A stretch of DNA of 64,000 nt from Oscillospiraceae bacterium (lineage in GTDB: Bacteria > Bacillota > Clostridia > Oscillospirales > Oscillospiraceae): the NCBI GenBank assembly GCA_015068135.1, contig SVLB01000001.1, positions 44,284 through 108,283 on the forward strand. The letters run 5' to 3'. Numbering within the stretch: position 1 is the stretch's first letter; each line of letters opens with the position of its first letter. The position numbers and the translations under genes are program-made. The notes beneath the pieces were generated by a model. The model had not been told where the DNA came from. It made no database searches and saw nothing but the letters and a program-made list of their open reading frames with translations. Below, piece after piece: positions 1-64,000 of the stretch.

Positions 1-670
1 GACATTTATACAGGCTTAATATCTTATCAAGGCTGAAATTATACTGACCTTCCCCGTCTTTTAAGTATACGGTGTTTAACTCAAGGGCGATGTTCCTTTT
101 GATGATTTTCTCCAATATGCGGCAGATCTTGTCCTCAAAGATCATAATATCACTTTTTCTTCCCCACTTGCCCGAAATATACCTTACAGGGCAGTGAATA
201 TGGGCCAGAATATCAAAATCAAAGGCGTCCACCGTTTCGTCTAACAAGTCGAAATAAAGACCGATATATTCATTCAGTTCCTCAGCTGATGTCATACAGT
301 TCTGAAAATCAATTCGGTTATACGCAAGAGACCATCCTGCCTTCGGCACAAAATGCACGGAGCATAAAACGGCATCAAAGCCCCCTATGGACAAAACCTC
401 CTCTGCTTTTCTGGGTGCGATGGTGTATTCACCAAGCTCTATCCCTTTCAAGACCTTCAAGTTTTGTCCAAACGATTCCTGAGCCTTTGCGGTGCTCTCC
501 ATGGATGCCGCTATACGGCGGAAGGTATTTCGTTCCATATAAAAATTCATATCCGCGTGATCTGTAATCGTCAGTCCGCTGATACCTTTTTCTATTGCGG
601 ACATACACATCTCGGACACTGTATTTTTTCCGTCAGAATGTACTGTGTGCGTGTGGCAATCAAAAAGCAC
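1..670 (-). CDS. PHP-domain phosphatase, histidinol-phosphatase-like (C-terminus cut by window edge)
   Basis: This gene is absent from the ORF track because it has no stop inside the window; I translated the complement by hand and found it open from a GTG at 670 to base 1. The PHP metal-binding motifs are clear: FDCHTHT near the N-terminus, then SDGK, ITDHAD, GIELGEY and LAHIHCPVRY. This pattern fits the HisK-type histidinol-phosphatase branch of the PHP superfamily, which hydrolyses phosphomonoesters with a trinuclear metal centre. No his genes are visible, so the true substrate is open. GTG at 670 is preferred because a GAGGGGG ribosome site lies about 8 bases upstream; an in-frame GTG at 679 is too close to it. 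The gene is divergent from the AraC regulator at 782. Base composition is lower in GC than the genes after 1650. Confidence 0.8.
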   Translation of the reverse strand, partial: MLFDCHTHTVHSDGKNTVSEMCMSAIEKGISGLTITDHADMNFYMERNTFRRIAASMESTAKAQESFGQNLKVLKGIELGEYTIAPRKAEEVLSIGGFDAVLCSVHFVPKAGWSLAYNRIDFQNCMTSAEELNEYIGLYFDLLDETVDAFDFDILAHIHCPVRYISGKWGRKSDIMIFEDKICRILEKIIKRNIALELNTVYLKDGEGQYNFSLDKILSLYKC

Positions 671-721
671 GGAAATCACCCCCTCTTTTTATATGATATA
701 CCGCATGAAAAGATATTTCCA

Positions 722-750
722 TTGACTATTATGCTCAAAGTATATATAAT
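722..750 (+). promoter_or_regulatory. Sigma-A promoter of the AraC gene
   Basis: TTGACT (722-727) and a perfect TATAAT (745-750) are separated by 17 bases, with the AraC start 31 bases after the -10 box. The promoter lies in the divergent gap between the PHP gene and the regulator. Confidence 0.75.
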
Positions 751-781
751 CCTGCTATAACGCAGATTTAGAGGAAGCACA

Positions 782-1645
782 ATGAACGAACAATATCAAA
801 AAACCAGATACATCTACGGCAAAGGCTGTTCCCTGAGCCATACCGTTGGTATGAGTGCCGAAAAATCCACGCTGTCCTATTTGCACCATGCCAAAGACTG
901 TATTATTTTCTATTTTATTAAAGGCAGCGGAAATGTAAAAATAGAAGGAAAAAAGTATACGATCGCAGAGGGGGATGTGATACTGATCAACCCTTCCGAA
1001 TTGTTTATGTGCGAAATTTACAGCAATACCCATCATGAAAGACTGGTTCTGCGTGTAAACCATAGTATCATGGAGAATTTTTCTCAGGATGGTTCTTCTA
1101 TGCTTTTACCGCTGTACAAAAGAGAAAACGGCAGCAAAAACCACATTCCCCATGACCTTGTAGAATCCATCGGCGCCCAAAAGTACATGGAAGAGATTTT
1201 CAAATATGCAAAATGCTCATCTCCATCACAGAAGATTCTGGCCGTTTGCAAGACCATTGAGCTACTGAATGTGGTTTCGGAATATCTTAGTTCCAACAAG
1301 AAGCCGGCAAGTGCTGTCAGCAACAATTTGATCAACGATGTGGTAAATTTCATCAATGCGCATTTTCACGAGAATGTATCTGTGGAATCTATCGCTTCTG
1401 AATTCCATATTGATAAATCCTACCTTTCTCATCTTTTCAAGGAATATGTAGGAATTCCCTTATGGAACTATGTTATCTGCAAAAGGGTAAATTATTTCAA
1501 TGATCTTGTCATTCAGAATCGTTCCATTGAGGAAGCATATGTTTTGGCGGGGTTTCAAAACTATTCCAATTTTTTCAGGCTATACAAAAAGCACATGAAT
1601 ATGACTCCATCAGAATTCCAACGAACATACAAAACAAGACCGTAA
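782..1645 (+). CDS. AraC-family transcriptional regulator with N-terminal cupin domain
   Basis: The 287-residue protein has a cupin-like sensor half (IIFYFIKGSGNVKIEG, then EGDVILINPSELF) and a C-terminal double helix-turn-helix of the AraC/XylS type over about residues 180-285, including SVESIASEFHIDKSYLSHLF and the closing MTPSEFQRTY. Length is usual for the family. The start follows GAGGA with good spacing. It is divergent from the PHP phosphatase, which is its likely target. The ligand cannot be read from the sequence. Codon use is AT-rich compared with genes after 1650, which suggests a different origin for this segment. Confidence 0.9.
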   Translation: MNEQYQKTRYIYGKGCSLSHTVGMSAEKSTLSYLHHAKDCIIFYFIKGSGNVKIEGKKYTIAEGDVILINPSELFMCEIYSNTHHERLVLRVNHSIMENFSQDGSSMLLPLYKRENGSKNHIPHDLVESIGAQKYMEEIFKYAKCSSPSQKILAVCKTIELLNVVSEYLSSNKKPASAVSNNLINDVVNFINAHFHENVSVESIASEFHIDKSYLSHLFKEYVGIPLWNYVICKRVNYFNDLVIQNRSIEEAYVLAGFQNYSNFFRLYKKHMNMTPSEFQRTYKTRP

Positions 1646-1676
1646 AAAAACTCGTCCATTCCTCGATGGACGAGCT
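1644..1676 (-). terminator. Intrinsic terminator after spoIVB
   Basis: CTCGTCCAT and its complement form a 9-bp stem with a short loop. On the minus strand it is followed by seven T residues, so it ends spoIVB transcription; it may also serve the convergent AraC gene. Confidence 0.8.
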
Positions 1677-1693
1677 TTCCTGATTTTTGGTTT

Positions 1694-2659
1694 TTACGCT
1701 GCTGCATCCAGCATGTTTTCAATGAAGATGCCATATCCGGTGGTTGGGTCGTTCACAAGAACATGGGTCACAGCGCCCACCAGTTTTCCGCCCTGTATAA
1801 TCGGCGAGCCGGACATGCCCTGGACGATGCCGCCGGTGGTTTCCAGGAGTTGGGGATCCGTGATCTTCACCAGCATATTCCGTCCGTCGGTGCGGTTTCC
1901 GGGATAGATTTTCTGGATCTTCACAGAATACTCCTGAACGCTGCTTCCGGAAACGGTACAGCGGATGGTGGCGTTTCCGGTTTTGATCTGCTCCGGTTCG
2001 GCGATGGGCAGGGATTCTCCCCGGATGGGTTGGGTAAGTTTTCCAAACACGCCCTGGGTGCTGTTCTTTTCCAGGCTGCCCACCGGGGCGTTGGGGTCCA
2101 GCTGGCCCATGAGCTGACCGGGAGTGCCGGATCTTCCTTTTTTTACGGAAAGTATCTCGGCCTCATAGGCAGTACCCCGTTTCATATCCAAAAGCTGACC
2201 GCCGGGGCCGTTGACACTGTGGCCCAGGGCACCGAATTTGCCGGAGTCCGGGTCGTACCAGGTAACGGTGCCTACGCCGGTGATCCCCTCTTTCAGATAG
2301 ATCCCCAGCCGGGGACCGTTGGGGGTGATATCCGGCTCTGCAGTCAGGTCCAGAGTTTTTTTATCCCGGAGCAACCGGATCTGTACAGTGCCATGGGAGC
2401 GGCAGAGGGCCTGACGAAGGGCGGCGGCGGTTTCCACCGGGTCGCCGTCAATATGGGTGATCCGGTCACCGGGCAGCAGCCCAGCATTTTTTCCGGAGGG
2501 CAAAGCCTCATCCAGCTTTGCCACCGTCAGGGTGCTGTTTTCCAGGGACAGGCCGATGATCTGTCCCCCGGGGACCAGGGATTGGGCGGCGCTTACCGCC
2601 GGGGTAGTAAGGAATAGAAAGGCCAGGATCAGGCCGGTAAAGCGTATGCATTTTTTCAT
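1694..2659 (-). CDS. spoIVB: SpoIVB-type serine peptidase (sporulation signal protease)
   Basis: This is a 321-residue exported protein with an N-terminal signal/anchor (hydrophobic LILAFLFLTTPAVSA), a PDZ domain at about residues 45-120 and a C-terminal S55 peptidase domain. Catalytic motifs are visible: GALGHSV carries the histidine and GMSGSPI the serine, followed by THVLVNDPTTGYG typical of SpoIVB. In Bacillus, SpoIVB is secreted from the forespore and cleaves SpoIVFA so that pro-sigma-K is processed. I chose the ATG at 2659 (MKKCIRF) because GGAGGG precedes it; the longer ORF-track start lacks a ribosome site. It stands alone and convergent to the AraC gene. It implies a spore-forming or formerly spore-forming host. 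Confidence 0.9.
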   Translation of the reverse strand: MKKCIRFTGLILAFLFLTTPAVSAAQSLVPGGQIIGLSLENSTLTVAKLDEALPSGKNAGLLPGDRITHIDGDPVETAAALRQALCRSHGTVQIRLLRDKKTLDLTAEPDITPNGPRLGIYLKEGITGVGTVTWYDPDSGKFGALGHSVNGPGGQLLDMKRGTAYEAEILSVKKGRSGTPGQLMGQLDPNAPVGSLEKNSTQGVFGKLTQPIRGESLPIAEPEQIKTGNATIRCTVSGSSVQEYSVKIQKIYPGNRTDGRNMLVKITDPQLLETTGGIVQGMSGSPIIQGGKLVGAVTHVLVNDPTTGYGIFIENMLDAAA

Positions 2660-2757
2660 GATGTGCCCTCCATTTCTGTCTGCCCCATTACTATGCCGCA
2701 CCGAATGGCTTCATAACCCATGCAAAAGACGAAAAATCAGGAAAGGCTTTCCTATTC

Positions 2758-2815
2758 ACCTATTGACAAAGTAGGTAAAAGATGCTATGATTTACCCACA
2801 AAGCTACTGGGTAAA
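2758..2815 (+). promoter_or_regulatory. iscS promoter with two palindromes (probable Rrf2/IscR operators)
   Basis: TTGACA (2763-2768) and TATGAT (2786-2791) are 17 bases apart. ACCTATTGACAAAGTAGGT (2758-2776) is an interrupted palindrome over the -35 box. A perfect 8-bp inverted repeat, TTTACCCA and TGGGTAAA with a 9-base spacer (2791-2815), begins at the last base of the -10 box. The operon encodes an Rrf2 regulator, so autoregulation is the simplest inference. Confidence 0.7.
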
Positions 2816-2835
2816 TACCCATAGGAGGAATGACG

Positions 2836-4023
2836 ATGTTAGTTTATGCGGATAATGCCGCTACCACCAAAATGAGCAAGCTGGCAATTGAGACCATGCT
2901 GCCTTATTTTGACAATATTTACGGCAATCCCTCCAGCCTGCACTCCGTAGGCCAGGAGGCAAAAGAGGCCCTGGAGGCCGCCCGCAAGACCGTGGCGGAG
3001 TGCCTTGGCTGCGAGCCCCGGGAGATCTATTTCACCTCCGGCGGCAGTGAAGCCGACAATCAGGCCATTCAGTCTGCGGCCTGGTTTGGTGCCAGAAAGG
3101 GCAAGAAGCATATTATTTCCACGGCCTTTGAGCATCATGCGGTGCTGCACACCCTGGAAAAGCTTCGCAAAGAGGGCTTCGAGATCACCCTTCTGGACGT
3201 GAAGGAGAACCACAACGTCTCGGCACAGCAGGTGAAAGACGCCATCCGGGAGGATACCTGCCTGGTGACCTGCATGTATGCCAACAATGAGATCGGCTCG
3301 GTATTGCCCATTGGGGAAATCGGCGCTGTGTGTAAGGCCGCCGGCGTTCCCTTCCACACCGATGCGGTTCAGGCCGCCGGTCATCTGCACATTGATGTAA
3401 AGGCACAGAATATCGATATGCTGAGCCTGTCTGCCCATAAGTTCCACGGACCCAAGGGTGTTGGCGTGCTCTATGCCCGCCGGGGTATGCCCCTGGTAAA
3501 TGTGATCGAGGGCGGCGCTCAGGAGCGGGGCAAGCGTGCCGGTACGGAAAATATCGCCGGGATCTGCGCCCTGGCCGCGGCTTTGCAGGATGCCTGCAGC
3601 CATATTGACGAAAATGCCGCAAAGGTCACCGCCATGCGGGACAAGCTGATCGAAGGTCTGAGCCAGATCCCCCACTGCGCCCTCAACGGCGACCCGGTGA
3701 ACCGGCTGCCCGGCAATGTGAGCTTCTGCTTCGAGGGTATCGAGGGCGAAAGCCTGCTTCTGTACCTGGATGCCATGGGCATCAGTGCCTCCTCCGGCTC
3801 TGCCTGCACCTCCGGAAGCCTGGATCCCAGCCACGTTCTGCTGGCCATCGGCAGAGTTCACGATGTAGCCCACGGCTCCCTGCGTCTTTCCCTGAGCCAC
3901 TATAACACTATGGAAGAAATGGACCACATTTTGCACTGCGTCCCCCAGGTGGTCCAGCAGCTGCGGAACATGTCCCCGGTGTGGAGAGAACTGCAAAACG
4001 GAGAAAGAACCTACATTCTGTAA
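2836..4023 (+). CDS. iscS: Cysteine desulfurase (NifS/IscS family)
   Basis: This PLP enzyme removes sulfur from cysteine and passes it as persulfide to the IscU scaffold. The protein (about 395 residues) begins VYADNAATT, has the PLP lysine in LSAHKFHGPKG, and carries the mobile catalytic cysteine in SSGSACTSG, as in group I NifS/IscS. I set the start at 2836 because AGGAGG (2823-2828) lies seven bases upstream; the ATG at 2830 is too close. It is first in an iscS-iscU-iscR operon. A NifS-specific role cannot be excluded, but no nitrogenase genes are seen. Confidence 0.93.
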   Translation: MLVYADNAATTKMSKLAIETMLPYFDNIYGNPSSLHSVGQEAKEALEAARKTVAECLGCEPREIYFTSGGSEADNQAIQSAAWFGARKGKKHIISTAFEHHAVLHTLEKLRKEGFEITLLDVKENHNVSAQQVKDAIREDTCLVTCMYANNEIGSVLPIGEIGAVCKAAGVPFHTDAVQAAGHLHIDVKAQNIDMLSLSAHKFHGPKGVGVLYARRGMPLVNVIEGGAQERGKRAGTENIAGICALAAALQDACSHIDENAAKVTAMRDKLIEGLSQIPHCALNGDPVNRLPGNVSFCFEGIEGESLLLYLDAMGISASSGSACTSGSLDPSHVLLAIGRVHDVAHGSLRLSLSHYNTMEEMDHILHCVPQVVQQLRNMSPVWRELQNGERTYIL

Positions 4024-4117
4024 GTTCTGTGGACGGCTGTAGTTACAAGTTAATAATTACGAGTTACAAGTTAAGCAATCATTTGGAATCCAACCATTAT
4101 TTAAGGAGAAATATAGT

Positions 4118-4546
4118 ATGGCACTTTACAGCGAAGTTGTTATGGATCACTTTATGCACCCCCGGAATGTGGGTACTATTGAGAATGCCGACGGTGTGGG
4201 TACCGTGGGCAACGCCAAATGCGGCGATATTATGAAGATCTATCTGAAGATCGAAAACGATACCATCGTGGACGTGAAGTTTGAGACCTTTGGCTGCGGC
4301 AGCGCCATCGCCTCCTCCTCCATGGCTACGGAGATGATCAAGGGCAAGCCCATTTCCGAGGCCCTGCAGCTGACCAATGCGGCAGTTGCCGAAGCCCTGG
4401 ACGGTCTGCCCGCCCACAAGATGCACTGCTCTGTTTTGGCAGAGGAGGCCATCAAGTCCGCCCTGAAGGACTACTATGACAAGAACGGCATTGCCTACGA
4501 TCCCAAGCAGTTTCCTGATTGTGATAACTGCGAACACTGTCATTAA
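4118..4546 (+). CDS. iscU: Iron-sulfur cluster scaffold protein IscU/NifU-like
   Basis: This 142-residue protein is the scaffold on which [2Fe-2S]/[4Fe-4S] clusters are built. The three conserved ligand cysteines are visible in NAKCGD, FGCGSA and MHCSVLA, and the N-terminus (SEVVMDHFMHPRNVG) is typical. The C-terminus has an extra Cys-rich tail, CDNCEHCH, whose role is unknown and which could bind metal. It follows iscS after a 94-base gap containing GGAG and precedes the Rrf2 gene by three bases. Confidence 0.93.
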   Translation: MALYSEVVMDHFMHPRNVGTIENADGVGTVGNAKCGDIMKIYLKIENDTIVDVKFETFGCGSAIASSSMATEMIKGKPISEALQLTNAAVAEALDGLPAHKMHCSVLAEEAIKSALKDYYDKNGIAYDPKQFPDCDNCEHCH

Positions 4547-4549
4547 GCC

Positions 4550-4954
4550 ATGATCGTCTCAACGAAAGGGCGATACGCCCTGCGGGTGATGGTGGGCTTT
4601 GCCATGCGTGGCGGCCAGGAATATGTGCCGCTGAAGGAGATTGCGGAGACGGAAGGCATCAGCCAAAAATATCTGGAATCCATTATGACTGTGCTGAGCA
4701 AGGCGGGCTTTGTGGATGCCGTCCACGGAAAGGGCGGCGGCTACCGGCTGAACCGGTCTCCGGAGGCATACACGGTAGGAAGCATCCTGAAGCTTACCGA
4801 GGGCAGTCTTGCGGCGGTGTCCTGCACTACCCAGGGTCCTGCGGCCTGCTCCCGGTCCACCTGCTGTCAGACCAAGCCCATGTGGGAAAAGCTGGACCGG
4901 CTGATCGACGACTTTTTCGAGGGCATCACCCTGGCAGACCTGCTGAAAGAATGA
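4550..4954 (+). CDS. iscR: Rrf2-family regulator, IscR-like
   Basis: This 134-residue protein has the Rrf2 winged helix (STKGRYALRVM, then ISQKYLESIM, then GKGGGYRL). It has a cysteine cluster, C-x7-C-x4-CC, in the region where IscR binds its [2Fe-2S] cluster. It lies three bases after iscU, so it is probably co-translated. The likely job is to sense cluster status and repress the operon through the palindromes at 2758-2815. CymR-like regulators share the fold but usually lack the cysteines. Confidence 0.88.
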   Translation: MIVSTKGRYALRVMVGFAMRGGQEYVPLKEIAETEGISQKYLESIMTVLSKAGFVDAVHGKGGGYRLNRSPEAYTVGSILKLTEGSLAAVSCTTQGPAACSRSTCCQTKPMWEKLDRLIDDFFEGITLADLLKE

Positions 4955-4960
4955 ATAGGA

Positions 4961-4996
4961 AATCCCGGAGCTGTCAATTGAACAGCTCCGGGATTT
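4961..4996 (+). terminator. Intrinsic terminator of the isc operon
   Basis: AATCCCGGAGCTGT pairs with its exact complement across a short loop and ends in TTTT, seven bases after the iscR stop. Confidence 0.85.
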
Positions 4997-5060
4997 TGGA
5001 TGTAAATGTATCGGCAGAACCCGCAGAGGCGAGCGGCTAAAAGCAGTAAATAGTGAAAAA

Positions 5061-5258
5061 TCAGTTAAACTCCGCATTTCGTAAAGGGCGCAGGTCTTCT
5101 TCTTGGCAAGATGAGGAGATGGCTTTGTAGTATTCTTCCTCGGTTAATGAACTATTATTGATTGAAAAAGACGAATACATTTCCTGCACATCCCCTTCCG
5201 GTTCAAAAGCAAGAAAACAGTCAACCGCCTCGATCCTTAGGGTTTTGACTGTATCACC
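5061..5258 (-). pseudogene. Remnant of an unrecognised gene (C-terminal 65 codons)
   Basis: On the complement a frame stays open for about 65 codons with protein-like composition (for example RIEAVDCFLAF and SLTEEEYYKAIS) and a normal TGA stop. It has no ATG, GTG or TTG at its upstream end, and a TAA lies just before it. A start at the internal GTG or ATG would give only about 40 residues. I do not recognise the family. It sits in a 556-base stretch with no intact gene, beside a hairpin array, which fits gene decay. Confidence 0.4.
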
Positions 5259-5296
5259 TTTTTATTTTATTGTACCACAAAATGCCCCACTTTTCA

Positions 5297-5467
5297 ATGA
5301 TATATCGCTGACACGATATGATATACGGCGTTGCCGTATGATATACTTGCCTGCGGCAAGCATGATATAATATCCGTTCCTCCATATGCCGCAGGCATAT
5401 ATCATCGCACGAAGTGCGATATCATATCGAAGATATATCACCCGTTCCGTAAGGAACGGATATCATT
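5297..5467. repeat. Array of short hairpins separated by ATGATAT / ATATCAT
   Basis: Seven small palindromes (such as ACGGCGTTGCCGT, CGCACGAAGTGCG and CCGTTCC-gta-GGAACGG) are separated by ATGATAT on the left and by its complement ATATCAT on the right. The array is therefore a string of hairpins and also one large inverted repeat centred near 5375. No reading frame is supported. Confidence 0.8.
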
Positions 5468-5468
5468 G

Positions 5469-5508
5469 AAAAAAGTCACCTTTGTCGGTAGACAAAAGTG
5501 ACTTTTTT
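5469..5508 (-). terminator. Terminator of tRNA-Gly(CCC)
   Basis: AAAAGTCAC and GTGACTTTT flank TTTGTC/GACAAA, giving a long stem with A and T tracts on both sides. It lies directly downstream of the minus-strand tRNA. Confidence 0.8.
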
Positions 5509-5510
5509 CA

Positions 5511-5584
5511 TGGAGCAGGGTACGGGAGTCGAACCCGCCTTCACGGCTTGGGAAGCCGTTGTATTACCGATATACGAACCCTGC
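5511..5584 (-). tRNA. tRNA-Gly (anticodon CCC)
   Basis: The complement begins GCAGGGTTCG and ends ACCCTGCTCCA, so the acceptor stem and encoded CCA are complete. The anticodon loop is TTCCCAA between GGC and GCC stem ends, and the T arm contains GGTTCGACTCC. Confidence 0.95.
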
Positions 5585-5595
5585 GTTCGGGAGCC

Positions 5596-5624
5596 ATTAT
5601 AGCACACTGTTTTGTAGAATTCAA
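5596..5624 (-). promoter_or_regulatory. Promoter of tRNA-Gly(CCC)
   Basis: On the complement, TTGAAT and a perfect TATAAT are 17 bases apart, and the tRNA 5' end is about 11 bases beyond the -10 box. Confidence 0.75.
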
Positions 5625-5672
5625 GTGTTTTTTGCTGTTACTTTTTAGTTGCTGTACTCGGGAAGCGGACAC

Positions 5673-5701
5673 TTGATTTCTTTTAAGCAAACAAGTATAA
5701 T
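5673..5701 (+). promoter_or_regulatory. Promoter of the DUF554 gene
   Basis: TTGATT and a perfect TATAAT are separated by 17 bases. The gene starts 57 bases downstream of the -10 box. Confidence 0.7.
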
Positions 5702-5758
5702 TCCGTTTAGATAAACCTGACACTTGGCGTGCTGACCACAGATTTAAGGAGAATGCTT

Positions 5759-6487
5759 ATGATCGGACTGGGTACCCTTGCCAACACTGCCGCAGTGATC
5801 GTTGGCGGCATTTTAGGCTTACTTCTAAAAAACGGCATTGCCAAACGCTTCGAAAAGATCCTCATGCAGGCGCTGGGGCTTGCCACTGTTTTTATCGGCA
5901 TCAGCGGAGTCCTCAAGCACATGCTGGTGGCAGAAAACGGAAGCCTTGACACCCAAGGCACCATGCTTCTGATCTTCAGCCTGGTGATCGGCAGTCTTTT
6001 AGGCCAGTGGATCGATATTGAGGGCAAAATGGAAACCCTGGGCATCAAGCTCAAGGCCCTGGCAAAGGTCAAAAACGACAGCCGCTTCGTAGACGGCTTT
6101 GTGACCACCTCCCTGATCATCTGTGTGGGTGCCATGGCCATCGTGGGTGCCATGGAGGACGGTCTCACGGGAGACTGCTCCATGCTTATGGCAAAATCCC
6201 TTTTGGACTTTGTGATCGTGGTGGTTTTGGCGGCCGCCTATGGCACCGGTGTTGTGTTTTCCGCCATCCCCATTTTTCTGTACCAGGGGCTTATCACCCT
6301 GATCGCCGCGCTGTTCGGTGCAGTGATCAGCCAAACCCTCATAGCGGAGCTTTCCTTTGTGGGCAATGCCCTGGTATTCTGCGTGGGTGTGAATCTGGTA
6401 CGGGAAAAGACCTTCTGTGTTGCCAATATGCTGCCGGCTCTGCTGATCCCGGTTTTTGCAGAACTTTGGCGCGTAGTAATGCACTAA
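5759..6487 (+). CDS. DUF554 family membrane protein (YqgA/YdfK-like)
   Basis: This 242-residue integral membrane protein has about seven hydrophobic segments. It begins with the Gly-rich LGTLANTAAVIVGGILG, typical of DUF554, and later shows ICVGAMAIVGAMEDG. The family is widespread in Firmicutes; its transport or other function is not established. I use the ATG at 5759 because AGGAG lies seven bases before it; the longer start and the ATG at 5753 fit poorly. It appears monocistronic, with its own promoter. Confidence 0.85.
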   Translation: MIGLGTLANTAAVIVGGILGLLLKNGIAKRFEKILMQALGLATVFIGISGVLKHMLVAENGSLDTQGTMLLIFSLVIGSLLGQWIDIEGKMETLGIKLKALAKVKNDSRFVDGFVTTSLIICVGAMAIVGAMEDGLTGDCSMLMAKSLLDFVIVVVLAAAYGTGVVFSAIPIFLYQGLITLIAALFGAVISQTLIAELSFVGNALVFCVGVNLVREKTFCVANMLPALLIPVFAELWRVVMH

Positions 6488-6542
6488 AGTGAAACCAAAA
6501 AGCATCCCCGCCGTGGCATCGTTGCTATGAAAGTACCGCCCT

Positions 6543-6598
6543 TGTAGGGGCCGAAGACCACTTCGGCCCGCGGGCCGGTGTAGGCACCGGCCCCTACA
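6543..6598. repeat. GTAGGGGCC-type palindromic intergenic repeat
   Basis: TGTAGGGGCCG at one end and CGGCCCCTACA near the other form the outer stem, with a second hairpin (CCGAAG/CTTCGG) inside. It lies between convergent genes and resembles shorter palindromes elsewhere in the window (22137, 33252, 58054). Confidence 0.7.
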
Positions 6599-6660
6599 GT
6601 GCTTTCGTTCATAGCGGTAGGTTTAACGTGGGTGGATCGTTATGAAAATGCCACACGAGC

Positions 6661-7443
6661 CTATTTTCTCAGGGCTTTTACATATTGTGTGGGGCTCAGG
6701 CCCGTATAGGTTTTGAACATCTTGGAAAAATGGTACACGCTGGCATATCCCACGCTTTGCGCCACCTGGGCAATGGAGCCGTAGTCACTGGATAAAAGAT
6801 CCTTGGCCTTTTGGGTGCGCAGGCGGTTCAGATACCGGATGGGCGAGATCCCGTACACCGCCTCAAAGGATTTGCGAAAATATACCGTACTGATCCCGCA
6901 CAGCCCTGCCAAATGATCGTTGGTGATGGTCGGATCATAATAATGCTCCTGCAGGTAACGGATCGCCGGGGAAAGGCGGTTCTGCTTTTCCTTGGAGGTA
7001 TATTCCTTCTCTGCGGAGCGCAGCAGCTGTAAAAGCAGTCCTGAAAGCAAATATCTTGCCTCCAGCCCTGCCTCCGGTGTAGCAAGCCGGAGGCATTTTT
7101 CTATCTTGAGAAAGGCGTTGCGAAAGAAGCTGCTGTCACTGACCTGAAAGCTTACCAGCCGGTCATAGGTCTGCAGGGCATCAAATTCAATGAGCAGGCA
7201 CTCCCCTTCCTCCGCACAGATCCAGCTGTAATCACTGCCCCGGGGCAAAAGCACCGGATGGAGGCTGTCGGAAAGGATCGGATCCTCCCCCGGATGGTAG
7301 AAGGTTTTTCCCGTGTGCTTGAGGGCCACTGCCCACCGGGAGCGATGCTTCCGGTACACCGGCATTTCCATAGCCTGGTTTAGAAAACGGTTTGCCGCCA
7401 CCACATTGACCACAGTAATATCATAATCAAAATTGACAACCAT
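6661..7443 (-). CDS. AraC-family regulator of the adjacent operon
   Basis: The 260-residue protein has an N-terminal cupin-type sensing domain (FYHPGEDPILSDSLHPVLLP) and a C-terminal AraC double HTH, with ITNDHLAGLCGISTVYFRK, then VAQSVGYASVYHFSKMF and TGLSPTQYV. The start is set at the ATG (7443) after AGAGGTGG rather than the GTG at 7452, which lies inside that ribosome site. It is divergent from the six-gene operon at 7584-13494 and is probably its activator. The effector is unknown. Confidence 0.88.
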   Translation of the reverse strand: MVVNFDYDITVVNVVAANRFLNQAMEMPVYRKHRSRWAVALKHTGKTFYHPGEDPILSDSLHPVLLPRGSDYSWICAEEGECLLIEFDALQTYDRLVSFQVSDSSFFRNAFLKIEKCLRLATPEAGLEARYLLSGLLLQLLRSAEKEYTSKEKQNRLSPAIRYLQEHYYDPTITNDHLAGLCGISTVYFRKSFEAVYGISPIRYLNRLRTQKAKDLLSSDYGSIAQVAQSVGYASVYHFSKMFKTYTGLSPTQYVKALRK

Positions 7444-7464
7444 AGTTTCCACCTCTTTCGGAAT

Positions 7465-7493
7465 AATATAGCATACTCCTTGCTTTTTTGCAA
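7465..7493 (-). promoter_or_regulatory. Promoter of the AraC gene (minus strand)
   Basis: TTGCAA and TATATT on the complement are 17 bases apart, about 21 bases from the chosen start. Confidence 0.6.
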
Positions 7494-7510
7494 ATATATC
7501 GTATCATAAT

Positions 7511-7562
7511 TGATAAAAATATCAGAATCCCCATTTACAAATCCGGGTGCCTATTTTATCCT
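7511..7562 (+). promoter_or_regulatory. Operon promoter with upstream palindrome (candidate AraC site)
   Basis: TTTACA (7534-7539) and TATCCT (7557-7562) are 17 bases apart. Just upstream, TGATAAAAATATCA (7511-7524) is a palindrome next to another ATCA-TGAT pair. An activator site there would suit the divergent AraC protein; this is inference. Confidence 0.5.
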
Positions 7563-7583
7563 ATAGAAAAGGAGGTATATCGC

Positions 7584-8579
7584 ATGGAAACCAAAACTAT
7601 TGTCTTTACCGCACCGAAAACCGCCCAGCTTTTGGAAACGGAAACCAAAGCCATGACACCCACCTCGGTAGCGGTAAAAATGGAATACACCGTCATCTCC
7701 GGCGGTACGGAGCGCGCCTCCATCATGGGTGCGCCCAACACCGGCAACAGCTGGCCCAGATATCTTGGCTACTGCGGTATCGGTCATGTAATGGAAGTTG
7801 GCGAGCAGGTCACCTCCGTTGTCCCCGGTGACCGGGTGCTGGTGTACCACGGCCGCCACAGTCAATATAACGTCGCCCCGGAAACCAAGGTCACCAAGGT
7901 GACCCAGGAAAAGCTGGACTCTTTGGAGGCGGCCTTTACCGTCATCGCCTCTATGGGGCTGGGCGGTGTGCGAAAGCTGGAGCTGGAGCTGGGCGAAAGC
8001 GCCATGGTCATGGGTCTGGGGCTATTGGGCATCTTTGCTCTGCAGTTTCTGCGCCTAAGCGGTGCTTACCCCCTTATTGCCGCCGACCCCAACCCGGAGC
8101 GAAGAGCCCTGGCGCTGGAGCTGGGTGCGGATTATGCCCTCGATCCCACGGAAGAAGGCTTCTGTCAAACTGTGAAGGAGCTGACCGGCGGTAAGGGCAT
8201 CAACGCTTGTGTGGAGGTCACCGGGCGTTCCGAGGCCATGCTGCAGGCCCTGAACTGCGCCTCCCGTCTGGGACGGATCAGCCTTTTGGGCTGTACCCGG
8301 GTCTCCGACTGCGCCGTGGATTATTATCAGCAGGTACACCGTCCCGGTGTCAAGCTGATCGGTGCGCACAATTTTATCCGCCCCAAATTTGAGTCCTATC
8401 CCCATCACTGGACGCATCAGGACGATTGTAAGGCCATTTTGGGTCTGCTGGCGGCAGGACGTTTCCGGATCAAGCCCATCATCTCCCGGGTGGTCAAGCC
8501 TGACGAAGCCCCCGAGATCTATACCCAACTGTGTGACGACCCCAAATTCCCTCTGGGAACTGTATTTGATTGGAGGTAA
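7584..8579 (+). CDS. MDR-family dehydrogenase lacking the usual zinc ligands
   Basis: This 331-residue medium-chain dehydrogenase/reductase has an N-terminal GroES-like domain and a Rossmann domain with GLGLLGIFALQFLRLSG for NAD(P) binding. The catalytic-zinc segment seen in alcohol dehydrogenases is replaced by ISGGTERAS, and the structural four-cysteine lobe is absent, so it is probably a zinc-independent or divergent member. Start at 7584 follows AAAAGGAGG. It is the first gene of the operon and ends four bases before the Gfo/Idh gene. The substrate is unknown; a sugar, cyclitol or related polyol is plausible from the neighbours. Confidence 0.8.
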   Translation: METKTIVFTAPKTAQLLETETKAMTPTSVAVKMEYTVISGGTERASIMGAPNTGNSWPRYLGYCGIGHVMEVGEQVTSVVPGDRVLVYHGRHSQYNVAPETKVTKVTQEKLDSLEAAFTVIASMGLGGVRKLELELGESAMVMGLGLLGIFALQFLRLSGAYPLIAADPNPERRALALELGADYALDPTEEGFCQTVKELTGGKGINACVEVTGRSEAMLQALNCASRLGRISLLGCTRVSDCAVDYYQQVHRPGVKLIGAHNFIRPKFESYPHHWTHQDDCKAILGLLAAGRFRIKPIISRVVKPDEAPEIYTQLCDDPKFPLGTVFDWR

Positions 8580-8582
8580 CCT

Positions 8583-9593
8583 ATGATAAAAATCGGACAG
8601 ATTGGCATTGGCCACAACCATTCCGACAAGATCAAAGCGCTGAAAAAATATCCGGAGTATTTTCAGCTTGTTGGCTATGCCGAGGAAAATGAGGAATGGA
8701 TCGCCCGTCGGGGCAGTAACAAAACCTTCCAGGATATCCCCCGGCTCAGTGTGGAGGAGGTCCTGGAGAAAAGCGATGCCATTTTGGTGGAGACCGATGT
8801 GTGGGACCTGACCAAAACCGCCCAAATGTGTGTTGATGCAGGAAAGCATGTCCATATCGACAAGCCTGCCGCCGGCACATTGGCAGAATATAAAGCCCTT
8901 CTGGACGCCGCCAGGGAAAAGAACCTGGTGGTTCAGCTGGGCTATATGTACCGCTACAATCCCGCTGTTAAAAAGCTGTTTCAAATGATCAAGGCCGGTC
9001 AGCTGGGACAGATCACCAGCATCCACGCGGAAATGAGTGTCCGCCATGCCGATAGCTACCGGGCATGGCTGGGAAATTTCCAGGGCGGTGATATGTACAT
9101 CTTCGGCTGTCATCTCATCGACCTGATCGTCTATCTTTTGGGCAAGCCCAACCGTGTTGTTTCCAGCCTGGGCAGCAGCGGCATTGCCGGGGTCCATTCC
9201 GCGGACATAACCTCTGCGACCCTGGAATATGACCACGCCCTGGCCCGGGTGTTCTCCTCCTCTTTGGAGTGGGAGGGCTGGGCAAACCGCTGCTTCCGGG
9301 TATGCGGTGAATTGGGTACTGCGGATATTCAGCCCATAGAAAGGCCCTGCGTGATGACCTTCGCCCCCCATCATGAGGAGAAACGGTACGGCGTGCAGAT
9401 GGCACAGCCGGTGGCTTTGGAGATCGACCCTGCCAAGGAACGGTATGACGATATGCTTTTGGCCTTCCACGACTATGTGGTGGGCAAAGAAAGCAATCCC
9501 TTTGATTATGACCACGAATATGCCGTCCAGCAGACCCTGGACATGGCTGTCGGTGGAATTCGGATGTTAGGAAAGGAGCTGGAGTCCAAATGA
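8583..9593 (+). CDS. Gfo/Idh/MocA-family oxidoreductase
   Basis: This 336-residue NAD(P)-dependent oxidoreductase starts with a nucleotide-binding strand (KIGQIGIGHNHSDKIKALK) and contains HVHIDKPAAGTLAEY, the family's conserved Lys-Pro motif (EKP in most members, here DKP). The C-terminal alpha/beta domain includes DMYIFGCHLIDLIVYLLG. Enzymes of this group oxidise or reduce sugars, inositols and their derivatives. The ribosome site GGAGGTAACC lies in the end of the preceding gene, and its own stop overlaps the next start (ATGA), so translation is coupled. Confidence 0.88.
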   Translation: MIKIGQIGIGHNHSDKIKALKKYPEYFQLVGYAEENEEWIARRGSNKTFQDIPRLSVEEVLEKSDAILVETDVWDLTKTAQMCVDAGKHVHIDKPAAGTLAEYKALLDAAREKNLVVQLGYMYRYNPAVKKLFQMIKAGQLGQITSIHAEMSVRHADSYRAWLGNFQGGDMYIFGCHLIDLIVYLLGKPNRVVSSLGSSGIAGVHSADITSATLEYDHALARVFSSSLEWEGWANRCFRVCGELGTADIQPIERPCVMTFAPHHEEKRYGVQMAQPVALEIDPAKERYDDMLLAFHDYVVGKESNPFDYDHEYAVQQTLDMAVGGIRMLGKELESK

Positions 9594-10402
9594 AGCTGTC
9601 CGCCATCCCTGCTCCGGCGGTAGCCGGTGTGGTCCGGGAGCAGACCGCGGCTTCCGCCATTGCGGAGATCAAAAACTGCGCCTACAGCGGTGCAGATATG
9701 ATCGATCTGCATCTGAGCTGCCTGGAAAACACTGAGCCGGAGACCCTGAAGCGGATCATCGGTTCTACCAAGCTGCCCATTTTGGCTCTCAATTACAATT
9801 CCCGTTATGACTGGTCGGCCCTGGGTCAGTCGGAGGAGGAGCGGATCCAGCTTTTACTCAGGGCTGTGGAGGCCGGCGCCGCGGGTATCGATATGCAGGG
9901 CTATACCTTTGATCCTGCATCCAAAAAGGGCTTCCAGGGGGAAGACCGATATTCCTTCACCCAAGGAGATCCCAAAGAGGTGGTCACCGACCCGGCTGTG
10001 ATCCAAAAACAGTGCGACCTGATTGAAACCGTTCACGCCATGGGGGCCCAGGTTCTTTTGTCCTGCCATCCGGGCATTCCTATGACCGCACAGCAGGTGG
10101 TGGAGCTGGCGCTGTTTTTGCAGGAGCGGAACCCGGATATTATCAAGATCGTCACCCGGGCCAATACCGAAGCCGATCTGAACGAGAGCATCCGCACCAT
10201 GCTGGCCCTGAAGGAGGCAGTCAAGACCCCGGTCGCCTACCATGTCAACGGCAAGGCGGGCATCCCCTCCCGGATCCTCAATCCCCTTTTGGGCGGTCAG
10301 ATCGCCTTCTGCGTGGATCGGTACAACCCCGGCTCCACCATGGAGCAGATCGACCTGAAGAACGCCCGGGCCGCCATCGACAGTGCCAGACGGCTCATGT
10401 AA
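9590..10402 (+). CDS. Type I 3-dehydroquinate dehydratase-like aldolase-fold enzyme
   Basis: The 270-residue protein resembles class I dehydroquinases (AroD), which act through a lysine Schiff base in a TIM barrel. The expected elements are in order: a conserved His region (LLSCHPG), the candidate Schiff-base lysine in IIKIVTRAN, then AYHVNGKAGIPSRIL and a C-terminal phosphate or carboxylate loop (YNPGSTMEQID). AroD usually has about 250 residues. There are no shikimate genes nearby, and the setting is catabolic, so it may act on another cyclic hydroxy-keto acid. It is translationally coupled to the gene before it. Confidence 0.72.
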   Translation: MKLSAIPAPAVAGVVREQTAASAIAEIKNCAYSGADMIDLHLSCLENTEPETLKRIIGSTKLPILALNYNSRYDWSALGQSEEERIQLLLRAVEAGAAGIDMQGYTFDPASKKGFQGEDRYSFTQGDPKEVVTDPAVIQKQCDLIETVHAMGAQVLLSCHPGIPMTAQQVVELALFLQERNPDIIKIVTRANTEADLNESIRTMLALKEAVKTPVAYHVNGKAGIPSRILNPLLGGQIAFCVDRYNPGSTMEQIDLKNARAAIDSARRLM

Positions 10403-10433
10403 CACCTACATTTGACTGTCAAGGAGGTTTTGT

Positions 10434-11501
10434 ATGTTTTTGATCAAAAACGGACGGATCTGGGACGGTGAGAAATTCTTTTACGGAGATGTTCTCACCG
10501 ACGGAGCTGCCGTCTCCCAAATCGGTCAGGATCTCACCTGCGAAAAGGGCTATGTCTTTGACGCCAAGGGCTGCATCGTCGCCCCGGGACTGGTGGATGG
10601 GCATATTCATATGCACGGTCTGTCCATTCCCAGATACAGCATACCCGCGGAAAGCGCCTGCTTCCCCTTCGGTGTCACTGCCGCCGCAGATGCAGGCAGT
10701 ACCCTGGGAAGCCGGGAGCTGCTGGACCACATTGCCGTAAAAAACGTGGTATTTCCCAGTGCCAAAATCGTAAACGGCAGTCTGGACCGTCCGATCACCC
10801 TGCAGCGAATGGAGCATTACGGGGATAAGGCCGTAGGTATCAAGCTGGTGCTGGATACCGGTATTCCCGGCATCACCGACGGCACCCCTTTGTATCAGGT
10901 CTGCGACCTGGCCCGGGAGCTGGGCTGTAAGGTGTTGGTACACTGTACCGACTCCCCCATCCCCATGGCACAGATCGTGGAAGCCCTGGCGCCGGGGGAT
11001 ATCCTCACCCATATTTACCACGGCGGAAGCCACACCTGCCTGGAAGAGGATTTTGCCGCCTTCCGGCTGGCAAGAGAAAAGGGCGTGGTGCTGGATGCAG
11101 GCTTTGCCGGTCACGTCCATACGGACTTCGGTGTTCTGAAGACCGCCGCCCAGGCCGGCTTCTACCCGGATACCATCAGCACGGACATCACCCGCGCCTC
11201 CGCCTTCTTCCGGGGCGGTCGCTACGGTCTGACCATGGCCATGTCCATGGCAAAGGCTGTGGGGATGCCGGAATCTGACATTTTCAGAAGTGTCACCACT
11301 GCCGCCGCCCATGCTTTGGGGCAAAGTCAGTGGGGTCGTCTGCAGGTCGGCGGTATAGCGGATATCGCCGTATTGGAAGATACGAACGAAAGCTTTTTCT
11401 TAAAAAACAGTAACGGCAACACCCTGGAAAGCCAGACCGGCTACCGCTGTGTGCTCACCCTTTCCAACGGTGTCGTCGTTCACTGTGATAAATGGAGGTA
11501 A
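10434..11501 (+). CDS. Amidohydrolase-superfamily metalloenzyme (dihydroorotase/deacetylase-like)
   Basis: This 355-residue protein has the amidohydrolase metal ligands in order: DGHIHMHG after the first beta strand, a probable carboxylated lysine in VGIKLVLDTG, histidines in VLVHCTDSP and LTHIYHGG, and an aspartate in ISTDITRAS. It is close in layout to EF0837-type amidohydrolase/deacetylase proteins. It likely cleaves an amide or lactone bond, but the substrate is unknown. A strong AAGGAGG precedes the ATG. It is the fourth operon gene, and its stop overlaps the ribosome site of the next gene. Confidence 0.82.
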   Translation: MFLIKNGRIWDGEKFFYGDVLTDGAAVSQIGQDLTCEKGYVFDAKGCIVAPGLVDGHIHMHGLSIPRYSIPAESACFPFGVTAAADAGSTLGSRELLDHIAVKNVVFPSAKIVNGSLDRPITLQRMEHYGDKAVGIKLVLDTGIPGITDGTPLYQVCDLARELGCKVLVHCTDSPIPMAQIVEALAPGDILTHIYHGGSHTCLEEDFAAFRLAREKGVVLDAGFAGHVHTDFGVLKTAAQAGFYPDTISTDITRASAFFRGGRYGLTMAMSMAKAVGMPESDIFRSVTTAAAHALGQSQWGRLQVGGIADIAVLEDTNESFFLKNSNGNTLESQTGYRCVLTLSNGVVVHCDKWR

Positions 11502-11506
11502 TGAAA

Positions 11507-12520
11507 ATGCAAAAACACGTATTGGTAATCGGTTCTACAGGTGCAATGGGTCGCCATCTGGTGCCTGAGCTGGTGAAGCTGGGTTATCAGGTCACCGGCG
11601 TTTCCCTGGATGTACCCCAGAATCCCGTCCCCGGTGTTACCTATTACACCGGCGACTGCTTCGATAAGGCGTTTTTGGCATCTCTGCTGGAGAAGAAATT
11701 TGACGGTGTGGTCAACTTTATGTACTTTGGCGCAAAGAATCCCTGGTCGGAGTATATGAAGCTGTTCCTGGACAACACCGACCATTATATTTTCCTCTCC
11801 TCCTGCCGGGTGTATGCCGATGAGGAGGTTCCCGTCAAGGAAACCTCTCCCCGTCTGTTGGACGTTTCCAAGGACGAAGCCCTGCTCGCCTCTACTGACT
11901 ACTGCATTATGAAGGCCAAGTGCGAGGATATGCTCTGGAACTCTGCGTACAATAACTTTACCATCGTTCGCCCCGCCACCACCTTCTCCGAAATGCGCTA
12001 CCAGCTGGTAACCCTGGAAGCCAAGAACACCGTAGGTCGTGCCGTGAAGGGCAAAAAGGTAATTGTTCCCATTCAGGCCAAGGATAAGCCCGCCACTTTG
12101 TGCTGGGGCGGTGATGTAGCCAAGATGATCGCCCGGCTGATGTTCAAGAAGGAAACCATGCGGGAAGCCTACAATGTCTGCTCCTCCGAAAGCCGCACCT
12201 GGGGCGAAATCGCCGACTATTACAAGCAGATCTGCGGTTTGGAGGCCGTTTGGGTGGATAAGGAGGACTATCTGAAGCTCATCAGCACCAACGGCGTTGT
12301 TACCCCCGGTACCCGTTGGCAGCTGGAATATGCCCGTCTGTTCCACCGGGTCACTGACAACAGCAAAATGCTGGCAGTCACCGGGCTGAAGCAGGAGGAG
12401 TTTATGCCCCTGTACGATGCGCTGAAAATGATGATCGATGCCGTTCCCGAGGGCTATGAATTCCCCGATACCCCGACCGGTGCCCGAATGGATCAGTATT
12501 TGGAGGAGCACGGGCTATGA
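11507..12520 (+). CDS. NAD-dependent epimerase/dehydratase (extended SDR)
   Basis: This roughly 337-residue extended short-chain dehydrogenase has the Rossmann motif VLVIGSTGAMGRHL at its N-terminus. The usual Tyr-x3-Lys pair appears as DYCIMKAKCE (Tyr-Cys-Ile-Met-Lys). Such enzymes epimerise, dehydrate or reduce sugar nucleotides or sugar derivatives. I set the start at 11507, eight bases after GGAGG; the track start at 11492 overlaps the ribosome site. The stop overlaps the next start as ATGA. Confidence 0.83.
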   Translation: MQKHVLVIGSTGAMGRHLVPELVKLGYQVTGVSLDVPQNPVPGVTYYTGDCFDKAFLASLLEKKFDGVVNFMYFGAKNPWSEYMKLFLDNTDHYIFLSSCRVYADEEVPVKETSPRLLDVSKDEALLASTDYCIMKAKCEDMLWNSAYNNFTIVRPATTFSEMRYQLVTLEAKNTVGRAVKGKKVIVPIQAKDKPATLCWGGDVAKMIARLMFKKETMREAYNVCSSESRTWGEIADYYKQICGLEAVWVDKEDYLKLISTNGVVTPGTRWQLEYARLFHRVTDNSKMLAVTGLKQEEFMPLYDALKMMIDAVPEGYEFPDTPTGARMDQYLEEHGL

Positions 12521-13494
12521 AAGCAATGCTGGTAGATGCCCACCAAAATATGGTGTGGACGGAAGTTGCCGATCCCAGCATCCAGGAGGATGAGGTCCTG
12601 GTGAAGATCCATGCCGCCGGTGTAAACCGGGCGGACCTGCTTCAGCGCCAGGGAAAATACCCCTCCCCTCCCGGCTGTCCGGAGTGGATGGGCCTGGAGA
12701 TCTCCGGTGAGGTCGTCAAAACCGGAAGCCTCGTGACCTGTTGGCAGCCAGGCGACCGGGTCTGCGCCCTGCTGGGCGGCGGCGGTTACGCAGAATACGT
12801 GGCTGTGAAAGCGGATATGCTCATGCCCATCCCCAAGGGTCTTTCCATGGAAGAGGCTGCGGCGCTTCCGGAGGCCTACGCCACCTCTTACCTGAATCTG
12901 TTCCTGGAAGGCCATTTGCAGGCCGGTCAGACCGTCTTTGTCCCTGCCGGTGCCAGCGGACTGGCCTCCGTTGCCATCCCCATGGCAAAAGCCTTCGGCG
13001 CACGGGTCATCACCTCCGTGCGTAAGACCGCCCAGGTGGAGACTGTCCGTAATTTAGGCGCGGATGTGGTGATCGACACCTCCCGTCAGTCTGTTTCCCA
13101 GGTTTTGGCGGAGGAAGAAGCCGCCGGTACGCCCGTAAACGTGGTCATGGACTGCCTGACCGGTCAAATGCTGGGAGAAAGTCTGCCCTATATGGCCCGG
13201 GGCGGCTACTGGATCGTGATCTCCACCCTGGCAGGCACGGAAACGAATCTGCCTCTGCGTCCCCTGCTGACCAAGGGCCTGCACCTGGTAGGCTCCACTC
13301 TGCGCAGCCGCACCCCCGCCTTTAAGGCCGCACTGCTTGGGGAATTGACCGAAAAGCTGTGGCCTCTGCTGGAAAACGGGCAGATCCGTCCCCTGATCCA
13401 TAAGATCCTGCCCATGGCCCAGGCGGAAGCTGCCCACAATATTCTGCAAACCGGCGGTCATATTGGAAAGGTCGTTCTCCGCGTTTGCGAATAA
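12517..13494 (+). CDS. Quinone oxidoreductase-like MDR protein (PIG3/QOR type)
   Basis: This 325-residue protein is a zinc-independent MDR enzyme. AAGVNRADLLQRQGKYPSPP is the signature of PIG3/quinone-oxidoreductase proteins, and FVPAGASGLASVAI is the NADPH-binding turn. It probably reduces an enone or quinone with NADPH. It is the last gene of the operon at 7584-13494 and overlaps the upstream gene by four bases. A terminator follows at 13577. Confidence 0.87.
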   Translation: MKAMLVDAHQNMVWTEVADPSIQEDEVLVKIHAAGVNRADLLQRQGKYPSPPGCPEWMGLEISGEVVKTGSLVTCWQPGDRVCALLGGGGYAEYVAVKADMLMPIPKGLSMEEAAALPEAYATSYLNLFLEGHLQAGQTVFVPAGASGLASVAIPMAKAFGARVITSVRKTAQVETVRNLGADVVIDTSRQSVSQVLAEEEAAGTPVNVVMDCLTGQMLGESLPYMARGGYWIVISTLAGTETNLPLRPLLTKGLHLVGSTLRSRTPAFKAALLGELTEKLWPLLENGQIRPLIHKILPMAQAEAAHNILQTGGHIGKVVLRVCE

Positions 13495-13576
13495 GGATCC
13501 TTTTCTGCCATCCTGAGGGTGGCGCTCCTCTCGCTTACCTCGGCGTTCCGCCCGCGAAGCGGCAATGTGGCAATAA

Positions 13577-13611
13577 CAAAATCGGGGCATCGAGCCCCGA
13601 TTTTGTTTTGG
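13577..13611 (+). terminator. Intrinsic terminator of the six-gene operon
   Basis: AAAATCGGGGC and GCCCCGATTTT pair around a short loop and run into TGTTTT. The 80 bases before it look like repeat debris with no gene. Confidence 0.8.
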
Positions 13612-13748
13612 AACGCTTACTCTTTCATAGTCAAGACGTTTCGGACGTCTTTTTTTGCTGTCTTTTCTTCCCGGAACATACCCCCCGGGGGGTTGCAAAA
13701 CAAGGTCTTCTGGGGTAAAATAGAAAAAATACAAATTAGGAGTCCGCT

Positions 13749-14639
13749 ATGGAAAAGAAAAAGATTGCAGAATTTTTTGACCAATGCGCCCCCTGGTGGG
13801 ATGCGGATATGGTCCGTAACGAGGTGACCATCACCACCATTTTGGACAATTGCGGCATTACCGGCGGCATGGATGTGCTGGATGTGGCCTGCGGAACGGG
13901 TGTACTGTTCCCGGACTATCTGAAACGGTGTGTAAATTCCGTCACCGGCATCGACATCTCCCCGGAGATGGTCAGGATCGCCCAAAGCAAATTCCCGGAG
14001 ATCCAGGTCCTTTGCGGTGATGTGGAACAGACTTCCTTTGAGAAACAATTTGATGCGGTAATGGTTTACAATGCCTTTCCCCACTTCCCGGAGCCTGCCC
14101 GACTGATCGAAGCCCTGGCCCGGCTGGTCAAGCCCGGCGGCAGACTCAGTATTGCCCACGGCATGAGCCGGGCGGCATTGCAAAAGCACCATGCGGGCAG
14201 AGCCAGCGAGGTCTCCATCGATCTGATCCACGAAAAGGAGCTGGCCGCGCTGTTTGCCCCCTTCTTCGATGTGGATGTGATCGTTTCCAACGACCAGATG
14301 TATCAGGTGGCCGGTACCCGTCGGGAGGGGCAGATCCATTCCCACGGCGGTCACCGCCATGCCCATGCCCACAGCAGTATCCACGACCACAGCCACACCG
14401 GCGGACATGAGCATTGCAGTAACGATACGCCTATGGAGGAATTGCTGGCCCTTATGAAATACATGGTCAGCCACAACGATGCCCACGCCCAGGAAATGGC
14501 AGAGCTGGCAGCCAAGATCCGAGCCGCAGGCAAGGAGCATGCCTACAAGCGGATCATGGATGCAGTGGCAGATTTTGATATCCTCAACGCCAAATTCGAT
14601 GCGGTGCTGAAGGAACTGACAGAAGAAAACACCCAGTAA
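13749..14639 (+). CDS. SAM-dependent methyltransferase fused to a His-rich metal-binding tail
   Basis: This 296-residue protein has a class I methyltransferase domain at residues 1-195 (VLDVACGTGVLFP is motif I; LVKPGGRLSIAHG is near motif VI). A histidine-rich linker follows (HSHGGHRHAHAHSSIHDHSH), then a helical C-terminal segment, LMKYMVSHNDAHAQEMAEL. The last part resembles the small His-rich domain found beside metal transporters in Firmicutes. Metal binding is inferred from the histidines. The gene is followed 15 bases later by pncA and nadE and may share their transcript. Confidence 0.82.
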   Translation: MEKKKIAEFFDQCAPWWDADMVRNEVTITTILDNCGITGGMDVLDVACGTGVLFPDYLKRCVNSVTGIDISPEMVRIAQSKFPEIQVLCGDVEQTSFEKQFDAVMVYNAFPHFPEPARLIEALARLVKPGGRLSIAHGMSRAALQKHHAGRASEVSIDLIHEKELAALFAPFFDVDVIVSNDQMYQVAGTRREGQIHSHGGHRHAHAHSSIHDHSHTGGHEHCSNDTPMEELLALMKYMVSHNDAHAQEMAELAAKIRAAGKEHAYKRIMDAVADFDILNAKFDAVLKELTEENTQ

Positions 14640-14654
14640 AAAAGGATAGGTAAC

Positions 14655-15188
14655 ATGAAAGAGTTATTGATCGTTGTGGATATGCAGAAGGATTTTGTGG
14701 ACGGGGCTTTGGGCACTGCCGAAGCCGTCGCCATTGTAAACAATGTGGCAGAAAAGATCCGGGGGTTTTCCGGTGACATCATCGTCACCTACGACACCCA
14801 TGGGGAAAACTATCTGCAGACCCGGGAAGGAAGGTATCTGCCCGTCCCTCACTGCATCAAGGGCACTGCCGGCTGGGAACTGGACCGGACGGTCCGGGCC
14901 GCCCTGGAAGGCCGGGACTATGCCGCCTTGGAAAAGCCCACCTTCGGCTCTACAGAATTGGTGGGATATATTGCGGATCACTACGATCCCGAAAGCCTTT
15001 CCATTACTCTCGTTGGTCTTTGCACGGATATTTGCGTGGTGTCCAATGCCCTTTTGCTGAAGGCAAGCTATCCGCAGATAGAGATCTCCGTGGATGCCTC
15101 CTGCTGTGCCGGTGTTACAGTGGACAGCCACAATGCGGCCCTTTTGACCATGAAAATGTGTCAGATCCAGATAACAGGAGGAGAATAA
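14655..15188 (+). CDS. pncA: Nicotinamidase (isochorismatase fold)
   Basis: Nicotinamidase turns nicotinamide into nicotinic acid for NAD salvage. The catalytic triad is visible: Asp in VVDMQKDF, Lys in LEKPTFGS and Cys in LCTDICVVSNA. Length (177 residues) is slightly short for PncA. It ends two bases before nadE, which supports a role in NAD recycling. Other cysteine hydrolases of the fold act on pyrazinamide-like or carbamoyl substrates, so the exact amide is inferred from context. Confidence 0.85.
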   Translation: MKELLIVVDMQKDFVDGALGTAEAVAIVNNVAEKIRGFSGDIIVTYDTHGENYLQTREGRYLPVPHCIKGTAGWELDRTVRAALEGRDYAALEKPTFGSTELVGYIADHYDPESLSITLVGLCTDICVVSNALLLKASYPQIEISVDASCCAGVTVDSHNAALLTMKMCQIQITGGE

Positions 15189-15189
15189 C

Positions 15190-15933
15190 ATGTTTCAAGC
15201 AGAGCAGATGAAAACCCTCTGTGTCCAGTGGATCCGGGATTTTTTTGAAGAAAACGGCAAAGGCTGTAATGCTATTGTGGGCATCTCCGGCGGAAAAGAC
15301 AGCTCCATTGCCGCAGCACTGTGCGTGGAGGCCCTGGGAAAGGACCGGGTCATCGGTGTACTCATGCCCAAGGGCGAACAGCACGATATCGATAAGGCGT
15401 TCATGCTGGTCAACCACCTGGGGATCCGGCATTATGTGGTGAACATCCAGGATGCCTACGACAGCATGGTCAAAAATCTCCCCCGGGAGCTGCCCCTTTC
15501 CGACCAAAGCCGGCAGAATCTGCCGCCCCGGCTGAGAATGACCACCCTGTACGCCATTGGGCAAAGCTGTAACGGGCGGGTATGTAATACCTGCAATCTT
15601 TCCGAGGATTGGGTGGGCTACTCCACCCGGTACGGTGACTCCGTAGGCGACTTCTCCCCCCTGAGTACCCTGACGGTCACAGAGGTCAAGGCCATCGGTC
15701 ACCTTCTGGGACTGCCTGCAGAGCTTGTGGAAAAGGTGCCCATTGACGGACTTTGCGGAAAGACCGACGAAGAAAACCTGGGCTTTACCTATGCGGAGCT
15801 GGATGTCTATATCCGCACCGGCAAAATCGATGATCCGGTTAAAAAGGCGAATATTGACAGACGGCACAAAAACAATCTGTTCAAGCTCCAACCCATGCCC
15901 TGCTTCCAGTCCAACCTGAAGACCTACCCCTGA
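15190..15933 (+). CDS. nadE: NH3-dependent NAD+ synthetase
   Basis: NadE amidates nicotinate adenine dinucleotide to NAD+. The 247-residue protein has the ATP-pyrophosphatase loop SGGKDSS and the FSPLSTLTVTEV and GKTDEENLGFTY motifs, but no N-terminal glutaminase domain, so it uses ammonia. AGGAGG precedes the ATG across the pncA stop. It contains a cysteine pair (RVCNTCNLSEDW) of the sort found in some Clostridia homologues. Confidence 0.93.
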   Translation: MFQAEQMKTLCVQWIRDFFEENGKGCNAIVGISGGKDSSIAAALCVEALGKDRVIGVLMPKGEQHDIDKAFMLVNHLGIRHYVVNIQDAYDSMVKNLPRELPLSDQSRQNLPPRLRMTTLYAIGQSCNGRVCNTCNLSEDWVGYSTRYGDSVGDFSPLSTLTVTEVKAIGHLLGLPAELVEKVPIDGLCGKTDEENLGFTYAELDVYIRTGKIDDPVKKANIDRRHKNNLFKLQPMPCFQSNLKTYP

Positions 15934-15943
15934 ACATCTAAAA

Positions 15944-15978
15944 GATCCCCCCTGGCTCGTTTCGAGCCAGGGGGGATT
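15944..15978. terminator. Hairpin between convergent nadE and SPFH genes
   Basis: ATCCCCCCTGGCTCG pairs with CGAGCCAGGGGGGAT. T-tracts are weak on both sides, but its place between two convergent stops fits bidirectional termination. Confidence 0.7.
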
Positions 15979-15990
15979 CTCTATGGATCT

Positions 15991-17397
15991 TTATACGATA
16001 TCGCCGTTATCGAAGGGATCGCCGCACTCGGGGCAGAACTTGGGTGCCTTGGTGGGGTCGGCAGGCTGCCAGCCGCACTTATCGCACTTGTACTGGGGAA
16101 CACCGGCAGGCTTCTTAGCGCCGCAGTTCTGGCAGAACTTGCCGGTATTGGTGGTGCCGCAGGAGCAGGTCCAGCCGCCGTCATCGGCAGGCTTGGGGCT
16201 GCCGCATTCCGTGCAGAATTTCCCGGTAACCGTGGCGCCGCACTTGCACTTCCAGCTGCCGGCTGCCTGAGGCTCCGGCTTCTTGGCACCGCACTCGGGG
16301 CAGAACTTACCGGTGGCAGTGGCACCGCAGGCGCACTTCCAGCCGTCCGCTGCAGGGGCAGCCGGCTGCTGGGCCTGCTGTTGCTGCTGGAAGGAGGCGA
16401 TCTGCTGGGCAACATTGAAGCCGCCGCCCATGGCGTTGCCGGCCATGCCCATGCCCATAAAGCCGGTCATGGCACCGGCAGTATTGCCCGCAGCAGTTTC
16501 CATGGCATTGGCAGAAGCCGACGCCATACGGCCCATAGCCATTGCCGCATTGGAGCCATAGGACATGGAGTCCTCCATCTCCTGGATCTTCTTCATATCC
16601 TCGGGAGCCAAAGTAATGGGATTCAGAGCGATCTTTTCCACGGAAAGGCCACGGTCCTGCCAGTCAGCGCGGAGAGCATCGTTCATAGCGACCTTCAGCT
16701 CGTTGGCCTTGGCAGGCAGCTGGGCAGGACGCAGCTCCATTTCAGCCAGTGCGCCAAAGGCGGGCTGCAGTGCAGACACGAACTCGGTCTTCAGCTGATC
16801 GTCGATCTGCTCTCTGGTGAAGGCATACTCCACATTGCCGCAGACCTTGGTGTAGAACAGCAGAGGATCGCTGATGATATAGGAATAAACACCGTTGCAG
16901 CGGACATTGACAGTACGGCTGAAGCCCAGGCGCTTATTCATGACCTCAAAGATAATGGGGCTGGGAGTGCCGAACTTGTTGCCCATGATCTCCTTGGTGT
17001 TGAAGTAATAAACTCTCTGATCCTTGCCGGTGTCGCCGCCGTAGGTAAAACGCTTGCCGATGGACTTGAAGGTGTCCTTCAGGCTCTGACCGAACTTTCC
17101 TGCAAAGATAGAAGGCTCGGTGGAGGTATCGTAGGTATACTCACCGGGCTCGGCACAGACCTCTACGACCTTGCCCTGCTCCACGATGATCATGCACTGA
17201 CCGTCGGCAACGGCAATACCGGAGCCGTTGCTGATGATGTTGTCGCTGCCCTTGGTGTTAGAGCTGCGGCCGGAAACCCGCTTCTGACCCTTGATCATAA
17301 GGGTATCCATATCCAATGCCTCGCAGTAGAAAAACTCCTTCCACTGATCGGCCAGTACGCCGCCCAGAGCGCCGATGCCTGCTTTAATAAGTCCCAT
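15991..17397 (-). CDS. SPFH-domain protein with four C-terminal zinc ribbons (YdjI-like)
   Basis: This 468-residue protein has an N-terminal SPFH/virion-core-like domain (residues about 1-300, with FFYCEALDMDTLMIKGQKR) and a low-complexity Gln/Ala/Met linker. Four zinc ribbons follow in tandem, each with two Cys-x-Cys or Cys-x2-Cys pairs (for example CACGATATGKFCPECG and CSCGTTNTGKFCQNCG). Bacillus YdjI, with a related layout, forms membrane-associated assemblies linked to envelope stress; the role here is inferred. There is no transmembrane segment. It has its own ribosome site and lies upstream of no obvious partner. Confidence 0.85.
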   Translation of the reverse strand: MGLIKAGIGALGGVLADQWKEFFYCEALDMDTLMIKGQKRVSGRSSNTKGSDNIISNGSGIAVADGQCMIIVEQGKVVEVCAEPGEYTYDTSTEPSIFAGKFGQSLKDTFKSIGKRFTYGGDTGKDQRVYYFNTKEIMGNKFGTPSPIIFEVMNKRLGFSRTVNVRCNGVYSYIISDPLLFYTKVCGNVEYAFTREQIDDQLKTEFVSALQPAFGALAEMELRPAQLPAKANELKVAMNDALRADWQDRGLSVEKIALNPITLAPEDMKKIQEMEDSMSYGSNAAMAMGRMASASANAMETAAGNTAGAMTGFMGMGMAGNAMGGGFNVAQQIASFQQQQQAQQPAAPAADGWKCACGATATGKFCPECGAKKPEPQAAGSWKCKCGATVTGKFCTECGSPKPADDGGWTCSCGTTNTGKFCQNCGAKKPAGVPQYKCDKCGWQPADPTKAPKFCPECGDPFDNGDIV

Positions 17398-17493
17398 AAT
17401 GCATTGCTCCTTTTTTTGTATCGTTTGATGCAGACGTTTGCATTCCTATGCACAGTATATCACACAGGAATGCGGATTTCCACTGTTTTTCTC

Positions 17494-18390
17494 TTAATAT
17501 GCACCGGAAAGCAAATATTTTTGCTGTTCCAGCAGGTACTTTGCGCGGACAGCCTCCACTTCCACCGCCTCATAGGTGAACGTTTCGCCGGGGATGGTCT
17601 CTCCGTCCATCACAACGGTGGTCTTGATGAGATTGTTGTTTTCATCGTATTCGTACAAGCATCTGTAGCTATAGTCCGTATCATAATGGACCTTCTCAAC
17701 GATCTGCCCGTCCTCGACCCGGCAGTCAAAGATCCGGTTGCACTGCGGATCCTCGCAATAAACATTGCTCAGCACCTGCCCCTGGTATTCGTAGTACACG
17801 GCAGATTGCAAAAGTCCGTCGTAGTACTCCCGTTTCTCAGTCACATTGCCGTTGGTGTCGTATGCATACTGCAGACCGCTGAAATTGCCGCCATCATATA
17901 ACACTTCCTGGAGCTTTCCGTCTTCTGAAACGCTCAGGGTCTGAATCTGGCTGTCGGTCTCCCCCTCCCATAGGGTCCGCTGCTGACCGGCCATGCCGTT
18001 ACCGTCCTTTTCCTCAAAATAAGCGGTGTACATCAACTGGTTTTCCAGGCTATAGACCTGATAGCTGTCGATATTATGGTTTTCGTCGTAGGAATACGCC
18101 GTATAGCCGCTGTCAAAAAGATCGGTACGGGTCAGAAGATACACGGTAACCTTCTCTGCCTGGACAGGCTCGGTTACAGGCTCGGTGACCGGCTCAGTGG
18201 TAGCCTGGGTGGCAGGTTCTGTAGTTGCCTCAGAGGCTTGGATGGTGGCTGCTGTCGATTCTTCTGTGGCAGCCGTGGTGGGGACTGCCTGGGTGGCTTG
18301 GGTGGGCTTGGTGTCGGGCTTGGCTTCCGCGCAGGCCGCCAGAGTCAGCAGCATTGCCAATACCAACAAATAGGCGAATAGCTTTTTCAT
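17494..18390 (-). CDS. Lipoprotein of unknown function
   Basis: A 298-residue secreted lipoprotein: signal peptide with lipobox LTLAAC, then a Thr/Ala/Glu/Pro-rich linker (TTEPVTEPVTEP), then a beta-rich domain with repeated Tyr-Asp-x-Asn-x-Asn units such as YSYDENHNID and YEYDENNNLIK, reminiscent of RHS/YD-like or MORN-like repeats. I do not recognise a family. It follows the GH36 gene by 15 bases on the same strand and may be co-transcribed with it. Confidence 0.78.
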   Translation of the reverse strand: MKKLFAYLLVLAMLLTLAACAEAKPDTKPTQATQAVPTTAATEESTAATIQASEATTEPATQATTEPVTEPVTEPVQAEKVTVYLLTRTDLFDSGYTAYSYDENHNIDSYQVYSLENQLMYTAYFEEKDGNGMAGQQRTLWEGETDSQIQTLSVSEDGKLQEVLYDGGNFSGLQYAYDTNGNVTEKREYYDGLLQSAVYYEYQGQVLSNVYCEDPQCNRIFDCRVEDGQIVEKVHYDTDYSYRCLYEYDENNNLIKTTVVMDGETIPGETFTYEAVEVEAVRAKYLLEQQKYLLSGAY

Positions 18391-18405
18391 ACGATCTCCT
18401 CCTGT

Positions 18406-20583
18406 TTATGTGTTTTCCTTACGGAAGTGGTAGACTTGGGTTTCGTAATCCCCGTCGGGGAATTTGGGGCAAATGCCGAAATGCATCCAGCTGTTGCCGG
18501 CCATGGTTCTGTCCAGCTCCGGCACATAATAGCGCACTTGCGGATCCAGTCCTCTGGGAAACAGCTTGCGCTCCGGCTCGTTGAAATTCTCCTGAAGCCG
18601 CATTACCGTGAGTTTTCCTTTCGTTTTATCCTTGGACACCAGGCACACAGCAAAATAGTTACTGCCGCCCACCGGGGCTTCCAGCCGGTACAGATCACCC
18701 TCCAATACCAGATCTTCGTCTGCACGGTAGGCCGCTACCTGTCCCGGGATCCGGGACAGCTCCTCGTCGGTGAGTTTGGTGGCATCCAGCTCATAGCCGG
18801 TGGCACCCAAATGGGCCATATCCGCCCGGGCGCCAAAGGGTGTCAGATGCTTGGCACGGCGGTTGGGCGATTCCGTCACATGGCAGGACTGGGAAGAAAG
18901 GGGGTAGCACAAAGATGCGCCGTACTGGATCTTGGCTCTGGCAGGGGCATCCGTCTGATCACTGATCCACACCTGGGGGAAGTAATACAAAATCGCCGGA
19001 TCATACCGGGAGCCGCCGCTGGCACAGCCTTCAAACAGAACATTGGGATTTGCCTCCACGATCCGCTGGAACAGATCGTATACGCCCAAAACCTGCCGGT
19101 GCATCAGCTCCTTCTGCCGGTGGGGAGGCAGTGCCAGGGAGTAGCCCTCGGTCATATCCCGGTTGCAGTCCCATTTTACATAGTCAATCTCGTGGGAGCG
19201 GATCACAGCATTGACCGTATCGGCAATAAAGCTGCGGACCTCCTCCCGTGTCAGATCCAAAAACAGCTGTTCCCGGGCCTCCACCGGTTCTTCCTCGGGG
19301 GTACGGATCACCCAGTCCGGGTGCGCCCGGTACAGATCGCTGTCTTTGTTTACCATCTCCGGCTCAAACCATAAGCCGAAGCGCATTCCCTTGCCATGGG
19401 TAAAGTCAATGAGATCCTTCAAAGGACCTCCCAGCTTCTTTTCATTGACGAACCAGTCGCCCAGGCCGGAGGAAGCATCGTCCCGCTTTCCAAACCAGCC
19501 GTCGTCCAGCACAAAGGTATCGATGCCCGTACCGGCAACCCGGGAGATCATGCCCTTCAGCTTTTCTAAAGTAAACAGAAACCGGGTACCCTCCCAATTA
19601 TTGATGATTACGGGACGGGGCTTTTTCACAAACTGCCGGGGGATCAGAGACTCCCGGTAAAGATCGTGGAACTGGCGGCTCAAACCGGAAAAGCCCTCGT
19701 TGGAGTAGGCCAGCACCGCTTCGGGGGTCTGGAAGCTCTCACCGGGCTCCAAAAGCCAGGAGAAATCAAACTCAGAGATACCGCCGCTAACGCGCACACT
19801 GCCGTAGCTGGTGCGGTCCGCGCTGATAGACCAGGAGCCGGAATAGATCAGATTCACACCGTAAGCCTGGCCCTGATTCTCCCCGGTTTCCGGCAGTCCC
19901 ACCGCCAAAGCAGGATTCATAGCGGCAGAGGTCGTGCCGCGCTTGGAATCCAGGGTAAACACGCCCCGGTCCAAAGACGTCTGCTGCCAATGGGTCTCCG
20001 CACCGCTGGCACCCGTCAGGTACACAGCCTTCCAGGCAAGGTTCGGCAGGGTAAAGGCGAAGCTGTGGGCCTTTTCCACCCGCACCGGTGTACTTCCCAA
20101 ATTCTCGATCTTCATGCTCCGGGCAATGGCAGCGGCCTTTTCAGATACTGTATAGGATAAGGTCAGCTTTACCCCCTTGGCTGCAAAGAAAACCGCCAGG
20201 GTCTGACCCTCCCGCAAAGCAGGAAGTCCTTTCAGAGCAGGCTTATGCTCCAGGATCTCAAAGCCCGTGTATGTAAAATCGCTTCGGCGGCTTCCGTTGG
20301 CATAGGAAAGCACCAGGCTGGGGGTATGGAAATCACCGCCATAGGGGGTGTGAAATTCCTGGGGCATGGCCGAAAGATCGTAGGCCTTTCCCGTTTCATC
20401 GGTACGGATCGCCACATGGCTTCTGCCGGTTTGGGAATACTTACCAAAGGAAAGGTCCTCCCCTACCGGGCTTCCGAAATAGATATGCTCCGGCATCCCC
20501 AAAGAGTTGATACCAAAGGCATAGGTGCAGCCCTTGCTGTGCAGATAGAAGACCCGGGATGCCTCATCAAAATGAATTGCCAT
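18406..20583 (-). CDS. Alpha-galactosidase, glycoside hydrolase family 36
   Basis: This 725-residue enzyme hydrolyses terminal alpha-galactosides such as melibiose and raffinose. The N-terminal beta-sandwich is followed by a TIM barrel with TFVLDDGWFGKRDD, the nucleophile aspartate in YVKWDCNRDMTEG, the family signature FEGCASGGSRYDPA and the acid/base aspartate in WISDQTDAPAR. There is no signal peptide, so it acts in the cytoplasm on imported oligosaccharides. Length is normal for the bacterial tetrameric type. No sugar transporter lies beside it. Confidence 0.95.
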   Translation of the reverse strand: MAIHFDEASRVFYLHSKGCTYAFGINSLGMPEHIYFGSPVGEDLSFGKYSQTGRSHVAIRTDETGKAYDLSAMPQEFHTPYGGDFHTPSLVLSYANGSRRSDFTYTGFEILEHKPALKGLPALREGQTLAVFFAAKGVKLTLSYTVSEKAAAIARSMKIENLGSTPVRVEKAHSFAFTLPNLAWKAVYLTGASGAETHWQQTSLDRGVFTLDSKRGTTSAAMNPALAVGLPETGENQGQAYGVNLIYSGSWSISADRTSYGSVRVSGGISEFDFSWLLEPGESFQTPEAVLAYSNEGFSGLSRQFHDLYRESLIPRQFVKKPRPVIINNWEGTRFLFTLEKLKGMISRVAGTGIDTFVLDDGWFGKRDDASSGLGDWFVNEKKLGGPLKDLIDFTHGKGMRFGLWFEPEMVNKDSDLYRAHPDWVIRTPEEEPVEAREQLFLDLTREEVRSFIADTVNAVIRSHEIDYVKWDCNRDMTEGYSLALPPHRQKELMHRQVLGVYDLFQRIVEANPNVLFEGCASGGSRYDPAILYYFPQVWISDQTDAPARAKIQYGASLCYPLSSQSCHVTESPNRRAKHLTPFGARADMAHLGATGYELDATKLTDEELSRIPGQVAAYRADEDLVLEGDLYRLEAPVGGSNYFAVCLVSKDKTKGKLTVMRLQENFNEPERKLFPRGLDPQVRYYVPELDRTMAGNSWMHFGICPKFPDGDYETQVYHFRKENT

Positions 20584-20688
20584 GAAGCAACAATCCTTTC
20601 GAACGGTTTTTATCTATTTTACCACAGCTTCGCACAGATTGCAAATATTCCCCGGAAAGAAAAGGTCATCTCCTATCAAAAAATCAAA

Positions 20689-20717
20689 TTGCTTTCTGGT
20701 TTTATCTATGGTAAAAT
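20689..20717 (+). promoter_or_regulatory. Promoter of lspA
   Basis: TTGCTT and TAAAAT are 17 bases apart, 31 bases upstream of the lspA start, with GGGGAGG as ribosome site in between. Confidence 0.65.
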
Positions 20718-20747
20718 GGGGAAAACCCTTTCGGGGAGGCATTTACA

Positions 20748-21224
20748 ATGGTTTATTTATACATGGGTCTCATGGCCCTGGGGATCCTGGCCGCAGACCA
20801 GATCACAAAGCTTTTGACCGTTTCCAAAATTGCAGTTGGTGCTGAGGTTCCGGTCCTGGACGGTCTGTTCCACTTTACCCACGCCCACAATTACGGAGCG
20901 GCATTCTCCTCCTTTGAGGGGATGCAGTGGCTGTTTGCCCTGATCTTTGCCGCCTTTGCGGTGTTTATTGTTTGGGAGTTTTCCAAAAAGCGCTGGCCCT
21001 TTACCACCTTTGACCGGTTTTGCATCATCGCCATCTTTGCCGGCGGACTGGGCAATATGATCGACCGTCTGCGGCTGGGCTATGTGGTGGATATGATCGA
21101 AGTGGAGTTTATCCGCTTCCCGGTGTTCAATGTAGCAGACTGCTTCATTACCTGTGGATGTATTCTTTTGATGGTACACCTGATCTTTTTTAATAAGGGC
21201 TTTTGGAAGGATGAGAAGAAATGA
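20748..21224 (+). CDS. lspA: Lipoprotein signal peptidase (signal peptidase II)
   Basis: LspA removes signal peptides from diacylglyceryl-modified prolipoproteins in the cytoplasmic membrane. The 158-residue protein has four membrane helices and the two catalytic aspartates in GNMIDRLRLGYVVD and FPVFNVADCFI. HAHNYGAAFS is another conserved patch. Several predicted lipoproteins in this window are its likely substrates. It overlaps rluD by four bases. Confidence 0.95.
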   Translation: MVYLYMGLMALGILAADQITKLLTVSKIAVGAEVPVLDGLFHFTHAHNYGAAFSSFEGMQWLFALIFAAFAVFIVWEFSKKRWPFTTFDRFCIIAIFAGGLGNMIDRLRLGYVVDMIEVEFIRFPVFNVADCFITCGCILLMVHLIFFNKGFWKDEKK

Positions 21225-22123
21225 TCCTGTTGGCTGACATTCCCGGAGAACGGCTGGATGCCTTTTTGGCCCGGTGTGTGGAGGGGATGACCCGCTCCGC
21301 CGCCCAGCGATTGCTGGAGGAGGGCTGTGTCACGCGCAACGGACGCCCCGGCAAAAAGAATGACAAGCTGGTCTGCGGTGACGAGATCCGGGTGCAGATC
21401 CCCGAGGCCAAGCCCGTGGATATCGTCCCCACCCAAATCCCTTTGGATATCGTGTACGAGGACGAGGATGTTTTGGTGATCAACAAGCCCAAGGGGCTGG
21501 TGGTCCACCCGGCAGCAGGACACCAGGATGACACCCTGGTCAACGGGCTTCTGTACGCCATGGGCGACTCCCTTTCCGGGATCAACGGGGAATTGCGCCC
21601 CGGCATCGTCCATCGGATCGACAAAGATACCTCCGGTCTTTTGGCTGTGGCGAAAAACGACCTGGCCCATGTGGTGCTGGCCAGCCAGCTGAAGGATCAT
21701 ACCATGGCCCGGACCTATGAATGCATCGTCTGCGGCAGCCTTAAAGAAGATTCCGGCACGGTGGATGCCCCCATTGGCCGCCATCCCTCCGACCGGAAGA
21801 AAATGTGCGTGACCCAGCGCAATTCCAAAAACGCCGTGACCCATTGGGAGGTCATCGGCCGCTACCGGGGCTATACCCATGTGCGCTGTAAGCTGGAGAC
21901 CGGACGGACCCATCAGATCCGTGTCCACATGGCCCATATCGGTCACCCCATCCTGGGAGATACGGTCTACGGTCACAAAAAACCGGAGCTGGGACAAAGC
22001 TCCCAGGTGCTTCACGCAGGTGTTTTGTGCTTCCGCCACCCCCGGGATCAGCGGCCCGTGATCGTCGCCGCTCCCCTGCCCGATTACTTCCGGCAGGTGC
22101 TGGACAAATTGGTACAGCTGTAA
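21221..22123 (+). CDS. rluD: RluA/RluD-family pseudouridine synthase
   Basis: This 300-residue enzyme isomerises uridine to pseudouridine in rRNA. It has an N-terminal S4 RNA-binding domain (LDAFLARCVEGMTRSAAQRL) and the catalytic aspartate in GIVHRIDKDTSGLL. GRTHQIRVHM is the usual later motif. The lspA-rluD pairing is common in Firmicutes. Whether it modifies 23S positions like RluD cannot be decided from sequence. Confidence 0.93.
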   Translation: MILLADIPGERLDAFLARCVEGMTRSAAQRLLEEGCVTRNGRPGKKNDKLVCGDEIRVQIPEAKPVDIVPTQIPLDIVYEDEDVLVINKPKGLVVHPAAGHQDDTLVNGLLYAMGDSLSGINGELRPGIVHRIDKDTSGLLAVAKNDLAHVVLASQLKDHTMARTYECIVCGSLKEDSGTVDAPIGRHPSDRKKMCVTQRNSKNAVTHWEVIGRYRGYTHVRCKLETGRTHQIRVHMAHIGHPILGDTVYGHKKPELGQSSQVLHAGVLCFRHPRDQRPVIVAAPLPDYFRQVLDKLVQL

Positions 22124-22136
22124 TTTCTACTAATTC

Positions 22137-22162
22137 GGCGGGGGTCATGACCCCGCCCTACA
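22137..22162. repeat. GCGGGGTCATGACCCCGC palindrome before the PHP gene
   Basis: GGCGGGGGTCATGACCCCGCC is a near-perfect palindrome followed by CTACA. A closely related form occurs at 37947 and similar ones at 27241 and 33252, so it belongs to a dispersed family. Confidence 0.6.
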
Positions 22163-22193
22163 GATCGTCCAATAAACCAAAATTTGAAAGGAC

Positions 22194-23216
22194 ATGGTCT
22201 TTTTGAAAAAGCATCTTCTTCCTGCCAATCAGAACTGGTACAAAGCCGGCTTACACACCCACTCCACAGTCTCTGACGGCAAATTGACTCCCCTGGAGCT
22301 CAAGGCATTGTATCAGGCCAAAGGCTACAGCATTTTGGCTCTGACCGATCACCATATCATCGCCGCCCACCCGGAACTCAACGATCCGGAGTTTCTGATG
22401 CTTACGGGCATCGAGCTGAGTATGGAGACCGCAGACTACGCACCGCCCCAGAGCTTCTTCGGTGAAACCTATCATTTTAATCTCATTGCCAAGCAGCCCA
22501 ACAACCTGTGGCAGCCCTATCCTCCCAAGACCATCAATGACAATAACCGTCCTTATGCGGAAAAAGCCCATTGGGATGATGCCCAGCGCGTCTGCAGCGT
22601 AGAATGCGCCAACCGGTTCATTCAGCGAGCCAACGAAGAAGGCTTTCTGGTGATCTACAATCACCCCACCTGGTCCGGACAGTGCTGGCGGGAATATTCC
22701 CAGCTGCGTGGACTGTGGGCCCTGGAGCTTCGCAACACACACAATTGCATGATGGGCTATGACGATAACAATCATCGGGTCTATCGGGATATGCTGGCCT
22801 TTGACAACCGCCTTTGTGTAGTGGCTGCCGATGACACCCACCGTCCCCATACAGTAGGTGGTTCCTGGACCATGATCTGCGCACCTGCGCTTACTTACGA
22901 TGCAGTCATTGCCGCCATGGAGCGTGGTGATATTTACGCTTCCTGCGGTCCCGAGATCCACAGCATCTGCCTGGAGGATAATACTCTCACCCTCACCTGC
23001 TCCGAAGCCGCCCAGGTGTGTCTGGAGACTCAGGCACGTTACGCTCTGCGTTGTGCCGGTGAAAACGGCACTCCCATTACCACCGCTCAGTTTGACCTTT
23101 CCGTATGGAAACAAAAATCCAACGGTGATCCCAATGCCTATATTCGTTTTACCGTCACCGCGCCCGACGGCTCCTATGCCGCCACCAGAGCCTATCGCAT
23201 GGATGAATTATTCTGA
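22194..23216 (+). CDS. PHP-domain metal-dependent phosphoesterase
   Basis: This 340-residue protein begins with PHP metal motifs LHTHSTVSDGK and LTDHHI, then GIELSME, YNHPTWS and VAADDTHRP, which complete the site. It belongs to the TrpH/YciV-like PHP phosphoesterases that hydrolyse phosphate mono- or diesters; the substrate is unknown. The ATG at 22194 is only two bases after AAAGG; a TTG at 22203 has more normal spacing, so the start is uncertain by three codons. It precedes a HAD phosphatase. Confidence 0.85.
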   Translation: MVFLKKHLLPANQNWYKAGLHTHSTVSDGKLTPLELKALYQAKGYSILALTDHHIIAAHPELNDPEFLMLTGIELSMETADYAPPQSFFGETYHFNLIAKQPNNLWQPYPPKTINDNNRPYAEKAHWDDAQRVCSVECANRFIQRANEEGFLVIYNHPTWSGQCWREYSQLRGLWALELRNTHNCMMGYDDNNHRVYRDMLAFDNRLCVVAADDTHRPHTVGGSWTMICAPALTYDAVIAAMERGDIYASCGPEIHSICLEDNTLTLTCSEAAQVCLETQARYALRCAGENGTPITTAQFDLSVWKQKSNGDPNAYIRFTVTAPDGSYAATRAYRMDELF

Positions 23217-23223
23217 TTGATCA

Positions 23224-23275
23224 AAGCCTTTCCCAGGGGAGGCTTTTGTCCGATAAACCGGAATTGGAAAGGAGT
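23224..23275 (+). repeat. Ribosome-site repeat copy before the HAD gene
   Basis: AAGCCTTTCCCAGGGGAGGC is a hairpin followed by ATAAACCGGAATTGGAAAGG. The same hairpin-plus-tail arrangement precedes rsuA and three eut genes. Confidence 0.6.
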
Positions 23276-23282
23276 TTCCCCT

Positions 23283-24125
23283 ATGTTTTCCCAAGTCCTG
23301 CTCACTGTAGACTATGACCGGACCCTGACCGGGCCGGATTCGACGATCCCGGAACGGAATCTGGAAGCCATCCGCTATTTTATGGAAAATGGCGGTGCCT
23401 TTACCATGAATACCGGACGTTCCACCACTACCATGCGGAATCTGTTTGACAAAATTCCGGTGAATGCACCCTTTTTGCTGTATAACGGCTCTGCCGCCTA
23501 CGAAAACGGCAAGCTTACCCACTGCTGCCCCATTGATCTTCCCATGTGGGACACCCTGGATGAGGTCCATGCCCATTTCCCGGATATGAATTTGGAGATC
23601 CAGGGAGAAAAGCTGCACTACTTATATAAGGTCCTGCCCGGGTATCCGAAATTCTATCAGGGGATCGGCTGGGGCTATGCCACGGTAAGCCGCGGAGACG
23701 ATCTGGGCCCCTTTTTGAAATTCTCTCTGTTCGGCAGGACCTGGGACGACAGTGTTGCCCAGTTTTACGAGGGTACTCAGGAGGATCTGGACCGGATGGA
23801 TCAGGCCGAAGCCTGGCTGAAGGCCCGGTTCGGGGATAAGGTCAGTGTATTCCGTGCCGCGCCCCGGATCATTGACATCCACGCCGGCGGTGTGAGCAAG
23901 GGCGTTGCCGCCCGGGCACTGCAGAAGCGGATGGGGCGTAAGATTTTGGTATGTGTGGGAGATTCCCACAACGACCTTTCCATGCTGGACGACGCCGATT
24001 ATGCCTATACCCCAGCCGATGCGGTAATCGCAGGAGGCTACGAAACCGTGTGCAATTGTGCAGACGGTGCCGTTGCCGATGTGATTTATAAAAAAATCCC
24101 GGAGATTCTAAAAAATCAGCCTTGA
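23283..24125 (+). CDS. HAD-superfamily (Cof/IIB) phosphatase
   Basis: This 280-residue phosphatase has motif I as TVDYDRTL (Asp-x-Asp nucleophile pair), the cap domain of the IIB type and the late motif VCVGDSHNDLSML. Cof-type enzymes dephosphorylate sugar phosphates, FMN or nucleotides; specificity is not predictable. The start at 23283 follows GGAAAGGAG; the earlier ATG at 23217 in the track lacks a ribosome site and runs through a repeat. Confidence 0.9.
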   Translation: MFSQVLLTVDYDRTLTGPDSTIPERNLEAIRYFMENGGAFTMNTGRSTTTMRNLFDKIPVNAPFLLYNGSAAYENGKLTHCCPIDLPMWDTLDEVHAHFPDMNLEIQGEKLHYLYKVLPGYPKFYQGIGWGYATVSRGDDLGPFLKFSLFGRTWDDSVAQFYEGTQEDLDRMDQAEAWLKARFGDKVSVFRAAPRIIDIHAGGVSKGVAARALQKRMGRKILVCVGDSHNDLSMLDDADYAYTPADAVIAGGYETVCNCADGAVADVIYKKIPEILKNQP

Positions 24126-24172
24126 CAGATTGGATTTTTTATGCTACTATCTACTAGCTGAATCGCGCATTC

Positions 24173-24246
24173 GCGGGTGTAGTTCAATGGTAGAACACCA
24201 GCCTTCCAAGCTGGATACGCGGGTCCGATTCCCGTCACCCGCTCCA
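24173..24246 (+). tRNA. tRNA-Gly (anticodon TCC)
   Basis: The acceptor stem GCGGGTG pairs with CACCCGC, followed by T and encoded CCA. The anticodon loop is CTTCCAA between CCAGC and GCTGG. It is the first of three clustered tRNAs. Confidence 0.96.
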
Positions 24247-24254
24247 TTCAACAT

Positions 24255-24331
<77 letters not shown>

Positions 24332-24376
24332 TTCAGCAACTATTCACTATTCACTATTACTTCTTACTTCAAATAT

Positions 24377-24453
24377 GGTGGGTGTAGTTCAATTGGCAGA
24401 GCACTGGATTGTGGTTCCAGGCGTTGTGGGTTCGAGTCCCATCACCCACCCCA
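24377..24453 (+). tRNA. tRNA-His (anticodon GTG)
   Basis: GTGGGTG pairs with CACCCAC, an extra 5' G faces the C discriminator as expected for tRNA-His, and CCA is encoded. The anticodon loop is TTGTGGT. Its T-arm/acceptor sequence recurs inverted in the tandem repeat that follows. Confidence 0.96.
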
Positions 24454-24498
24454 GAAAAGCCAAAAGCCGTTCCGATAGGAACGGCTTTTGGCTTTTCT
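24453..24498 (+). terminator. Long palindromic terminator after tRNA-His
   Basis: AGAAAAGCCAAAAGCCGTTCC pairs perfectly with its complement through a four-base loop, about 20 bp of stem, ending in TTTTCT. It closes the tRNA cluster. Confidence 0.85.
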
Positions 24499-24503
24499 AT
24501 GGG

Positions 24504-24880
24504 TATTCGTGGGTGATGGGACTCGAAAGGGCGGCCCATCCGAAGGATGGGCAAAAATTGAGAGCTGGCGAGCAATTTTTAGCCCGTGGGAGAGTCCCAT
24601 AGGAAAAGGAGTATTCGTGGGTGATGGGACTCGAAAGGGCGACCCATCCGTAGGATGGGTAAAAATTGAGAGCTGGCGAGCAATTTTTAGCCCGTGGGAG
24701 AGTCCCATAGGAAAAGGAGTATTCGTGGGTGATGGGACTCGAAAGGGCGGCCCATCCGTAGGATGGGTAAAAATTGAGAGCTGGCGAGCAATTTTTAGCC
24801 CGTGGGAGAGTCCCATAGGAAAAGGAGTATTTGTGGGTGATGGGACTCGAAAGGGCGGCCCATCCGAAGGATGGGTAAAA
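24504..24880 (+). repeat. 108-bp tandem repeat carrying an inverted tRNA-His 3' end
   Basis: Units start at 24504, 24612, 24720 and 24828, an exact 108-base period, with the fourth unit cut short. Every unit contains GTGGGTGATGGGACTCGAA, the exact complement of bases 24431-24449 of tRNA-His. Within a complete unit ATGGGACTC pairs with GAGTCCCAT near the end, enclosing two hairpins (CCATCC/GGATGG and AAAAATTG/CAATTTTT). ORFs on both strands (36-residue repeats) arise because 108 is a multiple of three and are probably not genes. Confidence 0.92.
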
Positions 24881-24951
24881 ATGGTTCTATAACCATTGTT
24901 TTCCCGGCAAAGCTATGCTATACTAATGTAAACATAGAAAGGCGGCATATT

Positions 24952-25302
24952 ATGAAACGACTGATTTCCCTTCTTTTGATCTTTTCCCTGTTTTGCTTCA
25001 CCGGCTGTGCCAAGGAAGAAGCCGGCACCAAATATACCCTTGTGGGTATCCAGCTTACCGACGGCGGCTATATGAACGAATCCGCTCTGCGTCAGCAGAC
25101 CGGTGGAGAAGACCTGTATATCCGGCTATATGATAACGGCACCGCCAAGCTGAAAATTCAGAAGGGTGCGCCCGTGGAAATGCACTATGATGATCTTTAC
25201 ATATGGAATCCCCAAACCCCGGATATCAAGGCCGCCTATCATTTTGAGGACAACGGTCTGAGCATTTTGGACTACCCCTTTATCTATCACTTTGAAAAAT
25301 AA
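24952..25302 (+). CDS. Small lipoprotein of unknown function
   Basis: A 116-residue protein with signal peptide and lipobox FCFTGCAKEE, then a short beta-rich domain (KYTLVGIQLTDGG, ending YPFIYHFEK). The start at 24952 is chosen for its hydrophobic N-terminus MKRLISLLLIFSL after AAAGGCGG; the track start would run through the tandem repeat. The next gene is a similar short lipoprotein, and both look like lipocalin-like sensors or envelope proteins, but no family is recognised. Confidence 0.8.
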   Translation: MKRLISLLLIFSLFCFTGCAKEEAGTKYTLVGIQLTDGGYMNESALRQQTGGEDLYIRLYDNGTAKLKIQKGAPVEMHYDDLYIWNPQTPDIKAAYHFEDNGLSILDYPFIYHFEK

Positions 25303-25314
25303 GGCAATTTAAGA

Positions 25315-25343
25315 TTGATTTCAGCATTCCGATGTGTTATACT
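25315..25343 (+). promoter_or_regulatory. Promoter of the 25392 lipoprotein gene
   Basis: TTGATT and TATACT are 17 bases apart. A small GGCCCAGG/CCTGG hairpin follows in the leader (CCAGGCTTTTCGGCCTGG). Confidence 0.7.
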
Positions 25344-25391
25344 AGGCCCAGGCTTTTCGGCCTGGAATTTTCAGAAAGAAGGTAACTGATT

Positions 25392-25778
25392 ATGAAGAAG
25401 ACTCTGAAGCTGGCTCTGTGCCTGGTCCTGGTGCTCTGCACCTGTCTGTGCATGGTCGCCTGCGGCGGTGATGACGAGGGTTCCATCGCTGGCAAGTACG
25501 TTATTTACTCCATGGACGACGGTTCTCAGACCATCAAGGGCGATGACCTGAACACCATCCTGTCCGCTATGGGCCTGACCAATGAGAGCATGTACATCGA
25601 GCTGAACGCTGACGGCACTGCCGAGATGTCTGTTTTCGGCGAGACCGCTGAGATGGCTTATGCCGCTGGCAAGATCTGGCCCGTTGATGAGCCCGACGAC
25701 AAGGCAGACTTCTCCGTTAAGGACAGCAAGCTGACCATCGAGATCGAAGACACTACCATGGTATTCACCAAGAAATAA
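25392..25778 (+). CDS. Small lipoprotein, probably highly expressed
   Basis: This 128-residue protein has a signal peptide and lipobox CMVACGGDD, followed by a small domain with GKYVIYSMDDGSQT and a closing TMVFTKK. Its layout matches the short DUF4923/lipocalin-like lipoproteins common in Clostridia, but the assignment is loose. Codons favour CTG, GCT and GAC strongly, unlike neighbours, which suggests high expression. It has its own promoter and terminator. Confidence 0.82.
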   Translation: MKKTLKLALCLVLVLCTCLCMVACGGDDEGSIAGKYVIYSMDDGSQTIKGDDLNTILSAMGLTNESMYIELNADGTAEMSVFGETAEMAYAAGKIWPVDEPDDKADFSVKDSKLTIEIEDTTMVFTKK

Positions 25779-25789
25779 TCCCGTAAAAA

Positions 25790-25827
25790 TATGACGCTGT
25801 CTCAAATGGGAGACAGCGTCATTTTTA
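25790..25827 (+). terminator. Terminator after the 25392 lipoprotein
   Basis: ATGACGCTGTCTC pairs with GAGACAGCGTCAT and continues into TTTTTATT. It overlaps the end of the convergent capA-like gene. Confidence 0.85.
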
Positions 25828-27126
25828 TTCTCCATTGATCCGGGCTTCGATACGCTTCAGAGCGTACTCCATCTTCTCGTAAACTCCCGAAGACACCCGC
25901 TCCATATAACCGTCTTCATAGGCCTGCATGGTCTCATGGATCCGCATGACCCGCAGAGGCGCGTCGCCCTCGGCTACCGTAAAAATAGGGGTATAGTCAT
26001 AGCCGGTGATCTTGCACTTTCCGGTTTTTCCGTCCTTTGTGATCTCAAGATCCAAAATGACAGAATACTCCGATCCGGATTTGCCCGCATCCCCAAAGAA
26101 ATCTCCCAGGGAATAGGCCAAAAACTGTCCCTTTTGGGGATCAAAGGTCATCTGCTGGACATAGTGAGAATGGGTACCAATGATGGCATCCACACCGGAA
26201 TTCTGCAGAAACTCACAGATCTCCTCCTGACTGGAGCTGATGGTATCGTTGTACTCGCTGCCCCAGTGGAGCATGGCAACCACCAGGTCCGGCTCCTCAC
26301 GGTCCACCGCCGTCAGGACGCTTCCGATCTTCTCAAAATCCACCTGCTGATAGGTCATATCATAGTCCGTATAAAGGATGTTCACACAGTCCGTATTATC
26401 CGGGGGCAGGGTCATGCCGTCCATACCCTTGGTAAAGGCCACAAAGGCGATGCGGATCCCCTTTACCGTAACGATGGTATAGCCGCCGTTTTCCTCAAAT
26501 TCTTCCCGGGAGGCATAGACCCCCAAGGGCTCCATTCCGGCAGCGCGAACACCGTCAATGGTGGAGGACAGTCCCGACATACCGTTACGGATCGAATAGG
26601 AATTGGCAAGCTGGATCAGATCCACACCCATCTTGCCCAAAGTTTGTACCAGGGACTGAGGTGCCGAGAAGTAAGTGCCGCCATAGGGCTCACCCACCAG
26701 ATTGCCCTCCAGATTCAAAACCGACACATCCGCATTGCCCAGCAAATACCCCACATCCATAAAGGCCTGGGTATAATCCATGGCGCTGCCTCCTGCGGCT
26801 ACCACCCGATCGGTGATATTCAGATCTCCCGCCGCAGCCAGGTGGATCACCGTATCCTGCACCAAAGGTTCCGTAGTTTGGGAAGTTACATCTGTCCCGG
26901 CAGGCTCTGTGCCTTCTGTAGCCTGGACCTGAGGCGGCACAGTGCTCACCGGTGCCGGGGCATCCTCTCCCCGGGTCAGCAGGAATATGGTCACAATGAC
27001 CGCGATCAACGCCACCGCCGCAAAAATCAGCCGCAGGCGCATTTTCTTTTGCTGACGCTTTCTTTCTTCCTGGGCTTCTTTCCGTAAACGCCGCCGCTCC
27101 TCAAAAGCTTCCGAATCAAAGGCCAT
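25825..27126 (-). CDS. CapA-family metallophosphoesterase-like membrane protein
   Basis: This roughly 433-residue protein has an N-terminal basic segment, one membrane helix (LIFAAVALIAVIVTIFLLT), a Thr/Pro-rich linker and a PGA_cap domain (residues about 105-420). AAAGDLNI, LNLEGNLV, MLHWGSEY and GTHSHYVQ are the conserved metal-site motifs. CapA proteins help make or anchor poly-gamma-glutamate, but many stand-alone copies have other, unknown roles, and capBC are not present. The start at 27126 follows AAGGAGGCGG. Confidence 0.85.
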   Translation of the reverse strand: MAFDSEAFEERRRLRKEAQEERKRQQKKMRLRLIFAAVALIAVIVTIFLLTRGEDAPAPVSTVPPQVQATEGTEPAGTDVTSQTTEPLVQDTVIHLAAAGDLNITDRVVAAGGSAMDYTQAFMDVGYLLGNADVSVLNLEGNLVGEPYGGTYFSAPQSLVQTLGKMGVDLIQLANSYSIRNGMSGLSSTIDGVRAAGMEPLGVYASREEFEENGGYTIVTVKGIRIAFVAFTKGMDGMTLPPDNTDCVNILYTDYDMTYQQVDFEKIGSVLTAVDREEPDLVVAMLHWGSEYNDTISSSQEEICEFLQNSGVDAIIGTHSHYVQQMTFDPQKGQFLAYSLGDFFGDAGKSGSEYSVILDLEITKDGKTGKCKITGYDYTPIFTVAEGDAPLRVMRIHETMQAYEDGYMERVSSGVYEKMEYALKRIEARINGE

Positions 27127-27208
27127 ATTTCCGCCTCCTTTTTTACACATTTAGAGTATTGTACACCATTTTTTCCATTTCCACAACCCCCCACCGCATT
27201 TTTCTGTC

Positions 27209-27237
27209 TTTACACCGCCGGTTTTTTGGGGTAATAT
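27209..27237 (+). promoter_or_regulatory. Promoter of gluQ
   Basis: TTTACA and TAATAT are separated by 17 bases, 61 bases before the gene. A GGTGGGGCTTGCCCCCACC hairpin lies in the leader. Confidence 0.65.
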
Positions 27238-27297
27238 TATGGTAGGGTGGGGCTTGCCCCCACCGAATTTCCTGTATATGATCTCTACGGAGGTATC

Positions 27298-28236
27298 ATG
27301 TTTGTGACCAACAATACGACGGCAGCCCCCGTGGGGCGGTTTGCGCCCACTCCCTCCGGGCGGATGCATTTAGGCAATGTGTTTGCGGCCCTGATCGCCT
27401 GGCTGTCCGTGCGCAGTCGGGGCGGCAGTCTTGTTTTGCGCATGGAGGACCTGGACACCCAGCGCACCAGTGACGAATACGCCCAGACCCTCCGGGAGGA
27501 TCTGACCTGGCTGGGTCTTGACTGGGACTGGGAAACCCCACCACAAAGCCGCCGCAGCGAGGTATACGACCGGTATTTCTCAATTTTGGAAGAAAAAGGT
27601 CTGCTCTACCCCTGCTACTGTACCCGAAGCCAGCTGCACAGTGTCAACGCCCCCCATTTATCCGACGGCACCTATGTCTATGCCGGTACCTGCCGGGATC
27701 TGACAAGCACCCAGCGTGCCGCCTTTTCCCGGGCGCCTTCCTGGCGGGTCCGGGTCCCGGACCGGGAATGGGTGGTTGACGATCTGCTCCAGGGCACTTA
27801 TCGGGAAAATCTCGTCACCGATTGCGGCGATTTTGTGGTGCGCCGTGCCGATGGGGTGTATGTGTACCAGCTGGCAGTGACCGTGGACGACGGCGAAGCC
27901 GGTGTGACGGAAGTCGTCCGGGGCATGGATCTGCTCAGTTCTGCCCCCCGGCAGATGTATCTGCAATCGCTATTTGGCTTCCCCCATCCCCAATACGGTC
28001 ATGTTCCCATGCTGTTGGCCCCCGACGGACGCAGGCTCAGCAAACGGGATAAGGATCTCGATCTGGGGCAGCTTCGTCTGCGGATGCGCCCGGAAGCTCT
28101 CCTGGGCGCCTTGGCCCATGCCGCAAAGCTGACGGATACCGCCCAGCCCATCAGCGCCCGGGAGCTGGCAAGCCTGTTCTCCTGGGACCGTCTTTCCCGG
28201 GAGGCCATCTATCTGCAAGGAGAAGATCTTCTGTGA
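27298..28236 (+). CDS. gluQ: Glutamyl-Q tRNA(Asp) synthetase
   Basis: This 312-residue truncated glutamyl-tRNA synthetase paralogue charges glutamate onto queuosine of tRNA-Asp. It has FAPTPSGRMHLGN (HIGH-type motif), the zinc-binding YPCYCTRSQL with a later Cys (AGTCRDL), and LSKRDKDLDL as the KMSKS equivalent. The anticodon-binding domain of GluRS is missing, which defines GluQ-RS. It fits with queH at 39674, since both act in queuosine metabolism. The start at 27298 follows CGGAGG. Confidence 0.92.
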   Translation: MFVTNNTTAAPVGRFAPTPSGRMHLGNVFAALIAWLSVRSRGGSLVLRMEDLDTQRTSDEYAQTLREDLTWLGLDWDWETPPQSRRSEVYDRYFSILEEKGLLYPCYCTRSQLHSVNAPHLSDGTYVYAGTCRDLTSTQRAAFSRAPSWRVRVPDREWVVDDLLQGTYRENLVTDCGDFVVRRADGVYVYQLAVTVDDGEAGVTEVVRGMDLLSSAPRQMYLQSLFGFPHPQYGHVPMLLAPDGRRLSKRDKDLDLGQLRLRMRPEALLGALAHAAKLTDTAQPISARELASLFSWDRLSREAIYLQGEDLL

Positions 28237-28295
28237 CCTTTTCCTAGATTTCCAGTGAAAAAACAGTCACTTTGTACAAATTCTTCCGGGCTTGC

Positions 28296-28324
28296 TTGCT
28301 ATTTCTCTCTTTTGGGGGTATAAT
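28296..28324 (+). promoter_or_regulatory. Promoter of the nucleotidyltransferase gene
   Basis: TTGCTA and a perfect TATAAT are 17 bases apart, 32 bases before the start. Confidence 0.7.
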
Positions 28325-28356
28325 TCTTTTATTCCGATTATGCAGGAGGTAGCGTT

Positions 28357-29286
28357 ATGTCTAATAAACCTGTACTCGTGGTCATGGCAGCCGGCATGGG
28401 CAGCCGTTACGGCGGCCTGAAGCAGATCGACCCCGTTGGCAGTCAGGGGGAAGCCATCTTAGACTATTCCCTTTACGATGCCCACGCAGCCGGTTTTGAA
28501 ACCGCTGTGATCATTATCAAAGAAGCCATTAAAAAGGACTTCATGGATACCGTAGGCAAGCGACTGGAAAAATCTCCCATGGAGATCCGCTATGCCTATC
28601 AGGAGGTGGACAAGCTTCCGGAGGGCTTTACCGTGCCGGAGGGGCGTGTGAAGCCCTGGGGTACCTGCCACGCGGTTCTGAGTGCCGCTGAGGTCATCGG
28701 CGATGCCCCCTTTGCGGTGATCAACTCCGATGACTATTACGGGCGCTCCGCCTTTGCCACCATTTACCGATACCTGACCACCGCTCAGGATACCGCCACC
28801 TATGACTACTGCATGGTGGGCTACGAGCTTTGCAATACCGTCACCGAAAACGGCAGCGTGTCCCGGGGCGTCTGTCAGACCGATGCCCGGGGGTATCTGA
28901 CCCAGGTAGTAGAGCGCACCCGGATCGAAAAGTATCCGGGCGGCATCCACTACACTGAAGACGGCGGCGAAACCTGGACGGATCTGCCTGCAAGGATCCC
29001 GGTCTCCATGAATATGTGGGGCTTTACCCCCAGCTTCCTCCGGGAGATCATTCAGCGATTCCCCCGTTTTCTCACGGAGAAAGTTCCTGAAAATCCCCAA
29101 AAGGCAGAATACTTCCTTCCCGGCTCTGTCAGTGAGCTTGTGGAGGAGGGGAAGGCCACTGTCAAGGTGCTGGAGTCTTCGGACAAGTGGTACGGTGTCA
29201 CCTACGCCGCTGACAAGCCCATAGTGGTGGCCGCCCTGAAGGAGATGACCCAAAAGGGCATGTACCCCGACGGTCTTTGGGGTTAA
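28357..29286 (+). CDS. Sugar nucleotidyltransferase
   Basis: This 309-residue protein has the nucleotidyltransferase signature VMAAGMGSRYGGLKQ at its N-terminus and the metal-site aspartates in VINSDDYYG. It would join a sugar phosphate to an NTP. The C-terminal half (KWYGVTYAADK) is typical of a Clostridia group annotated only as NTP transferase. It stands alone with its own promoter, so the sugar is unknown. Confidence 0.87.
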   Translation: MSNKPVLVVMAAGMGSRYGGLKQIDPVGSQGEAILDYSLYDAHAAGFETAVIIIKEAIKKDFMDTVGKRLEKSPMEIRYAYQEVDKLPEGFTVPEGRVKPWGTCHAVLSAAEVIGDAPFAVINSDDYYGRSAFATIYRYLTTAQDTATYDYCMVGYELCNTVTENGSVSRGVCQTDARGYLTQVVERTRIEKYPGGIHYTEDGGETWTDLPARIPVSMNMWGFTPSFLREIIQRFPRFLTEKVPENPQKAEYFLPGSVSELVEEGKATVKVLESSDKWYGVTYAADKPIVVAALKEMTQKGMYPDGLWG

Positions 29287-29304
29287 TTCCCTACAGCAAC
29301 AACA

Positions 29305-29347
29305 ATGCCGGTATCCACGGGAGCTTCACGTGGATACCGGCGTTTTC
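29305..29347 (+). terminator. Terminator of the nucleotidyltransferase gene
   Basis: GCCGGTATCCACG pairs with CGTGGATACCGGC and is followed by GTTTTCTT. Convergent ygjV-like gene lies beyond. Confidence 0.85.
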
Positions 29348-29363
29348 TTCCGAAATTTATAAT

Positions 29364-29873
29364 TCATGCTTGACGGCCTTCTTCCCGGCGGATCAGCCAA
29401 ATACCCACCAGATTCGACAGGATCGTAAAAACATCAAAGGTCAAAGCCGCATAATTCTGATAGCACAGATCGTACACCACCCAAAGACTTTGGGCGAGAA
29501 TGATGGATACCTTAAACAGCACCGGGCTTTTGGCATCAATAAGCCAGGTAAAGATCGCCGCCGACACAATGGGCAGCCATACCAAAAGTCCAAAACCGTC
29601 AAATAGGAAAGTCAGGCCTGCCTGGACACCGATGAACAGGATCTTCCAAAGGGTCACATGCTTGACCCGGGTGATCATCAGGTTTCGGGCAATCCCCACC
29701 AGACCGCAGATCGCGCCGGACACCGCACCCAATATGAGATTGGCGGCAGCCTGGATGGTAAACTGGACGCATTGGGCCGCCAGTACCGCTTTTTTGCTTT
29801 TGATCAAGCCAATGGCTACCATCAGTGCGCAGCCGATAAAGGAGATCACATTCCCCAAAACCACAATATTCAC
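29364..29873 (-). CDS. YgjV-family inner membrane protein
   Basis: This 169-residue protein has five or six membrane helices, starting VVLGNVISFIGCALMVAIG and including FLFDGFGLLVWLPIVSAAIF, as in the YgjV family. Function is not established. GGAGGAAGCTT precedes the start. It is divergent from the binding-protein gene at 29965 and convergent with the nucleotidyltransferase. Confidence 0.8.
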   Translation of the reverse strand: MNIVVLGNVISFIGCALMVAIGLIKSKKAVLAAQCVQFTIQAAANLILGAVSGAICGLVGIARNLMITRVKHVTLWKILFIGVQAGLTFLFDGFGLLVWLPIVSAAIFTWLIDAKSPVLFKVSIILAQSLWVVYDLCYQNYAALTFDVFTILSNLVGIWLIRREEGRQA

Positions 29874-29964
29874 AAGCTTCCTCCTGTGTCTTCCCCAAAT
29901 TTTCTGTTTCTTTTTTTCTTATTTTATGCTATACTGAGAAAAATTTCAACTCCCAGGTGATAGT

Positions 29965-30921
29965 ATGAAACGAATCCTCGCGTTCTTTCTCACAGTCTGC
30001 CTTTTGACTGCCTGCAGCACGCCCCAGGCATCCCCCACCACGGAGACCACCTTGGCCCAGCCTCCACTTTTGGGCCTATGCATCCGGGATCGGGACAGGG
30101 ACCCTGCCTATTATGACGCTTTGGAGCAGCTGCTGCGGGATGCCGGTTATCGGCTCAGTGTTGCCGACAGCCAAAACGACCAATCCCGGCAGGACAGCCT
30201 GATTGCCGGTATGGTCCAGGAGGGGTGCGCACTGATCCTCAGTGAGCCCGTTATGGTCAGCGCACAGGAAACGGTTTTGCATACCACGGCACAGCTGCCG
30301 TTGCTGCTTTTGAATTATCAGCCGGAGGCGGCAGTTTTGGAAAGCCGGCAAAACCTTGCCTATATTGGCTGCGATCCTGCCGAAGCGGCGATTTTACAGA
30401 GTCAGGCCGCAGCACTGCTTCCCGACGGCGGTGACTTAAACGGCGACGGTCTCATCAGCTACGCCATTCTCACCGGCCCGGAGGACCACCTGGATGCCCA
30501 GCTTCATATCAAAGGTGCCCAGTGGGAAACCGGCGAGCTGCTGGCAACAGAGTACACCGACTGGACTTCCCAGCAGGGTCAAGCCGCCTGCTCCCGGCTC
30601 CTCTCCCAATACGGGCTGGATCTGGAGGTCATTCTCTGCGGTAACCCTGCCCTTGCCCAAGGTGCATTGCAGGCCGTAGAGGACCGGGGCTGGCGTGCCG
30701 GTCAGGACGGATATTTGCTGGCTTTGGGCAGCAATGACGAGATCCCTTCCCTGATCCTTCAGGGAGGCATTGCCTCCACAGTGATCCCCGATACCCAGGC
30801 CCAACTGGATCGGATCTTGCAAACGGCAGAGCAAATGCTGGCAGGCATCCAGCCGGAAACCGTCACCTACACTCCCTATATTACCGTCACCGCCGATAAC
30901 GCCACCGAATACTTGCCTTAA
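29965..30921 (+). CDS. Orphan sugar-binding lipoprotein (MglB/periplasmic-binding type I)
   Basis: This 318-residue lipoprotein (lipobox LLTACST) resembles ribose/galactose-binding proteins of ABC importers. DLNGDGLISYAILTGP matches the calcium loop of galactose-binding MglB. The rest shows the two-lobe pattern (LLNYQPEA, then VILCGNPALAQGAL). No permease or ATPase gene is nearby, so it may serve a transporter elsewhere or act as a sensor. The start follows a weak CCAGGTGA site. Confidence 0.82.
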   Translation: MKRILAFFLTVCLLTACSTPQASPTTETTLAQPPLLGLCIRDRDRDPAYYDALEQLLRDAGYRLSVADSQNDQSRQDSLIAGMVQEGCALILSEPVMVSAQETVLHTTAQLPLLLLNYQPEAAVLESRQNLAYIGCDPAEAAILQSQAAALLPDGGDLNGDGLISYAILTGPEDHLDAQLHIKGAQWETGELLATEYTDWTSQQGQAACSRLLSQYGLDLEVILCGNPALAQGALQAVEDRGWRAGQDGYLLALGSNDEIPSLILQGGIASTVIPDTQAQLDRILQTAEQMLAGIQPETVTYTPYITVTADNATEYLP

Positions 30922-30968
30922 TAAGAAGGTCGTGGCATTCTGACTGGGTGTAGGATGCCAGGGCCGGT

Positions 30969-31655
30969 TTATGCATCCAAGTTTTCGATCTCCTGGTCCG
31001 TGAGGGGGCGTACCTGCCCTCTCGGCAGATCTCCCAGGGTCAGCTCCCCCTCCCGGATCCGTTCCAGGTAGGTCACCGGCAGGCCCCGGCTGGCAAGCAT
31101 TCGTCTTACCTGATGATATTTCCCCTCATATACCGTCACATGGCACTGTCCGGGACCCAGGATCTCCAGATCCGCCTCCAGGCATCGGGTGCCATCCCCC
31201 AGGGTCAGTCCCTGCCGAAAGGCCTGCACATCTTCTGCGGTGGCAGTGCCCTCATGGCGGGCATAGTAGACCTTGGGGACTTTCTTTTTGGGGCTGATAA
31301 GCCGGTGCAGAAGGTCTCCGTCATCGGTGAAGAGCAAAAGCCCCTCCGTGGCCTTGTCCAACCGTCCTACAGGCTTTAAGTCCTGATACTCCCGGGGCAG
31401 CAGCTCCATCACTGTCCGCTCCACCCGATCCTCGGTGGCGGTCACAAAGCCCTCAGGCTTATTGAGCAGGATCACTCTGCGGCCCTGTTTTTTCAGGGGC
31501 TGTCCGTCCAGGCAGACGGTTTCTGCGCCCACCTTTCTGCCCGGGTCCTTTTCGGGCTTGCCGTCCACAGTGACCCGCCCGGCCTTGATCATGCCTTTTA
31601 CCTGACTGCGGGTGCCTGCCCCGCAGTCGCTGAGATATTTGTCCAAACGTTCCAT
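30969..31655 (-). CDS. rsuA: 16S rRNA pseudouridine synthase, RsuA family
   Basis: This 228-residue enzyme makes pseudouridine in small-subunit rRNA. It has an N-terminal S4 domain (LDKYLSDCGAGTRSQVKGMI) and the catalytic GRLDKATEGLLLFT. I set the start at 31655 because GGAAAGGA precedes it; the track start at 31739 runs back through a repeat. RsuA and RluB/RluE share this motif, so the exact target is inferred from length. Confidence 0.9.
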   Translation of the reverse strand: MERLDKYLSDCGAGTRSQVKGMIKAGRVTVDGKPEKDPGRKVGAETVCLDGQPLKKQGRRVILLNKPEGFVTATEDRVERTVMELLPREYQDLKPVGRLDKATEGLLLFTDDGDLLHRLISPKKKVPKVYYARHEGTATAEDVQAFRQGLTLGDGTRCLEADLEILGPGQCHVTVYEGKYHQVRRMLASRGLPVTYLERIREGELTLGDLPRGQVRPLTDQEIENLDA

Positions 31656-31712
31656 AGTAAGTCCTTTCCAATTCCGGTTTTCTGTAGGGGAGCCTTTGGC
31701 GCCTGTGTCTAT
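31655..31712 (-). repeat. Ribosome-site repeat copy before rsuA
   Basis: On the complement, AAGGCTCCCCTACAGAAAAC is followed by CGGAATTGGAAAGGA and then the start. It matches the tail of the repeats before the HAD gene and the eut genes; the hairpin half is partial. Confidence 0.5.
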
Positions 31713-31795
31713 CCAGCTCACCGATAAATTGGCATTCATACTTCCCGCCTATGGGGAATATGCTTTGGTGTAAACCAATACCGGGAGGGATCGTT

Positions 31796-32272
31796 ATGAT
31801 GGTGATGACCGCAAAGGTCGATATAAAAAAGATTTTGATCATATTGGGGGCAATTGTGGCCCTGATCATTGGGTGTATCTGGGTTTTCGGTGGGGACGAA
31901 GCGGATACCCAAACCGCCACAGTCCCCGCTGCCTCTGACAATGACAGTCGGGTGGCCTTTTTGAAGGAGCTGGGCTGGGAGGTCAGTACATCCCCCACAG
32001 ACTCCGGGCAGGTAAAGATCCCGGAAACCGCCTCGGATGCCTTCAGCCGCTATAATGAACTGCAAAAATCCCAAGGGTACGATCTGAGCCGTTACGGCGG
32101 TAAGACCGTCATGCGCTATGTGTACAAGGTCAACAACTTCCCCGAAGCCACCGAACCGGTGTATGCCACCCTGCTGGTCTATAAGAATCAGATCATCGGC
32201 GGCGACATCACCGACACTGCCCCGGAGGGTAAGATCCTGCCCCTGAAAAAAGCCGCAACGACTGCAGACTGA
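31796..32272 (+). CDS. Single-pass membrane protein, DUF4830-like
   Basis: This 158-residue protein has one N-terminal membrane helix (ILIILGAIVALIIGCIWVF) and an extracytoplasmic domain with FLKELGWEV and YVYKVNNFPE, matching the Clostridia DUF4830 type as I remember it. Function is unknown. The start at 31796 follows GGGAGG; the track start at 31751 has no ribosome site. Confidence 0.75.
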   Translation: MMVMTAKVDIKKILIILGAIVALIIGCIWVFGGDEADTQTATVPAASDNDSRVAFLKELGWEVSTSPTDSGQVKIPETASDAFSRYNELQKSQGYDLSRYGGKTVMRYVYKVNNFPEATEPVYATLLVYKNQIIGGDITDTAPEGKILPLKKAATTAD

Positions 32273-32351
32273 GGGAAGATATTGAGATATTGAGATATCT
32301 CAATATCTTACTATCTAATTATCTTACTATCTTACCATACCTCTCCCCCAC

Positions 32352-32380
32352 TTGACAAGGGCTGAATGCTGTGGTATGCT
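32352..32380 (+). promoter_or_regulatory. Promoter of the FMN riboswitch-ribU unit
   Basis: TTGACA and TATGCT are 17 bases apart, about 18 bases upstream of the RFN element. The 80 bases before it hold direct ATATTGAGAT repeats and nothing else I recognise. Confidence 0.8.
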
Positions 32381-32397
32381 TTCTTCACAACTGCATA

Positions 32398-32505
32398 TCT
32401 TCAGGGCAGGGTGAAATTCCCGACCGGCGGTAAAGTCCGCGAACCCTTTGGGTTGAATCGGTGCGATTCCGATACCGACAGTACAGTCTGGATGGAAGAA
32501 GAAAA
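32398..32505 (+). promoter_or_regulatory. FMN riboswitch (RFN element)
   Basis: The conserved RFN blocks are all present: CAGGGCAGGGTGAAATTCC, CGACCGGCGGT, AGTCCGCGA, GGTGCGATTCCGAT, CCGACAGT and AGTCTGGATGG. FMN binding should favour the terminator at 32521 and so switch off the flavin transporter gene. Confidence 0.97.
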
Positions 32506-32520
32506 CAACGCAATTTCTAT

Positions 32521-32549
32521 GCCCTGGGTGTATACCCAGGGCTTTTTTT
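32521..32549 (+). terminator. FMN-controlled terminator
   Basis: GCCCTGGG pairs with CCCAGGGC across TGTATA and is followed by seven T residues. It lies between the riboswitch and ribU, the normal place for an expression-platform terminator. Confidence 0.9.
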
Positions 32550-32561
32550 GAGGTGAGACAA

Positions 32562-33221
32562 ATGGACCGCAACCGTTCCGTAAAAAAACTGGTGATCCTT
32601 TCCATGCTGGGCGCCATTGCCTATGTGTTGATGGTCACCATCCGGGTACCGGTGGTGCTGTTTCTGAAATATGAGCCCAAGGACGTGATCATCGCTATTG
32701 GCGGCTTCCTCTACGGCCCCCTGGCCTCCGCCCTGGTCAGTCTGCTGGTAAGCCTTTTGGAGATGGTCACTGTCAGCGAAACCGGCCCCATCGGCTGTTT
32801 GATGAACTTTATCTCCACCTGCAGCTTTGCCTGCACCGCCGCATTTATCTACAAGAAAAAGCGCAGTCTGTCCGGTGCGATCTGGGGACTTTTGGCAGGC
32901 TCTGTATCCATGATCGGGCTGATGCTTCTTTGGAATTGGCTCGTTACCCCCTTGTATATGGGTATCCCCCGATCCGGGGTGGAGCCCCTGCTTTTGCCTG
33001 CGTTTTTGCCCTTTAACGCTCTGAAGGCAGGCCTGAACACCGCCTTTACCCTGCTTTTGTATAAGCCCCTGGTCACCGCGCTTCGCCGCTCCGGTCTGGT
33101 CAGCGGTACCGGCAACTCCCATGCTCCCACCAAAGGCAGCCGCCTGGGACTCTTCCTCTGCGCCGCCGCCTTGCTGGCAACCTGCATCCTGCTCCTGCTT
33201 GTCTGGAGAGGCGTTCTGTAA
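32562..33221 (+). CDS. ribU: Riboflavin ECF transporter S component
   Basis: RibU binds riboflavin in the membrane and works with the shared ECF energy-coupling module. The 219-residue protein has about six helices and RibU-type motifs LKYEPKDVIIAIGGFLYGP and FLPFNALKAGLNT. It has a longer C-terminal tail than usual, with a seventh hydrophobic stretch (LFLCAAALLATCILLLLVW). The start at 32562 follows GAGGTGAG. The upstream FMN riboswitch supports the assignment. No ecfA or ecfT genes are in the window. Confidence 0.95.
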   Translation: MDRNRSVKKLVILSMLGAIAYVLMVTIRVPVVLFLKYEPKDVIIAIGGFLYGPLASALVSLLVSLLEMVTVSETGPIGCLMNFISTCSFACTAAFIYKKKRSLSGAIWGLLAGSVSMIGLMLLWNWLVTPLYMGIPRSGVEPLLLPAFLPFNALKAGLNTAFTLLLYKPLVTALRRSGLVSGTGNSHAPTKGSRLGLFLCAAALLATCILLLLVWRGVL

Positions 33222-33251
33222 ATTTCAGTCTGGCGGGCTGTTGCACCGCAT

Positions 33252-33278
33252 CCGTAGGGTGGGGTCATGCCCCCGCCT
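33252..33278. repeat. GTAGGGTGGGG palindrome before the GNAT gene
   Basis: TAGGGTGGGGTCATGCCCCCGCCT is an imperfect palindrome of the same type as those at 22137, 27241 and 37947. Confidence 0.55.
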
Positions 33279-33304
33279 CATCCGGAATCCCTTCGGAGGT
33301 TTTT

Positions 33305-33889
33305 ATGTCTGTACGAATCGCGACTGAGGCGGATCTTCCTGCCATGCTGGAGATCTACACGCCCTATGTGGATCACACCACCGTAAGCTTTGAATACGAG
33401 CCTCCCACGCTGCAGGCTTTTACCGACCGGTTTCGCTCCATCACGGCCCGGTTCCCCTGGCTGGTGTGGGAGGAAGAAGGCTGTGTCCTTGGGTATGCCT
33501 ACGGCAGCGCCCCCTTTACCCGGACAGCCTATCAGTGGAGCTGTGAGGTATCCATTTACCTGGCCCCCAAAGCCCACCGCCGGGGTATTGGCCGGATCCT
33601 CTACACCGCCCTGGAGCAGCTGATGACACGCCAGGGCTTTCGGATGTGTTATGCCCTGATCACCTCTCCCAATACCGCCTCTTTGTCCTTCCATACCGCC
33701 ATGGGCTACAGATTTTTGGTGGATTTTCACGATGTAGGCTTTAAGATGGGCCAGTGGCTGGGGGTCGTTTGGATGGAAAAAGAACTGAATTCTGTCGAAA
33801 TATCCAGTGCCCCTCCCATTCCTTTTGCAGAACTTGTGAAAAGTGACAAAAGTATCCTTTACTTTTTGGATAATTTACCGCTTCCCTAA
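33305..33889 (+). CDS. GNAT N-acetyltransferase, phosphinothricin acetyltransferase-like
   Basis: This 194-residue acetyltransferase has the acetyl-CoA loop APKAHRRGIGRILY and the N-terminal IRIATEADL-type start typical of the Pat/Bar/YncA branch, with SVSFEYEPP-like and SLSFHTAMGYRF motifs. Those enzymes acetylate phosphinothricin, methionine sulfone or similar amino acids; the substrate here is not known. The C-terminal 25 residues extend past the usual fold end. It starts after CGGAGG. Confidence 0.87.
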   Translation: MSVRIATEADLPAMLEIYTPYVDHTTVSFEYEPPTLQAFTDRFRSITARFPWLVWEEEGCVLGYAYGSAPFTRTAYQWSCEVSIYLAPKAHRRGIGRILYTALEQLMTRQGFRMCYALITSPNTASLSFHTAMGYRFLVDFHDVGFKMGQWLGVVWMEKELNSVEISSAPPIPFAELVKSDKSILYFLDNLPLP

Positions 33890-33913
33890 CCGTTAAAAAT
33901 GTGTTATGTTATG

Positions 33914-33946
33914 GGTGGAGATATACTGTCTCCACCTGTTTTTTTC
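33914..33946 (+). terminator. Hairpin with T-tract before glgC
   Basis: GGTGGAGAT and its near-complement CTCCACC form a stem followed by GTTTTTTT. It should terminate GNAT transcription. Only 40 bases lie between it and glgC with no good promoter, so it may instead sit inside the glg leader as an attenuator. Confidence 0.75.
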
Positions 33947-33986
33947 AAATCAGTTTTCCACCACTTTAACACAAGGAGCTGTCAAT

Positions 33987-35177
33987 ATGTATTTCCAGAA
34001 AAAACGCTGTATCGCAATGCTTTTGGCCGGTGGCCAGGGCAGTCGTCTGAAGGTGCTCACTGAGAAAACAGCCAAGCCCGCTGTTCCCTTTGGCGGTAAA
34101 TACCGGATCATCGACTTTCCCTTAAGCAACTGTGTCAATTCCGGCATCGATACCGTGGGCATCCTGACCCAGTATCAGCCCCTGGAGCTTAACGAATACA
34201 TCGGCAACGGTCAGCCCTGGGGCCTGAACAAGACCCACAGCTGCGCCCAGGTTCTGCCCCCCTACGAACGCCACGACAAGAAGTCCGGCTGGTACAAGGG
34301 CACTGCCAACGCCATCTATCAGAATATCGATTTTATCGAGCGTTTTGATCCTGACTATGTGGTAGTCCTCTCCGGTGACCACATCTACAAGATGGACTAT
34401 GCCAAGATGGTAGCCTATCACGAGGCCAACAACGCCTCCTGCACCATTGCTGTCCGTGAAGTGCCTCTGAAGGAGGCCTCCCGGTTCGGCATCCTGAACA
34501 CGAATCCCGACAACTCCATTTACGAGTTTGAGGAGAAGCCCAAGAAGCCCAAGTCCACCAACGCCTCCATGGGTATTTATGTGTTCAACTGGAGCGTTCT
34601 GCGGGAGGCTCTCATCAGCGATGAGGAAAATCCCGACTCCTCCAATGACTTCGGCAAGAACATTATCCCCAGCCTTCTGGCCGCGGGCCACAAAATGATG
34701 GCCTACCATTTTGACGGCTACTGGAAGGATGTGGGAACTATCGACTCCCTGTGGGAAGCCAACATGGAGCTTCTCGGCAAGGATCCGGAGTTCAACATCC
34801 GGGGCGATGAGCGCCATAAGATCTACGCCCGTAACGATGCCCATCCCTCCTCCTATATCGACGGCAACGCCAAGACCGTCAACTGTTTCATTGCCGAGGG
34901 CTGTGAAGTGTACGGCACGGTACGTCACAGTGTGATCTCTGTGGGCTGTACCATCGGCGAGGATGCTTTGGTAGAGGACAGCGTGGTCATGCCCGGCGTA
35001 GTCATCGAGCCCGGTGCCATCGTTCGCCATGCCATTTTGGGAGAGAGCAGCAAGGTCTGCCGCAACGCCGTTGTGGGCGGCGCCTTCGATGCCGATGAGC
35101 CTAAGCAGATCAGCGTCACCGCCAAGGGTGCCGTTGTGGAAGCCAATACCGTGCTTTTGCCCGGTGAAATGCTGTAA
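33987..35177 (+). CDS. glgC: Glucose-1-phosphate adenylyltransferase, catalytic subunit
   Basis: GlgC makes ADP-glucose for glycogen. The 396-residue protein has the nucleotide motif [21 protein letters not shown], the glucose-1-P loop with [10 protein letters not shown] and the C-terminal left-handed beta-helix with hexapeptide repeats. The start at 33987 follows AAGGAG; the track start at 33906 would extend through the hairpin upstream. It is first in glgC-glgD-glgA. As in other Firmicutes, the partner GlgD is divergent and probably regulatory. Confidence 0.96.
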
Positions 35178-35190
35178 GGAGGGGTATGCT

Positions 35191-36303
35191 ATGAATGCAA
35201 TGGGTATTATCTTCGCCAATGACGGCACCATCGGTGCCCTCACCGAAAAGCGCACCATGGCCAGTCTACCCTTTGGCGGTCGTTACCGTCAGGTGGACTT
35301 CGCCCTTTCCAACCTCTCCGCAGCCGGTATCCGCCATGTGGGCATCATCACCCGTCACAGCTACCAGAGCCTGATGAACCATATCGGCTCCGGTGAAGAA
35401 TGGGGCATGGAGCTGGAAGAAGGCGGCTTGGAATTTCTGACTCCCTATGCCATGAGCCGCACCGATAACTACCGGGGCAAGCTGGAATCTCTGTATACCG
35501 CCATGAACTTTTTGGAATACGGCGACGAGGACGAGTATGTCTTCATGATCGACTCCGCTGTTCTTTCCAATATTGATCTGCAGTGTGTTCTGTCCTCCCA
35601 CATCGAAAGTGGCTGTGACATCACCGTTGTCACCAAGGCCGGCATTGCCAACGGCACCAAGCAGCTGGATCTGGCCCTGAAGCTGGACGAGAACGGAAAG
35701 ATCTGTGACATGGCGGTAGACTATGTGGCCCCTGCCGACTACGTGGCCTCCATGGATATTTTTGTACTGTCCAAAAAGTGGCTGGTCCGTCAGGTAAAGG
35801 AGCATATTGCTCATAATCTGTACCATATGGACCGGGACCTGGTTTTGGGTCTGTGGCAGAAGGGTCAGGCTACTGTGAATGTCTACCAGTTTAAGGGCGA
35901 AGCCATGTTCAACGAATCTGTTGAGGAATATTTCCAGAATTCCCTGGCGCTGACCGATAAGAAGATCCGCTACGATCTGTTCCACTACAATCACCCGGTC
36001 TATACCCGTGTCCGTGACCGCGTTCCCTCCTTCTATGGGGACCGTTGCCAAATCAAAGACTGCATCGTAGCCGACGGCTGTATGCTGGGCGGCGAGGCTT
36101 CCAACTGTATTTTGTTCCGTCAGGTGACCTTGTACCCCGGCGCCGATATTCAAGACTGCATCATTATGAATGACTGCGTCATCGGCGAAGGCGCTCAGCT
36201 GAAAAATGTTATTTTGGATAAGGACGTGGTAGTACGTCCCGGTGCCCGGCTGATGGGCACTCCCAGCAATCCCGTGATCGTTAAGAGAGGAGAAATCGTA
36301 TGA
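35191..36303 (+). CDS. glgD: GlgD, non-catalytic partner of ADP-glucose pyrophosphorylase
   Basis: This 370-residue GlgC paralogue keeps the fold (MASLPFGGRYRQVDFALSNL and the beta-helix) but its nucleotide loop is altered: GIIFANDGTIGALTEKRT replaces the GGQGSRL consensus. This is the GlgD pattern of Firmicutes, where it modulates GlgC in a heterotetramer. The start is at 35191 after AAGGAGGGG. It overlaps glgA by four bases. Confidence 0.95.
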   Translation: MNAMGIIFANDGTIGALTEKRTMASLPFGGRYRQVDFALSNLSAAGIRHVGIITRHSYQSLMNHIGSGEEWGMELEEGGLEFLTPYAMSRTDNYRGKLESLYTAMNFLEYGDEDEYVFMIDSAVLSNIDLQCVLSSHIESGCDITVVTKAGIANGTKQLDLALKLDENGKICDMAVDYVAPADYVASMDIFVLSKKWLVRQVKEHIAHNLYHMDRDLVLGLWQKGQATVNVYQFKGEAMFNESVEEYFQNSLALTDKKIRYDLFHYNHPVYTRVRDRVPSFYGDRCQIKDCIVADGCMLGGEASNCILFRQVTLYPGADIQDCIIMNDCVIGEGAQLKNVILDKDVVVRPGARLMGTPSNPVIVKRGEIV

Positions 36304-37745
36304 AAATTGCCATCCTCGCCTCTGAGGGTGCGCCCTATGCCAAATCCGGCGGCCTGGGCGATGTAATGGAGGCCCTCCCTGCCGCCCTGGCGCGCATTGA
36401 GGGCAATGAAGTGGTGCTGATCCTGCCCTATTATAAAAAGATCAAAGAAAATCCCGCTTACGAAGTAGAGCAGGTAGCCCAGTTCCATGTGGCTTTGGGC
36501 TGGCGGCGGCAGTATGCCGGCATTTTCCGGCTCTTGAACCGCAATGACAGTGTTCAGGTGTTTTTTGTGGACAGCCAGTACTATTTCGGTGCCCGTCCCG
36601 GTGCTATTTACGGCGATGTGGATGACGGCGAACGCTTCGCCTTCTTCTCCAAAGCCTGCCTGGATGCCCTGGTAGCTGTGGACTTTGTCCCCGATGTGAT
36701 CCAGTGCAACGACTGGCAGACCGCTCTGGTCCCCACCCTGCTCCATGCCCAGTACCGGGCACTGTTCCCCAATACCAAATGCATGTACACCATCCACAAC
36801 ATCGAATACCAGGGCTGGGCCCACGGTGACTTCTTCGATGATGTGCTGGCACTGCCCTGGGAGTACCGCAATACCCTGGATATGGGCGGCAGTGTGAATC
36901 TGATGAAGGGTGCCATCGAGTCTGCGGACCTGGTGACCACCGTTTCCCAGACCTATGCCCGGGAGCTGATGTATCCCTACTATGCCCATGGCCTGGATGG
37001 GATCCTGGCCTCCAATGCCTGGAAGCTCACCGGCATCACCAACGGCATCGATGTGGGTACCTTTAACCCCGAGACCGATCCCCATCTTCCCGCCCATTTC
37101 AATGCCGACTCCTTCCGGGAGGGCAAAGCCGCCTGTAAGGCCGCCCTGCAGGAGGAAGTGGGTCTGCCCATCCGGGAGGACGTGCCTTTGATGGTCATGG
37201 TCACCCGTTTGGCAGGTCACAAGGGGCTGGACCTTCTTTGCTATATTGCCCGTCGGCTCATGTGGGAGGAGGACTGCCAGCTTTTGGTGGTTGGCACCGG
37301 TGAGCCCCGGTTTGAGCAGTTCTTCCGGGAGCTTGCGGCAGAATTCCCCGACCGGGTCGCTGCAAAGCTCATCTTTGATCTGGGCCTTGCCGCCCGGACC
37401 TATGCCGGCGGTGATATCTACCTGATGCCCTCCAAGAGCGAGCCCTGCGGTCTGAGCCAAATGAACGCCATGCGTTACGGCACCGTTCCCGTGGTCCATT
37501 CCACCGGCGGCTTGAAGGACACCGTACCGCCTGTGGATGAAAACGGGCAAAACGGTCTGGGCTTTACCTTCCAAAGCTACAATGCTGACGACTTCTACGG
37601 TGCGCTGAAGCGCTGCCTGAGACTGTACAATGAGATGCCCGAGGCTTTCCGGGCTTTGCAGTATACGGATATGTGCCAGGACTTCTCCTGGAATGTCCCC
37701 GCCGGAAAGTATATGGAGCTGTTCCATCAAATGCTGGGCTGGTAA
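36300..37745 (+). CDS. glgA: Glycogen synthase (GT5)
   Basis: GlgA transfers glucose from ADP-glucose to the growing glycogen chain. The 481-residue protein has the ADP-glucose motif YAKSGGLGDVMEALP near its N-terminus and the late PSKSEPCGLSQMNAMRYG with the catalytic glutamate. The start overlaps the glgD stop. Glycogen branching and phosphorylase genes (glgB, glgP) are not in the window. Confidence 0.96.
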   Translation: MKIAILASEGAPYAKSGGLGDVMEALPAALARIEGNEVVLILPYYKKIKENPAYEVEQVAQFHVALGWRRQYAGIFRLLNRNDSVQVFFVDSQYYFGARPGAIYGDVDDGERFAFFSKACLDALVAVDFVPDVIQCNDWQTALVPTLLHAQYRALFPNTKCMYTIHNIEYQGWAHGDFFDDVLALPWEYRNTLDMGGSVNLMKGAIESADLVTTVSQTYARELMYPYYAHGLDGILASNAWKLTGITNGIDVGTFNPETDPHLPAHFNADSFREGKAACKAALQEEVGLPIREDVPLMVMVTRLAGHKGLDLLCYIARRLMWEEDCQLLVVGTGEPRFEQFFRELAAEFPDRVAAKLIFDLGLAARTYAGGDIYLMPSKSEPCGLSQMNAMRYGTVPVVHSTGGLKDTVPPVDENGQNGLGFTFQSYNADDFYGALKRCLRLYNEMPEAFRALQYTDMCQDFSWNVPAGKYMELFHQMLGW

Positions 37746-37757
37746 CCTTCCAAAAAG

Positions 37758-37883
37758 ATAGACTGTCATTCCGAGTGGAGCGTAGCGGAATCGAGGAATC
37801 TGCGCACTATATGACTGCTAAGCAGTGAAACAGTGCCAAGATCCTTCGACTCGCTGCGCTCGCTCAGGATGACAGTCTTTTTT
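37758..37883 (+). repeat. Dispersed palindromic repeat after glgA, acting as terminator
   Basis: AGACTGTCATTCCGAG at one end pairs with CAGGATGACAGTCT at the other, with inner hairpins such as AGCGTAGCGGAATCGAGGAAT and CTTCGACTCGCTGCGCTCG. TTTTTT follows on the plus strand. Similar repeats are common between genes of gut Clostridia. The rest of 37746-37976 holds another GGGTCATGACCCC palindrome and no gene. Confidence 0.75.
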
Positions 37884-37976
37884 GTTGTTTTCTCTTCCCA
37901 AAACTATTTTACCTTAGTTAGACGGCACCTTGCTTTGTCCGGACTGCGGCAGGGTCATGACCCCGCTCTACAGCTT

Positions 37977-38936
37977 TTATTCCGTACCGTTGCTTAAGGC
38001 GCAGATGGCATCTGCCAGAATATCTGCCGAGAGGAGGGCTTCTGCGTGGGTATTGCCGGCAGTGCCTACCTCTATCAGGAGCATTCCCGGAGACAGATCC
38101 TGGTTATACCGGGAATTGCGCAGACAAAAGGGTCTGCAGATCCCGGGAGCCTGCCGCTCCAGCTGGACATACAGCTTCAGTCCCAATGCCACATTTTCCT
38201 TCCACTGGGGGTTCTCCTGCCAGGCATACCCCGTTCCCAATACCAGCATCAGCTGGGCGGCCCGGCTTCCGTCTACCTGGGCAGTCGCTCCCAGCTGATT
38301 GCCGTTTTTATCCTCGATGGCATCCCGGTGCAGGTCCAGGACAAGACAGATCTCCGGGCATTCCGCAAGCCAGCGGCTTACAGTCTGCCGGGCGGCATCA
38401 TAGGAGCCGTCATAAGAATCCCGATCATGTAGGGTCTTATCGTGGATCACCCCAATGCCCCGGGCTTCCAGCTGTTTTGCCAAAGCCTCCCCAATGGACA
38501 CCATATTTTGGGAAGTATCCTCCGTGCGGTAACCGCCACTGTCCAAATAGCTTTCGCAGGCATGGGTATGGACGATCAGCACCTTTGGGTCTTGTCCATA
38601 CAAGGACCAATCCAGGGGCTTTTCCAAAAGCTCCTCCAGATCTACCTGGGCTGCGGCAGTCTGATGCAATTGGATGGACGGGGCATCCGAAGCAGAGAAG
38701 CAAGGCTTTGCAAGCGGTTGGGTGGGAACCGTTGGCTCCGGGGCCTGGGTCGTTTCTGTACTCTTTGGAGCCGCGGAAGCTTTGGGCCACCGGCCCGTCT
38801 CCGCATACAAAAGCCAGGATGCCAGCCCTGGCCCGATCCTCCCCATTTGGGGCAGGAGATTTCCTGCCAGGCGCAGCACCACCGCCCCCAGGATCGCTGC
38901 CGCTCCCACTCGCAGACTCTTTCGTTCCGGTCCCAT
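37977..38936 (-). CDS. spoIIP: SpoIIP-family peptidoglycan hydrolase
   Basis: SpoIIP is an amidase/endopeptidase that thins septal peptidoglycan during engulfment. The 319-residue protein has an N-terminal membrane segment and a catalytic domain with VLIVHTHACESYL (metal-binding His/Glu), LVLDLHRDAIED and GMLLIEVGTAGNTHAEA. The start at 38936 follows GGGAGG. Bacillus SpoIIP has about 400 residues; this shorter form is usual in Clostridia. It supports spore formation, as does spoIVB. Confidence 0.9.
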   Translation of the reverse strand: MGPERKSLRVGAAAILGAVVLRLAGNLLPQMGRIGPGLASWLLYAETGRWPKASAAPKSTETTQAPEPTVPTQPLAKPCFSASDAPSIQLHQTAAAQVDLEELLEKPLDWSLYGQDPKVLIVHTHACESYLDSGGYRTEDTSQNMVSIGEALAKQLEARGIGVIHDKTLHDRDSYDGSYDAARQTVSRWLAECPEICLVLDLHRDAIEDKNGNQLGATAQVDGSRAAQLMLVLGTGYAWQENPQWKENVALGLKLYVQLERQAPGICRPFCLRNSRYNQDLSPGMLLIEVGTAGNTHAEALLSADILADAICALSNGTE

Positions 38937-38989
38937 AATGCCTCCCTTCCAAAAAAGAGGGTTGCCGCAAGCGGCAACCCTCTGTATGT

Positions 38990-39469
38990 TTATGGGCGTT
39001 TCCATTTCGGTCTTGTCCGTAATTCCAAACGCAAATTAGCAAAAAAATCTGACAACAATTCTGCCGCTTCTGCCTCGCATAATCCCCTTTCTACCTGGGG
39101 ATGATGATTGAAAGCCATAGAAAACAGGTCGCAGACAGAACCGCAAGCGCCACATTTTTTATCCTCTGCCCCAAATACCACCCTTGGGATCCGGGCATTG
39201 ACGATCGCCCCTGCGCACATGGGGCAGGGCTCCAATGTCACATACAAGGTGCATTCCCAAAGCCGCCAGCCCCCCAGGGTCTTGCAGGCCTGGGCAATGG
39301 CCTCCACCTCCGCGTGAGCCAAAGCGGACTTGTCCTTCTCCCGGCGGTTGCGGCCACAGCCCACGATCTCATCTCCCCGGACGATCACGCAGCCCACCGG
39401 CACTTCTCCCTCCGCCGCCGCTTCCTTTGCCAATTCCAGCGCCTGCTCCATATAGAATCTGTCGTCCAT
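38990..39469 (-). CDS. tadA: tRNA-specific adenosine deaminase
   Basis: TadA converts wobble adenosine 34 of tRNA-Arg(ACG) to inosine. The 159-residue zinc enzyme has the His-Ala-Glu catalytic motif in SALAHAEVEAI and the zinc cysteines in LEPCPMCAGAIV. FGAEDKKCGACGSVCDL is typical of the family. GGAGATGAGCGG precedes the start. It lies 53 bases upstream of spoIIP on the same strand. Confidence 0.95.
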   Translation of the reverse strand: MDDRFYMEQALELAKEAAAEGEVPVGCVIVRGDEIVGCGRNRREKDKSALAHAEVEAIAQACKTLGGWRLWECTLYVTLEPCPMCAGAIVNARIPRVVFGAEDKKCGACGSVCDLFSMAFNHHPQVERGLCEAEAAELLSDFFANLRLELRTRPKWKRP

Positions 39470-39605
39470 CCGCTCATCTCCTTTTGCTTATCATACGCAA
39501 AAAGCCGCCAACAGTCAAGAACATTCCAATTATCCGCTTTGCCTCCCATTCATCTGGGTCCATTCTATCACAGCTTCGCCGGGAAAAAGGTAAAAATCTG
39601 CTGGG

Positions 39606-39643
39606 TCACAAATATTGCATCCGGGAAATATTTGTGATATAAT
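39606..39643 (+). promoter_or_regulatory. queH promoter overlapped by a perfect palindrome
   Basis: TTGCAT (39615-39620) and TATAAT (39638-39643) are 17 bases apart. TCACAAATATT and AATATTTGTGA form perfect 11-bp arms (39606-39616 and 39627-39637) with a 10-base spacer, spanning the -35 box up to the -10 box. This is the layout of a repressor operator. Confidence 0.75.
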
Positions 39644-39673
39644 GTCTAAAATGTGTATTTTGGGGAGTTTTTT

Positions 39674-40219
39674 ATGAAAACCTTACTCCATATTTGCTGT
39701 GCCCCCTGTGCCAACCAGTGCATTGAGGTTTTGCGCACCGATCATTTCGAGGTATCCGGCTTCTGGTACAATCCCAACATCCATCCCTTCACGGAGTACC
39801 GTGCCCGTCGCAACTGTCTTCGGGAATATGCCGAGACCATTGCCCTTCCCCTTCTGGAGAAAAACGATTACGCATTGCGCCCCTTTGTCCGGGCAGTTGC
39901 GGAGGATATCTCCGGCCGCTGTGTCAAATGCTACGAAATGCGTCTGTTTGAGACGGCAAAAGCCGCCAGGGAGGGTGGCTTTGACAGCTTTACCTCCTCA
40001 CTGTTCATCAGCCCCTATCAGAATCATGAGCTGATGCGGGAGGTTGCTGGGCGCGCCGCCGCGGAATATGGCGTGGAATTTCTCTACCGGGATTTCCGTC
40101 CCTATTTCAAGGCCGGTCAGGAAAAAGCCCGTGAACTTGGCTTTTATATGCAGAAATACTGCGGCTGCGTGTTCTCCGAAGAAGAGCGCTATCTGAAGAA
40201 AAATAAGATCATATTGTAG
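39674..40219 (+). CDS. queH: Epoxyqueuosine reductase QueH
   Basis: QueH reduces epoxyqueuosine in tRNA to queuosine using an iron-sulfur cluster. The 181-residue protein has LHICCAPCANQC near the N-terminus, GRCVKCYEMRL in the middle and KYCGCVFSEEERY near the end, the cysteine pattern of the former DUF208. It fits with gluQ at 27298. The start at 39674 follows GGGGAG. The plasmid-like queuosine genes queCDE are not here, so the cell may salvage queuine. Confidence 0.93.
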   Translation: MKTLLHICCAPCANQCIEVLRTDHFEVSGFWYNPNIHPFTEYRARRNCLREYAETIALPLLEKNDYALRPFVRAVAEDISGRCVKCYEMRLFETAKAAREGGFDSFTSSLFISPYQNHELMREVAGRAAAEYGVEFLYRDFRPYFKAGQEKARELGFYMQKYCGCVFSEEERYLKKNKIIL

Positions 40220-40229
40220 AGGAAAGCTT

Positions 40230-41369
40230 ATGGATCAGTTCGTATTTGCCGTCCCTTGTTTATTTGGCCTGGAGGGCATTGCCGGTGATGAATTGCGCCG
40301 GTTGGGTATGGAAAATGTCAAGGTGGAGGACCGCCGTGTTTTATTCACGGGAGATGCCGCCGCCATGGCAAAGGCCAATATCTGCCTGCGCACCGGTGAG
40401 CGTGTCATGCTGGTTTTAGCCCAGTTCACCGCCAAGAGCTTCGAGGAACTTTTTCAGGGGGTGTATCACGCAAACCTGGAGGATTTCATTCCCAGGGACG
40501 GAGAATTTCCCGTAAAGGGCCACTGCCTGAACAGCCAGCTTATGAGCGTCAGTGACTGCCAGGCCATTATTAAAAAAGCCGCCTCCAAACGCCTGGGCGA
40601 GAAGTACGGCATCCAGTGGCTGCCGGAAACCGGCACCAAATTCCAGCTTCATTTCACCATCTTAAACGACCAGGTGACGCTAAGCCTGGACACCTCCGGT
40701 CCCGGTCTTCACAAGCGCGGCTACCGGGCTGTGGGCAACGATGCCCCCCTGCATGAGACCCTGGCTGCCGGTATGATCCAGCTGACCCGTTACCGGGGCA
40801 GAGAGTTCTTTTGGGATCCCTTCTGCGGCTCCGGTACCATTCCCATCGAGGCCGCTTTGATCGCCAAGAACCGGGCGCCCGGTCTGAACCGGCAGTTTGC
40901 GGCAGAGGCCTATCCCTGGGTGGACAAGGCCTGCTGGGAGCTTGCCAAAACCGAGGCCCGGGACAAGGAATTTAAGGGAGATTACCGGATCATGGGCTCG
41001 GACAGCGACCCCACCTGCGTTTCTTTGTCCTTTGCCAATGCCCGCAAGGCCGGTGTTTCCGACTGCGTCACCTTCAAAGACGGCGACGCCACCAAAATGA
41101 GTCTGCCCACAGACAGCGGTATTTTGGTCTGCAATCCCCCCTACGGTGAGCGCATGATGGAACAGCAAAGCGCCCAGCGGCTCTACAGTGCCCTGGGACG
41201 GCATTTAAAATTTGCCAATGACTGGAAGAAGTTTGTCATTACCTCCGAGCCGGAGTTCGAGCATTATTTCGGTCGCCGTGCCGACAAGAAGCGGAAGTTC
41301 TACAACGGAAAGATCAAATGCGATTACTATATGTTCACCGATAACAGCCGCCGTGGAGTGAGAAAATGA
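40230..41369 (+). CDS. rlmL: THUMP-domain 23S rRNA methyltransferase (RlmL/YpsC-like)
   Basis: This 379-residue methyltransferase has an N-terminal ferredoxin-like/THUMP region, then FFWDPFCGSGTIPIEAALIA (SAM binding) and the N6/N2-methyltransferase motif VCNPPYGER. It matches the single-domain Firmicutes YpsC group, which corresponds to the N-terminal half of E. coli RlmKL (m2G2445). It lies 10 bases after queH and overlaps the next start by ATGA, so the genes form one operon. Confidence 0.92.
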   Translation: MDQFVFAVPCLFGLEGIAGDELRRLGMENVKVEDRRVLFTGDAAAMAKANICLRTGERVMLVLAQFTAKSFEELFQGVYHANLEDFIPRDGEFPVKGHCLNSQLMSVSDCQAIIKKAASKRLGEKYGIQWLPETGTKFQLHFTILNDQVTLSLDTSGPGLHKRGYRAVGNDAPLHETLAAGMIQLTRYRGREFFWDPFCGSGTIPIEAALIAKNRAPGLNRQFAAEAYPWVDKACWELAKTEARDKEFKGDYRIMGSDSDPTCVSLSFANARKAGVSDCVTFKDGDATKMSLPTDSGILVCNPPYGERMMEQQSAQRLYSALGRHLKFANDWKKFVITSEPEFEHYFGRRADKKRKFYNGKIKCDYYMFTDNSRRGVRK

Positions 41370-42289
41370 AGCATCTGTTTATCATCAACCCTGCCGCCGG
41401 CAGCAAAGACCGGACCGAAAGCTATAAAGCACAGATCGAAGCCCACTGTCAGAGCCTTAATTATGAGATCGCCGTTTCCCAGGCACCCGGTCACTGCACG
41501 GAGCTTGCCCGGGCAGCCGCACAGTCCGGAGAGGAATACCGGATCTATGCCTGCGGTGGTGACGGCACCTTAAACGAAGTCGCCACCGGTGCCGCAGGCT
41601 ATGAAAACGTGGCAGTCACTGCCTTTGTAGGCGGCAGCGGCAATGATTTTGTCCGCTTGTTCAGCGAACCCAATGCCTTCCGGGAGCTTCCCCGGCTTTT
41701 GGACTGTGAGGAAGCCACCTTCGACATGATCCGCTGTAATGACGATTTTTCCGTAAATATCTGCTCCGTAGGTCTGGATGCCCGGATCGGTACGGATGTA
41801 TCCCGGTATAAACGGCTCCCCCTGCTCCATGGTTTTCGAGCCTATGCGGTCTCCACGGTGGTCAATGTGATCAAGGGCATTGCCGAGCATTACACCATCG
41901 AGATCGACGGTGAGCGCATCGACGGCAAGCAGACCATGATCTGCGCCTGTAACGGCAGATTTTACGGCGGCGGTTTCAATCCCGTCCCCGAGGCTGACCC
42001 CAGTGACGGACTGATGGATGTGCTGATCGTAAAAAAGGTCTCCCGTCTGCAGGTCCCCGGTGTGGTAGGCAAGTATAAAAAGGGACTTTATCAGAAGCTT
42101 CCCAAGCTGGTGCGGCACTTCCGCACCGACCGGGTCAGGATCCTATGTGACAAAGAGACCTGCATCAATCTGGACGGAGAACTGCGCCGGGCGAAAGAGG
42201 TTGTCTTCTCCATTGCCAAGGAAAAGCTGCGTTTCTTCTATCCCAAGGGGCTGACCTGGCAGGTAAAGCTTCCTGCGGAAGTAAAATAA
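41366..42289 (+). CDS. Diacylglycerol/lipid kinase family protein
   Basis: This 307-residue protein has the lipid-kinase phosphate loop IYACGGDGTLNEV and GGSGNDFVR, with the N-terminal FIINPAAGSKDR. DgkB-like proteins phosphorylate diacylglycerol for phosphatidic acid recycling; YegS-like relatives act on other lipids. It is translationally coupled to rlmL and followed by the ADP-ribosylglycohydrolase-like gene. Confidence 0.88.
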   Translation: MKHLFIINPAAGSKDRTESYKAQIEAHCQSLNYEIAVSQAPGHCTELARAAAQSGEEYRIYACGGDGTLNEVATGAAGYENVAVTAFVGGSGNDFVRLFSEPNAFRELPRLLDCEEATFDMIRCNDDFSVNICSVGLDARIGTDVSRYKRLPLLHGFRAYAVSTVVNVIKGIAEHYTIEIDGERIDGKQTMICACNGRFYGGGFNPVPEADPSDGLMDVLIVKKVSRLQVPGVVGKYKKGLYQKLPKLVRHFRTDRVRILCDKETCINLDGELRRAKEVVFSIAKEKLRFFYPKGLTWQVKLPAEVK

Positions 42290-42310
42290 TACATATCAGG
42301 AGGTGTCGGT

Positions 42311-43411
42311 ATGGAAAGCAGACTGTCATCCTGCCGGGGCTGTCTTTTGGGCCTGGCAGTGGGTGATGCCATGGGCTATACCGTAGACGGAAAAAGCTGG
42401 CAGGAGATCCGGGAGGATTACGGCCCCAACGGACTGTTGGGCTATGATCTTGCCAACGGCACAGCAGAGGTATCCTCTTATACCCAATTGGCTGCCTATA
42501 CAGCCAACGGCCTGCTTTTGGCTTTGAACCGGGGCAAACTGGAGGGATATCCCAAGTTCATTGGCCTTTCCATGAAGGAATGGGCAAGAAAGCAAAATCT
42601 CCCCCGGGACCCGGAGAAGACCTGGTGCTGGGTCTCCAAGATCCCCCAGCTGCGCCGCCGTCACTGCCGGGACAGCCGGATGCTGGACGCTCTGCGCTTT
42701 GACACCCTGGGCACTCCCGAAGCCCCCACAAACCGTAACGATGCCCCCGGCTCCCTGACTGCCGCCGCGATGGTAGGTCTCGCCTTTGACCCTAAGCGCA
42801 TGGACCCTCCCCATGTGGGGATCCTGGGTGCCAAGGCTGTGGCCATGACCCACGGAAACGCCGATGCCTTCCTCAGCGGTGCGGTTTTGGCCTACGCCGT
42901 TGCTGGGATCACCGCAGAGCCTAAGGTGCCTCTCATGACCCATTTTGAGCAGGCTATTTCCGCTATGGAAGTCCAGTTCTCCGATCAATTCCCCTATGCA
43001 AAGGAGCTGGCAACGCAGCTGAAAAAAGCTTTGGAGCTGGCAGACCCCGATTGTGACGGTCAGGCCGTTATGGAACAGCTGGAATGCCGCAGTGCCGGTC
43101 AGTGCCTGGCCGGTGCCATGTTCGCAAGCTTAAGCTGTGCCGGTGATTTGGACACGGCTATGGTTTTGGCTGTGAACCACTCCGGGCGCAGTGCCGCCGT
43201 GGGCGCGCTCACCGGCGCTCTTTTGGGTGCCAAGCTGGGTGCGGAAGCCCTGCCGGAGTTTTATTTGGAAAACCTGGATGTGGTTGCGGTACTGGAGACC
43301 CTGGCACAGGATTTGGAAATGGGCACCCCCACCTCCGGTCTGTTTGATGACGATTGGGATCTGAAATATACCCGCGGCATCCCCGTGGGCAATTACGGGC
43401 AAACAGAATAA
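42311..43411 (+). CDS. ADP-ribosylglycohydrolase-fold protein lacking metal ligands
   Basis: This 366-residue protein has the DraG fold: CLLGLAVGDAMGYTVDG at the N-terminus, MTHGNADAFLSGAVLAYAV in the middle and ALTGALLGAKLG near the end. In active relatives two acidic motifs bind magnesium, usually a D-D-T and a later G-D-x-D. Here those places read EVSSYTQLA and VNHSGRSAAVGALTG, so the acids are missing. It may be a non-catalytic binding protein. AGGAGG precedes the start. It ends the queH operon. Confidence 0.85.
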   Translation: MESRLSSCRGCLLGLAVGDAMGYTVDGKSWQEIREDYGPNGLLGYDLANGTAEVSSYTQLAAYTANGLLLALNRGKLEGYPKFIGLSMKEWARKQNLPRDPEKTWCWVSKIPQLRRRHCRDSRMLDALRFDTLGTPEAPTNRNDAPGSLTAAAMVGLAFDPKRMDPPHVGILGAKAVAMTHGNADAFLSGAVLAYAVAGITAEPKVPLMTHFEQAISAMEVQFSDQFPYAKELATQLKKALELADPDCDGQAVMEQLECRSAGQCLAGAMFASLSCAGDLDTAMVLAVNHSGRSAAVGALTGALLGAKLGAEALPEFYLENLDVVAVLETLAQDLEMGTPTSGLFDDDWDLKYTRGIPVGNYGQTE

Positions 43412-43417
43412 AGCCAA

Positions 43418-43446
43418 GAAGGGCCTGTGCAACCGCACAGGCCCTT
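43418..43446 (+). terminator. First copy of the duplicated terminator hairpin
   Basis: AAGGGCCTGTGC pairs with GCACAGGCCCTT. It has no T-tract because the 255-bp element begins right after it. A second, nearly identical hairpin with a T-tract lies at 43702-43737. Confidence 0.75.
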
Positions 43447-43701
43447 CAGCTTGTCAAAAAACGCTTTTTTGACAAGCTGGCAGAGGTCAAAGGAGCCGCA
43501 AAGACAAGCAAACCGGACTCGTCGGCGTACATAGGTACGGTAGAGTCCGGTTTGCGCAGTAAGTCAAAATGTCTTGCGCAGCAAGCCTTTCAGGGGCTTA
43601 AGAAGAACGGATTGCCACGGCCACAAGTGGCCTCGCAATGACGCTGCTTTCTTTTTCCATTCACACATATTTTGACGGTTTGCGGCTTCTTTGACACTCT
43701 G
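43447..43701 (+). mobile_element. 255-bp non-coding element, copy A
   Basis: Copy A matches the complement of 63523-63777 over all 255 bases with few differences. It begins with a hairpin (CAGCTTGTCAAAAAA and its complement, 43447-43480). Then come inverted ends: CAGAGGTCAAAGGAGCCGC at 43481 and, as the complement of 43701 backwards, CAGAGTGTCAAAGAAGCCGC. Inner hairpins include GCAAACCGGACTC/GAGTCCGGTTTGC. It encodes no convincing protein. It is flanked by two copies of the local terminator hairpin. Confidence 0.85.
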
Positions 43702-43737
43702 AAGGACCTGTGCAAACCGCACAGGTCCTTGTTTTTT
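43702..43737 (+). terminator. Second copy of the duplicated terminator hairpin, with T-tract
   Basis: AAGGACCTGTGC pairs with GCACAGGTCCTT and runs into GTTTTTT. Compared with the copy at 43418, one G-C pair has become A-T on both strands of the stem, so pairing is kept. Confidence 0.8.
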
Positions 43738-46700
43738 AGTTTTCTTCCTCGGTGACAGCGGTCACGATATCGTAGAGCTTGGTGAAGCCCCAAGCATTCA
43801 GTTTGTCGGCAATGCTGCTGATCATGGTCTTCAAGCCTTCCTGCTGGCCCTGGGTGAAGGGCTCGCTCTGTTCATTGAGCTTGTGCAGAATGCTCTTGAG
43901 GCTAAACTCGTAAGAGCTGCTGGTGATCACAGTGCCGTCGGTCAAGGTCAGGGTCACGTATGCGCTGATCGTATTTTCCGCATAGGCCATGTCGTAATTG
44001 CTGATGACCAGGCTTACAGGTGTGCCGGCGTTGCCGGTGACAAAGTCCTCTCTCACACCGGAGCAGGTCTTTGCATTTTGCTGACCCTCCAGCTGCAGGG
44101 TGTAGCCAAAGGCGGCAGTCTCGCTGAGCATGCTCTTGACGATCTCGTCACCGCCGAAGATGGCCTTGTAGCCAACGCCGCTCTTGCCGGGGCGCAGGGT
44201 CACCTTGGTAATGCCCAGGTAGATCCGGTGGAAGGAGACTGCACCGGTCTCAGGATCGGTATAGGTCAGGTAACGCAGGACACTGCCCAAAGCGCCGGTA
44301 GCAGCAGTCTTGTGATGCAGTGCCACATTGCCGGACACCTCAGCGATGCTGCCGTAACCGTCGGAGCAGTCGTAGTCATTGGTGGTGCTGTCCACACCGT
44401 AGAGGGTTGCGCCCTCGGCAACAGTAACCGTACCGGTGATGCTGAAGCCGTTCAGATCCAGATACAGGTCCGTCTTGACCTCTGCGTTCTCTTCGATATT
44501 GCCCACCAGGACTACCAGGCCGTTTTCCCCTGCGGCATCCAATGCCTCCTGAAGGGAGGTGTACTGGGTATCGCCAACCTGTGCCACAGGCGTCTTGGGC
44601 TCCTCGGGCTGGGCATTGGGATTGTAGACCTTGTACAGATAGGTTGCGTCGTCATTGTTCTGAAGCTCGCAATCGGCAGCCAGGTAGGCAGCATTGACGC
44701 TCTTAACGAAGTAGCCGCCGGAGATCGCGCCGTTGAGACCTACGCCGTAGACTGCGCCGCCGGAGAAGTAACCGCCGGTAACGGAAACGGTGGAGGTGCC
44801 TACTGCATACAGAGGATAGGCAAGTACGGCTTTGGTATTGACCAGGAAGCCTCCGGACACCGTGACGTTGGAACCGGCAAGGGCATTCATGCCGTAGTTA
44901 CCGCCGGTTACCTTGCCGCCCTCCATGTTAAAGGTGGCATTTGCCCAAACCTTGACGCCTGCGGCATTGGCACCGCCGGACACATTGCCGCTGAGCATGG
45001 TAACGGAGGAGCCTGCGGTTTGGTAGATCTCAATACCGTGTCCGTTAGCCATGGCATTTTGGATCAGACCGTCGCCTTCGGCAGAGGTATCCATCAGGGT
45101 AACCACGCCGCCATCCACATACAGTGCGCCTGCACCGCCAAAGGAGCCGGTGATGGTACAGCCATTCAGATCGATGGTAATATTGCCATTGTAGACGTCC
45201 AGAGTTCCGTTGGTACCCAGCTCCATATCCTGATAGAACTTCAGGTAACCGGTGCCGGTGATCTTCTTCAGTGCGGCATTCAAAGTCGCTGCGTTGGTAC
45301 TGCTGTAATAGGTGGTAGTACCGTCAACGGTAATGCTGTAGTAAGTACCTGCAGGTACATCCGTATCGGGGGTGTCAGGCACAGAGGGAGTCGTCGGCTC
45401 GGTTTCGGGCTCAGAGGGCTCCGAAGGCTCGGAGGGCTCGGTGGATTCGGAAGGCTCGGTTTCCTCTGCGACCGTCTCCACAGTCACAAGAACGTTGCCC
45501 TCAGCGCCCACAACGCCCACATAGATGCTCTGACCAACGCTGGTGCATTCCCATTCCAGGGTGTTGGAGGTGCTGTTGGGATTATTCAGGTAGGCGGTGC
45601 TGTAGCCCCAAATGCCAATGGTAGTGCCGGCAGGGGAAGTAACGGTATACTTGCCGGCCTCTGTGGGACGGAAGCGGAAAATGGTAGCCTCGGCAGTGTC
45701 GATCATGGACACGGTGTTATCGCCAACGGCCAGCAGGGTGGTGGAGACCGCATAGGCATCCTTTACCACCTCGGGCTCAGAGGATTCCGGCTCAGAAGAC
45801 TCAGGCTCAGAAGACTCAGGCTCGGTGACCTCAGGCTCGGAAGGATCCGTTCCAGGCTCGGAAGGATCGGGCTCAGCGGTGGACAATACCACATTTACGC
45901 TGATATTGCCCTCAGCGCCCAAAACGCCCACAAAAATGCTGGGGCCAACATTGGTGCATTCCCATTCCAGGATATTGGAGGTGCTGTTGGGATTATTCAG
46001 GTAAGCGGTGCTGTAGCCCCAAATACCAATATACGTACCGGCAGGTGCGGTGATGGTATACTTACCGGTAGCAGAGGGCGTAAATTTGAAAATGGTAGCC
46101 TCAGCGGTGTCGATCATGGACACAGCGTTGTCGCCCACAGCCAGCTTAGTTGTGGAGACCGCATAGGCGTCCTTGGTAACCTCAGGCTCAGTGGGCTGTT
46201 CCGGCTCGGTGCCGCCTGCGGCCTTGAATACTGCGGTCACAGGGGTTGCGGTCAAAGCGCCGCCGGTCGTCTTGTAGACACGAATGCGGTAAGTCGTGCC
46301 TGCGGTCACCTCCGCGGTAAAGGTAGCAGCGGCAGTACCGCTGGCGGATGCCACAGTCTTCATGGAAAGACCCGCAAAGTAAACCACATCAGCGGTCCAG
46401 TTGGTGGTGCCGTCACCTACGGTGATGGTCAGGGTGCCATCCTCGGTGGGCTTGTAGGAATAGACATACTTTTCGCTGGAATCGGCGGTTACGCTTTCGT
46501 TCAAAACCACTTCGCCGTCCACGGGCTCAGAGGGAACACTGGGCTCCGTGACTTCAGGCTCAGAGGGCTCAGGCTCGGTGACCTCAGGCTCGGTGACCTC
46601 AGGCTCAGAGGTCTCAGGCTCGGTGACCTCAGGCTCAGAGGTCTCGGGCTCAGAGGGCTCAGGCTCACTGGGCTGGGGCGCTTCTGCCAGATGCATGGTG

Positions 46701-47860
46701 CGCATACAGTACATCCATACGCACTCTTCATTATAATTGCCGGACAGATGGAAGGTAAAAGTACCGGCCTGCATAGCATAGACCTGATAGAACAGCAGCA
46801 GATCCTCCGTCAGAGGATAGTTGCCGTTGGCATCCATCACAGCCTCGTACTCCAGGAGGGCATTGCCGATGTCGTACTTAAACTGATTGCCGTCCTCGTC
46901 GGTCATATAGGCGTACATAACAGGGCGATCAGATTTCAGAGCAGCGGACAGAATGATATCCTGATACTTCAGGTTTACCACCAGAATGTCCCCGTCAACA
47001 CTGTCCAGGTGGTAGTAGCCGTCACTGCCCAAAACAGCGGTATGGGTCTCCCCATAAACATCCACATAGCCGGTCCAGGTGGCATCCGCAGGCTTCTCAA
47101 AGGGCGTCAGAACCGCTTTGTTCTCATAGGGAACCACCGGAATCTCCACGACCTCGTAAGAACCGGTCTTTTCAACGGTAACGGTCACATTGCCTTCCAC
47201 ACCGGTAATGCCCAGGAAAGCAGACTGGCCCACACCGGTACAGGTCCACTCCACAGAAGTGGCTGTGCTTTTGGGATCGTTCAGGTAGGATTTCGTGTGA
47301 CCCCAAATACCGATGGTACCCGCACTGGTGGAGATGGTATACACGGCAGTTTCGGTGGGCTCAAATTCAAAAATCGTGGTATAGGCTGTATCCAGGGCTG
47401 CCACAGTGTTCTGCCCCACTGTCAGCGTGGTGGCAGAGATCGCATAGGCATCCTTTTCTACAGGTGCATCGGGTTCGTCCGCAACAAAGCGCAGAGTATA
47501 GGTAAGGGTACCGGCGGCTTCTTCCCAGTCTGCATAGCCGGTGGCAGAGAAGGTATAGGTCTCACCGGCGGTCAGAGCAAACGTATTGGTTTTTTCCGCA
47601 CCACTGCTGTTGCTCTTGGGTAACCCCAGGGTATCGCCGCCGGAGGTTAAGATCTTAAATCTCCAGCCGGGAGTACCGGAAACGGTCACGCTTAGGGTAC
47701 CGTTGGCCGCAGCGGTCCAGGTATGGGTGGCCGGCGCACTGGGGCTGGCCGCTACATTGGTACCGCTGAAAAGGACTTCTGCTTCTGTTGCAGCTGCGCC
47801 CACAGGCAGCAAAGACACTACCATCAGCACTGCCAACAGAAAACTTAAACTTCTTCTCAT
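43736..47860 (-). CDS. Large repetitive secreted protein (adhesin-like)
   Basis: This 1374-residue protein has a signal peptide (SFLLAVLMVVSLLPVGAAA) and three copies of a domain of about 100 residues near residues 137, 563 and 700, each starting KDAYA and containing TIFEF/TIFKF and IGIWG. The copies are separated by Ser/Glu/Pro/Thr-rich linkers (PSEPEVTEPE units). Residues about 850-1090 look like a right-handed beta-helix (Gly-rich turns such as VTGGYFSGG). No LPXTG, SLH or other anchor is visible at the C-terminus (LYDIVTAVTEEEN). It is probably extracellular. A GGAGGAG site and a TATAAT box lie upstream. Confidence 0.85.
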   Translation of the reverse strand: MRRSLSFLLAVLMVVSLLPVGAAATEAEVLFSGTNVAASPSAPATHTWTAAANGTLSVTVSGTPGWRFKILTSGGDTLGLPKSNSSGAEKTNTFALTAGETYTFSATGYADWEEAAGTLTYTLRFVADEPDAPVEKDAYAISATTLTVGQNTVAALDTAYTTIFEFEPTETAVYTISTSAGTIGIWGHTKSYLNDPKSTATSVEWTCTGVGQSAFLGITGVEGNVTVTVEKTGSYEVVEIPVVPYENKAVLTPFEKPADATWTGYVDVYGETHTAVLGSDGYYHLDSVDGDILVVNLKYQDIILSAALKSDRPVMYAYMTDEDGNQFKYDIGNALLEYEAVMDANGNYPLTEDLLLFYQVYAMQAGTFTFHLSGNYNEECVWMYCMRTMHLAEAPQPSEPEPSEPETSEPEVTEPETSEPEVTEPEVTEPEPSEPEVTEPSVPSEPVDGEVVLNESVTADSSEKYVYSYKPTEDGTLTITVGDGTTNWTADVVYFAGLSMKTVASASGTAAATFTAEVTAGTTYRIRVYKTTGGALTATPVTAVFKAAGGTEPEQPTEPEVTKDAYAVSTTKLAVGDNAVSMIDTAEATIFKFTPSATGKYTITAPAGTYIGIWGYSTAYLNNPNSTSNILEWECTNVGPSIFVGVLGAEGNISVNVVLSTAEPDPSEPGTDPSEPEVTEPESSEPESSEPESSEPEVVKDAYAVSTTLLAVGDNTVSMIDTAEATIFRFRPTEAGKYTVTSPAGTTIGIWGYSTAYLNNPNSTSNTLEWECTSVGQSIYVGVVGAEGNVLVTVETVAEETEPSESTEPSEPSEPSEPETEPTTPSVPDTPDTDVPAGTYYSITVDGTTTYYSSTNAATLNAALKKITGTGYLKFYQDMELGTNGTLDVYNGNITIDLNGCTITGSFGGAGALYVDGGVVTLMDTSAEGDGLIQNAMANGHGIEIYQTAGSSVTMLSGNVSGGANAAGVKVWANATFNMEGGKVTGGNYGMNALAGSNVTVSGGFLVNTKAVLAYPLYAVGTSTVSVTGGYFSGGAVYGVGLNGAISGGYFVKSVNAAYLAADCELQNNDDATYLYKVYNPNAQPEEPKTPVAQVGDTQYTSLQEALDAAGENGLVVLVGNIEENAEVKTDLYLDLNGFSITGTVTVAEGATLYGVDSTTNDYDCSDGYGSIAEVSGNVALHHKTAATGALGSVLRYLTYTDPETGAVSFHRIYLGITKVTLRPGKSGVGYKAIFGGDEIVKSMLSETAAFGYTLQLEGQQNAKTCSGVREDFVTGNAGTPVSLVISNYDMAYAENTISAYVTLTLTDGTVITSSSYEFSLKSILHKLNEQSEPFTQGQQEGLKTMISSIADKLNAWGFTKLYDIVTAVTEEEN

Positions 47861-48113
47861 GGATAATCTCCTCCTTTTGTCTTCTTGACAAATACACCCG
47901 TCCTCACAAGGCGGATAATAGAGGGATTATAGCACGCAAAAAACAAAAAATCTACCCCTTCTTTCACATTTTGGAGGAATTATACAATTTTATCATAAAA
48001 ATACCTAAAAAAAGGAACACTTTGCGATTCAGGGTTCCATTGCTGCTCTTTTTGTAAGGACCGGCGTCCTCGACGGTCCGTCCCCGAAGCGGCAATTTGC
48101 TGCCGGGCATGAA
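47861..48113. other. Intergenic region between the large secreted protein and metG
   Basis: It holds the ribosome site AAAGGAGGAG and a perfect TATAAT (complement of 47927-47932) for the large minus-strand gene, and a GTCCTCGACGGTCCGTCCCC repeat fragment near 48065. No gene is supported. Confidence 0.5.
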
Positions 48114-48146
48114 AAATCCGGAGCTGGTTTTTCCAGCTCCGGATTT
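48114..48146 (-). terminator. Terminator of metG
   Basis: On the complement AAATCCGGAGCTGG pairs with CCAGCTCCGGATTT and is followed by a further TT, seven bases after the metG stop. Confidence 0.8.
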
Positions 48147-48152
48147 GATTGC

Positions 48153-50114
48153 TCAGCACAGCTTTGCGCCAGCAGGGATGGCATCGTCCACCATCAGAAG
48201 ATTCAGCTTCTCCTCGCCCTTTTCCGTATGCACCGCAGAGATCAGCATACCGCAGGATTCTCTGCCCATCATCTTACGGGGAGGCAGGTTGGTGATGGCA
48301 ACCAGGGTCTTGCCGATCAGCTCTTCGGGCTTATAGAACTTGGCAATGCCGGAGAGGATCTGCCGATCCGTGCCGGTGCCGTCATCCAGCGTAAACTGCA
48401 GCAGCTTATCGGACTTCTTGACCGGCTGGCAGTCCTTGACCTTTACGGCCCGGAAGTCGGACTTGCAGAAGGTTTCAAAATCCACAGTTTCTTCGCTGTA
48501 GGGTTCAATTTCCAGAGCGGGGAGGGCTTCTTTGGCCTTGGCGGCATTGAAAGCGTCGATTTCCTCCAGCTTCTTGGCCATATCCAGACGGGCAAAGAGG
48601 ATCTCGCCGTTACCCAGCTGAGTGCCGGGCTTCACAGCGCCAAAGGTGGTCAGGCTCTCCAAACCACCGTTTTCGGTACCGATCTGCTCCAGGATCCGCT
48701 TGGAAGTATCCGGCAGGAAGGGCTCAATAGAAATTGCTGCCATACGGATGGACTCCAGCAGATTATACAGCACGGTGCCCAAACGCTCCCGGGCTGCTTC
48801 ATCCTTGGCCAGGGCCCAGGGTGCCGTCTCATCAATATACTTATTGGCACGGCGCAGCAGCACGAACACCTCGTCGATGGCATCTGCCACCTTCAGCTCG
48901 TTCATCTTGGCCTCCACCTTGCCGGGCATAGCCAGCGCAACCGCCTTCAGCTCCTCGTCCAGAGCCTCAGGGGCCGTAGGTGCCTGCACAACGCCGCCAA
49001 AGTACTTGCCCAGCATGGCAATGGTCCGGTTGACCAGATTGCCCAAAATGTTGGCAAGCTCAGAATTGATCCGCTCAATGATCAGCTCATAGGTCATAAT
49101 CCCGTCGGCGGCAAAGGGCATCTCATGAAGCACAAAGTAGCGCACAGCATCCACGCCGAACATCTCCACCAGGTCGTCTGCATAGATCACATTGCCCAGG
49201 GACTTGGACATCTTGTCGCCCTTCACCAGCAGCCAGGGGTGACCGAACACCTGCTTGGGCAGCTCCTCGCCCATGCTCATCAGGAAGATGGGCCAGTAGA
49301 TGGTATGGAACCGGACGATATCCTTACCGATCAGATGCAGATCCGCAGGCCAGAACTTCTTATAATGCTCAGAATGGTTGCCATCGGGATCATAGCCGCA
49401 GAAGGTGATATAGTTGCTCAGGGCATCCAGCCACACATAGGTCACATGACCGGGGTCAAACTCCACGGGAATGCCCCAGGTGAAGCTGGTACGGGACACG
49501 CAAAGGTCCTGCAGACCGGGCTTGAGGAAGTTATTGATCATCTCATTCTTCCGGCTCTCAGGCTGGATGAACTGGGGATGGGACTCGATATATTCCATCA
49601 GCTGATCGGCATACTTGCTCATCTTGAAGAAGTAGGCCTCTTCCTCGGCATCCACGCAATCCCGGCCGCAGTCGGGGCACTTGCCGTCCACCAGCTGGCT
49701 CTCGGTCCAGAAGGATTCACAGGGCGTGCAGTACTTGCCCACATACTTCCCCTTGTAAATATCGCCCTTCTCGTACATCCGGGCAAAGATCTTCTGCACC
49801 TTGGTCTTATGCTCCGGGTCGGTGGTGCGCACAAAGCGGTCGTAGGTGGTATTCATCAGATCCCAAATGTTCTTGATCTGACCTGCCACATTGTCCACAT
49901 ATTCCTGAGGAGTAATGCCGGCGGCTTCCGCCTTTTGCTGGATCTTTTGACCGTGCTCATCGGTGCCGGTCTGGAAATACACATCAAAGCCAGCCTGCCG
50001 CTTATAACGGGCAATGGCATCCGCCAACACGATCTCATAGGTGTTGCCGATATGGGGCTTTGCGGAAGTGTAGGCAATGGCTGTGGAAATATAATAAGGC
50101 TTCTTTTCAGACAT
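48153..50114 (-). CDS. metG: Methionyl-tRNA synthetase with C-terminal tRNA-binding domain
   Basis: MetRS charges methionine onto initiator and elongator tRNA-Met. The 653-residue protein has the HIGH motif as KPHIGNTYEIV, a zinc-binding knuckle (CTPCES and CPDCGRDC) and the KMSKS loop GDKMSKSLGN. A Trbp111-like domain ends the chain (FRAVKVKDCQPVKKSDKLL, then ISAVHTEKGEE). Length is normal. There is no T-box leader. A sigma-A promoter lies in the tail of eutH, so it is transcribed separately from the eut operon. Confidence 0.96.
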   Translation of the reverse strand: MSEKKPYYISTAIAYTSAKPHIGNTYEIVLADAIARYKRQAGFDVYFQTGTDEHGQKIQQKAEAAGITPQEYVDNVAGQIKNIWDLMNTTYDRFVRTTDPEHKTKVQKIFARMYEKGDIYKGKYVGKYCTPCESFWTESQLVDGKCPDCGRDCVDAEEEAYFFKMSKYADQLMEYIESHPQFIQPESRKNEMINNFLKPGLQDLCVSRTSFTWGIPVEFDPGHVTYVWLDALSNYITFCGYDPDGNHSEHYKKFWPADLHLIGKDIVRFHTIYWPIFLMSMGEELPKQVFGHPWLLVKGDKMSKSLGNVIYADDLVEMFGVDAVRYFVLHEMPFAADGIMTYELIIERINSELANILGNLVNRTIAMLGKYFGGVVQAPTAPEALDEELKAVALAMPGKVEAKMNELKVADAIDEVFVLLRRANKYIDETAPWALAKDEAARERLGTVLYNLLESIRMAAISIEPFLPDTSKRILEQIGTENGGLESLTTFGAVKPGTQLGNGEILFARLDMAKKLEEIDAFNAAKAKEALPALEIEPYSEETVDFETFCKSDFRAVKVKDCQPVKKSDKLLQFTLDDGTGTDRQILSGIAKFYKPEELIGKTLVAITNLPPRKMMGRESCGMLISAVHTEKGEEKLNLLMVDDAIPAGAKLC

Positions 50115-50168
50115 GGGGGTCTCCTCCTTGACTGTAAGGCATACTTACAATTCTTGTATATCTTGGCT

Positions 50169-50198
50169 ATTATACCCCCAAGCAGCATTATTTGTCAA
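50169..50198 (-). promoter_or_regulatory. Promoter of metG, overlapping the end of eutH
   Basis: On the complement TTGACA and TATAAT, both perfect, are 18 bases apart. The TTGACA lies within the last codons of eutH. A TGTAAG/CTTACA inverted repeat follows in the leader. Confidence 0.8.
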
Positions 50199-51279
50199 CC
50201 TTTTTCACAGGCTTTCCGGTCAAAAGCAGGGCAACCGCCACAGCACTGATCCCCCCTGCCAGCTTGCCTGCGATCATGGCAGGCAGACTTTCCGGAGAGA
50301 ACCCGGCGGTAAAGCCCAAATGGTCTCCGAACACAAAGGCCGCCGACACCGCGAAGGCAATATTGACCACCTTTCCCCGGTCATCCATATCCTTGACCAT
50401 CCCAAAGGTGGCAATAGAATTTGCCAGGGTGGCAATGAGGCCGCCGGCGGCGACCCCGTTGATCCCAAGGCCCTTGCCCAAGCGAAGCAGTGGCTTGCGC
50501 AGAAGCTTTGTGATCAGATTCACCAGGGGAAACGCCCCTGCCAGGACTATGGCAATGGCACCCACCGTAGCAAAGCCTTCTTCAATGGGGGCCATACCGG
50601 GGATCAAAGCAAAGCCCGTAAGTCCCTCCACGATCGCCGCCGCCAGGCCTACGGTGATCAGGGCGATCACGCCCTTTCCAAACACCGCAAAGCCACGGAT
50701 CATAAACCGTTCCGCTTTCCAAAGCCCCAGGGCGATCACCGCACCGATCAGTACAATGGGGATGAGGTTTCTCAGGATCATCCCCACGGGAAAGCCTGCC
50801 ACCAGGCCACCCACCAAAATGCCAACGGGAATGGTCACGATGCCTGCCAGGATGCCCCGGGCCAGTGCCGGTCTGTCCTGCTCCCGCAGGATCCCCAGGG
50901 CCACAGGAATGGTAAACACCACCGTAGCCCCCAGCATGGCACCGGTGATCACACCGCCCAGCACCCCGGCACGGGGATCCTCTGCCAGCTCTGCCGCCAA
51001 CGCACCGCCGCCCATATCATTGGCAAGGATGGTTCCTGCAAACATGGCAGGGTCTGCCCCCAAAAATCGGAACGCCGGCACAACCACCGGGCGTAAGACC
51101 TGGGCAAGCACCGGAGCCAGGGAGATGATCCCCAGCATAGCAAGGGCCAAAGAGCCCATTGCCAAAACACCTTCTTCAAAGGACTTTCCCAAGCCCAAAC
51201 GGTTTCCCAGTATCCGGTCCAGCGCTCCTAAGAGGGCAAAACCGGCAAATATCCACATTAAGATCTCATGCACTGGCAT
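50188..51279 (-). CDS. eutH: Ethanolamine permease EutH
   Basis: EutH moves ethanolamine into the cell, which matters most at low ethanolamine or acid pH. The 363-residue protein has about ten membrane helices and the family motifs FAGTILANDMGGGALA, FALIPGMAPIEEG and FVFGDHLGFTAGF. It is shorter than E. coli EutH but usual for Firmicutes. It is the last gene of the minus-strand eut operon, behind a 79-base gap that contains a repeat with the ribosome site. Confidence 0.95.
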   Translation of the reverse strand: MPVHEILMWIFAGFALLGALDRILGNRLGLGKSFEEGVLAMGSLALAMLGIISLAPVLAQVLRPVVVPAFRFLGADPAMFAGTILANDMGGGALAAELAEDPRAGVLGGVITGAMLGATVVFTIPVALGILREQDRPALARGILAGIVTIPVGILVGGLVAGFPVGMILRNLIPIVLIGAVIALGLWKAERFMIRGFAVFGKGVIALITVGLAAAIVEGLTGFALIPGMAPIEEGFATVGAIAIVLAGAFPLVNLITKLLRKPLLRLGKGLGINGVAAGGLIATLANSIATFGMVKDMDDRGKVVNIAFAVSAAFVFGDHLGFTAGFSPESLPAMIAGKLAGGISAVAVALLLTGKPVKKVDK

Positions 51280-51283
51280 GGTA

Positions 51284-51362
51284 TCATCCTTTCAAATTCC
51301 AATTTTCCGCTTGGCCTCCCCTGTAGGGGAGGCTTTGGCCTGCGCGGCAAACTGGAATTTAC
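51284..51362 (-). repeat. Palindromic ribosome-site repeat before eutH
   Basis: On the complement, AAATTCCAGTTTGCCGC and GCGGAAAATTGGAATTT bracket a GCCTCCCCT/AGGGGAGGC hairpin, and GAAAGGATG follows at the eutH start. It is the most complete copy of the repeat in this window. Confidence 0.7.
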
Positions 51363-51595
51363 TTTTTTTCCGGGTCCAGGATCGCCACCACAGCAGCATC
51401 CACCGGCGCTTCCATGGAGAATCTTGCGGCGGCAGAGCCCATAACCAGCAGCACCTGGTCGCCGGGGCCTGCCCCCACCTGGTCTGCCGCCACCACCTCG
51501 CCGGCTACGGTGCGTACCACCAAAAAGGTCTGCCCCATCAGGCACTGGGCCTTTCGGGAGGACCAGACGGAGCCCAGAACTGTTCCGATCTTCAT
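51359..51595 (-). CDS. eutN: Microcompartment pentamer shell protein EutN
   Basis: EutN/CcmL proteins form the pentamers that cap the vertices of the shell. The 78-residue chain starts MKIGTVLGSVWSSRK and contains VVAADQVGAGPGDQVLLVMGSAAR, the EutN core. It is about 15 residues shorter than E. coli EutN. Its start overlaps the preceding stop by one base (TAATG). Confidence 0.93.
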   Translation of the reverse strand: MKIGTVLGSVWSSRKAQCLMGQTFLVVRTVAGEVVAADQVGAGPGDQVLLVMGSAAARFSMEAPVDAAVVAILDPEKK

Positions 51596-51990
51596 TACAT
51601 TCCCTCCAGTATTTCCTTCGCCAGGGGTGTGAGCACTGCTCCGGGACCCGGCTGTTCCCCTCTTTGCCGCATAGCCGCTGCCGCCTGGGCAGTGATGAGT
51701 CTTCTTTGCGCCCCATCGGTAAAGACTACCCCCCAGCTTTTCAGCTGTCTGCGCGCCGATGCCAGGGCAGCACCGAGGGCCCGGTTGCCGGGTGCCTCCG
51801 GCAGTCCCGGTGTGTACAGCACCACGGTTCTGCCCTGGGCCAGTGCCTCCAATACCCGTTCTTCCCGAAAGGAAAGAAGCTGTCCCAGCCCCAAAGAGCC
51901 AATGACCACGGCTTCATAGGGAGGCTCCTGCACATAAGCATAGCCCAACGGGCACGCGGGCTCCTGTCCGATCAGCAACGCCCGGGTCAT
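51595..51990 (-). CDS. Uncharacterised eut-operon protein
   Basis: I do not recognise this 131-residue protein. It begins TRALLIGQEPACPLGYAYV, contains AVVIGSLGLGQLL and TVVLYTPGLPEAPGN, and ends LAKEILEGM. The alternating strand-helix pattern resembles a small flavoprotein-like or Rossmann-like fold, but no nucleotide motif is clear. It overlaps the genes on both sides (ATGA with pduL, TAATG with eutN), so it is a fixed member of the operon. Firmicutes eut operons often carry an unnamed ORF in this place. It has no membrane segment or signal. Confidence 0.75.
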   Translation of the reverse strand: MTRALLIGQEPACPLGYAYVQEPPYEAVVIGSLGLGQLLSFREERVLEALAQGRTVVLYTPGLPEAPGNRALGAALASARRQLKSWGVVFTDGAQRRLITAQAAAAMRQRGEQPGPGAVLTPLAKEILEGM

Positions 51991-52586
51991 GGCAGGATCC
52001 TCCCCAGGTCTCCGGCACCCATGCCGCAGGCATTGGCCTCATCATAATCCAAATGCACATAAGTGGCAAATTTAGGGCTGACCCGTACCAATACCTGAGA
52101 AAAAGACAGAGGTCTTTGGGTAAAGACCTGAAGATTCACCAATTGTCCGTCCTTGACGCCAAAATGGGCGGCATCCTCCGGGGTCATGTGGATATGCCGT
52201 TGGGCGGCGATCACCCCCCGGTTTAATTCCACCCGTCCTTTGGGACCGATCAGGGTACAGCCGGGACTGTTTGCCACATCCCCGGAGGGCCGCACCGGCA
52301 CCTGAAGTCCCAATGCTCTGGCATCGGTCAGGGAGATCTCCACCTGCGCCTCCTCCCGTTCCGGTCCCAGTACCGCCACATTGGCAAATTCCCCCTTGGG
52401 GCCGATCACCGTCACCCGTTCATTGGCCAGATACTGCCCCGGCTGGGACAAGGGCCGTTTGGGGGTCAGAGGCCCACCAAACAGCTGTAAGGCCTGTGCC
52501 TTTGTCACATGGACATGGCGGCCCGATGCCTCCAGCTCCACAAAGATCCGGCCCATGATCGCCCCGGTAATTGCTTCAATATCCAT
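51987..52586 (-). CDS. pduL: PduL-type phosphate propanoyl/acetyltransferase (EutD role)
   Basis: This enzyme turns acetyl-CoA and phosphate into acetyl phosphate and recycles CoA inside the compartment. The 199-residue protein has two PduL half-domains with zinc histidines in SGRHVHVT and AAQRHIHMTPEDA, and GPKGRVELNRG between. It replaces the unrelated EutD/Pta of enteric bacteria, as in other Firmicutes. A short N-terminal extension (MDIEAITGAIMG) could be an encapsulation helix. It overlaps eutT by 11 bases. Confidence 0.93.
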   Translation of the reverse strand: MDIEAITGAIMGRIFVELEASGRHVHVTKAQALQLFGGPLTPKRPLSQPGQYLANERVTVIGPKGEFANVAVLGPEREEAQVEISLTDARALGLQVPVRPSGDVANSPGCTLIGPKGRVELNRGVIAAQRHIHMTPEDAAHFGVKDGQLVNLQVFTQRPLSFSQVLVRVSPKFATYVHLDYDEANACGMGAGDLGRILP

Positions 52587-53277
52587 AAACGTTCCTTTCA
52601 GGTCCCGCTTTTGCGCGGATCATGAGTATATAGAGCATACTGCTCACCCGGTTGAGGGCCTGCAAAATGTCCGGTCTTGTGGGGACACCGTCCACATCCA
52701 CAAAGGCATCCACTCCGGCAAGCTCTGCCTCCCGGGCGGCACACCGGGCCCGATTCAGCCTTGCGATCACCGGTCCGTCTGTATGCTCCGGCATAAAATG
52801 GGGCTGTCCGTAGTACTCCTGGGGAAAATGGCTGTGCTTTCGCTGATCCTCGGCATCCAGTCCGCACAGCTCCGTATCCCCCACCGGCTCCCGGAGTACA
52901 TCACAGGCGATCAGCCGCCGTACCAGCTCCAGGATCTGCCGGAGTTCTCCGGTATAGGCCCCTTCCAGTTGACATAATATCAGTTCGCTTTCCAGGGTAT
53001 CGATCTTCCCCCGGAACCGGATCCGGGGGTGGTTCTTAGGCACCAGGGTATTTCCGTACAAATGGGTCATATGCTCCGGCTTTTGGGACAGTGTTCCCCC
53101 ACCCGGAAGGGTGTAGCTGTCAGGCTTTGCCAGGGTCGCCGGCAGAATATCGATCCGCTCCCGGCACAGATAGTCCCTTGCCTCTGAGGTCAGCTGATCC
53201 CCTTTTCCCAGATAGAATACCCGTTTGCCCTCACGGTTGCGGATATTGTCCCGCACCGCCTCCAGCGAATACAGCAT
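52576..53277 (-). CDS. eutT: Ethanolamine utilisation cobalamin adenosyltransferase EutT
   Basis: EutT makes adenosylcobalamin, the cofactor of EutBC. The 233-residue protein has LPGGGTLSQKPEHMTHL and FRGKIDTLESELI, followed by the helical domain with INRVSSML-like QALNRVSSMLYILM. E. coli EutT carries a CCxxC motif; no such motif is visible here, so it may belong to the metal-independent form. It overlaps eutM by one base. Confidence 0.9.
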   Translation of the reverse strand: MLYSLEAVRDNIRNREGKRVFYLGKGDQLTSEARDYLCRERIDILPATLAKPDSYTLPGGGTLSQKPEHMTHLYGNTLVPKNHPRIRFRGKIDTLESELILCQLEGAYTGELRQILELVRRLIACDVLREPVGDTELCGLDAEDQRKHSHFPQEYYGQPHFMPEHTDGPVIARLNRARCAAREAELAGVDAFVDVDGVPTRPDILQALNRVSSMLYILMIRAKAGPERNVYGY

Positions 53278-53585
53278 TACTTAGTCGCACCGCCGGCATC
53301 CTTGCTCAGACGACCATGGGGCAAAATGGAGTCTACCTCCGTATGGGGCCGTGCGATCACATGAACACTCACCAGCTCGCCCACCTTCTCCGCCGCCGCG
53401 GCACCGGCATCGGTGGCGGCCTTGACAGCACCCACATCTCCGCGGACCATAACGGTCACCAGACCGCCGCCCACCTGCTCCTTGCCCACCAGCTGGACAT
53501 TGGCAGACTTGACCATGGCATCTGCCGCCTCAATGGCTCCCACCAGGCCCTTTGTTTCGATCATTCCCAAAGCATTTGTGTTCAT
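53277..53585 (-). CDS. eutM: Microcompartment hexamer shell protein EutM
   Basis: EutM forms the main hexameric tiles of the shell. The 102-residue BMC-domain protein starts [20 protein letters not shown] and has [20 protein letters not shown], with pore and edge residues in place. The C-terminus is slightly extended ([15 protein letters not shown]). A 62-base gap with a ribosome-site repeat precedes it. Confidence 0.96.
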
Positions 53586-53596
53586 AATAACTTCTT

Positions 53597-53650
53597 CCTT
53601 TCAGATTTCAATTTTCCGCTTTGCCTCCCCTGCAAGGGGAGCCGAATTTA
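53597..53650 (-). repeat. Palindromic ribosome-site repeat before eutM
   Basis: On the complement, GGCTCCCCTTGCAGGGGAGG is followed by CAAAGCGGAAAATTGAAATC and GAAAGGAAG at the eutM start, closely like the copies before eutH and eutC. Confidence 0.7.
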
Positions 53651-55075
53651 GTTTAATCTTTCCAAAATCTTTGCAGCCAGCATTTCCACCAGGGCTTCAC
53701 CCACCTGGGGTCTGCTTTCTTCGGTATGCCCCGTATCCCAGGCCACTCTGCGGATATTGATCAGATCCAGGGGCGAAATATTATTGGACGAGGAACTGCC
53801 GCCTACTGCACCACAGCCCAGGGTCAGTGCCGGGAACAACCCCGTTGTGGCACCGATGCCCCCCAGGGCCGCCGGGGTATTCACCAGAAACCGGGACACG
53901 GGGATCTGCAGGGCAAATTTCCGTACCACTGCCAAATCTGTGGCATGGATAGCAAAGGTATGGCCGCTTCCCTCATGGGTCAGCACCTCAATGGCCTTTT
54001 CCAACACCGCATCCTCACTGTCCATCACAAAAAACGCCAGCACCGGGCAAAGCTTCTCCATGGAGTAAGGACGTGTAGGACCTGCTTCCTGCTCCCGGGC
54101 TACCAGCACCCTGGTCCCCTCCGGAACGGAGAAACCGGCCTTTTTCGCCAGGGTGACCGCGGATTTTCCCACGATCTCCGGGTTTAATGCCCCGGTGGGG
54201 CGAAACAGTAGCTTTGCCAGACTCCCTGCCTCTGTTTCATTCATAAAATAGAAGCCCTGACGGGCGCCCTCTTTCCGGACTGCCGCCTCCAGTTCCTTTT
54301 CCACCACAATGGACTGCTCCGAAGCGCAAACCGTACCGTAGTCAAAGGTCTTGGACCGGGCAATGGCTTCCATAGCCTTTTGCACATCCGCAGACCGGTG
54401 GATATAGGCCGGACCGTTGCCCGCCCCCACACCGATAGCAGGTTTTCCGGAGGAATAGGCCGCCCGGACCATTGCCGGACCTCCCGTTGCCAGGATCAGC
54501 CGCACCTGGGGCGCGCCCATCAGCTCCTGACAGCCCGCCATGGAGGCAATGGACAAGCATCCCACCGCCCCCTTGGGGGCGCCTGCCGCCTCTGCCGCCT
54601 CTTTTACGATCTGCGCCGCCCGAAGGGTACATCGGATCGCCTTGGGATGGGGAGAAAAGACGATGGTATTTCCTGCCTTCAAAGCGATCATGGCTTTGTA
54701 GCACACTGTGGATGTGGGATTGGTGCTGGGCACGATCCCGGCGATCACACCCACAGGCACCCCCACCTCCCATAGCTTTTCCCCGGGAAGCTCCCTTAAT
54801 ACACCCACAGTCTTCATGTCCCGGATGGCTTGCCACACATCCCGGGAGGCAAACCGGTTCTTTACCGTTTTATCTTCCTCGTTGCCAAAGCCCGTTTCCT
54901 CCACCGCAAGGCGCGCAAGCTCCCCGGCGGACTGCTCAAACACACGGGCAATGTTTTCTACAATGGCATCCAGCTGCGCCTGAGACATCCGCGCCAATTC
55001 CTTTTGGGCCGTTTGCGCCAAAGCGGCCAGAGATCTTGCTTCCTGCCGGGCTTGTAAATCCTTATCCAGTTCCAT
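53648..55075 (-). CDS. eutE: CoA-acylating acetaldehyde dehydrogenase EutE
   Basis: EutE oxidises acetaldehyde to acetyl-CoA with NAD inside the shell. The 475-residue aldehyde dehydrogenase has the catalytic cysteine in DYGTVCASEQSI and GVIAGIVPSTNPTSTV. Its first 20 residues form an amphipathic helix (a likely encapsulation signal). It ends the L-E-M segment, lying between eutL and eutM. A 3-base gap separates it from eutL. Confidence 0.96.
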   Translation of the reverse strand: MELDKDLQARQEARSLAALAQTAQKELARMSQAQLDAIVENIARVFEQSAGELARLAVEETGFGNEEDKTVKNRFASRDVWQAIRDMKTVGVLRELPGEKLWEVGVPVGVIAGIVPSTNPTSTVCYKAMIALKAGNTIVFSPHPKAIRCTLRAAQIVKEAAEAAGAPKGAVGCLSIASMAGCQELMGAPQVRLILATGGPAMVRAAYSSGKPAIGVGAGNGPAYIHRSADVQKAMEAIARSKTFDYGTVCASEQSIVVEKELEAAVRKEGARQGFYFMNETEAGSLAKLLFRPTGALNPEIVGKSAVTLAKKAGFSVPEGTRVLVAREQEAGPTRPYSMEKLCPVLAFFVMDSEDAVLEKAIEVLTHEGSGHTFAIHATDLAVVRKFALQIPVSRFLVNTPAALGGIGATTGLFPALTLGCGAVGGSSSSNNISPLDLINIRRVAWDTGHTEESRPQVGEALVEMLAAKILERLN

Positions 55076-55078
55076 ACT

Positions 55079-55708
55079 TCACCTTTCCTTTGGGTTTTGT
55101 GCCACCTGGGCAACCGCTTGGGCGAAGGCCGCACAGGCGGCCTGGCAGGCAGACTGGCTTCCCGTCAAGAGTCCTCCGCCAAAATTGGTCTCACTGGGCG
55201 GTCCATATAGTTTACATAACTTTACATCTGCCGCCTTCAGGGCCGCATCCATAGCGTACATGCTCTCCAAAGGCGGTGCGATCAGATAGGCCAAAGCCGC
55301 CCCCTCCGGGACCCCTGCCTCCCCAGCCAAGAACGAGCCCGTCCGGCTCACCGTATGGGCAAGGTAAGGGACCTCCCCTGCCAGTTCAAAGCCCACCTGC
55401 TCCAAGGCGTTCAGTGCCGCCTCCATACCGCTTCGCAAGGCCTCGGGATTGGGTCCTGCCAGGATGCCGATCACCTCACCGGCATTTGGGGTAGCGGCAT
55501 TGGCCGCACCGGCATAAAAGCTTCTGCTGTAGCAGACCCGGACATCCGCGGCCTTGGTGGCCGCATCCAGGGCAATATAGGTGGCATCGTCACAGTCGGT
55601 GGTGAGCATTCCCAGGCAGGGATAGCCCTCGGGCGCCTGCAAGCCCCGGCACAGCTGTGGGGAGGCACTTGCCAAATACCGCACCGCCAGCACCTTCACG
55701 GGGATCAT
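55079..55708 (-). CDS. eutL: Microcompartment shell protein EutL
   Basis: EutL is a circularly permuted tandem-BMC trimer whose pore can bind ethanolamine. The 209-residue protein starts VKVLAVRYLASASPQLCRGL and ends with FGGGLLTGSQSACQAACAAF, conserved in EutL. Length is near the usual 217. It overlaps eutC by four bases. Confidence 0.95.
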   Translation of the reverse strand: MIPVKVLAVRYLASASPQLCRGLQAPEGYPCLGMLTTDCDDATYIALDAATKAADVRVCYSRSFYAGAANAATPNAGEVIGILAGPNPEALRSGMEAALNALEQVGFELAGEVPYLAHTVSRTGSFLAGEAGVPEGAALAYLIAPPLESMYAMDAALKAADVKLCKLYGPPSETNFGGGLLTGSQSACQAACAAFAQAVAQVAQNPKER

Positions 55709-56613
55709 GCCCCATCCCCCAAATGCAGACCCACACCGGACACCCGCCTGCGCAGGATCTTCTCGATCAGCTCTGCAATATGGGCTCCGGCCTCCACCGC
55801 TGGCGTCCCCTGTGCATGGATATTGGACACCACAGTACGGGCAGATTCCGAAACCCCCGTATGGGGCTCGTAGGTTATATAGGCGGACATACTCTTATCC
55901 GTAACCAAGCCGGGGCGTTCCCCTACCAGGACGCACACCAGCTCACATCCGGTCACATCCCCCACCGCATCTCCGGCACCCACACGGCAGTACCGCACAA
56001 ACACCGGCTCTGCGCAGTCGATGCCTCTTACCTTCAGACCGTCCCGGATGGCGGCCAGGCAGTCCATGGCATTCGCCAAAATCGCCGCCGAGGACAGCCC
56101 GTCCCCCACCACGATCTGCACCCTTGGCTTTCTGGGAATGGCTTTTTTCAGCTTTGCCCGGTTTTCTTCGTCAAACCGCCGTCCCAGGTCCGGGCGGGTC
56201 AGATACATATCCTTATCCTTACAGCAGGTCTGCAATGCTACCATGCCGTTTTTTGCCGCATAGTCCTCCGGGATCTGGGAGAACACCGCATCCTGGGCGG
56301 CGGCATGGTCTGCCCGGAACCGGAGCATGGTCACGGTCTTATACCTGGCACCGGCTTTTCCTGCCCCCAGTCGGGCAGGGGTTTTGGCTTTCAGGGCCGC
56401 AAAGCCCTCTTTGTCCTTGGGATCTTCCACCAAATACAGCTTCCTTAGATCCAACGCGGTCACATCTGCTGCAGACTCAGAAGGGTCCCCTTCCGGGCAG
56501 GTTTCCCGGGGCCCCGGCTGGGTAGGCTTGTAGTCACTGGCCTTGACCATAGGCTCCTGCCCCATGGTCTGCAGGATCTGCGCCACCATGGCTGTCAATT
56601 CCTGTTTGTTCAT
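55705..56613 (-). CDS. eutC: Ethanolamine ammonia-lyase small subunit
   Basis: EutC is the light chain of the B12-dependent lyase and helps bind the cobalamin. The 302-residue protein has ARLGAGKAGARYKT, QIVVGDGLSSAAI and CVLVGERPGLVTDKSMSAYI, all typical. The N-terminal 60 residues (with a Thr/Pro-rich part) probably act in targeting to the compartment. It follows eutB after a gap that holds a repeat copy. Confidence 0.95.
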   Translation of the reverse strand: MNKQELTAMVAQILQTMGQEPMVKASDYKPTQPGPRETCPEGDPSESAADVTALDLRKLYLVEDPKDKEGFAALKAKTPARLGAGKAGARYKTVTMLRFRADHAAAQDAVFSQIPEDYAAKNGMVALQTCCKDKDMYLTRPDLGRRFDEENRAKLKKAIPRKPRVQIVVGDGLSSAAILANAMDCLAAIRDGLKVRGIDCAEPVFVRYCRVGAGDAVGDVTGCELVCVLVGERPGLVTDKSMSAYITYEPHTGVSESARTVVSNIHAQGTPAVEAGAHIAELIEKILRRRVSGVGLHLGDGA

Positions 56614-56623
56614 TTATTTCCTC

Positions 56624-56672
56624 CATTGCAAATTCTAATTTTCCGCTTTGATAAATCGGAACTTAGAATAAT
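56624..56672 (-). repeat. Partial ribosome-site repeat before eutC
   Basis: On the complement, TTCTAAGTTCCGATTTATCA and AAAGCGGAAAATTAGAATTT form an imperfect palindrome, followed by GGAGG before eutC. The GGGGAGG hairpin is missing in this copy. Confidence 0.6.
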
Positions 56673-58027
56673 AGACTGGAGCCGTCGCCTGCTTTGGCTG
56701 TCAGCTTGCCGTTTTCCGTAAAGCCCATGGTCTCCAGCCACCGGGCAAACTCCGGGATCGCCGTTTTTCCCGTCAGCTCTCGCAGAGCCGCCGTTTCCCG
56801 GAAGCCCGTGGTCTGGTAGTTGAGCATAATGTCATCCCCGTGGGGGATGCCCATAAAGTAATTGCAGCCCGCCACCGTCAAAAGGGTCGCCAGGTTTTCA
56901 ATGTCGTTCTGATCCGCCTTCATATGGTTGGTATAACAGCAGTCACAGCCCATGCTGATCCCCGTCAGCTTCCCCATGAAATGATCCTCCAGCCCCGCAC
57001 GGGTCACCTGTCGGGCATCGTAGAGGTACTCCGGTCCAATAAAGCCCACCACCGTATTCACCAGGAAGGGAGAAAACTGCTTGGCAAAGCCGTAGCAGCG
57101 GGCCTCCATGGTCACCTGATCCGTGTCATAATGGGCTTCGGAAGACAGCTCCGACCCCTGCCCGGTCTCAAAATACATTACATTGGGACCCTCGCAGGTG
57201 CCACGGTGCAAAAGCAGCTGTCTTGCCTCCTCCAGAGTTGCCGCGTCAAAGCCAAAGGCCGCGTTGCCCTTTTGGGAACCGGCAATGGACTGGAAGATCA
57301 GGTCGCAGGGGGCTCCCGCCTCCACCGCCTTGATCTGCGCCGTCACATGGGCCAGCACACAGATCTGGGTGGGGATCTGCCAATGCTCCCGGATCTCATG
57401 GAACCGGCGCAAAACCTTCCCCACCTGCTCCGGAGAGTCCGTCACCGGATTCAGACCGATCACCGCATCCCCGGCGCCAAAGCTGAGCCCCTCCAAGGTG
57501 GAGGCGGTGATGCCGTCGGGGTCATCGGTGGTGTGGTTGGGCTGAAGGCGGCAGGACAGGGTCCCGGGCAAGCCGATGGTAGTATTACAGTGGGCAGTCA
57601 CCGTGATCTTCTGAGCCCCGTAGATCAGATCCAGGTTGCTCATAAGCTTGCACACCGCCGCCACCATCTCCGAGGTCAGACCCCGGCTGAGCTTACGGAT
57701 CTCAGCCCCGGTGGTTCTTTCGTCCAATATCCACTCCCGAAGCTGGGCAACCGTCCAGTTTCGGATCTTTTCATACTGGACCTCGTTGACCCCATCCTGG
57801 ATGATCCGGGTCACCTCGTCCTCCTCATAAGGCACGGCAGGATGCTCCCGCAGATCCGCCAGGGTAAGCTCCGAAAGTACTACCTTGGCGGCGATCCGCT
57901 CCTGGGAGGTCTGCGCCGCAAGACCTGCCAGCTTGTCGCCGGTCTTTTCTTCGTTGGCCTTTGCCAATACCTCTTTTATGCTTTTGAAGATATATGTTTT
58001 TCCCAATAGGGTCGTTTTCAGTTTCAT
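56663..58027 (-). CDS. eutB: Ethanolamine ammonia-lyase large subunit
   Basis: EutB carries the active site that converts ethanolamine to acetaldehyde and ammonia. The 454-residue TIM-barrel protein has TAHCNTTIGLPGTLSCRLQP, LSFGAGDAVIGLNP and MGCDCCYTNHMKADQND, highly conserved in EutB. Length matches the family (453). AACGGAGG precedes the start. It lies 52 bases after eutA. Confidence 0.97.
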   Translation of the reverse strand: MKLKTTLLGKTYIFKSIKEVLAKANEEKTGDKLAGLAAQTSQERIAAKVVLSELTLADLREHPAVPYEEDEVTRIIQDGVNEVQYEKIRNWTVAQLREWILDERTTGAEIRKLSRGLTSEMVAAVCKLMSNLDLIYGAQKITVTAHCNTTIGLPGTLSCRLQPNHTTDDPDGITASTLEGLSFGAGDAVIGLNPVTDSPEQVGKVLRRFHEIREHWQIPTQICVLAHVTAQIKAVEAGAPCDLIFQSIAGSQKGNAAFGFDAATLEEARQLLLHRGTCEGPNVMYFETGQGSELSSEAHYDTDQVTMEARCYGFAKQFSPFLVNTVVGFIGPEYLYDARQVTRAGLEDHFMGKLTGISMGCDCCYTNHMKADQNDIENLATLLTVAGCNYFMGIPHGDDIMLNYQTTGFRETAALRELTGKTAIPEFARWLETMGFTENGKLTAKAGDGSSLLF

Positions 58028-58053
58028 AGATTCCCTCCGTTGCGGATTTCTTG

Positions 58054-58083
58054 GTAGGAGCCGATGTGGGCATCGGCTCCTAC
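58054..58083. repeat. GTAGGAGCCGATG palindrome supplying the eutA stop codon
   Basis: GTAGGAGCCGATG and CATCGGCTCCTAC are perfect 13-bp arms with a four-base loop. On the minus strand the first arm contains the TAG stop of eutA (58080-58082). Confidence 0.75.
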
Positions 58084-59450
58084 GATTTACCCAAAACTAA
58101 TGTCTTAATCACCACAGGCAGTGCCGGACCAACGGGCAAGCCGATATCCAGATAGCTTCCCGGCTTCAGACTTAGCCTGTCAATGCAAAGGCACTCCGCA
58201 TCCGGCGGCAGTTTCAGACTCAGACTGTGTCCCAATGCCTTTGCCATATCCTGTTCCAGGCAGATATATGCCGGTTTCCCACCAAAGCCCCGGCAGACCG
58301 CCTCTGCCAGCTGCCGCACCCGGTCATGCTTGGGGGCAGCAAAGCCGGGGATCGCCAGTACCACCCGGTCGCTGTCCATTCGGGACAGGGCCTGGGCAAT
58401 GGCATCCGGATCCAGCTGCCGGTCAGCCTCCACCGCCGCCACCGGAAGATTTTTCCGGGGCAACTGTACATTTTGAAAATAGACGGTGCTTCCGGACAGC
58501 TGGGTGCTGTGGCATCCGGCACCGATCACCGTTGCCCGGATGGTCTCCGCTCCCAGATGGTACTCCCCCCGGCACAAAAGACTTTCGCCAATGGCCTGCC
58601 CCAGCTCCGGTCCCATATCTCCAAAGGCCAGGGGCGCTTGCCTGGTTTGGATACAGTCCGCGACCCCACCGGAAAAGGAAAGGATCAGTTCCTTTTCCTC
58701 CGGGATCTGCCACGTCCCTGCCTCCCGGGTCATAACCTTGTCTAAAAGCTCCGTTTTGGGCCGCAGACCGGCGGCCATTTCCAGTGCTGAGGCGAGGATC
58801 CGGGCAATGGAATAGATCTGGTCCTCTGCCGGGTAGTCCCCGGGTCGCAGATCTGTCAAACCGGCAAGCACCGGCGATACATAGGTCAGCTTTCCGCTTT
58901 TCTCCCGTTTGATCAGCCGTCCTCCCACATTCAGACATCCGGTAGCAACAATAACTCCATCCCTTATCAGCGCCAAATTACTGGTTCCCCCACCGATATC
59001 CATGTGCAGTACCGGCTTCTTCGTCTGCTCCGACAGTTCCTCTGCCCCGGCGCCCCGGGCCGCCAATACACTTTCCAGATCCGGGCCTGCGGTGGCTACC
59101 ACAAATTCCCCGGCAAAGCCCGAAAGCTGAGAAAGCACCGCTTCGGCATTTTCCTTCCGGGAGGTCTCCCCGGTGATGATCACCGCGCCCGTATCTACCT
59201 GACTGCGTTCGATTCCGGCTGTTTCATATTCTCTTGCCACCAGTTTCGCAATCGCCGCTCCATCCACCAGCTCCCCCTGAAGCAGGGGGGTAAAATACAC
59301 GGGGCTTTCATAGATCACCCGGCGTTGACAAATAGAAAGATCCGGGACCGCAAAGGCCGATGCCCGATTTTCCACCGTCAGCTCCGAAAGAATCAGCTGG
59401 GTGGTTGTGGTCCCCACATCCAGGCCCACAGAGCATAGTGTCTCAGACAC
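58080..59450 (-). CDS. eutA: Ethanolamine ammonia-lyase reactivating factor EutA
   Basis: EutA is an ATP-dependent chaperone that removes damaged cobalamin from EutBC. The 456-residue ASKHA-fold protein has GLDVGTTTTQLILSEL, VLHMDIGGGTSNLALI and LSFSGGVADCI. It overlaps eutG by eight bases. Its stop codon lies within a dispersed palindrome, so the C-terminus (VIKTLVLGKS) may have been set by the repeat insertion. Confidence 0.95.
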   Translation of the reverse strand: MSETLCSVGLDVGTTTTQLILSELTVENRASAFAVPDLSICQRRVIYESPVYFTPLLQGELVDGAAIAKLVAREYETAGIERSQVDTGAVIITGETSRKENAEAVLSQLSGFAGEFVVATAGPDLESVLAARGAGAEELSEQTKKPVLHMDIGGGTSNLALIRDGVIVATGCLNVGGRLIKREKSGKLTYVSPVLAGLTDLRPGDYPAEDQIYSIARILASALEMAAGLRPKTELLDKVMTREAGTWQIPEEKELILSFSGGVADCIQTRQAPLAFGDMGPELGQAIGESLLCRGEYHLGAETIRATVIGAGCHSTQLSGSTVYFQNVQLPRKNLPVAAVEADRQLDPDAIAQALSRMDSDRVVLAIPGFAAPKHDRVRQLAEAVCRGFGGKPAYICLEQDMAKALGHSLSLKLPPDAECLCIDRLSLKPGSYLDIGLPVGPALPVVIKTLVLGKS

Positions 59451-60519
59451 GGCCCGTCACCTCTTCCAAAATTCTGTGGACCATAAAGGGTTCTACCGTG
59501 ATGGGATTGGTGGTACAGCACGGGTCCTTCAATGCCGCCTCCACGATCTGCGCGCGGTTGCGCCGCACCTGTGCCGGATCGATCCCTGCCTGGGCCAGGG
59601 TCGCCGGAAGCTTCAGCTCCCGGCGCAGACGGATCAGGGCGTTTTTCAGATTCCGCAGAGCCAGGGTATCTGCCGCCCCACCCAGTCCCGCACTGCGGGC
59701 CAAACGGGCATATTTCTCTGCCACGGTGTAGCCGTTGCAGGTAATGACCTCCGGAAGCAAAATGGCATTGAGTCTTCCGTGGGGTACATGGAACAGCCCA
59801 CCCAGGCTGTGGGACATGGCATGGCAAAGGCCAAGCCCTGCCTGATTAAAGGCGATCCCTGCCATGGTCGCCGCCGTGTGGATCCGTCCCCGTACCGAGC
59901 GGTTGCCGCCAAAGGAAGCCGGCAGTGCCCCAAAGGCCGTGCAGAAGGCATCCCTTGCCAATGCGTCGGTAATGGCCCCGGCATTTTTGGCAACATAGGC
60001 CTCCAGCGCATGGCTCAGTACATCAAAGCCCGCATCCGCTATGAGACTTTCGGGAAGACTCTCCAAAAGAGCCGGATCCAGGATCGCCGCTTTGGGCCGA
60101 AGCTTCTCATCCACCAACGGGTGCTTGACCCGATCGTGGGTCAAAATGGCAAAATCCGTTACCTCCGATCCGGAGCCGGAGGTGGTAGGCACCGCAACCA
60201 CCGGCACACCGGAAAAATAACCCATTGCTTTGGCGCAGTCCATGGCACTGCCCCCACCCAGGGCCAAGATCGTGTCCGGTTCAAAGGTTTTTACCTGAGA
60301 GGTTCCCCGGGCCACCAGCTCTACCGAGGGATCCGGGGTCACCTCGTCAAAATACGCCACCTGGGGGGCACCGCTGAGTCCGGCGATCCGCTCAGCCGTA
60401 CCGTTCTTCATGAAATAGGGGTCCGTCACCACAAGCAGCCGCCCGATCCCCATATCCCGCAAAGCTGCCAACGCACCGTCCCCGGCGACCACCTGGGTCG
60501 TACAGCAAAATCGTTCCAT
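59443..60519 (-). CDS. eutG: Iron-containing alcohol dehydrogenase EutG
   Basis: EutG reduces acetaldehyde to ethanol and so regenerates NAD for EutE inside the compartment. The 358-residue type III dehydrogenase has LALGGGSAMDCAKAM (NAD loop), VPTTSGSGSEVTDF and the metal ligands Asp and His in DAGFDVLSHALEAY, CHAMSHSLGG and VPHGRLNAILLP. It is the first gene of the operon. No EutV-type antiterminator hairpins or B12 riboswitch can be made out in the 134 bases upstream. Confidence 0.93.
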   Translation of the reverse strand: MERFCCTTQVVAGDGALAALRDMGIGRLLVVTDPYFMKNGTAERIAGLSGAPQVAYFDEVTPDPSVELVARGTSQVKTFEPDTILALGGGSAMDCAKAMGYFSGVPVVAVPTTSGSGSEVTDFAILTHDRVKHPLVDEKLRPKAAILDPALLESLPESLIADAGFDVLSHALEAYVAKNAGAITDALARDAFCTAFGALPASFGGNRSVRGRIHTAATMAGIAFNQAGLGLCHAMSHSLGGLFHVPHGRLNAILLPEVITCNGYTVAEKYARLARSAGLGGAADTLALRNLKNALIRLRRELKLPATLAQAGIDPAQVRRNRAQIVEAALKDPCCTTNPITVEPFMVHRILEEVTGRV

Positions 60520-60653
60520 TTACATCCACCGCCTTTTGATGAAAGTATTTCCACCAGACAAAAAAATATGCAGATTGCAATTTTCCATTCTTTTTTCAAA
60601 AAGTTGTAGGAATTTTGAAACAAATGTGCTATGATTATCAGGAGGTGTTATAT

Positions 60654-60815
60654 ATGGAAATGGAAAAGAATATGCCCCAGGAGCCCACAGAAGAGGAATT
60701 TCAGATTCAGGAGCCTTACGTCCCCCGTCCCAAGTGGCAGGTGGCTGCCGCATGGGTGGGTCTTGCTGTCTTTCTGGGTATTTTAGTCATGTACTACGGG
60801 TTGATGTTCCGATGA
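60654..60815 (+). CDS. Small single-pass membrane protein upstream of ruvC
   Basis: A 53-residue protein: an acidic N-terminal half (QEPTEEEFQIQEPYVPRPKW) and one membrane helix (VAAAWVGLAVFLGILVMYYG). The start at 60654 follows AGGAGG; the track start at 60615 has none. It overlaps ruvC by four bases (ATGAGG), so it is translationally coupled to it. No function can be assigned. Short membrane ORFs in this place occur in other Clostridia, as far as I recall. Confidence 0.8.
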   Translation: MEMEKNMPQEPTEEEFQIQEPYVPRPKWQVAAAWVGLAVFLGILVMYYGLMFR

Positions 60816-61306
60816 GGATCCTGGGTATCGACCCCGGCTACGGGATCACGGGCTTCGGCATTATTGAAGCAGACCGCAACCGGTTTTCCTATGTGCAATG
60901 CGGTGCCATCACCACTCCCGCCGGCATGGATTTTTCCGCCCGTCTGGAGATCATTTATGAGGATATGCGAAAACTGTTGGAGGTGGCTAAGCCCGATGCG
61001 GTGGCCATTGAAGAGCTGTTTTTCGGTCAAAATGTTACCACCGGTATTGGGGTCGCCCAGTCCCGGGGGGTGATCCTCCTTGCTATCCGTCAGGCCGGAA
61101 TCCCCGTACATCAGTATAAGCCCATGCAGGTCAAGCAGGCTGTCGTGGGCTACGGCAACGCCACCAAGCATCAGGTGCAGGATATGACCCGCAGACTGTT
61201 GAACCTGCAGGCCATGCCCAAGCCTGACGATGCGGCAGATGCCATCGCTATCGCTCTGTGCCATGCCCGTTCCGCCACCTCACTGCTTGCGCAAATTACG
61301 AAATAA
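60812..61306 (+). CDS. ruvC: Holliday junction resolvase RuvC
   Basis: RuvC cuts Holliday junctions in concert with RuvAB. The 164-residue nuclease has the first catalytic aspartate in LGIDPGYGITG, the glutamate in VAIEELFFGQN and the last two aspartates in KPDDAADAIAIAL. The first gene of ruvC-ruvA-ruvB, with the small membrane ORF just before. Confidence 0.96.
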   Translation: MRILGIDPGYGITGFGIIEADRNRFSYVQCGAITTPAGMDFSARLEIIYEDMRKLLEVAKPDAVAIEELFFGQNVTTGIGVAQSRGVILLAIRQAGIPVHQYKPMQVKQAVVGYGNATKHQVQDMTRRLLNLQAMPKPDDAADAIAIALCHARSATSLLAQITK

Positions 61307-61330
61307 TTTTCCATTCGAAAGGATAACACT

Positions 61331-61930
61331 ATGCTTTACTACATTTCCGGGCCAGTAGCTGTTTTGGAGCCGGGGCTTGCTGTGATCGACTGCAGCGGCG
61401 TTGGCTACGGCTGTCGGGTCACCGCCTATACCGCCGCCCAGCTGAAGCTGGACAAGCCGGCAAAGCTTTACATTACCGAATCTATCCGGGAGGATGCCTA
61501 CGAACTCTTTGGCTTTATCAGCAAAGAGGAGCAGCGGTGCTATGAAATGCTCACCTCCGTCAACGGCGTGGGTCCCAAGGCCGCCATGGCAATTCTAAGT
61601 GCCGGGCCGCAGAATTTCACCCTGGCTGTTATGACCGGGGACGAGAAGCTGCTCACTGCCGCCCAGGGCGTAGGCAAGAAGCTGGCTCAGCGGATCATTC
61701 TGGAGCTGAAGGACAAGATTGGCGGCAGTAACACCGAGCTGGATTTCTCCGGTCCTGCCCTTTCCGTCCCGGTCCAGTCCGGAAGCAATGCCGCCCTTGC
61801 CAACGCAGCTTTGCAGGAGCTGGGCTACTCCGCCGCGGAGATCGCTGCCGCCCTGAAGGGAGTAGATCCCAACGCCTCTACCGAAGAAATGGTCCGCTAT
61901 GCCCTCCGGGCCATGGTGATGAAAGGATAA
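61331..61930 (+). CDS. ruvA: Holliday junction DNA helicase subunit RuvA
   Basis: RuvA tetramers hold the four-way junction for RuvB. The 199-residue protein starts LYYISGPVAVLEPGLAVIDC, has the two HhH motifs (LTSVNGVGPKAAMAIL and AQGVGKKLAQRIILELKDK) and a C-terminal RuvB-contact domain. AAAGGA precedes the start. It lies six bases before ruvB. Confidence 0.96.
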   Translation: MLYYISGPVAVLEPGLAVIDCSGVGYGCRVTAYTAAQLKLDKPAKLYITESIREDAYELFGFISKEEQRCYEMLTSVNGVGPKAAMAILSAGPQNFTLAVMTGDEKLLTAAQGVGKKLAQRIILELKDKIGGSNTELDFSGPALSVPVQSGSNAALANAALQELGYSAAEIAAALKGVDPNASTEEMVRYALRAMVMKG

Positions 61931-61936
61931 TCCTCT

Positions 61937-62974
61937 ATGAGCTTAGAATTTTCTCAGGAACTGGACAGTCCTATTATTTCCCCCACCTTTGCCCCCCAGG
62001 ATGCCGGTGAGATCGGTCTGCGGCCCAAGCTGCTGTCCGACTATACCGGTCAGGAGAAGGCCAAGGGAAATCTGTCCGTATATATCGAAGCCGCCCGGCG
62101 CAGAAATGAGCCCTTGGATCATACCTTGCTCTACGGTCCTCCCGGTCTGGGCAAGACCACGCTGGCCGGTGTTATCGCCAACGAAATGGGCGCAGGTATT
62201 CGGATCACCTCCGGTCCTGCCATTGAAAAACCGGGTGATCTGGCGGCACTGCTTACCAACCTGAACCCCGGCGACATTTTGTTTATTGATGAGATCCACC
62301 GGCTCAACCGGGTGGTAGAGGAGATCTTGTATCCTGCCATGGAGGACTTTGCCATTGATATTATCGTAGGTAAGGGTCCCTCTGCCAACTCCATCCGCCT
62401 GGACCTGCCCAAATTCACCCTCATCGGTGCCACCACCCGGGCCGGACAGCTCTCCGCCCCCCTGCGGGACCGGTTTGGTGTATCCCTGCGGCTGGAACTG
62501 TATACCCCTGAGGAGCTGGCACGGATCGTGACCCGGTCGGCAACCATTTTGGGCATGGAGATTGAGCCGGAGGGTGCCATGGAGATCGCCTCCCGAAGCC
62601 GGGGAACGCCCCGGATCGCCAACCGGTTTTTGCGCCGTGTCCGGGACTTTGCCCAGGTCATGGCAAACGGCGTGATCACCCGGGAGGCCGCCGACCTGGC
62701 ACTGCAGCGGCTGGAAGTGGATCATTTGGGGCTGGATGTGATCGACCGGCGGATGCTCACCGCCATTATCCGTAATTATGGCGGCGGTCCTGTGGGCTTG
62801 GAAACCCTGGCAGCTACCATCGGTGAGGAGGCCATCACCCTGGAGGATGTATACGAGCCCTACCTGATGCAGCTGGGCTTTTTGACCCGTACTCCCAGGG
62901 GCCGCTGTGTTACCGCCCTGGCTTATGACCATTTGCACATTCCCTTTGACGGTCAGGATCGGTTTGACATCTGA
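61937..62974 (+). CDS. ruvB: Holliday junction DNA helicase motor RuvB
   Basis: RuvB is the AAA+ motor for branch migration. The 345-residue protein has Walker A in [14 protein letters not shown], Walker B in [11 protein letters not shown] and the arginine-finger region [18 protein letters not shown], then a winged helix ending [17 protein letters not shown]. Length is normal. No terminator is obvious before the promoter at 63064. Confidence 0.97.
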
Positions 62975-63063
62975 AATCTTGTAAATTTGTCCAATTATTA
63001 TCACATTTTGTCGTACATACTGACCAAATCAGTAAGTTTCCATAGAAATCTCCTTCCAAATGA

Positions 63064-63092
63064 TTGACAATTTGGAAATGGTTGTGTATAAT
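63064..63092 (+). promoter_or_regulatory. Consensus promoter of the zinc-ribbon gene
   Basis: TTGACA and TATAAT, both perfect, are 17 bases apart, the strongest promoter match in the window. Confidence 0.9.
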
Positions 63093-63097
63093 GCTTT

Positions 63098-63198
63098 CGT
63101 TGGTGCATCTGCGCCAAGATAATCTGTTGACCCTGGTAACATCCGATTTATTATAGCGGGAATCACGGGGCAAAACGAACCAAAGAGAGGTATATCCA
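63098..63198 (+). other. Structured 5' leader of the zinc-ribbon gene
   Basis: About 100 bases separate the likely transcription start from the ATG. TTGGTGC and GCGCCAA (63100-63118) form a hairpin, and CCCTGG and CACGGGG further on could form a second. The leader matches no riboswitch I know. Confidence 0.5.
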
Positions 63199-63477
63199 AT
63201 GTACGAAGACAAGACTTTAGTTTGCAAAGAGTGCGGCAACGAATTCGTTTTCACTGCCGGTGAGCAGGAGTTCTACGCAGAGCGCGGCTTCCAGAACGAG
63301 CCCCAGCGCTGCAAGGCCTGCCGCGATGCTCGCAAGAACAACGCCCGCGGTCCCCGTGAATTCTTCACTGCTACCTGCGCCCGTTGCGGCGGTGAGGCCA
63401 AGGTTCCCTTCGAGCCCAAGACCGACCGTCCCGTATACTGCAGCGAGTGCTTCGCTCAGATGCGTGCTGAGGGCTAA
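63199..63477 (+). CDS. Small zinc-ribbon protein
   Basis: This 92-residue protein has an N-terminal knuckle (VCKECGNEFVFTAGEQEFY), then RCKACRDARK, CARCGGEAKVPF and YCSECFAQM, which give two zinc-ribbon sites (four Cys-x2-Cys pairs). It belongs to the CxxC zinc-binding group common in Firmicutes; the function is unknown. The consensus promoter, the ribosome site AGAGAGG and strongly biased codons (CGC, AAG, TTC) suggest high expression. Confidence 0.9.
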   Translation: MYEDKTLVCKECGNEFVFTAGEQEFYAERGFQNEPQRCKACRDARKNNARGPREFFTATCARCGGEAKVPFEPKTDRPVYCSECFAQMRAEG

Positions 63478-63487
63478 TTGCCAATAA

Positions 63488-63522
63488 GATAAACACCGCT
63501 GACTTTCGTCAGCGGTGTTTGT
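63488..63522 (+). terminator. First copy of the duplicated terminator hairpin (zinc-ribbon gene)
   Basis: AAACACCGCTGA and TCAGCGGTGTTT form a perfect stem. The T-tract is missing, since the 255-bp element begins right after it. Confidence 0.8.
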
Positions 63523-63777
63523 CAGAGTGTCAAAAAAGCCGCAAACCGTCAAAATAGGTGTGAATGGAAAAAGAAAGCAGCGTCATTGCGAGGCCACTTG
63601 TGGCCGTGGCAATCCGTTCTTCTTAAGACCCTGAAAGGCTTGCTGCGCAAGACATTTTGACTTACTGCGCAAACCGGACTCTAACGTACCTATGTACGCC
63701 GACGAGTCCGGTTTGCTTGTCTTTGCGGCTCCTTTGACCCCTGCCAGCTTGTCAAAAAAGATTTTTTTGACAAGCTG
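63523..63777 (-). mobile_element. 255-bp non-coding element, copy B (inverted)
   Basis: The complement of this segment matches 43447-43701 end to end at the same length, with scattered single-base changes. It includes the CAAGCTTGTC-type end hairpin and the core palindrome GGCCACTTGTGGCC. It is again flanked by two copies of the local terminator hairpin. Confidence 0.85.
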
Positions 63778-63816
63778 ATAAACACCGCTGACTTTCGTCA
63801 GCGCTGTTTGTTTTTT
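63778..63816 (+). terminator. Second copy of the duplicated terminator hairpin, with T-tract
   Basis: AAACACCGCTGA and TCAGCGCTGTTT, one mismatch from the first copy, run into GTTTTTT. It stands four bases before the insertion-sequence end. Confidence 0.8.
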
Positions 63817-63818
63817 AT

Positions 63819-64000
63819 GGTTCTATAATAAATGTTGGGGTCAGGCGATGAGCCTGACCCCATTGTCATAAACAAAAGTTGAGCATAGAGACAAAAAGCC
63901 TTAAAATGAAAGTACCCCTACCACATCAAAAGGAGGTCTCTATGCTCATGACAGATTATACCGCAGAATTTCTCAATTTGGAAGATGTAATTATCACAAA
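63819..64000 (+). mobile_element. Left end of an insertion sequence, ISL3-like
   Basis: GGTTCTATAATAAATGTTGG at 63819 has the GG(T/C)TCT start and AT-rich body of ISL3-family inverted repeats as I recall them. A GGGGTCAGGC/GCCTGACCCC hairpin follows, then a transposase start. The right end is outside the window, so the family is tentative. Confidence 0.55.
63942..64000 (+). CDS. Transposase N-terminus (partial, probably ISL3 family)
   Basis: An ATG at 63942 after AAAGGAGG opens a frame that runs off the window: it starts MLMTDYTAEFLNLEDVIIT. A short N-terminal helix followed by a valine/isoleucine-rich strand fits the start of ISL3 transposases, before their zinc finger. Only about 19 residues are visible. 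Confidence 0.55.
   Translation, partial: MLMTDYTAEFLNLEDVIIT

Follow-up and report, generated by a model that had tools for sequence, protein, structure and literature searches.

A gene-less mobile element between duplicated terminator hairpins in an Oscillospiraceae genome, and its probable mobilisation by IS1182-family transposases

The element and its two hairpins

The window analysed here, a stretch of 64,000 nucleotides from an Oscillospiraceae bacterium, contains an element of exactly 255 bp that lies between two copies of one and the same terminator hairpin (copy A; Table 1). This raises the question what kind of mobile DNA the element represents, and how an insertion could leave an entire hairpin in duplicate. 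We consider it probable (roughly 0.86), judging from sequence comparisons, that the element is a non-autonomous DNA transposon, moved in trans by a DDE transposase of the IS1182 family that would choose its targets by structure and join the element at the 5' feet of the hairpin.

The element has precisely the boundaries assigned to it in a preliminary description of the locus. The latter had also noted the absence of a gene and a base pair that differs between the two hairpins on both arms (G-C versus A-T); both observations hold, and one loop base differs in addition to the compensated pair. Terminal inverted repeats are present (CAGCTTGTCAAAAAA versus CAGAGTGTCAAAGAA, both read inward). The element thus shows the features of a MITE, being short, gene-less and multicopy, with terminal inverted repeats and a target site duplication that in this case comprises the whole hairpin. 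The genome also encodes a paralogue (L029, 69% protein identity) whose gene ends in a single terminator of the AAGGGCCTGTGC..GCACAGGCCCTT type with no element, which is why the G-C form seen in the left hairpin of copy A is probably the ancestral state.

Table 1. Positions of the two element copies in the window, their parts and their flanking hairpins
Feature	Position	Strand	Remarks
Left duplicate of terminator stem-loop	43419..43446	.	28 bp, G-C form, without T-tract; AAGGGCCTGTGC-AACC-GCACAGGCCCTT
MITE copy A	43447..43701	+	255 bp, no credible gene; full-length copies 96-99% identical
5' end palindrome	43447..43479	+	33 bp; hairpin of the CAGCTTGTCAAAAAA-CGC-TTTTTTGACAAGCTG type
Internal hairpin	43508..43555	+	conserved GTCGG/GTA internal loop, CGTAC/GTACG inner stem, strongly covarying outer stem
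Internal palindrome	43608..43643	+	GGATTGCCACGGCC..GGCCTCGCAATGAC; part resembles other dispersed repeats of the genome
3' terminal inverted repeat	43684..43701	+	GGCTTCTTTGACACTCTG
Right duplicate of terminator stem-loop	43702..43730	.	29 bp, A-T form; AAGGACCTGTGC-AAACC-GCACAGGTCCTT
T-tract of original terminator	43731..43737	+	GTTTTTT
Copy B, right duplicate of hairpin	63489..63522	.	34 bp
MITE copy B (L005)	63523..63777	-	97.3% identical to copy A
Copy B, left duplicate of hairpin	63778..63811	.	34-bp hairpin, one arm mutated

Copies, relatives and the form of the duplication

The genome to which the window belongs (a 2.4-Mb assembly of 79 contigs, 82.6% complete, with many contig ends falling inside the element) holds about 27 full or partial copies. 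When all flanks were read, the same hairpin was found on both sides in seven of the eight full-length copies, its sequence differing from locus to locus. This agrees with the earlier proposal that insertion into a terminator had duplicated the whole hairpin and left the T-tract on the far side. The duplicates comprise, for example, 35 bp at L003 (exact), 36 bp at L004, 34 bp at L005 and 23 bp at L007. Considering the copy number and the locus-specific match at seven of eight full-length copies, the duplication is beyond chance. The eighth copy (L002) has mismatched flanks, each of which matches a half-copy at a contig end (L017 and L027), so the locus is either chimerically joined or the product of recombination between copies; three more pairs of contig-end half-copies match each other (L022/L025, L011/L026 and L023/L010).

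Copies elsewhere without duplicated hairpins, which the preliminary description had named as an observation speaking against its reading, are confined to six left-truncated ones (L009, L010, L012, L014, L015 and L028) that have lost the left end together with the left hairpin. Two of these, L014 (C18:7735-7956) and L015 (C53:41700-41920), start at the same internal base (element position 35, CAGAGG), have neither the 5' palindrome nor a left hairpin and each adjoin a terminator hairpin, present only once, at its 5' foot. The identical start suggests a second insertion mode or a precise deletion.

A few loci deviate in their architecture. L007 and L013 (C68:16118-16593) form one locus in which the 5' palindrome, a body, one base and a second body lie inside one duplicated hairpin. 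At L024 (C59:1-200) the adjoining hairpin is followed by ATGTAAATGGGTTCGAGTCCTGCTCTCCACCA, a sequence that resembles a tRNA gene in its 3' half; no tRNA is called at this place by ARAGORN. At L209 (C63:3816 onward) an end of the form CAGTTTGTCAAAAA follows a terminator hairpin and continues as a mosaic of different palindromic repeats; a partner end was not found.

The shape of the duplication was characterised on 71 insertions in many Clostridia, gathered by requiring matching flanks, so the unselected rate is that given above for the copies in the window's own genome. The duplications measure 19-44 bp (mean 29.7, SD 4.9). For 63 of the 71 insertions the best pairing offset is 0 or ±1, which places the dyad centre at the middle of the duplication; at least seven of the eight outermost pairs are Watson-Crick pairs in 57 of the 71, and as a rule the duplication begins and ends with the outermost paired bases of the stem. 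We relied on this direct counting of dyads, since the correlation of duplication length with the length of the folded hairpin (r = 0.29) was affected by folding having recruited outer A-T pairs. The targets resemble terminators, with 52% T in the eight bases after the duplication (background 21%) and 50% A before it (background 23%). Compensated changes between the two hairpins occur in three more pairs of equal length besides copy A, indicating that both copies remain palindromic after insertion. An empty site for the MITE itself was not found among the loci examined; the best stand-in for one is the terminator at L029, whose single hairpin is of the copy A type in sequence.

Related elements are present in the same genus, and a query with the 5' palindrome TGTCAAAAA-n-TTTTTGACANNCTG recovers them across many gut Clostridia, with hosts including Butyricicoccus faecihominis, Candidatus Faecousia, Oscillibacter and Candidatus Pullichristensenella. 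The members of this superfamily are 127-391 bp long; their bodies fall into unrelated groups and their ends are constant, consisting of the 5' palindrome CAGNNTGTCAAAAA-n-TTTTTGACANNCTG and the 3' end TTGACANNCTG. In an even sample of the order the palindrome was detected in only 6 of 295 genomes, a patchy distribution as is usual for mobile DNA. A search of a phage collection gave no match to the element.

IS1182-family elements as candidate autonomous partners

Neither the window's genome nor the stretches recovered with the palindrome contained a transposase-bearing copy with the 5' palindrome. Several candidates for an autonomous copy were rejected: L131 and L162 each consist of two facing MITEs around ordinary genes, the L208 pair likewise proved to be two MITEs, and the 1.67-kb L231 (B. 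faecihominis, G060 C12), which includes an rve transposase, is a MITE into which an IS3-like element, carrying that transposase and inverted repeats of its own, has inserted. The single-copy genomes (L224-L226) also hold MITEs.

A locus in G029 (L244) matches DDE_Tnp_1 as well as DDE_Tnp_1_6 and ends in the superfamily 3' end beside a terminator. The search for the DDE_Tnp_1_6 family led to L263 in G022, a genome of the same genus as that of the window. L263 is a complete element of 1,520 bp with a 495-codon transposase and the ends CAGTCTGTCAAAGA and TTTTTTGACAAGCTG, with the 25-bp palindrome AAGAGCGCCGCAACGCGGCGCTCTT repeated exactly on either side; its transposase scores 388.6 bits against the IS1182 model NF033551 (cut-off 270). 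The first 16 bp of the MITE, within the 5' palindrome of copy A, are identical to the transposase-proximal end of L263, and the opposite MITE end has kept the CAGNNTGTCAAAGAA form. Complete IS1182 elements with MITE-like ends in the same bacterial family are 1,496-1,571 bp long, and palindromic duplications were found at six complete copies (25 bp at L263, 35 bp at L273, 31 bp at L277, 30 bp at L279, 29 bp at L280 and 36 bp at L282); partial elements occur in G029, G060, G061 and G062. These six copies share with the MITE the ends CAGNNTGTC, the stem-loop target and the duplication of the whole stem-loop, but are about 1.5 kb long and encode a transposase, whereas the MITE is gene-less and carries a 33-bp palindrome at its left end.

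No IS1182 transposase gene was found in the window's own, 82.6% complete assembly, nor in the MITE-rich genomes G004, G008, G016 and G017, whose assemblies are fragmented and 68-84% complete. Within the genus, IS1182 matches in the incomplete assemblies available track the presence of the MITE only loosely.

On plasmids, seven of the 11 IS1182 copies examined (L304, L307, L309 and L311-L314) are flanked by palindrome duplications of 20-30 bp: 30 bp in Sutcliffiella, 22 and 20 bp in Enterococcus faecium, 20 bp in Aminobacter, 23 bp in Rhizobium, 20 bp for ISBspe1 of Alkalihalophilus and 20 bp in Vibrio. At the other four a palindromic duplication was not found. Together with these plasmid cases from Bacilli, Alpha- and Gammaproteobacteria, hairpin duplication by IS1182-family elements is seen in four bacterial classes. 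That such a duplication is atypical of insertion sequences, as originally remarked, is therefore true of most of them, but not of this family.

For one E. faecium insertion the empty site could be recovered. A query of joined flanks is contained for the most part in 85 plasmid records, each of the 40 matches listed is single and unbroken, and the one record without the insertion sequence that was read shows one hairpin. It thus provides direct evidence for duplication of the stem-loop on insertion of an IS1182 element. The corresponding search for the Sutcliffiella plasmid returned only its own record. Taken together, the shared ends, the hairpin duplications and the single hairpin at the Enterococcus empty site lead us to regard the 255-bp element as an IS1182-type MITE, and its mover is very probably a transposase of this known but under-described type.

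L211 (C70:3695-3754) in the window's genome is a 60-bp near-perfect palindrome, CAGTCTGTCAAAGACCCCCCCGTTTTCGCCTAACGAAAACGGGGGGTCTTTGACAGACTG, between two different terminators, and has the look of an IS1182 element reduced to its ends (compare L244 and L263).

Mechanism and alternative explanations

IS1272 of the staphylococci, which belongs to the IS1182 family, targets stem-loops and terminators and deletes the stem-loop without making a duplication (PMC5678879, PMC4923244). In the model put forward for it, the whole stem-loop would instead be duplicated if joining took place at its 5' feet (pathway b; PMC5678879), an outcome that the MITEs and IS1182 elements described here display. As with the MITE, the stem-loop or terminator targets of IS1272/TnSha1 have no sequence consensus (PMC5678879, PMC4923244). 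However, full-length MITE copies duplicate the stem-loop that IS1272 replaces. Some IS1272 copies (IS1272L) possess a tandem left-end repeat (PMC5678879), to which the tandem arrangement of L007/L013 may be compared.

According to our proposal, an IS1182-family transposase would act in trans, recognise ends of the form CAGNNTGTCAAAAA and select its target by structure, namely palindromes such as intrinsic terminators that may adopt an extruded cruciform or hairpin state. Strand transfer would most likely link the element by its two 3' ends to both target strands at the 5' feet of this structure, following pathway b (PMC5678879), and gap repair would then copy the whole stem-loop. Such repair would explain why the duplication, at 19-44 bp, matches the hairpin in length and why the terminator and its T-tract survive on the far side. 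Since the length follows the hairpin, a fixed stagger is hard to reconcile with the data, and it is most likely DNA structure that the enzyme reads. A duplication that follows the hairpin in length also opens the 5'-foot (pathway b) prediction made for IS1272 to direct testing. Six copies are left-truncated and without a left hairpin, and the start base shared by L014 and L015 is not predicted by our model. Copying terminators on insertion also suggests a route by which dozens of copies may be reached without destroying transcription termination, and duplicated terminators provide a simple signature for finding further elements of this kind in gut Clostridia.

Two other systems are comparable in part. 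YPAL/RU-2 of Yersinia is a small mobile repeat as well (about 168 bp), with variable duplications of 3-26 bp and targets that span or adjoin dyad symmetry, but it has internal inverted repeats and an open reading frame, and its duplication is not described as always being a whole hairpin (reviewed in PMC2229807). One subgroup of the IS1202 family makes target duplications of 16-28 bp (PMC10132070). We rejected membership in that family, which fits in its long duplications but has TGT...ACA ends and a TnsB-like transposase, with no hairpin target reported (PMC10132070).

The MITE could have been moved by some other transposase, either a domesticated Y1/RAYT-like enzyme or an unsampled DDE family, with an end sequence that is shared by convergence. 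Y1_Tnp proteins are encoded in seven of ten element-bearing genomes, including that of the window, in which no IS1182, rve or DDE_Tnp_1 match was found. On the other hand, no Y1 locus has element ends nearby, and the IS1182 elements match the MITE in both their ends and their duplication type. Target duplications are not expected from enzymes of the Y1 type. This explanation is improbable. REP/RAYT systems are similar in that palindromic extragenic repeats are thought to be moved in trans, and we know of no duplicated hairpin target among them; an assignment to such a system was rejected because the Y1 genes have no element ends beside them.

An RNA-based element had initially been considered alongside a MITE. 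Here a transcript would be reverse-transcribed at a nick beside the terminator hairpin, either in the manner of a SINE or with a group IIC-type reverse transcriptase acting in trans, and both a hairpin-length duplication and 5' truncations would result. Group IIC introns insert next to terminators, a preference that would suit such a route, as would the loss of the left (5') end in all six truncated copies of the window's genome and the strongly covarying internal hairpin. Yet RVT_1 was detected in only three of ten element-bearing genomes, so that a group II intron, a SINE-like or another RNA route was rejected for want of a consistently present reverse transcriptase. The truncated copies moreover lack the left hairpin, which is normally kept in target-primed insertion; selection to keep the copy with the T-tract would equally lead to loss of the left side, and in one copy from a relative (L036) it is the right side that is truncated. 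The two ends carry inverted repeats as in DNA transposons, common to IS1182 elements that make the same duplication. Of the two readings first offered, the MITE therefore stands and the RNA-based one has become very improbable. That the hairpins are no target duplications at all, two similar terminators having pre-existed or the second having arisen later by repair or selection, would accommodate the compensated both-arm changes in copy A and three equal-length pairs, each hairpin being kept palindromic, but is hardly credible, as hairpins match within a locus, loops included, and differ between loci, the Enterococcus empty site has one hairpin and the paralogous terminator at L029 is single.

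The internal hairpin of the MITE body shows both-sided changes at most pairs of its outer stem (in up to 9 of 19 sequences at one pair), its internal loop is conserved, and it recurs in elements of several bacterial families (alignment A1: L001, L037-L040, L042, L053, L055, L090, L108, L120, L123, L139, L146, L178, L189, L193 and L226). A covariance model of this hairpin matches both copies in the window; it had no convincing match in the IS1182 loci searched, and Rfam gave no match at gathering score. Selection on the structure at the single-strand level, as a functional RNA or as a single-stranded DNA signal for transposition or target choice, is a tentative and rather doubtful reading; correction of palindromes at replication would be another possible source of the covariation. 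The second internal palindrome resembles dispersed repeats in the window's genome (C46:43417, C58:35351 and C12:71914) and in the related genomes G025, G031 and G033.

Follow-up and report, generated by a model that had tools for sequence, protein, structure and literature searches.

The 255-bp element that occurs twice in the DNA studied here is a MITE (a non-autonomous mini-transposon), and we think it very probable that it is moved in trans by a DDE transposase of the IS1182 family which recognises CAGnnTGTCAAAnAA ends, takes as its target a hairpin extruded as a cruciform, and leaves the whole hairpin duplicated around the inserted element. The preliminary description of this DNA had proposed, from two copies only, that terminators are targeted by their structure and not by their sequence. 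Strong support for this idea now comes from about 90 MITE junctions and 43 loci of IS1182-family insertion sequences (IS), each with its own hairpin, and from a duplication length that follows hairpin length as well. We also lean, with less assurance, towards the more general proposal that DNA shape is all that one clade of DDE transposases reads, and that these attack the feet of the extruded cruciform, the target hairpin dictating the length of the duplication (18 to 64 bp).

The element and its family

The window, i.e. the whole stretch of 64,000 nucleotides that was analysed (G000:C2:44284-108283), belongs to the genome (G000) of a gut bacterium, which consists of 79 contigs and is 82.6% complete. 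The two copies of the element and the sequences around them are listed in Table 1.

Table 1. Positions, in the window, of the two MITE copies, their flanking hairpins and associated features
Feature	Position	Strand	Description
First hairpin copy at copy A	43419..43446	+	AAGGGCCTGTGCAACCGCACAGGCCCTT
MITE copy A	43447..43701	-	inverted relative to copy B (97% identity); neighbouring genes convergent
Second hairpin copy at copy A	43702..43730	+	AAGGACCTGTGCAAACCGCACAGGTCCTT, then GTTTTTT
Upstream gene with the targeted terminator	63199..63477	+	92 aa, zinc-ribbon-like by CxxC pairs
Terminator hairpin, proximal duplicate (copy B)	63489..63522	+	34 bp, ATAAACACCGCTGACTTTCGTCAGCGGTGTTTGT, without T-tract
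MITE copy B	63523..63777	+	255 bp, CAGAGTGTCAAAAAAG...TTTTTTGACAAGCTG; does not code for protein; folds strongly on itself (ssDNA, z = -9.2)
Right-end hairpin of the element	63745..63777	+	two inverted IS-end-like sequences, CAGCTTGTCAAAAAA/TTTTTTGACAAGCTG
Terminator hairpin, distal duplicate (copy B)	63778..63811	+	ATAAACACCGCTGACTTTCGTCAGCGCTGTTTGT, same base as the proximal duplicate at 33/34 positions
T-tract of the original terminator	63811..63816	+	TTTTTT, retained by the distal copy only

Copy B had been described as the inverted copy of another element of the window, and its coordinates prove to be exact, with 248 of the 255 positions matching copy A. When both copies are aligned together with their flanks, it is borne out that each of them lies between duplicates of a different hairpin, that TTTTTT follows only the distal duplicate at A and B alike, and that A and B differ in orientation relative to this T-tract. 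For copy B, the duplication itself stands, but the arms given earlier were too short, the real duplication being 34 bp long with one mismatch, and the right copy of the arm reads TCAGCGCTGTTT, not TCAGCGGTGTTT. In a longer notation of its ends, copy B is CAGAGTGTCAAAAAAGCC...TTTTTTGACAAGCTG, and the 12-mer arm of its hairpin occurs three times in the window (0.03 expected). Between the two hairpins of copy A there are two differences, a compensatory pair in the stem and a single base in the loop. Judging from this layout, an intact terminator would still be available to the gene upstream of copy B on the far side of the element, as the T-tract has stayed with the distal duplicate. Just past copy B, positions 63836-64000 contain a GGGGTCAGGC...GCCTGACCCC hairpin and an ORF that is open at the contig end, which by eye resemble the start of another insertion sequence.

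A search of G000 against itself reveals about 25 copies of the element at different hairpins, with 95-100% identity, many of them at contig ends, as expected since such a repeat breaks short-read assembly. Relatives with a diverged inner sequence are present in six more genomes of the same genus (G001, G004, G008, G016, G017 and G022). The assignment to MITEs is based on the small size of the element, its lack of coding capacity and its copy number, on terminal inverted repeats (TIRs) in common with autonomous IS (CAGAGTGTCAAAnAA / CAGCTTGTCAAAAAA), its 15-nt ends being also found on the IS1182 elements L060-L063, L188 and L189, and on a target site duplication that is here a duplicated hairpin (22-39 nt in aligned pairs). 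A search for the DNA of the element in plasmids gave no match, and a scan of viral contigs for its left end found none.

Some variation within the family should be mentioned. In an inner hairpin of the element, pairing has been maintained through changes on both sides, which palindrome correction could explain as well as selection. Two loci (L013 and L014) carry a short form of 220/221 bp that stops at the inner CTCTG end, i.e. at an inner TIR (GACCTCTG); they have a left hairpin only, with neither the right-hand hairpin nor a duplication on the right. At L007 / L015 (G000:C68:16118-16593), two copies of the element stand in tandem with a common end, and the pair is flanked by one duplicated host hairpin. 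Finally, at about positions 55-110 of the element, the subfamilies of G000 and of G016/G017 differ in the REP-like unit found at one and the same inner position (GTCATTGCGAGG...GTGGCAATCC and GCCTTCTCC...GGAGAAGGTGGC, respectively), as if these had been swapped in; both units also occur elsewhere in the genus.

Hairpins at the junctions of the MITE and of its IS1182-family relatives

From G000 and the six congeneric genomes we extracted 105 end-like junctions, of which 94 were kept after 11 internal or spurious motif matches had been removed by hand. With a threshold of at least 8 pairs and a foot no more than 5 nt from the element, a hairpin adjoins the element at 92 of these 94 junctions, versus 1.1% of 1500 control positions. 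Every locus has its own hairpin, and it is the same hairpin on both sides wherever both can be read; 23 such pairs were aligned (22-39 nt), some of them being joined across contigs by the identity of their hairpins. Outside the hairpins, 61% of the junctions have T-rich DNA (4 or more T within 8 nt), versus 13% of the controls, as would be the case for terminators.

The same arrangement is found around autonomous elements. The IS1182 transposase model matched in 33 of 101 genomes of the genus, 13 of them above the curated cut-off of the model, and several of these elements end in CAGCTTGTCAAAAAAC, with exact hairpin duplications outside: 25 bp at L062 and a perfect palindrome of 64 bp at L063. 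At L059, whose ends are somewhat different, the duplicated hairpin measures 34 bp. The transposase of L062 has the domains DUF772 and DDE_Tnp_1_6; more generally, the presumed autonomous partner encodes a DDE transposase recognised by DUF772, DDE_Tnp_1_6 and NF033551, with 43% identity to ISEfa7 (annotated as IS1182-like), and its length of 1483-1753 bp, with short TIRs, agrees with the size of IS1182-family members (about 1.3-1.95 kb).

A scan of 84,980 species genomes yielded 80 IS1182 loci, including some in records titled as complete genomes (Chakrabartyella piscis CP092441 and Clostridiales bacterium CCNA10 AP018533). Once these were combined with the loci of the same genus, 43 had both element ends. 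The targeting of palindromes, reported for some IS1182 members, is evident at all 43, with hairpins at both junctions, and the hairpin is the same on both sides in 35 of them. At 30 loci with an exact direct repeat (20-41 bp), the length of this repeat is correlated with the span of the hairpin (r = 0.989), the difference being 0 nt in 22 cases and 2 nt in 8; overall, exact duplications range from 18 to 64 bp. Members from other branches of the family (ISCfr1 and elements from Sinorhizobium and Bradyrhizobium) have different ends and no hairpin-sized duplication.

The other 8 of the 43 loci are flanked by two different hairpins. In CCNA10, the left hairpin of L208 matches the right one of L226, and the left hairpin of L218 resembles the right one of L227, an exchange that recombination between IS copies explains; for the other loci among the eight, recombination is unproven. 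A comparable case in G000 is L002, one side of which pairs with L017 and the other with L027, either by recombination between copies or, equally possibly, in a chimeric assembly. At L197 and L210, the flanking hairpins have the same stems with reverse-complemented loops (GA versus TC), as though one of the two copies had been flipped, a loop inversion that the mechanism proposed below does not predict.

Within the MITE pairs, loops differ more often (12/94) than do stems (10/568; p = 7e-6, in a test on the data in which the pattern had first been seen). The pairs concerned are in G000, G016 and G017, where the loop differs about seven times oftener than the stem, and the differences in stems include compensatory pairs (copy A and L002/L027). 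Hypermutation of the loop as a part of the mechanism was considered and rejected, as the independent set of IS loci did not repeat the pattern (loops 4/144, stems 2/831), all four loop differences in that set coming from two loop inversions. The excess in the MITE pairs may reflect age together with constraint on, or correction of, the stems, which is unproven.

The preliminary description had suggested looking for a helper transposase, and this suggestion was right in kind (the IS1182 DDE family), but none was found in the assembly of this genome: searches of G000 (82.6% complete) with PF13751, NF033551 and protein sequences revealed no IS1182 transposase. None was detected either in G004, G008, G016 and G017, in which MITEs are present. 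Short-read MAGs often miss IS copies, which is in itself no evidence for a helper here. An IS1182 transposase is present in G022, and a fragment of one in G001, two genomes that carry related elements. Since the ends of the MITE and its behaviour towards the target are the same as in the IS1182 family, we think that the sequences are most naturally read as trans-mobilisation by this family, and that this is likely.

Formation of the duplicated hairpins

Target duplications normally have a fixed length, since the transposase nicks duplex DNA twice at a constant offset. Such nicking cannot produce duplications that match the hairpin and range from 18 to 64 bp. A length that varies more than threefold while tracking the hairpin almost perfectly is hard to account for unless it is the folded target that brings both points of attack together. 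In the mechanism that we propose, the target would be any strong hairpin, normally that of a transcription terminator. This hairpin would extrude as a cruciform, in which the two feet lie side by side at the four-way junction however long the arms are; the transposase would join the two 3' ends of the element to the 5' foot of the top-strand hairpin and to that of the bottom-strand hairpin; and gap filling would then copy the whole hairpin onto both sides of the element. As the feet would be brought together by the cruciform, the length of the duplication would be set by the structure of the target.

The main alternative is that the attack takes place on a hairpin in single-stranded DNA, either at the lagging strand or in the wake of RNA polymerase, and that repair then copies the hairpin across. 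We regard this as a possible but rather unlikely substrate. The outcome would be the same, transcription and supercoiling both occur at terminators, and the loop inversions hint at template switching in palindromes; however, DDE strand transfer normally occurs on a duplex target, and flanking direct repeats need both ends to be joined to opposite strands.

A second alternative would dispense with duplication altogether, the element having inserted between natural tandem terminators that were already there. The preliminary description had itself pointed out that such terminators would contradict it, and they were looked for. Tandem terminators do exist in bacteria, and the copy A hairpins differ by a compensatory pair; however, a single terminator was found at the locus of copy B in all 28 readable congeners, its hairpin lying at most 30 nt after the stop codon, with no element. 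Two of these congeners had been flagged for a partly similar arm, which proved to be a coincidental match or to belong to a second, unrelated hairpin. The flank of copy A, where the Ser-rich gene is not conserved, gave no useful orthologs when searched in the congeners.

A relative IS provides an exact empty site. On a Providencia IncC plasmid, an IS1182 copy stands between two copies of an 18-bp hairpin (AGGCGGCCTAAGCCGCCT). When its flanks are joined with one hairpin copy (259 bp), this query matches 942 plasmid records over at least 80% of its length, and among the matches listed, 12 records contain all 259 bases in one piece with 100% identity and a single hairpin; nothing was deleted by the insertion. 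Flanks of this kind are also seen on a Cetobacterium plasmid (22 bp). The single-hairpin empty sites show that one hairpin is ancestral and that the whole hairpin was duplicated by the insertion. Pre-existing tandem terminators are refuted for the locus of copy B and for the IncC plasmid and, as exact hairpin copies of 20-64 bp also surround dozens of unrelated insertions, appear very improbable in general.

The empty site on IncC plasmids, with its single hairpin and no deletion, speaks against a third alternative, in which the target hairpin is replaced and the flanking hairpins come from elsewhere. This idea has a precedent in the IS1182 family itself, where IS1272 and TnSha1 remove the stem-loop in part or entirely (PMC5678879, PMC4923244), and Wan et al. 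2017 argued that IS1272 takes a route of its own by deleting the hairpin (PMC5678879). Here, however, whole and sequence-matched hairpins are present on both sides in 35 of the 43 IS loci, and we consider replacement to be refuted for the sites examined and, overall, just as improbable as tandem terminators.

Finally, it is hardly credible that the element is a retroelement or a group IIC-type intron: such introns prefer intrinsic terminator hairpins and insert after them, but they combine a ribozyme with a reverse transcriptase, have no TIR and do not duplicate the hairpin, whereas this element has TIRs and only 255 bp, no Rfam match was obtained in a search of positions 40000-64000, none of the listed ORFs belongs to the element, no ORF of reverse transcriptase size fits inside it, and its autonomous relatives encode a DDE transposase. 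TIRs, hairpin duplication and transposase together refute this reading. A reverse transcriptase as helper, also suggested earlier, is unsupported for the same reasons (the TIRs and the lack of an Rfam intron match).

Known systems and implications

The ISfinder entry for IS1182 gives direct repeats of 0-60 bp, a range that fits hairpin-sized duplications, and curators have probably seen long direct repeats in this family. The family itself, its targeting of palindromes by some members (cited in PMC5678879, PMC4923244) and IS1182-type MITEs are already known. IS1272 and TnSha1 of Staphylococcus, like the elements described here, have an IS1182-family DDE transposase, 16-bp terminal repeats, and stem-loop targets, including terminators, without specificity for primary sequence (PMC5678879, PMC4923244); IS1272 differs in deleting or replacing the stem-loop without a target site duplication, whereas the whole stem-loop is duplicated here. 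MITEPye1 of Paracoccus yeei (with ISPye18) resembles our MITE in its ends, which match an IS1182-family IS, its intergenic location and its strong fold, but its direct repeats are only 4 bp long, a chromosome carries 1-3 copies of it, and no hairpin duplication was reported for it (PMC11578231). IS110/IS1111 and REP-targeting IS also insert into palindromic repeats, but their targets are specified by sequence or by a guide RNA and are not duplicated whole.

In the open literature searched, we found no report of whole-hairpin duplication with a length set by the hairpin. Duplication of a whole stem-loop had nevertheless been drawn by Wan et al. 2017 as the hypothetical pathway b of their Fig. 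13 (PMC5678879), and this hypothetical IS1182-type pathway now has dozens of natural examples and precise empty sites. By landing after genes and rebuilding the terminator beyond itself, an element of high copy number may stay nearly harmless. In addition, the private pair of hairpins at each site serves as a barcode that suggests the partners of contig ends in broken assemblies and exposes recombination between copies. If it is true that shape alone is read, these elements would keep a natural record of cruciform extrusion at the terminators of living bacteria, and the transposase could be addressed by any designed hairpin.

The window contains two other sets of repeats. Three near-identical copies of a 164-nt repeat (97-98% identity) lie at positions 24503-24882 with a spacing of 108 nt. 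At positions 45447-46699, repeats are present inside an ORF of 1374 aa on the minus strand (43736-47860), and consist of 15-nt units coding for PSEPE/VTEPE-like stretches and of a 300-nt duplication.
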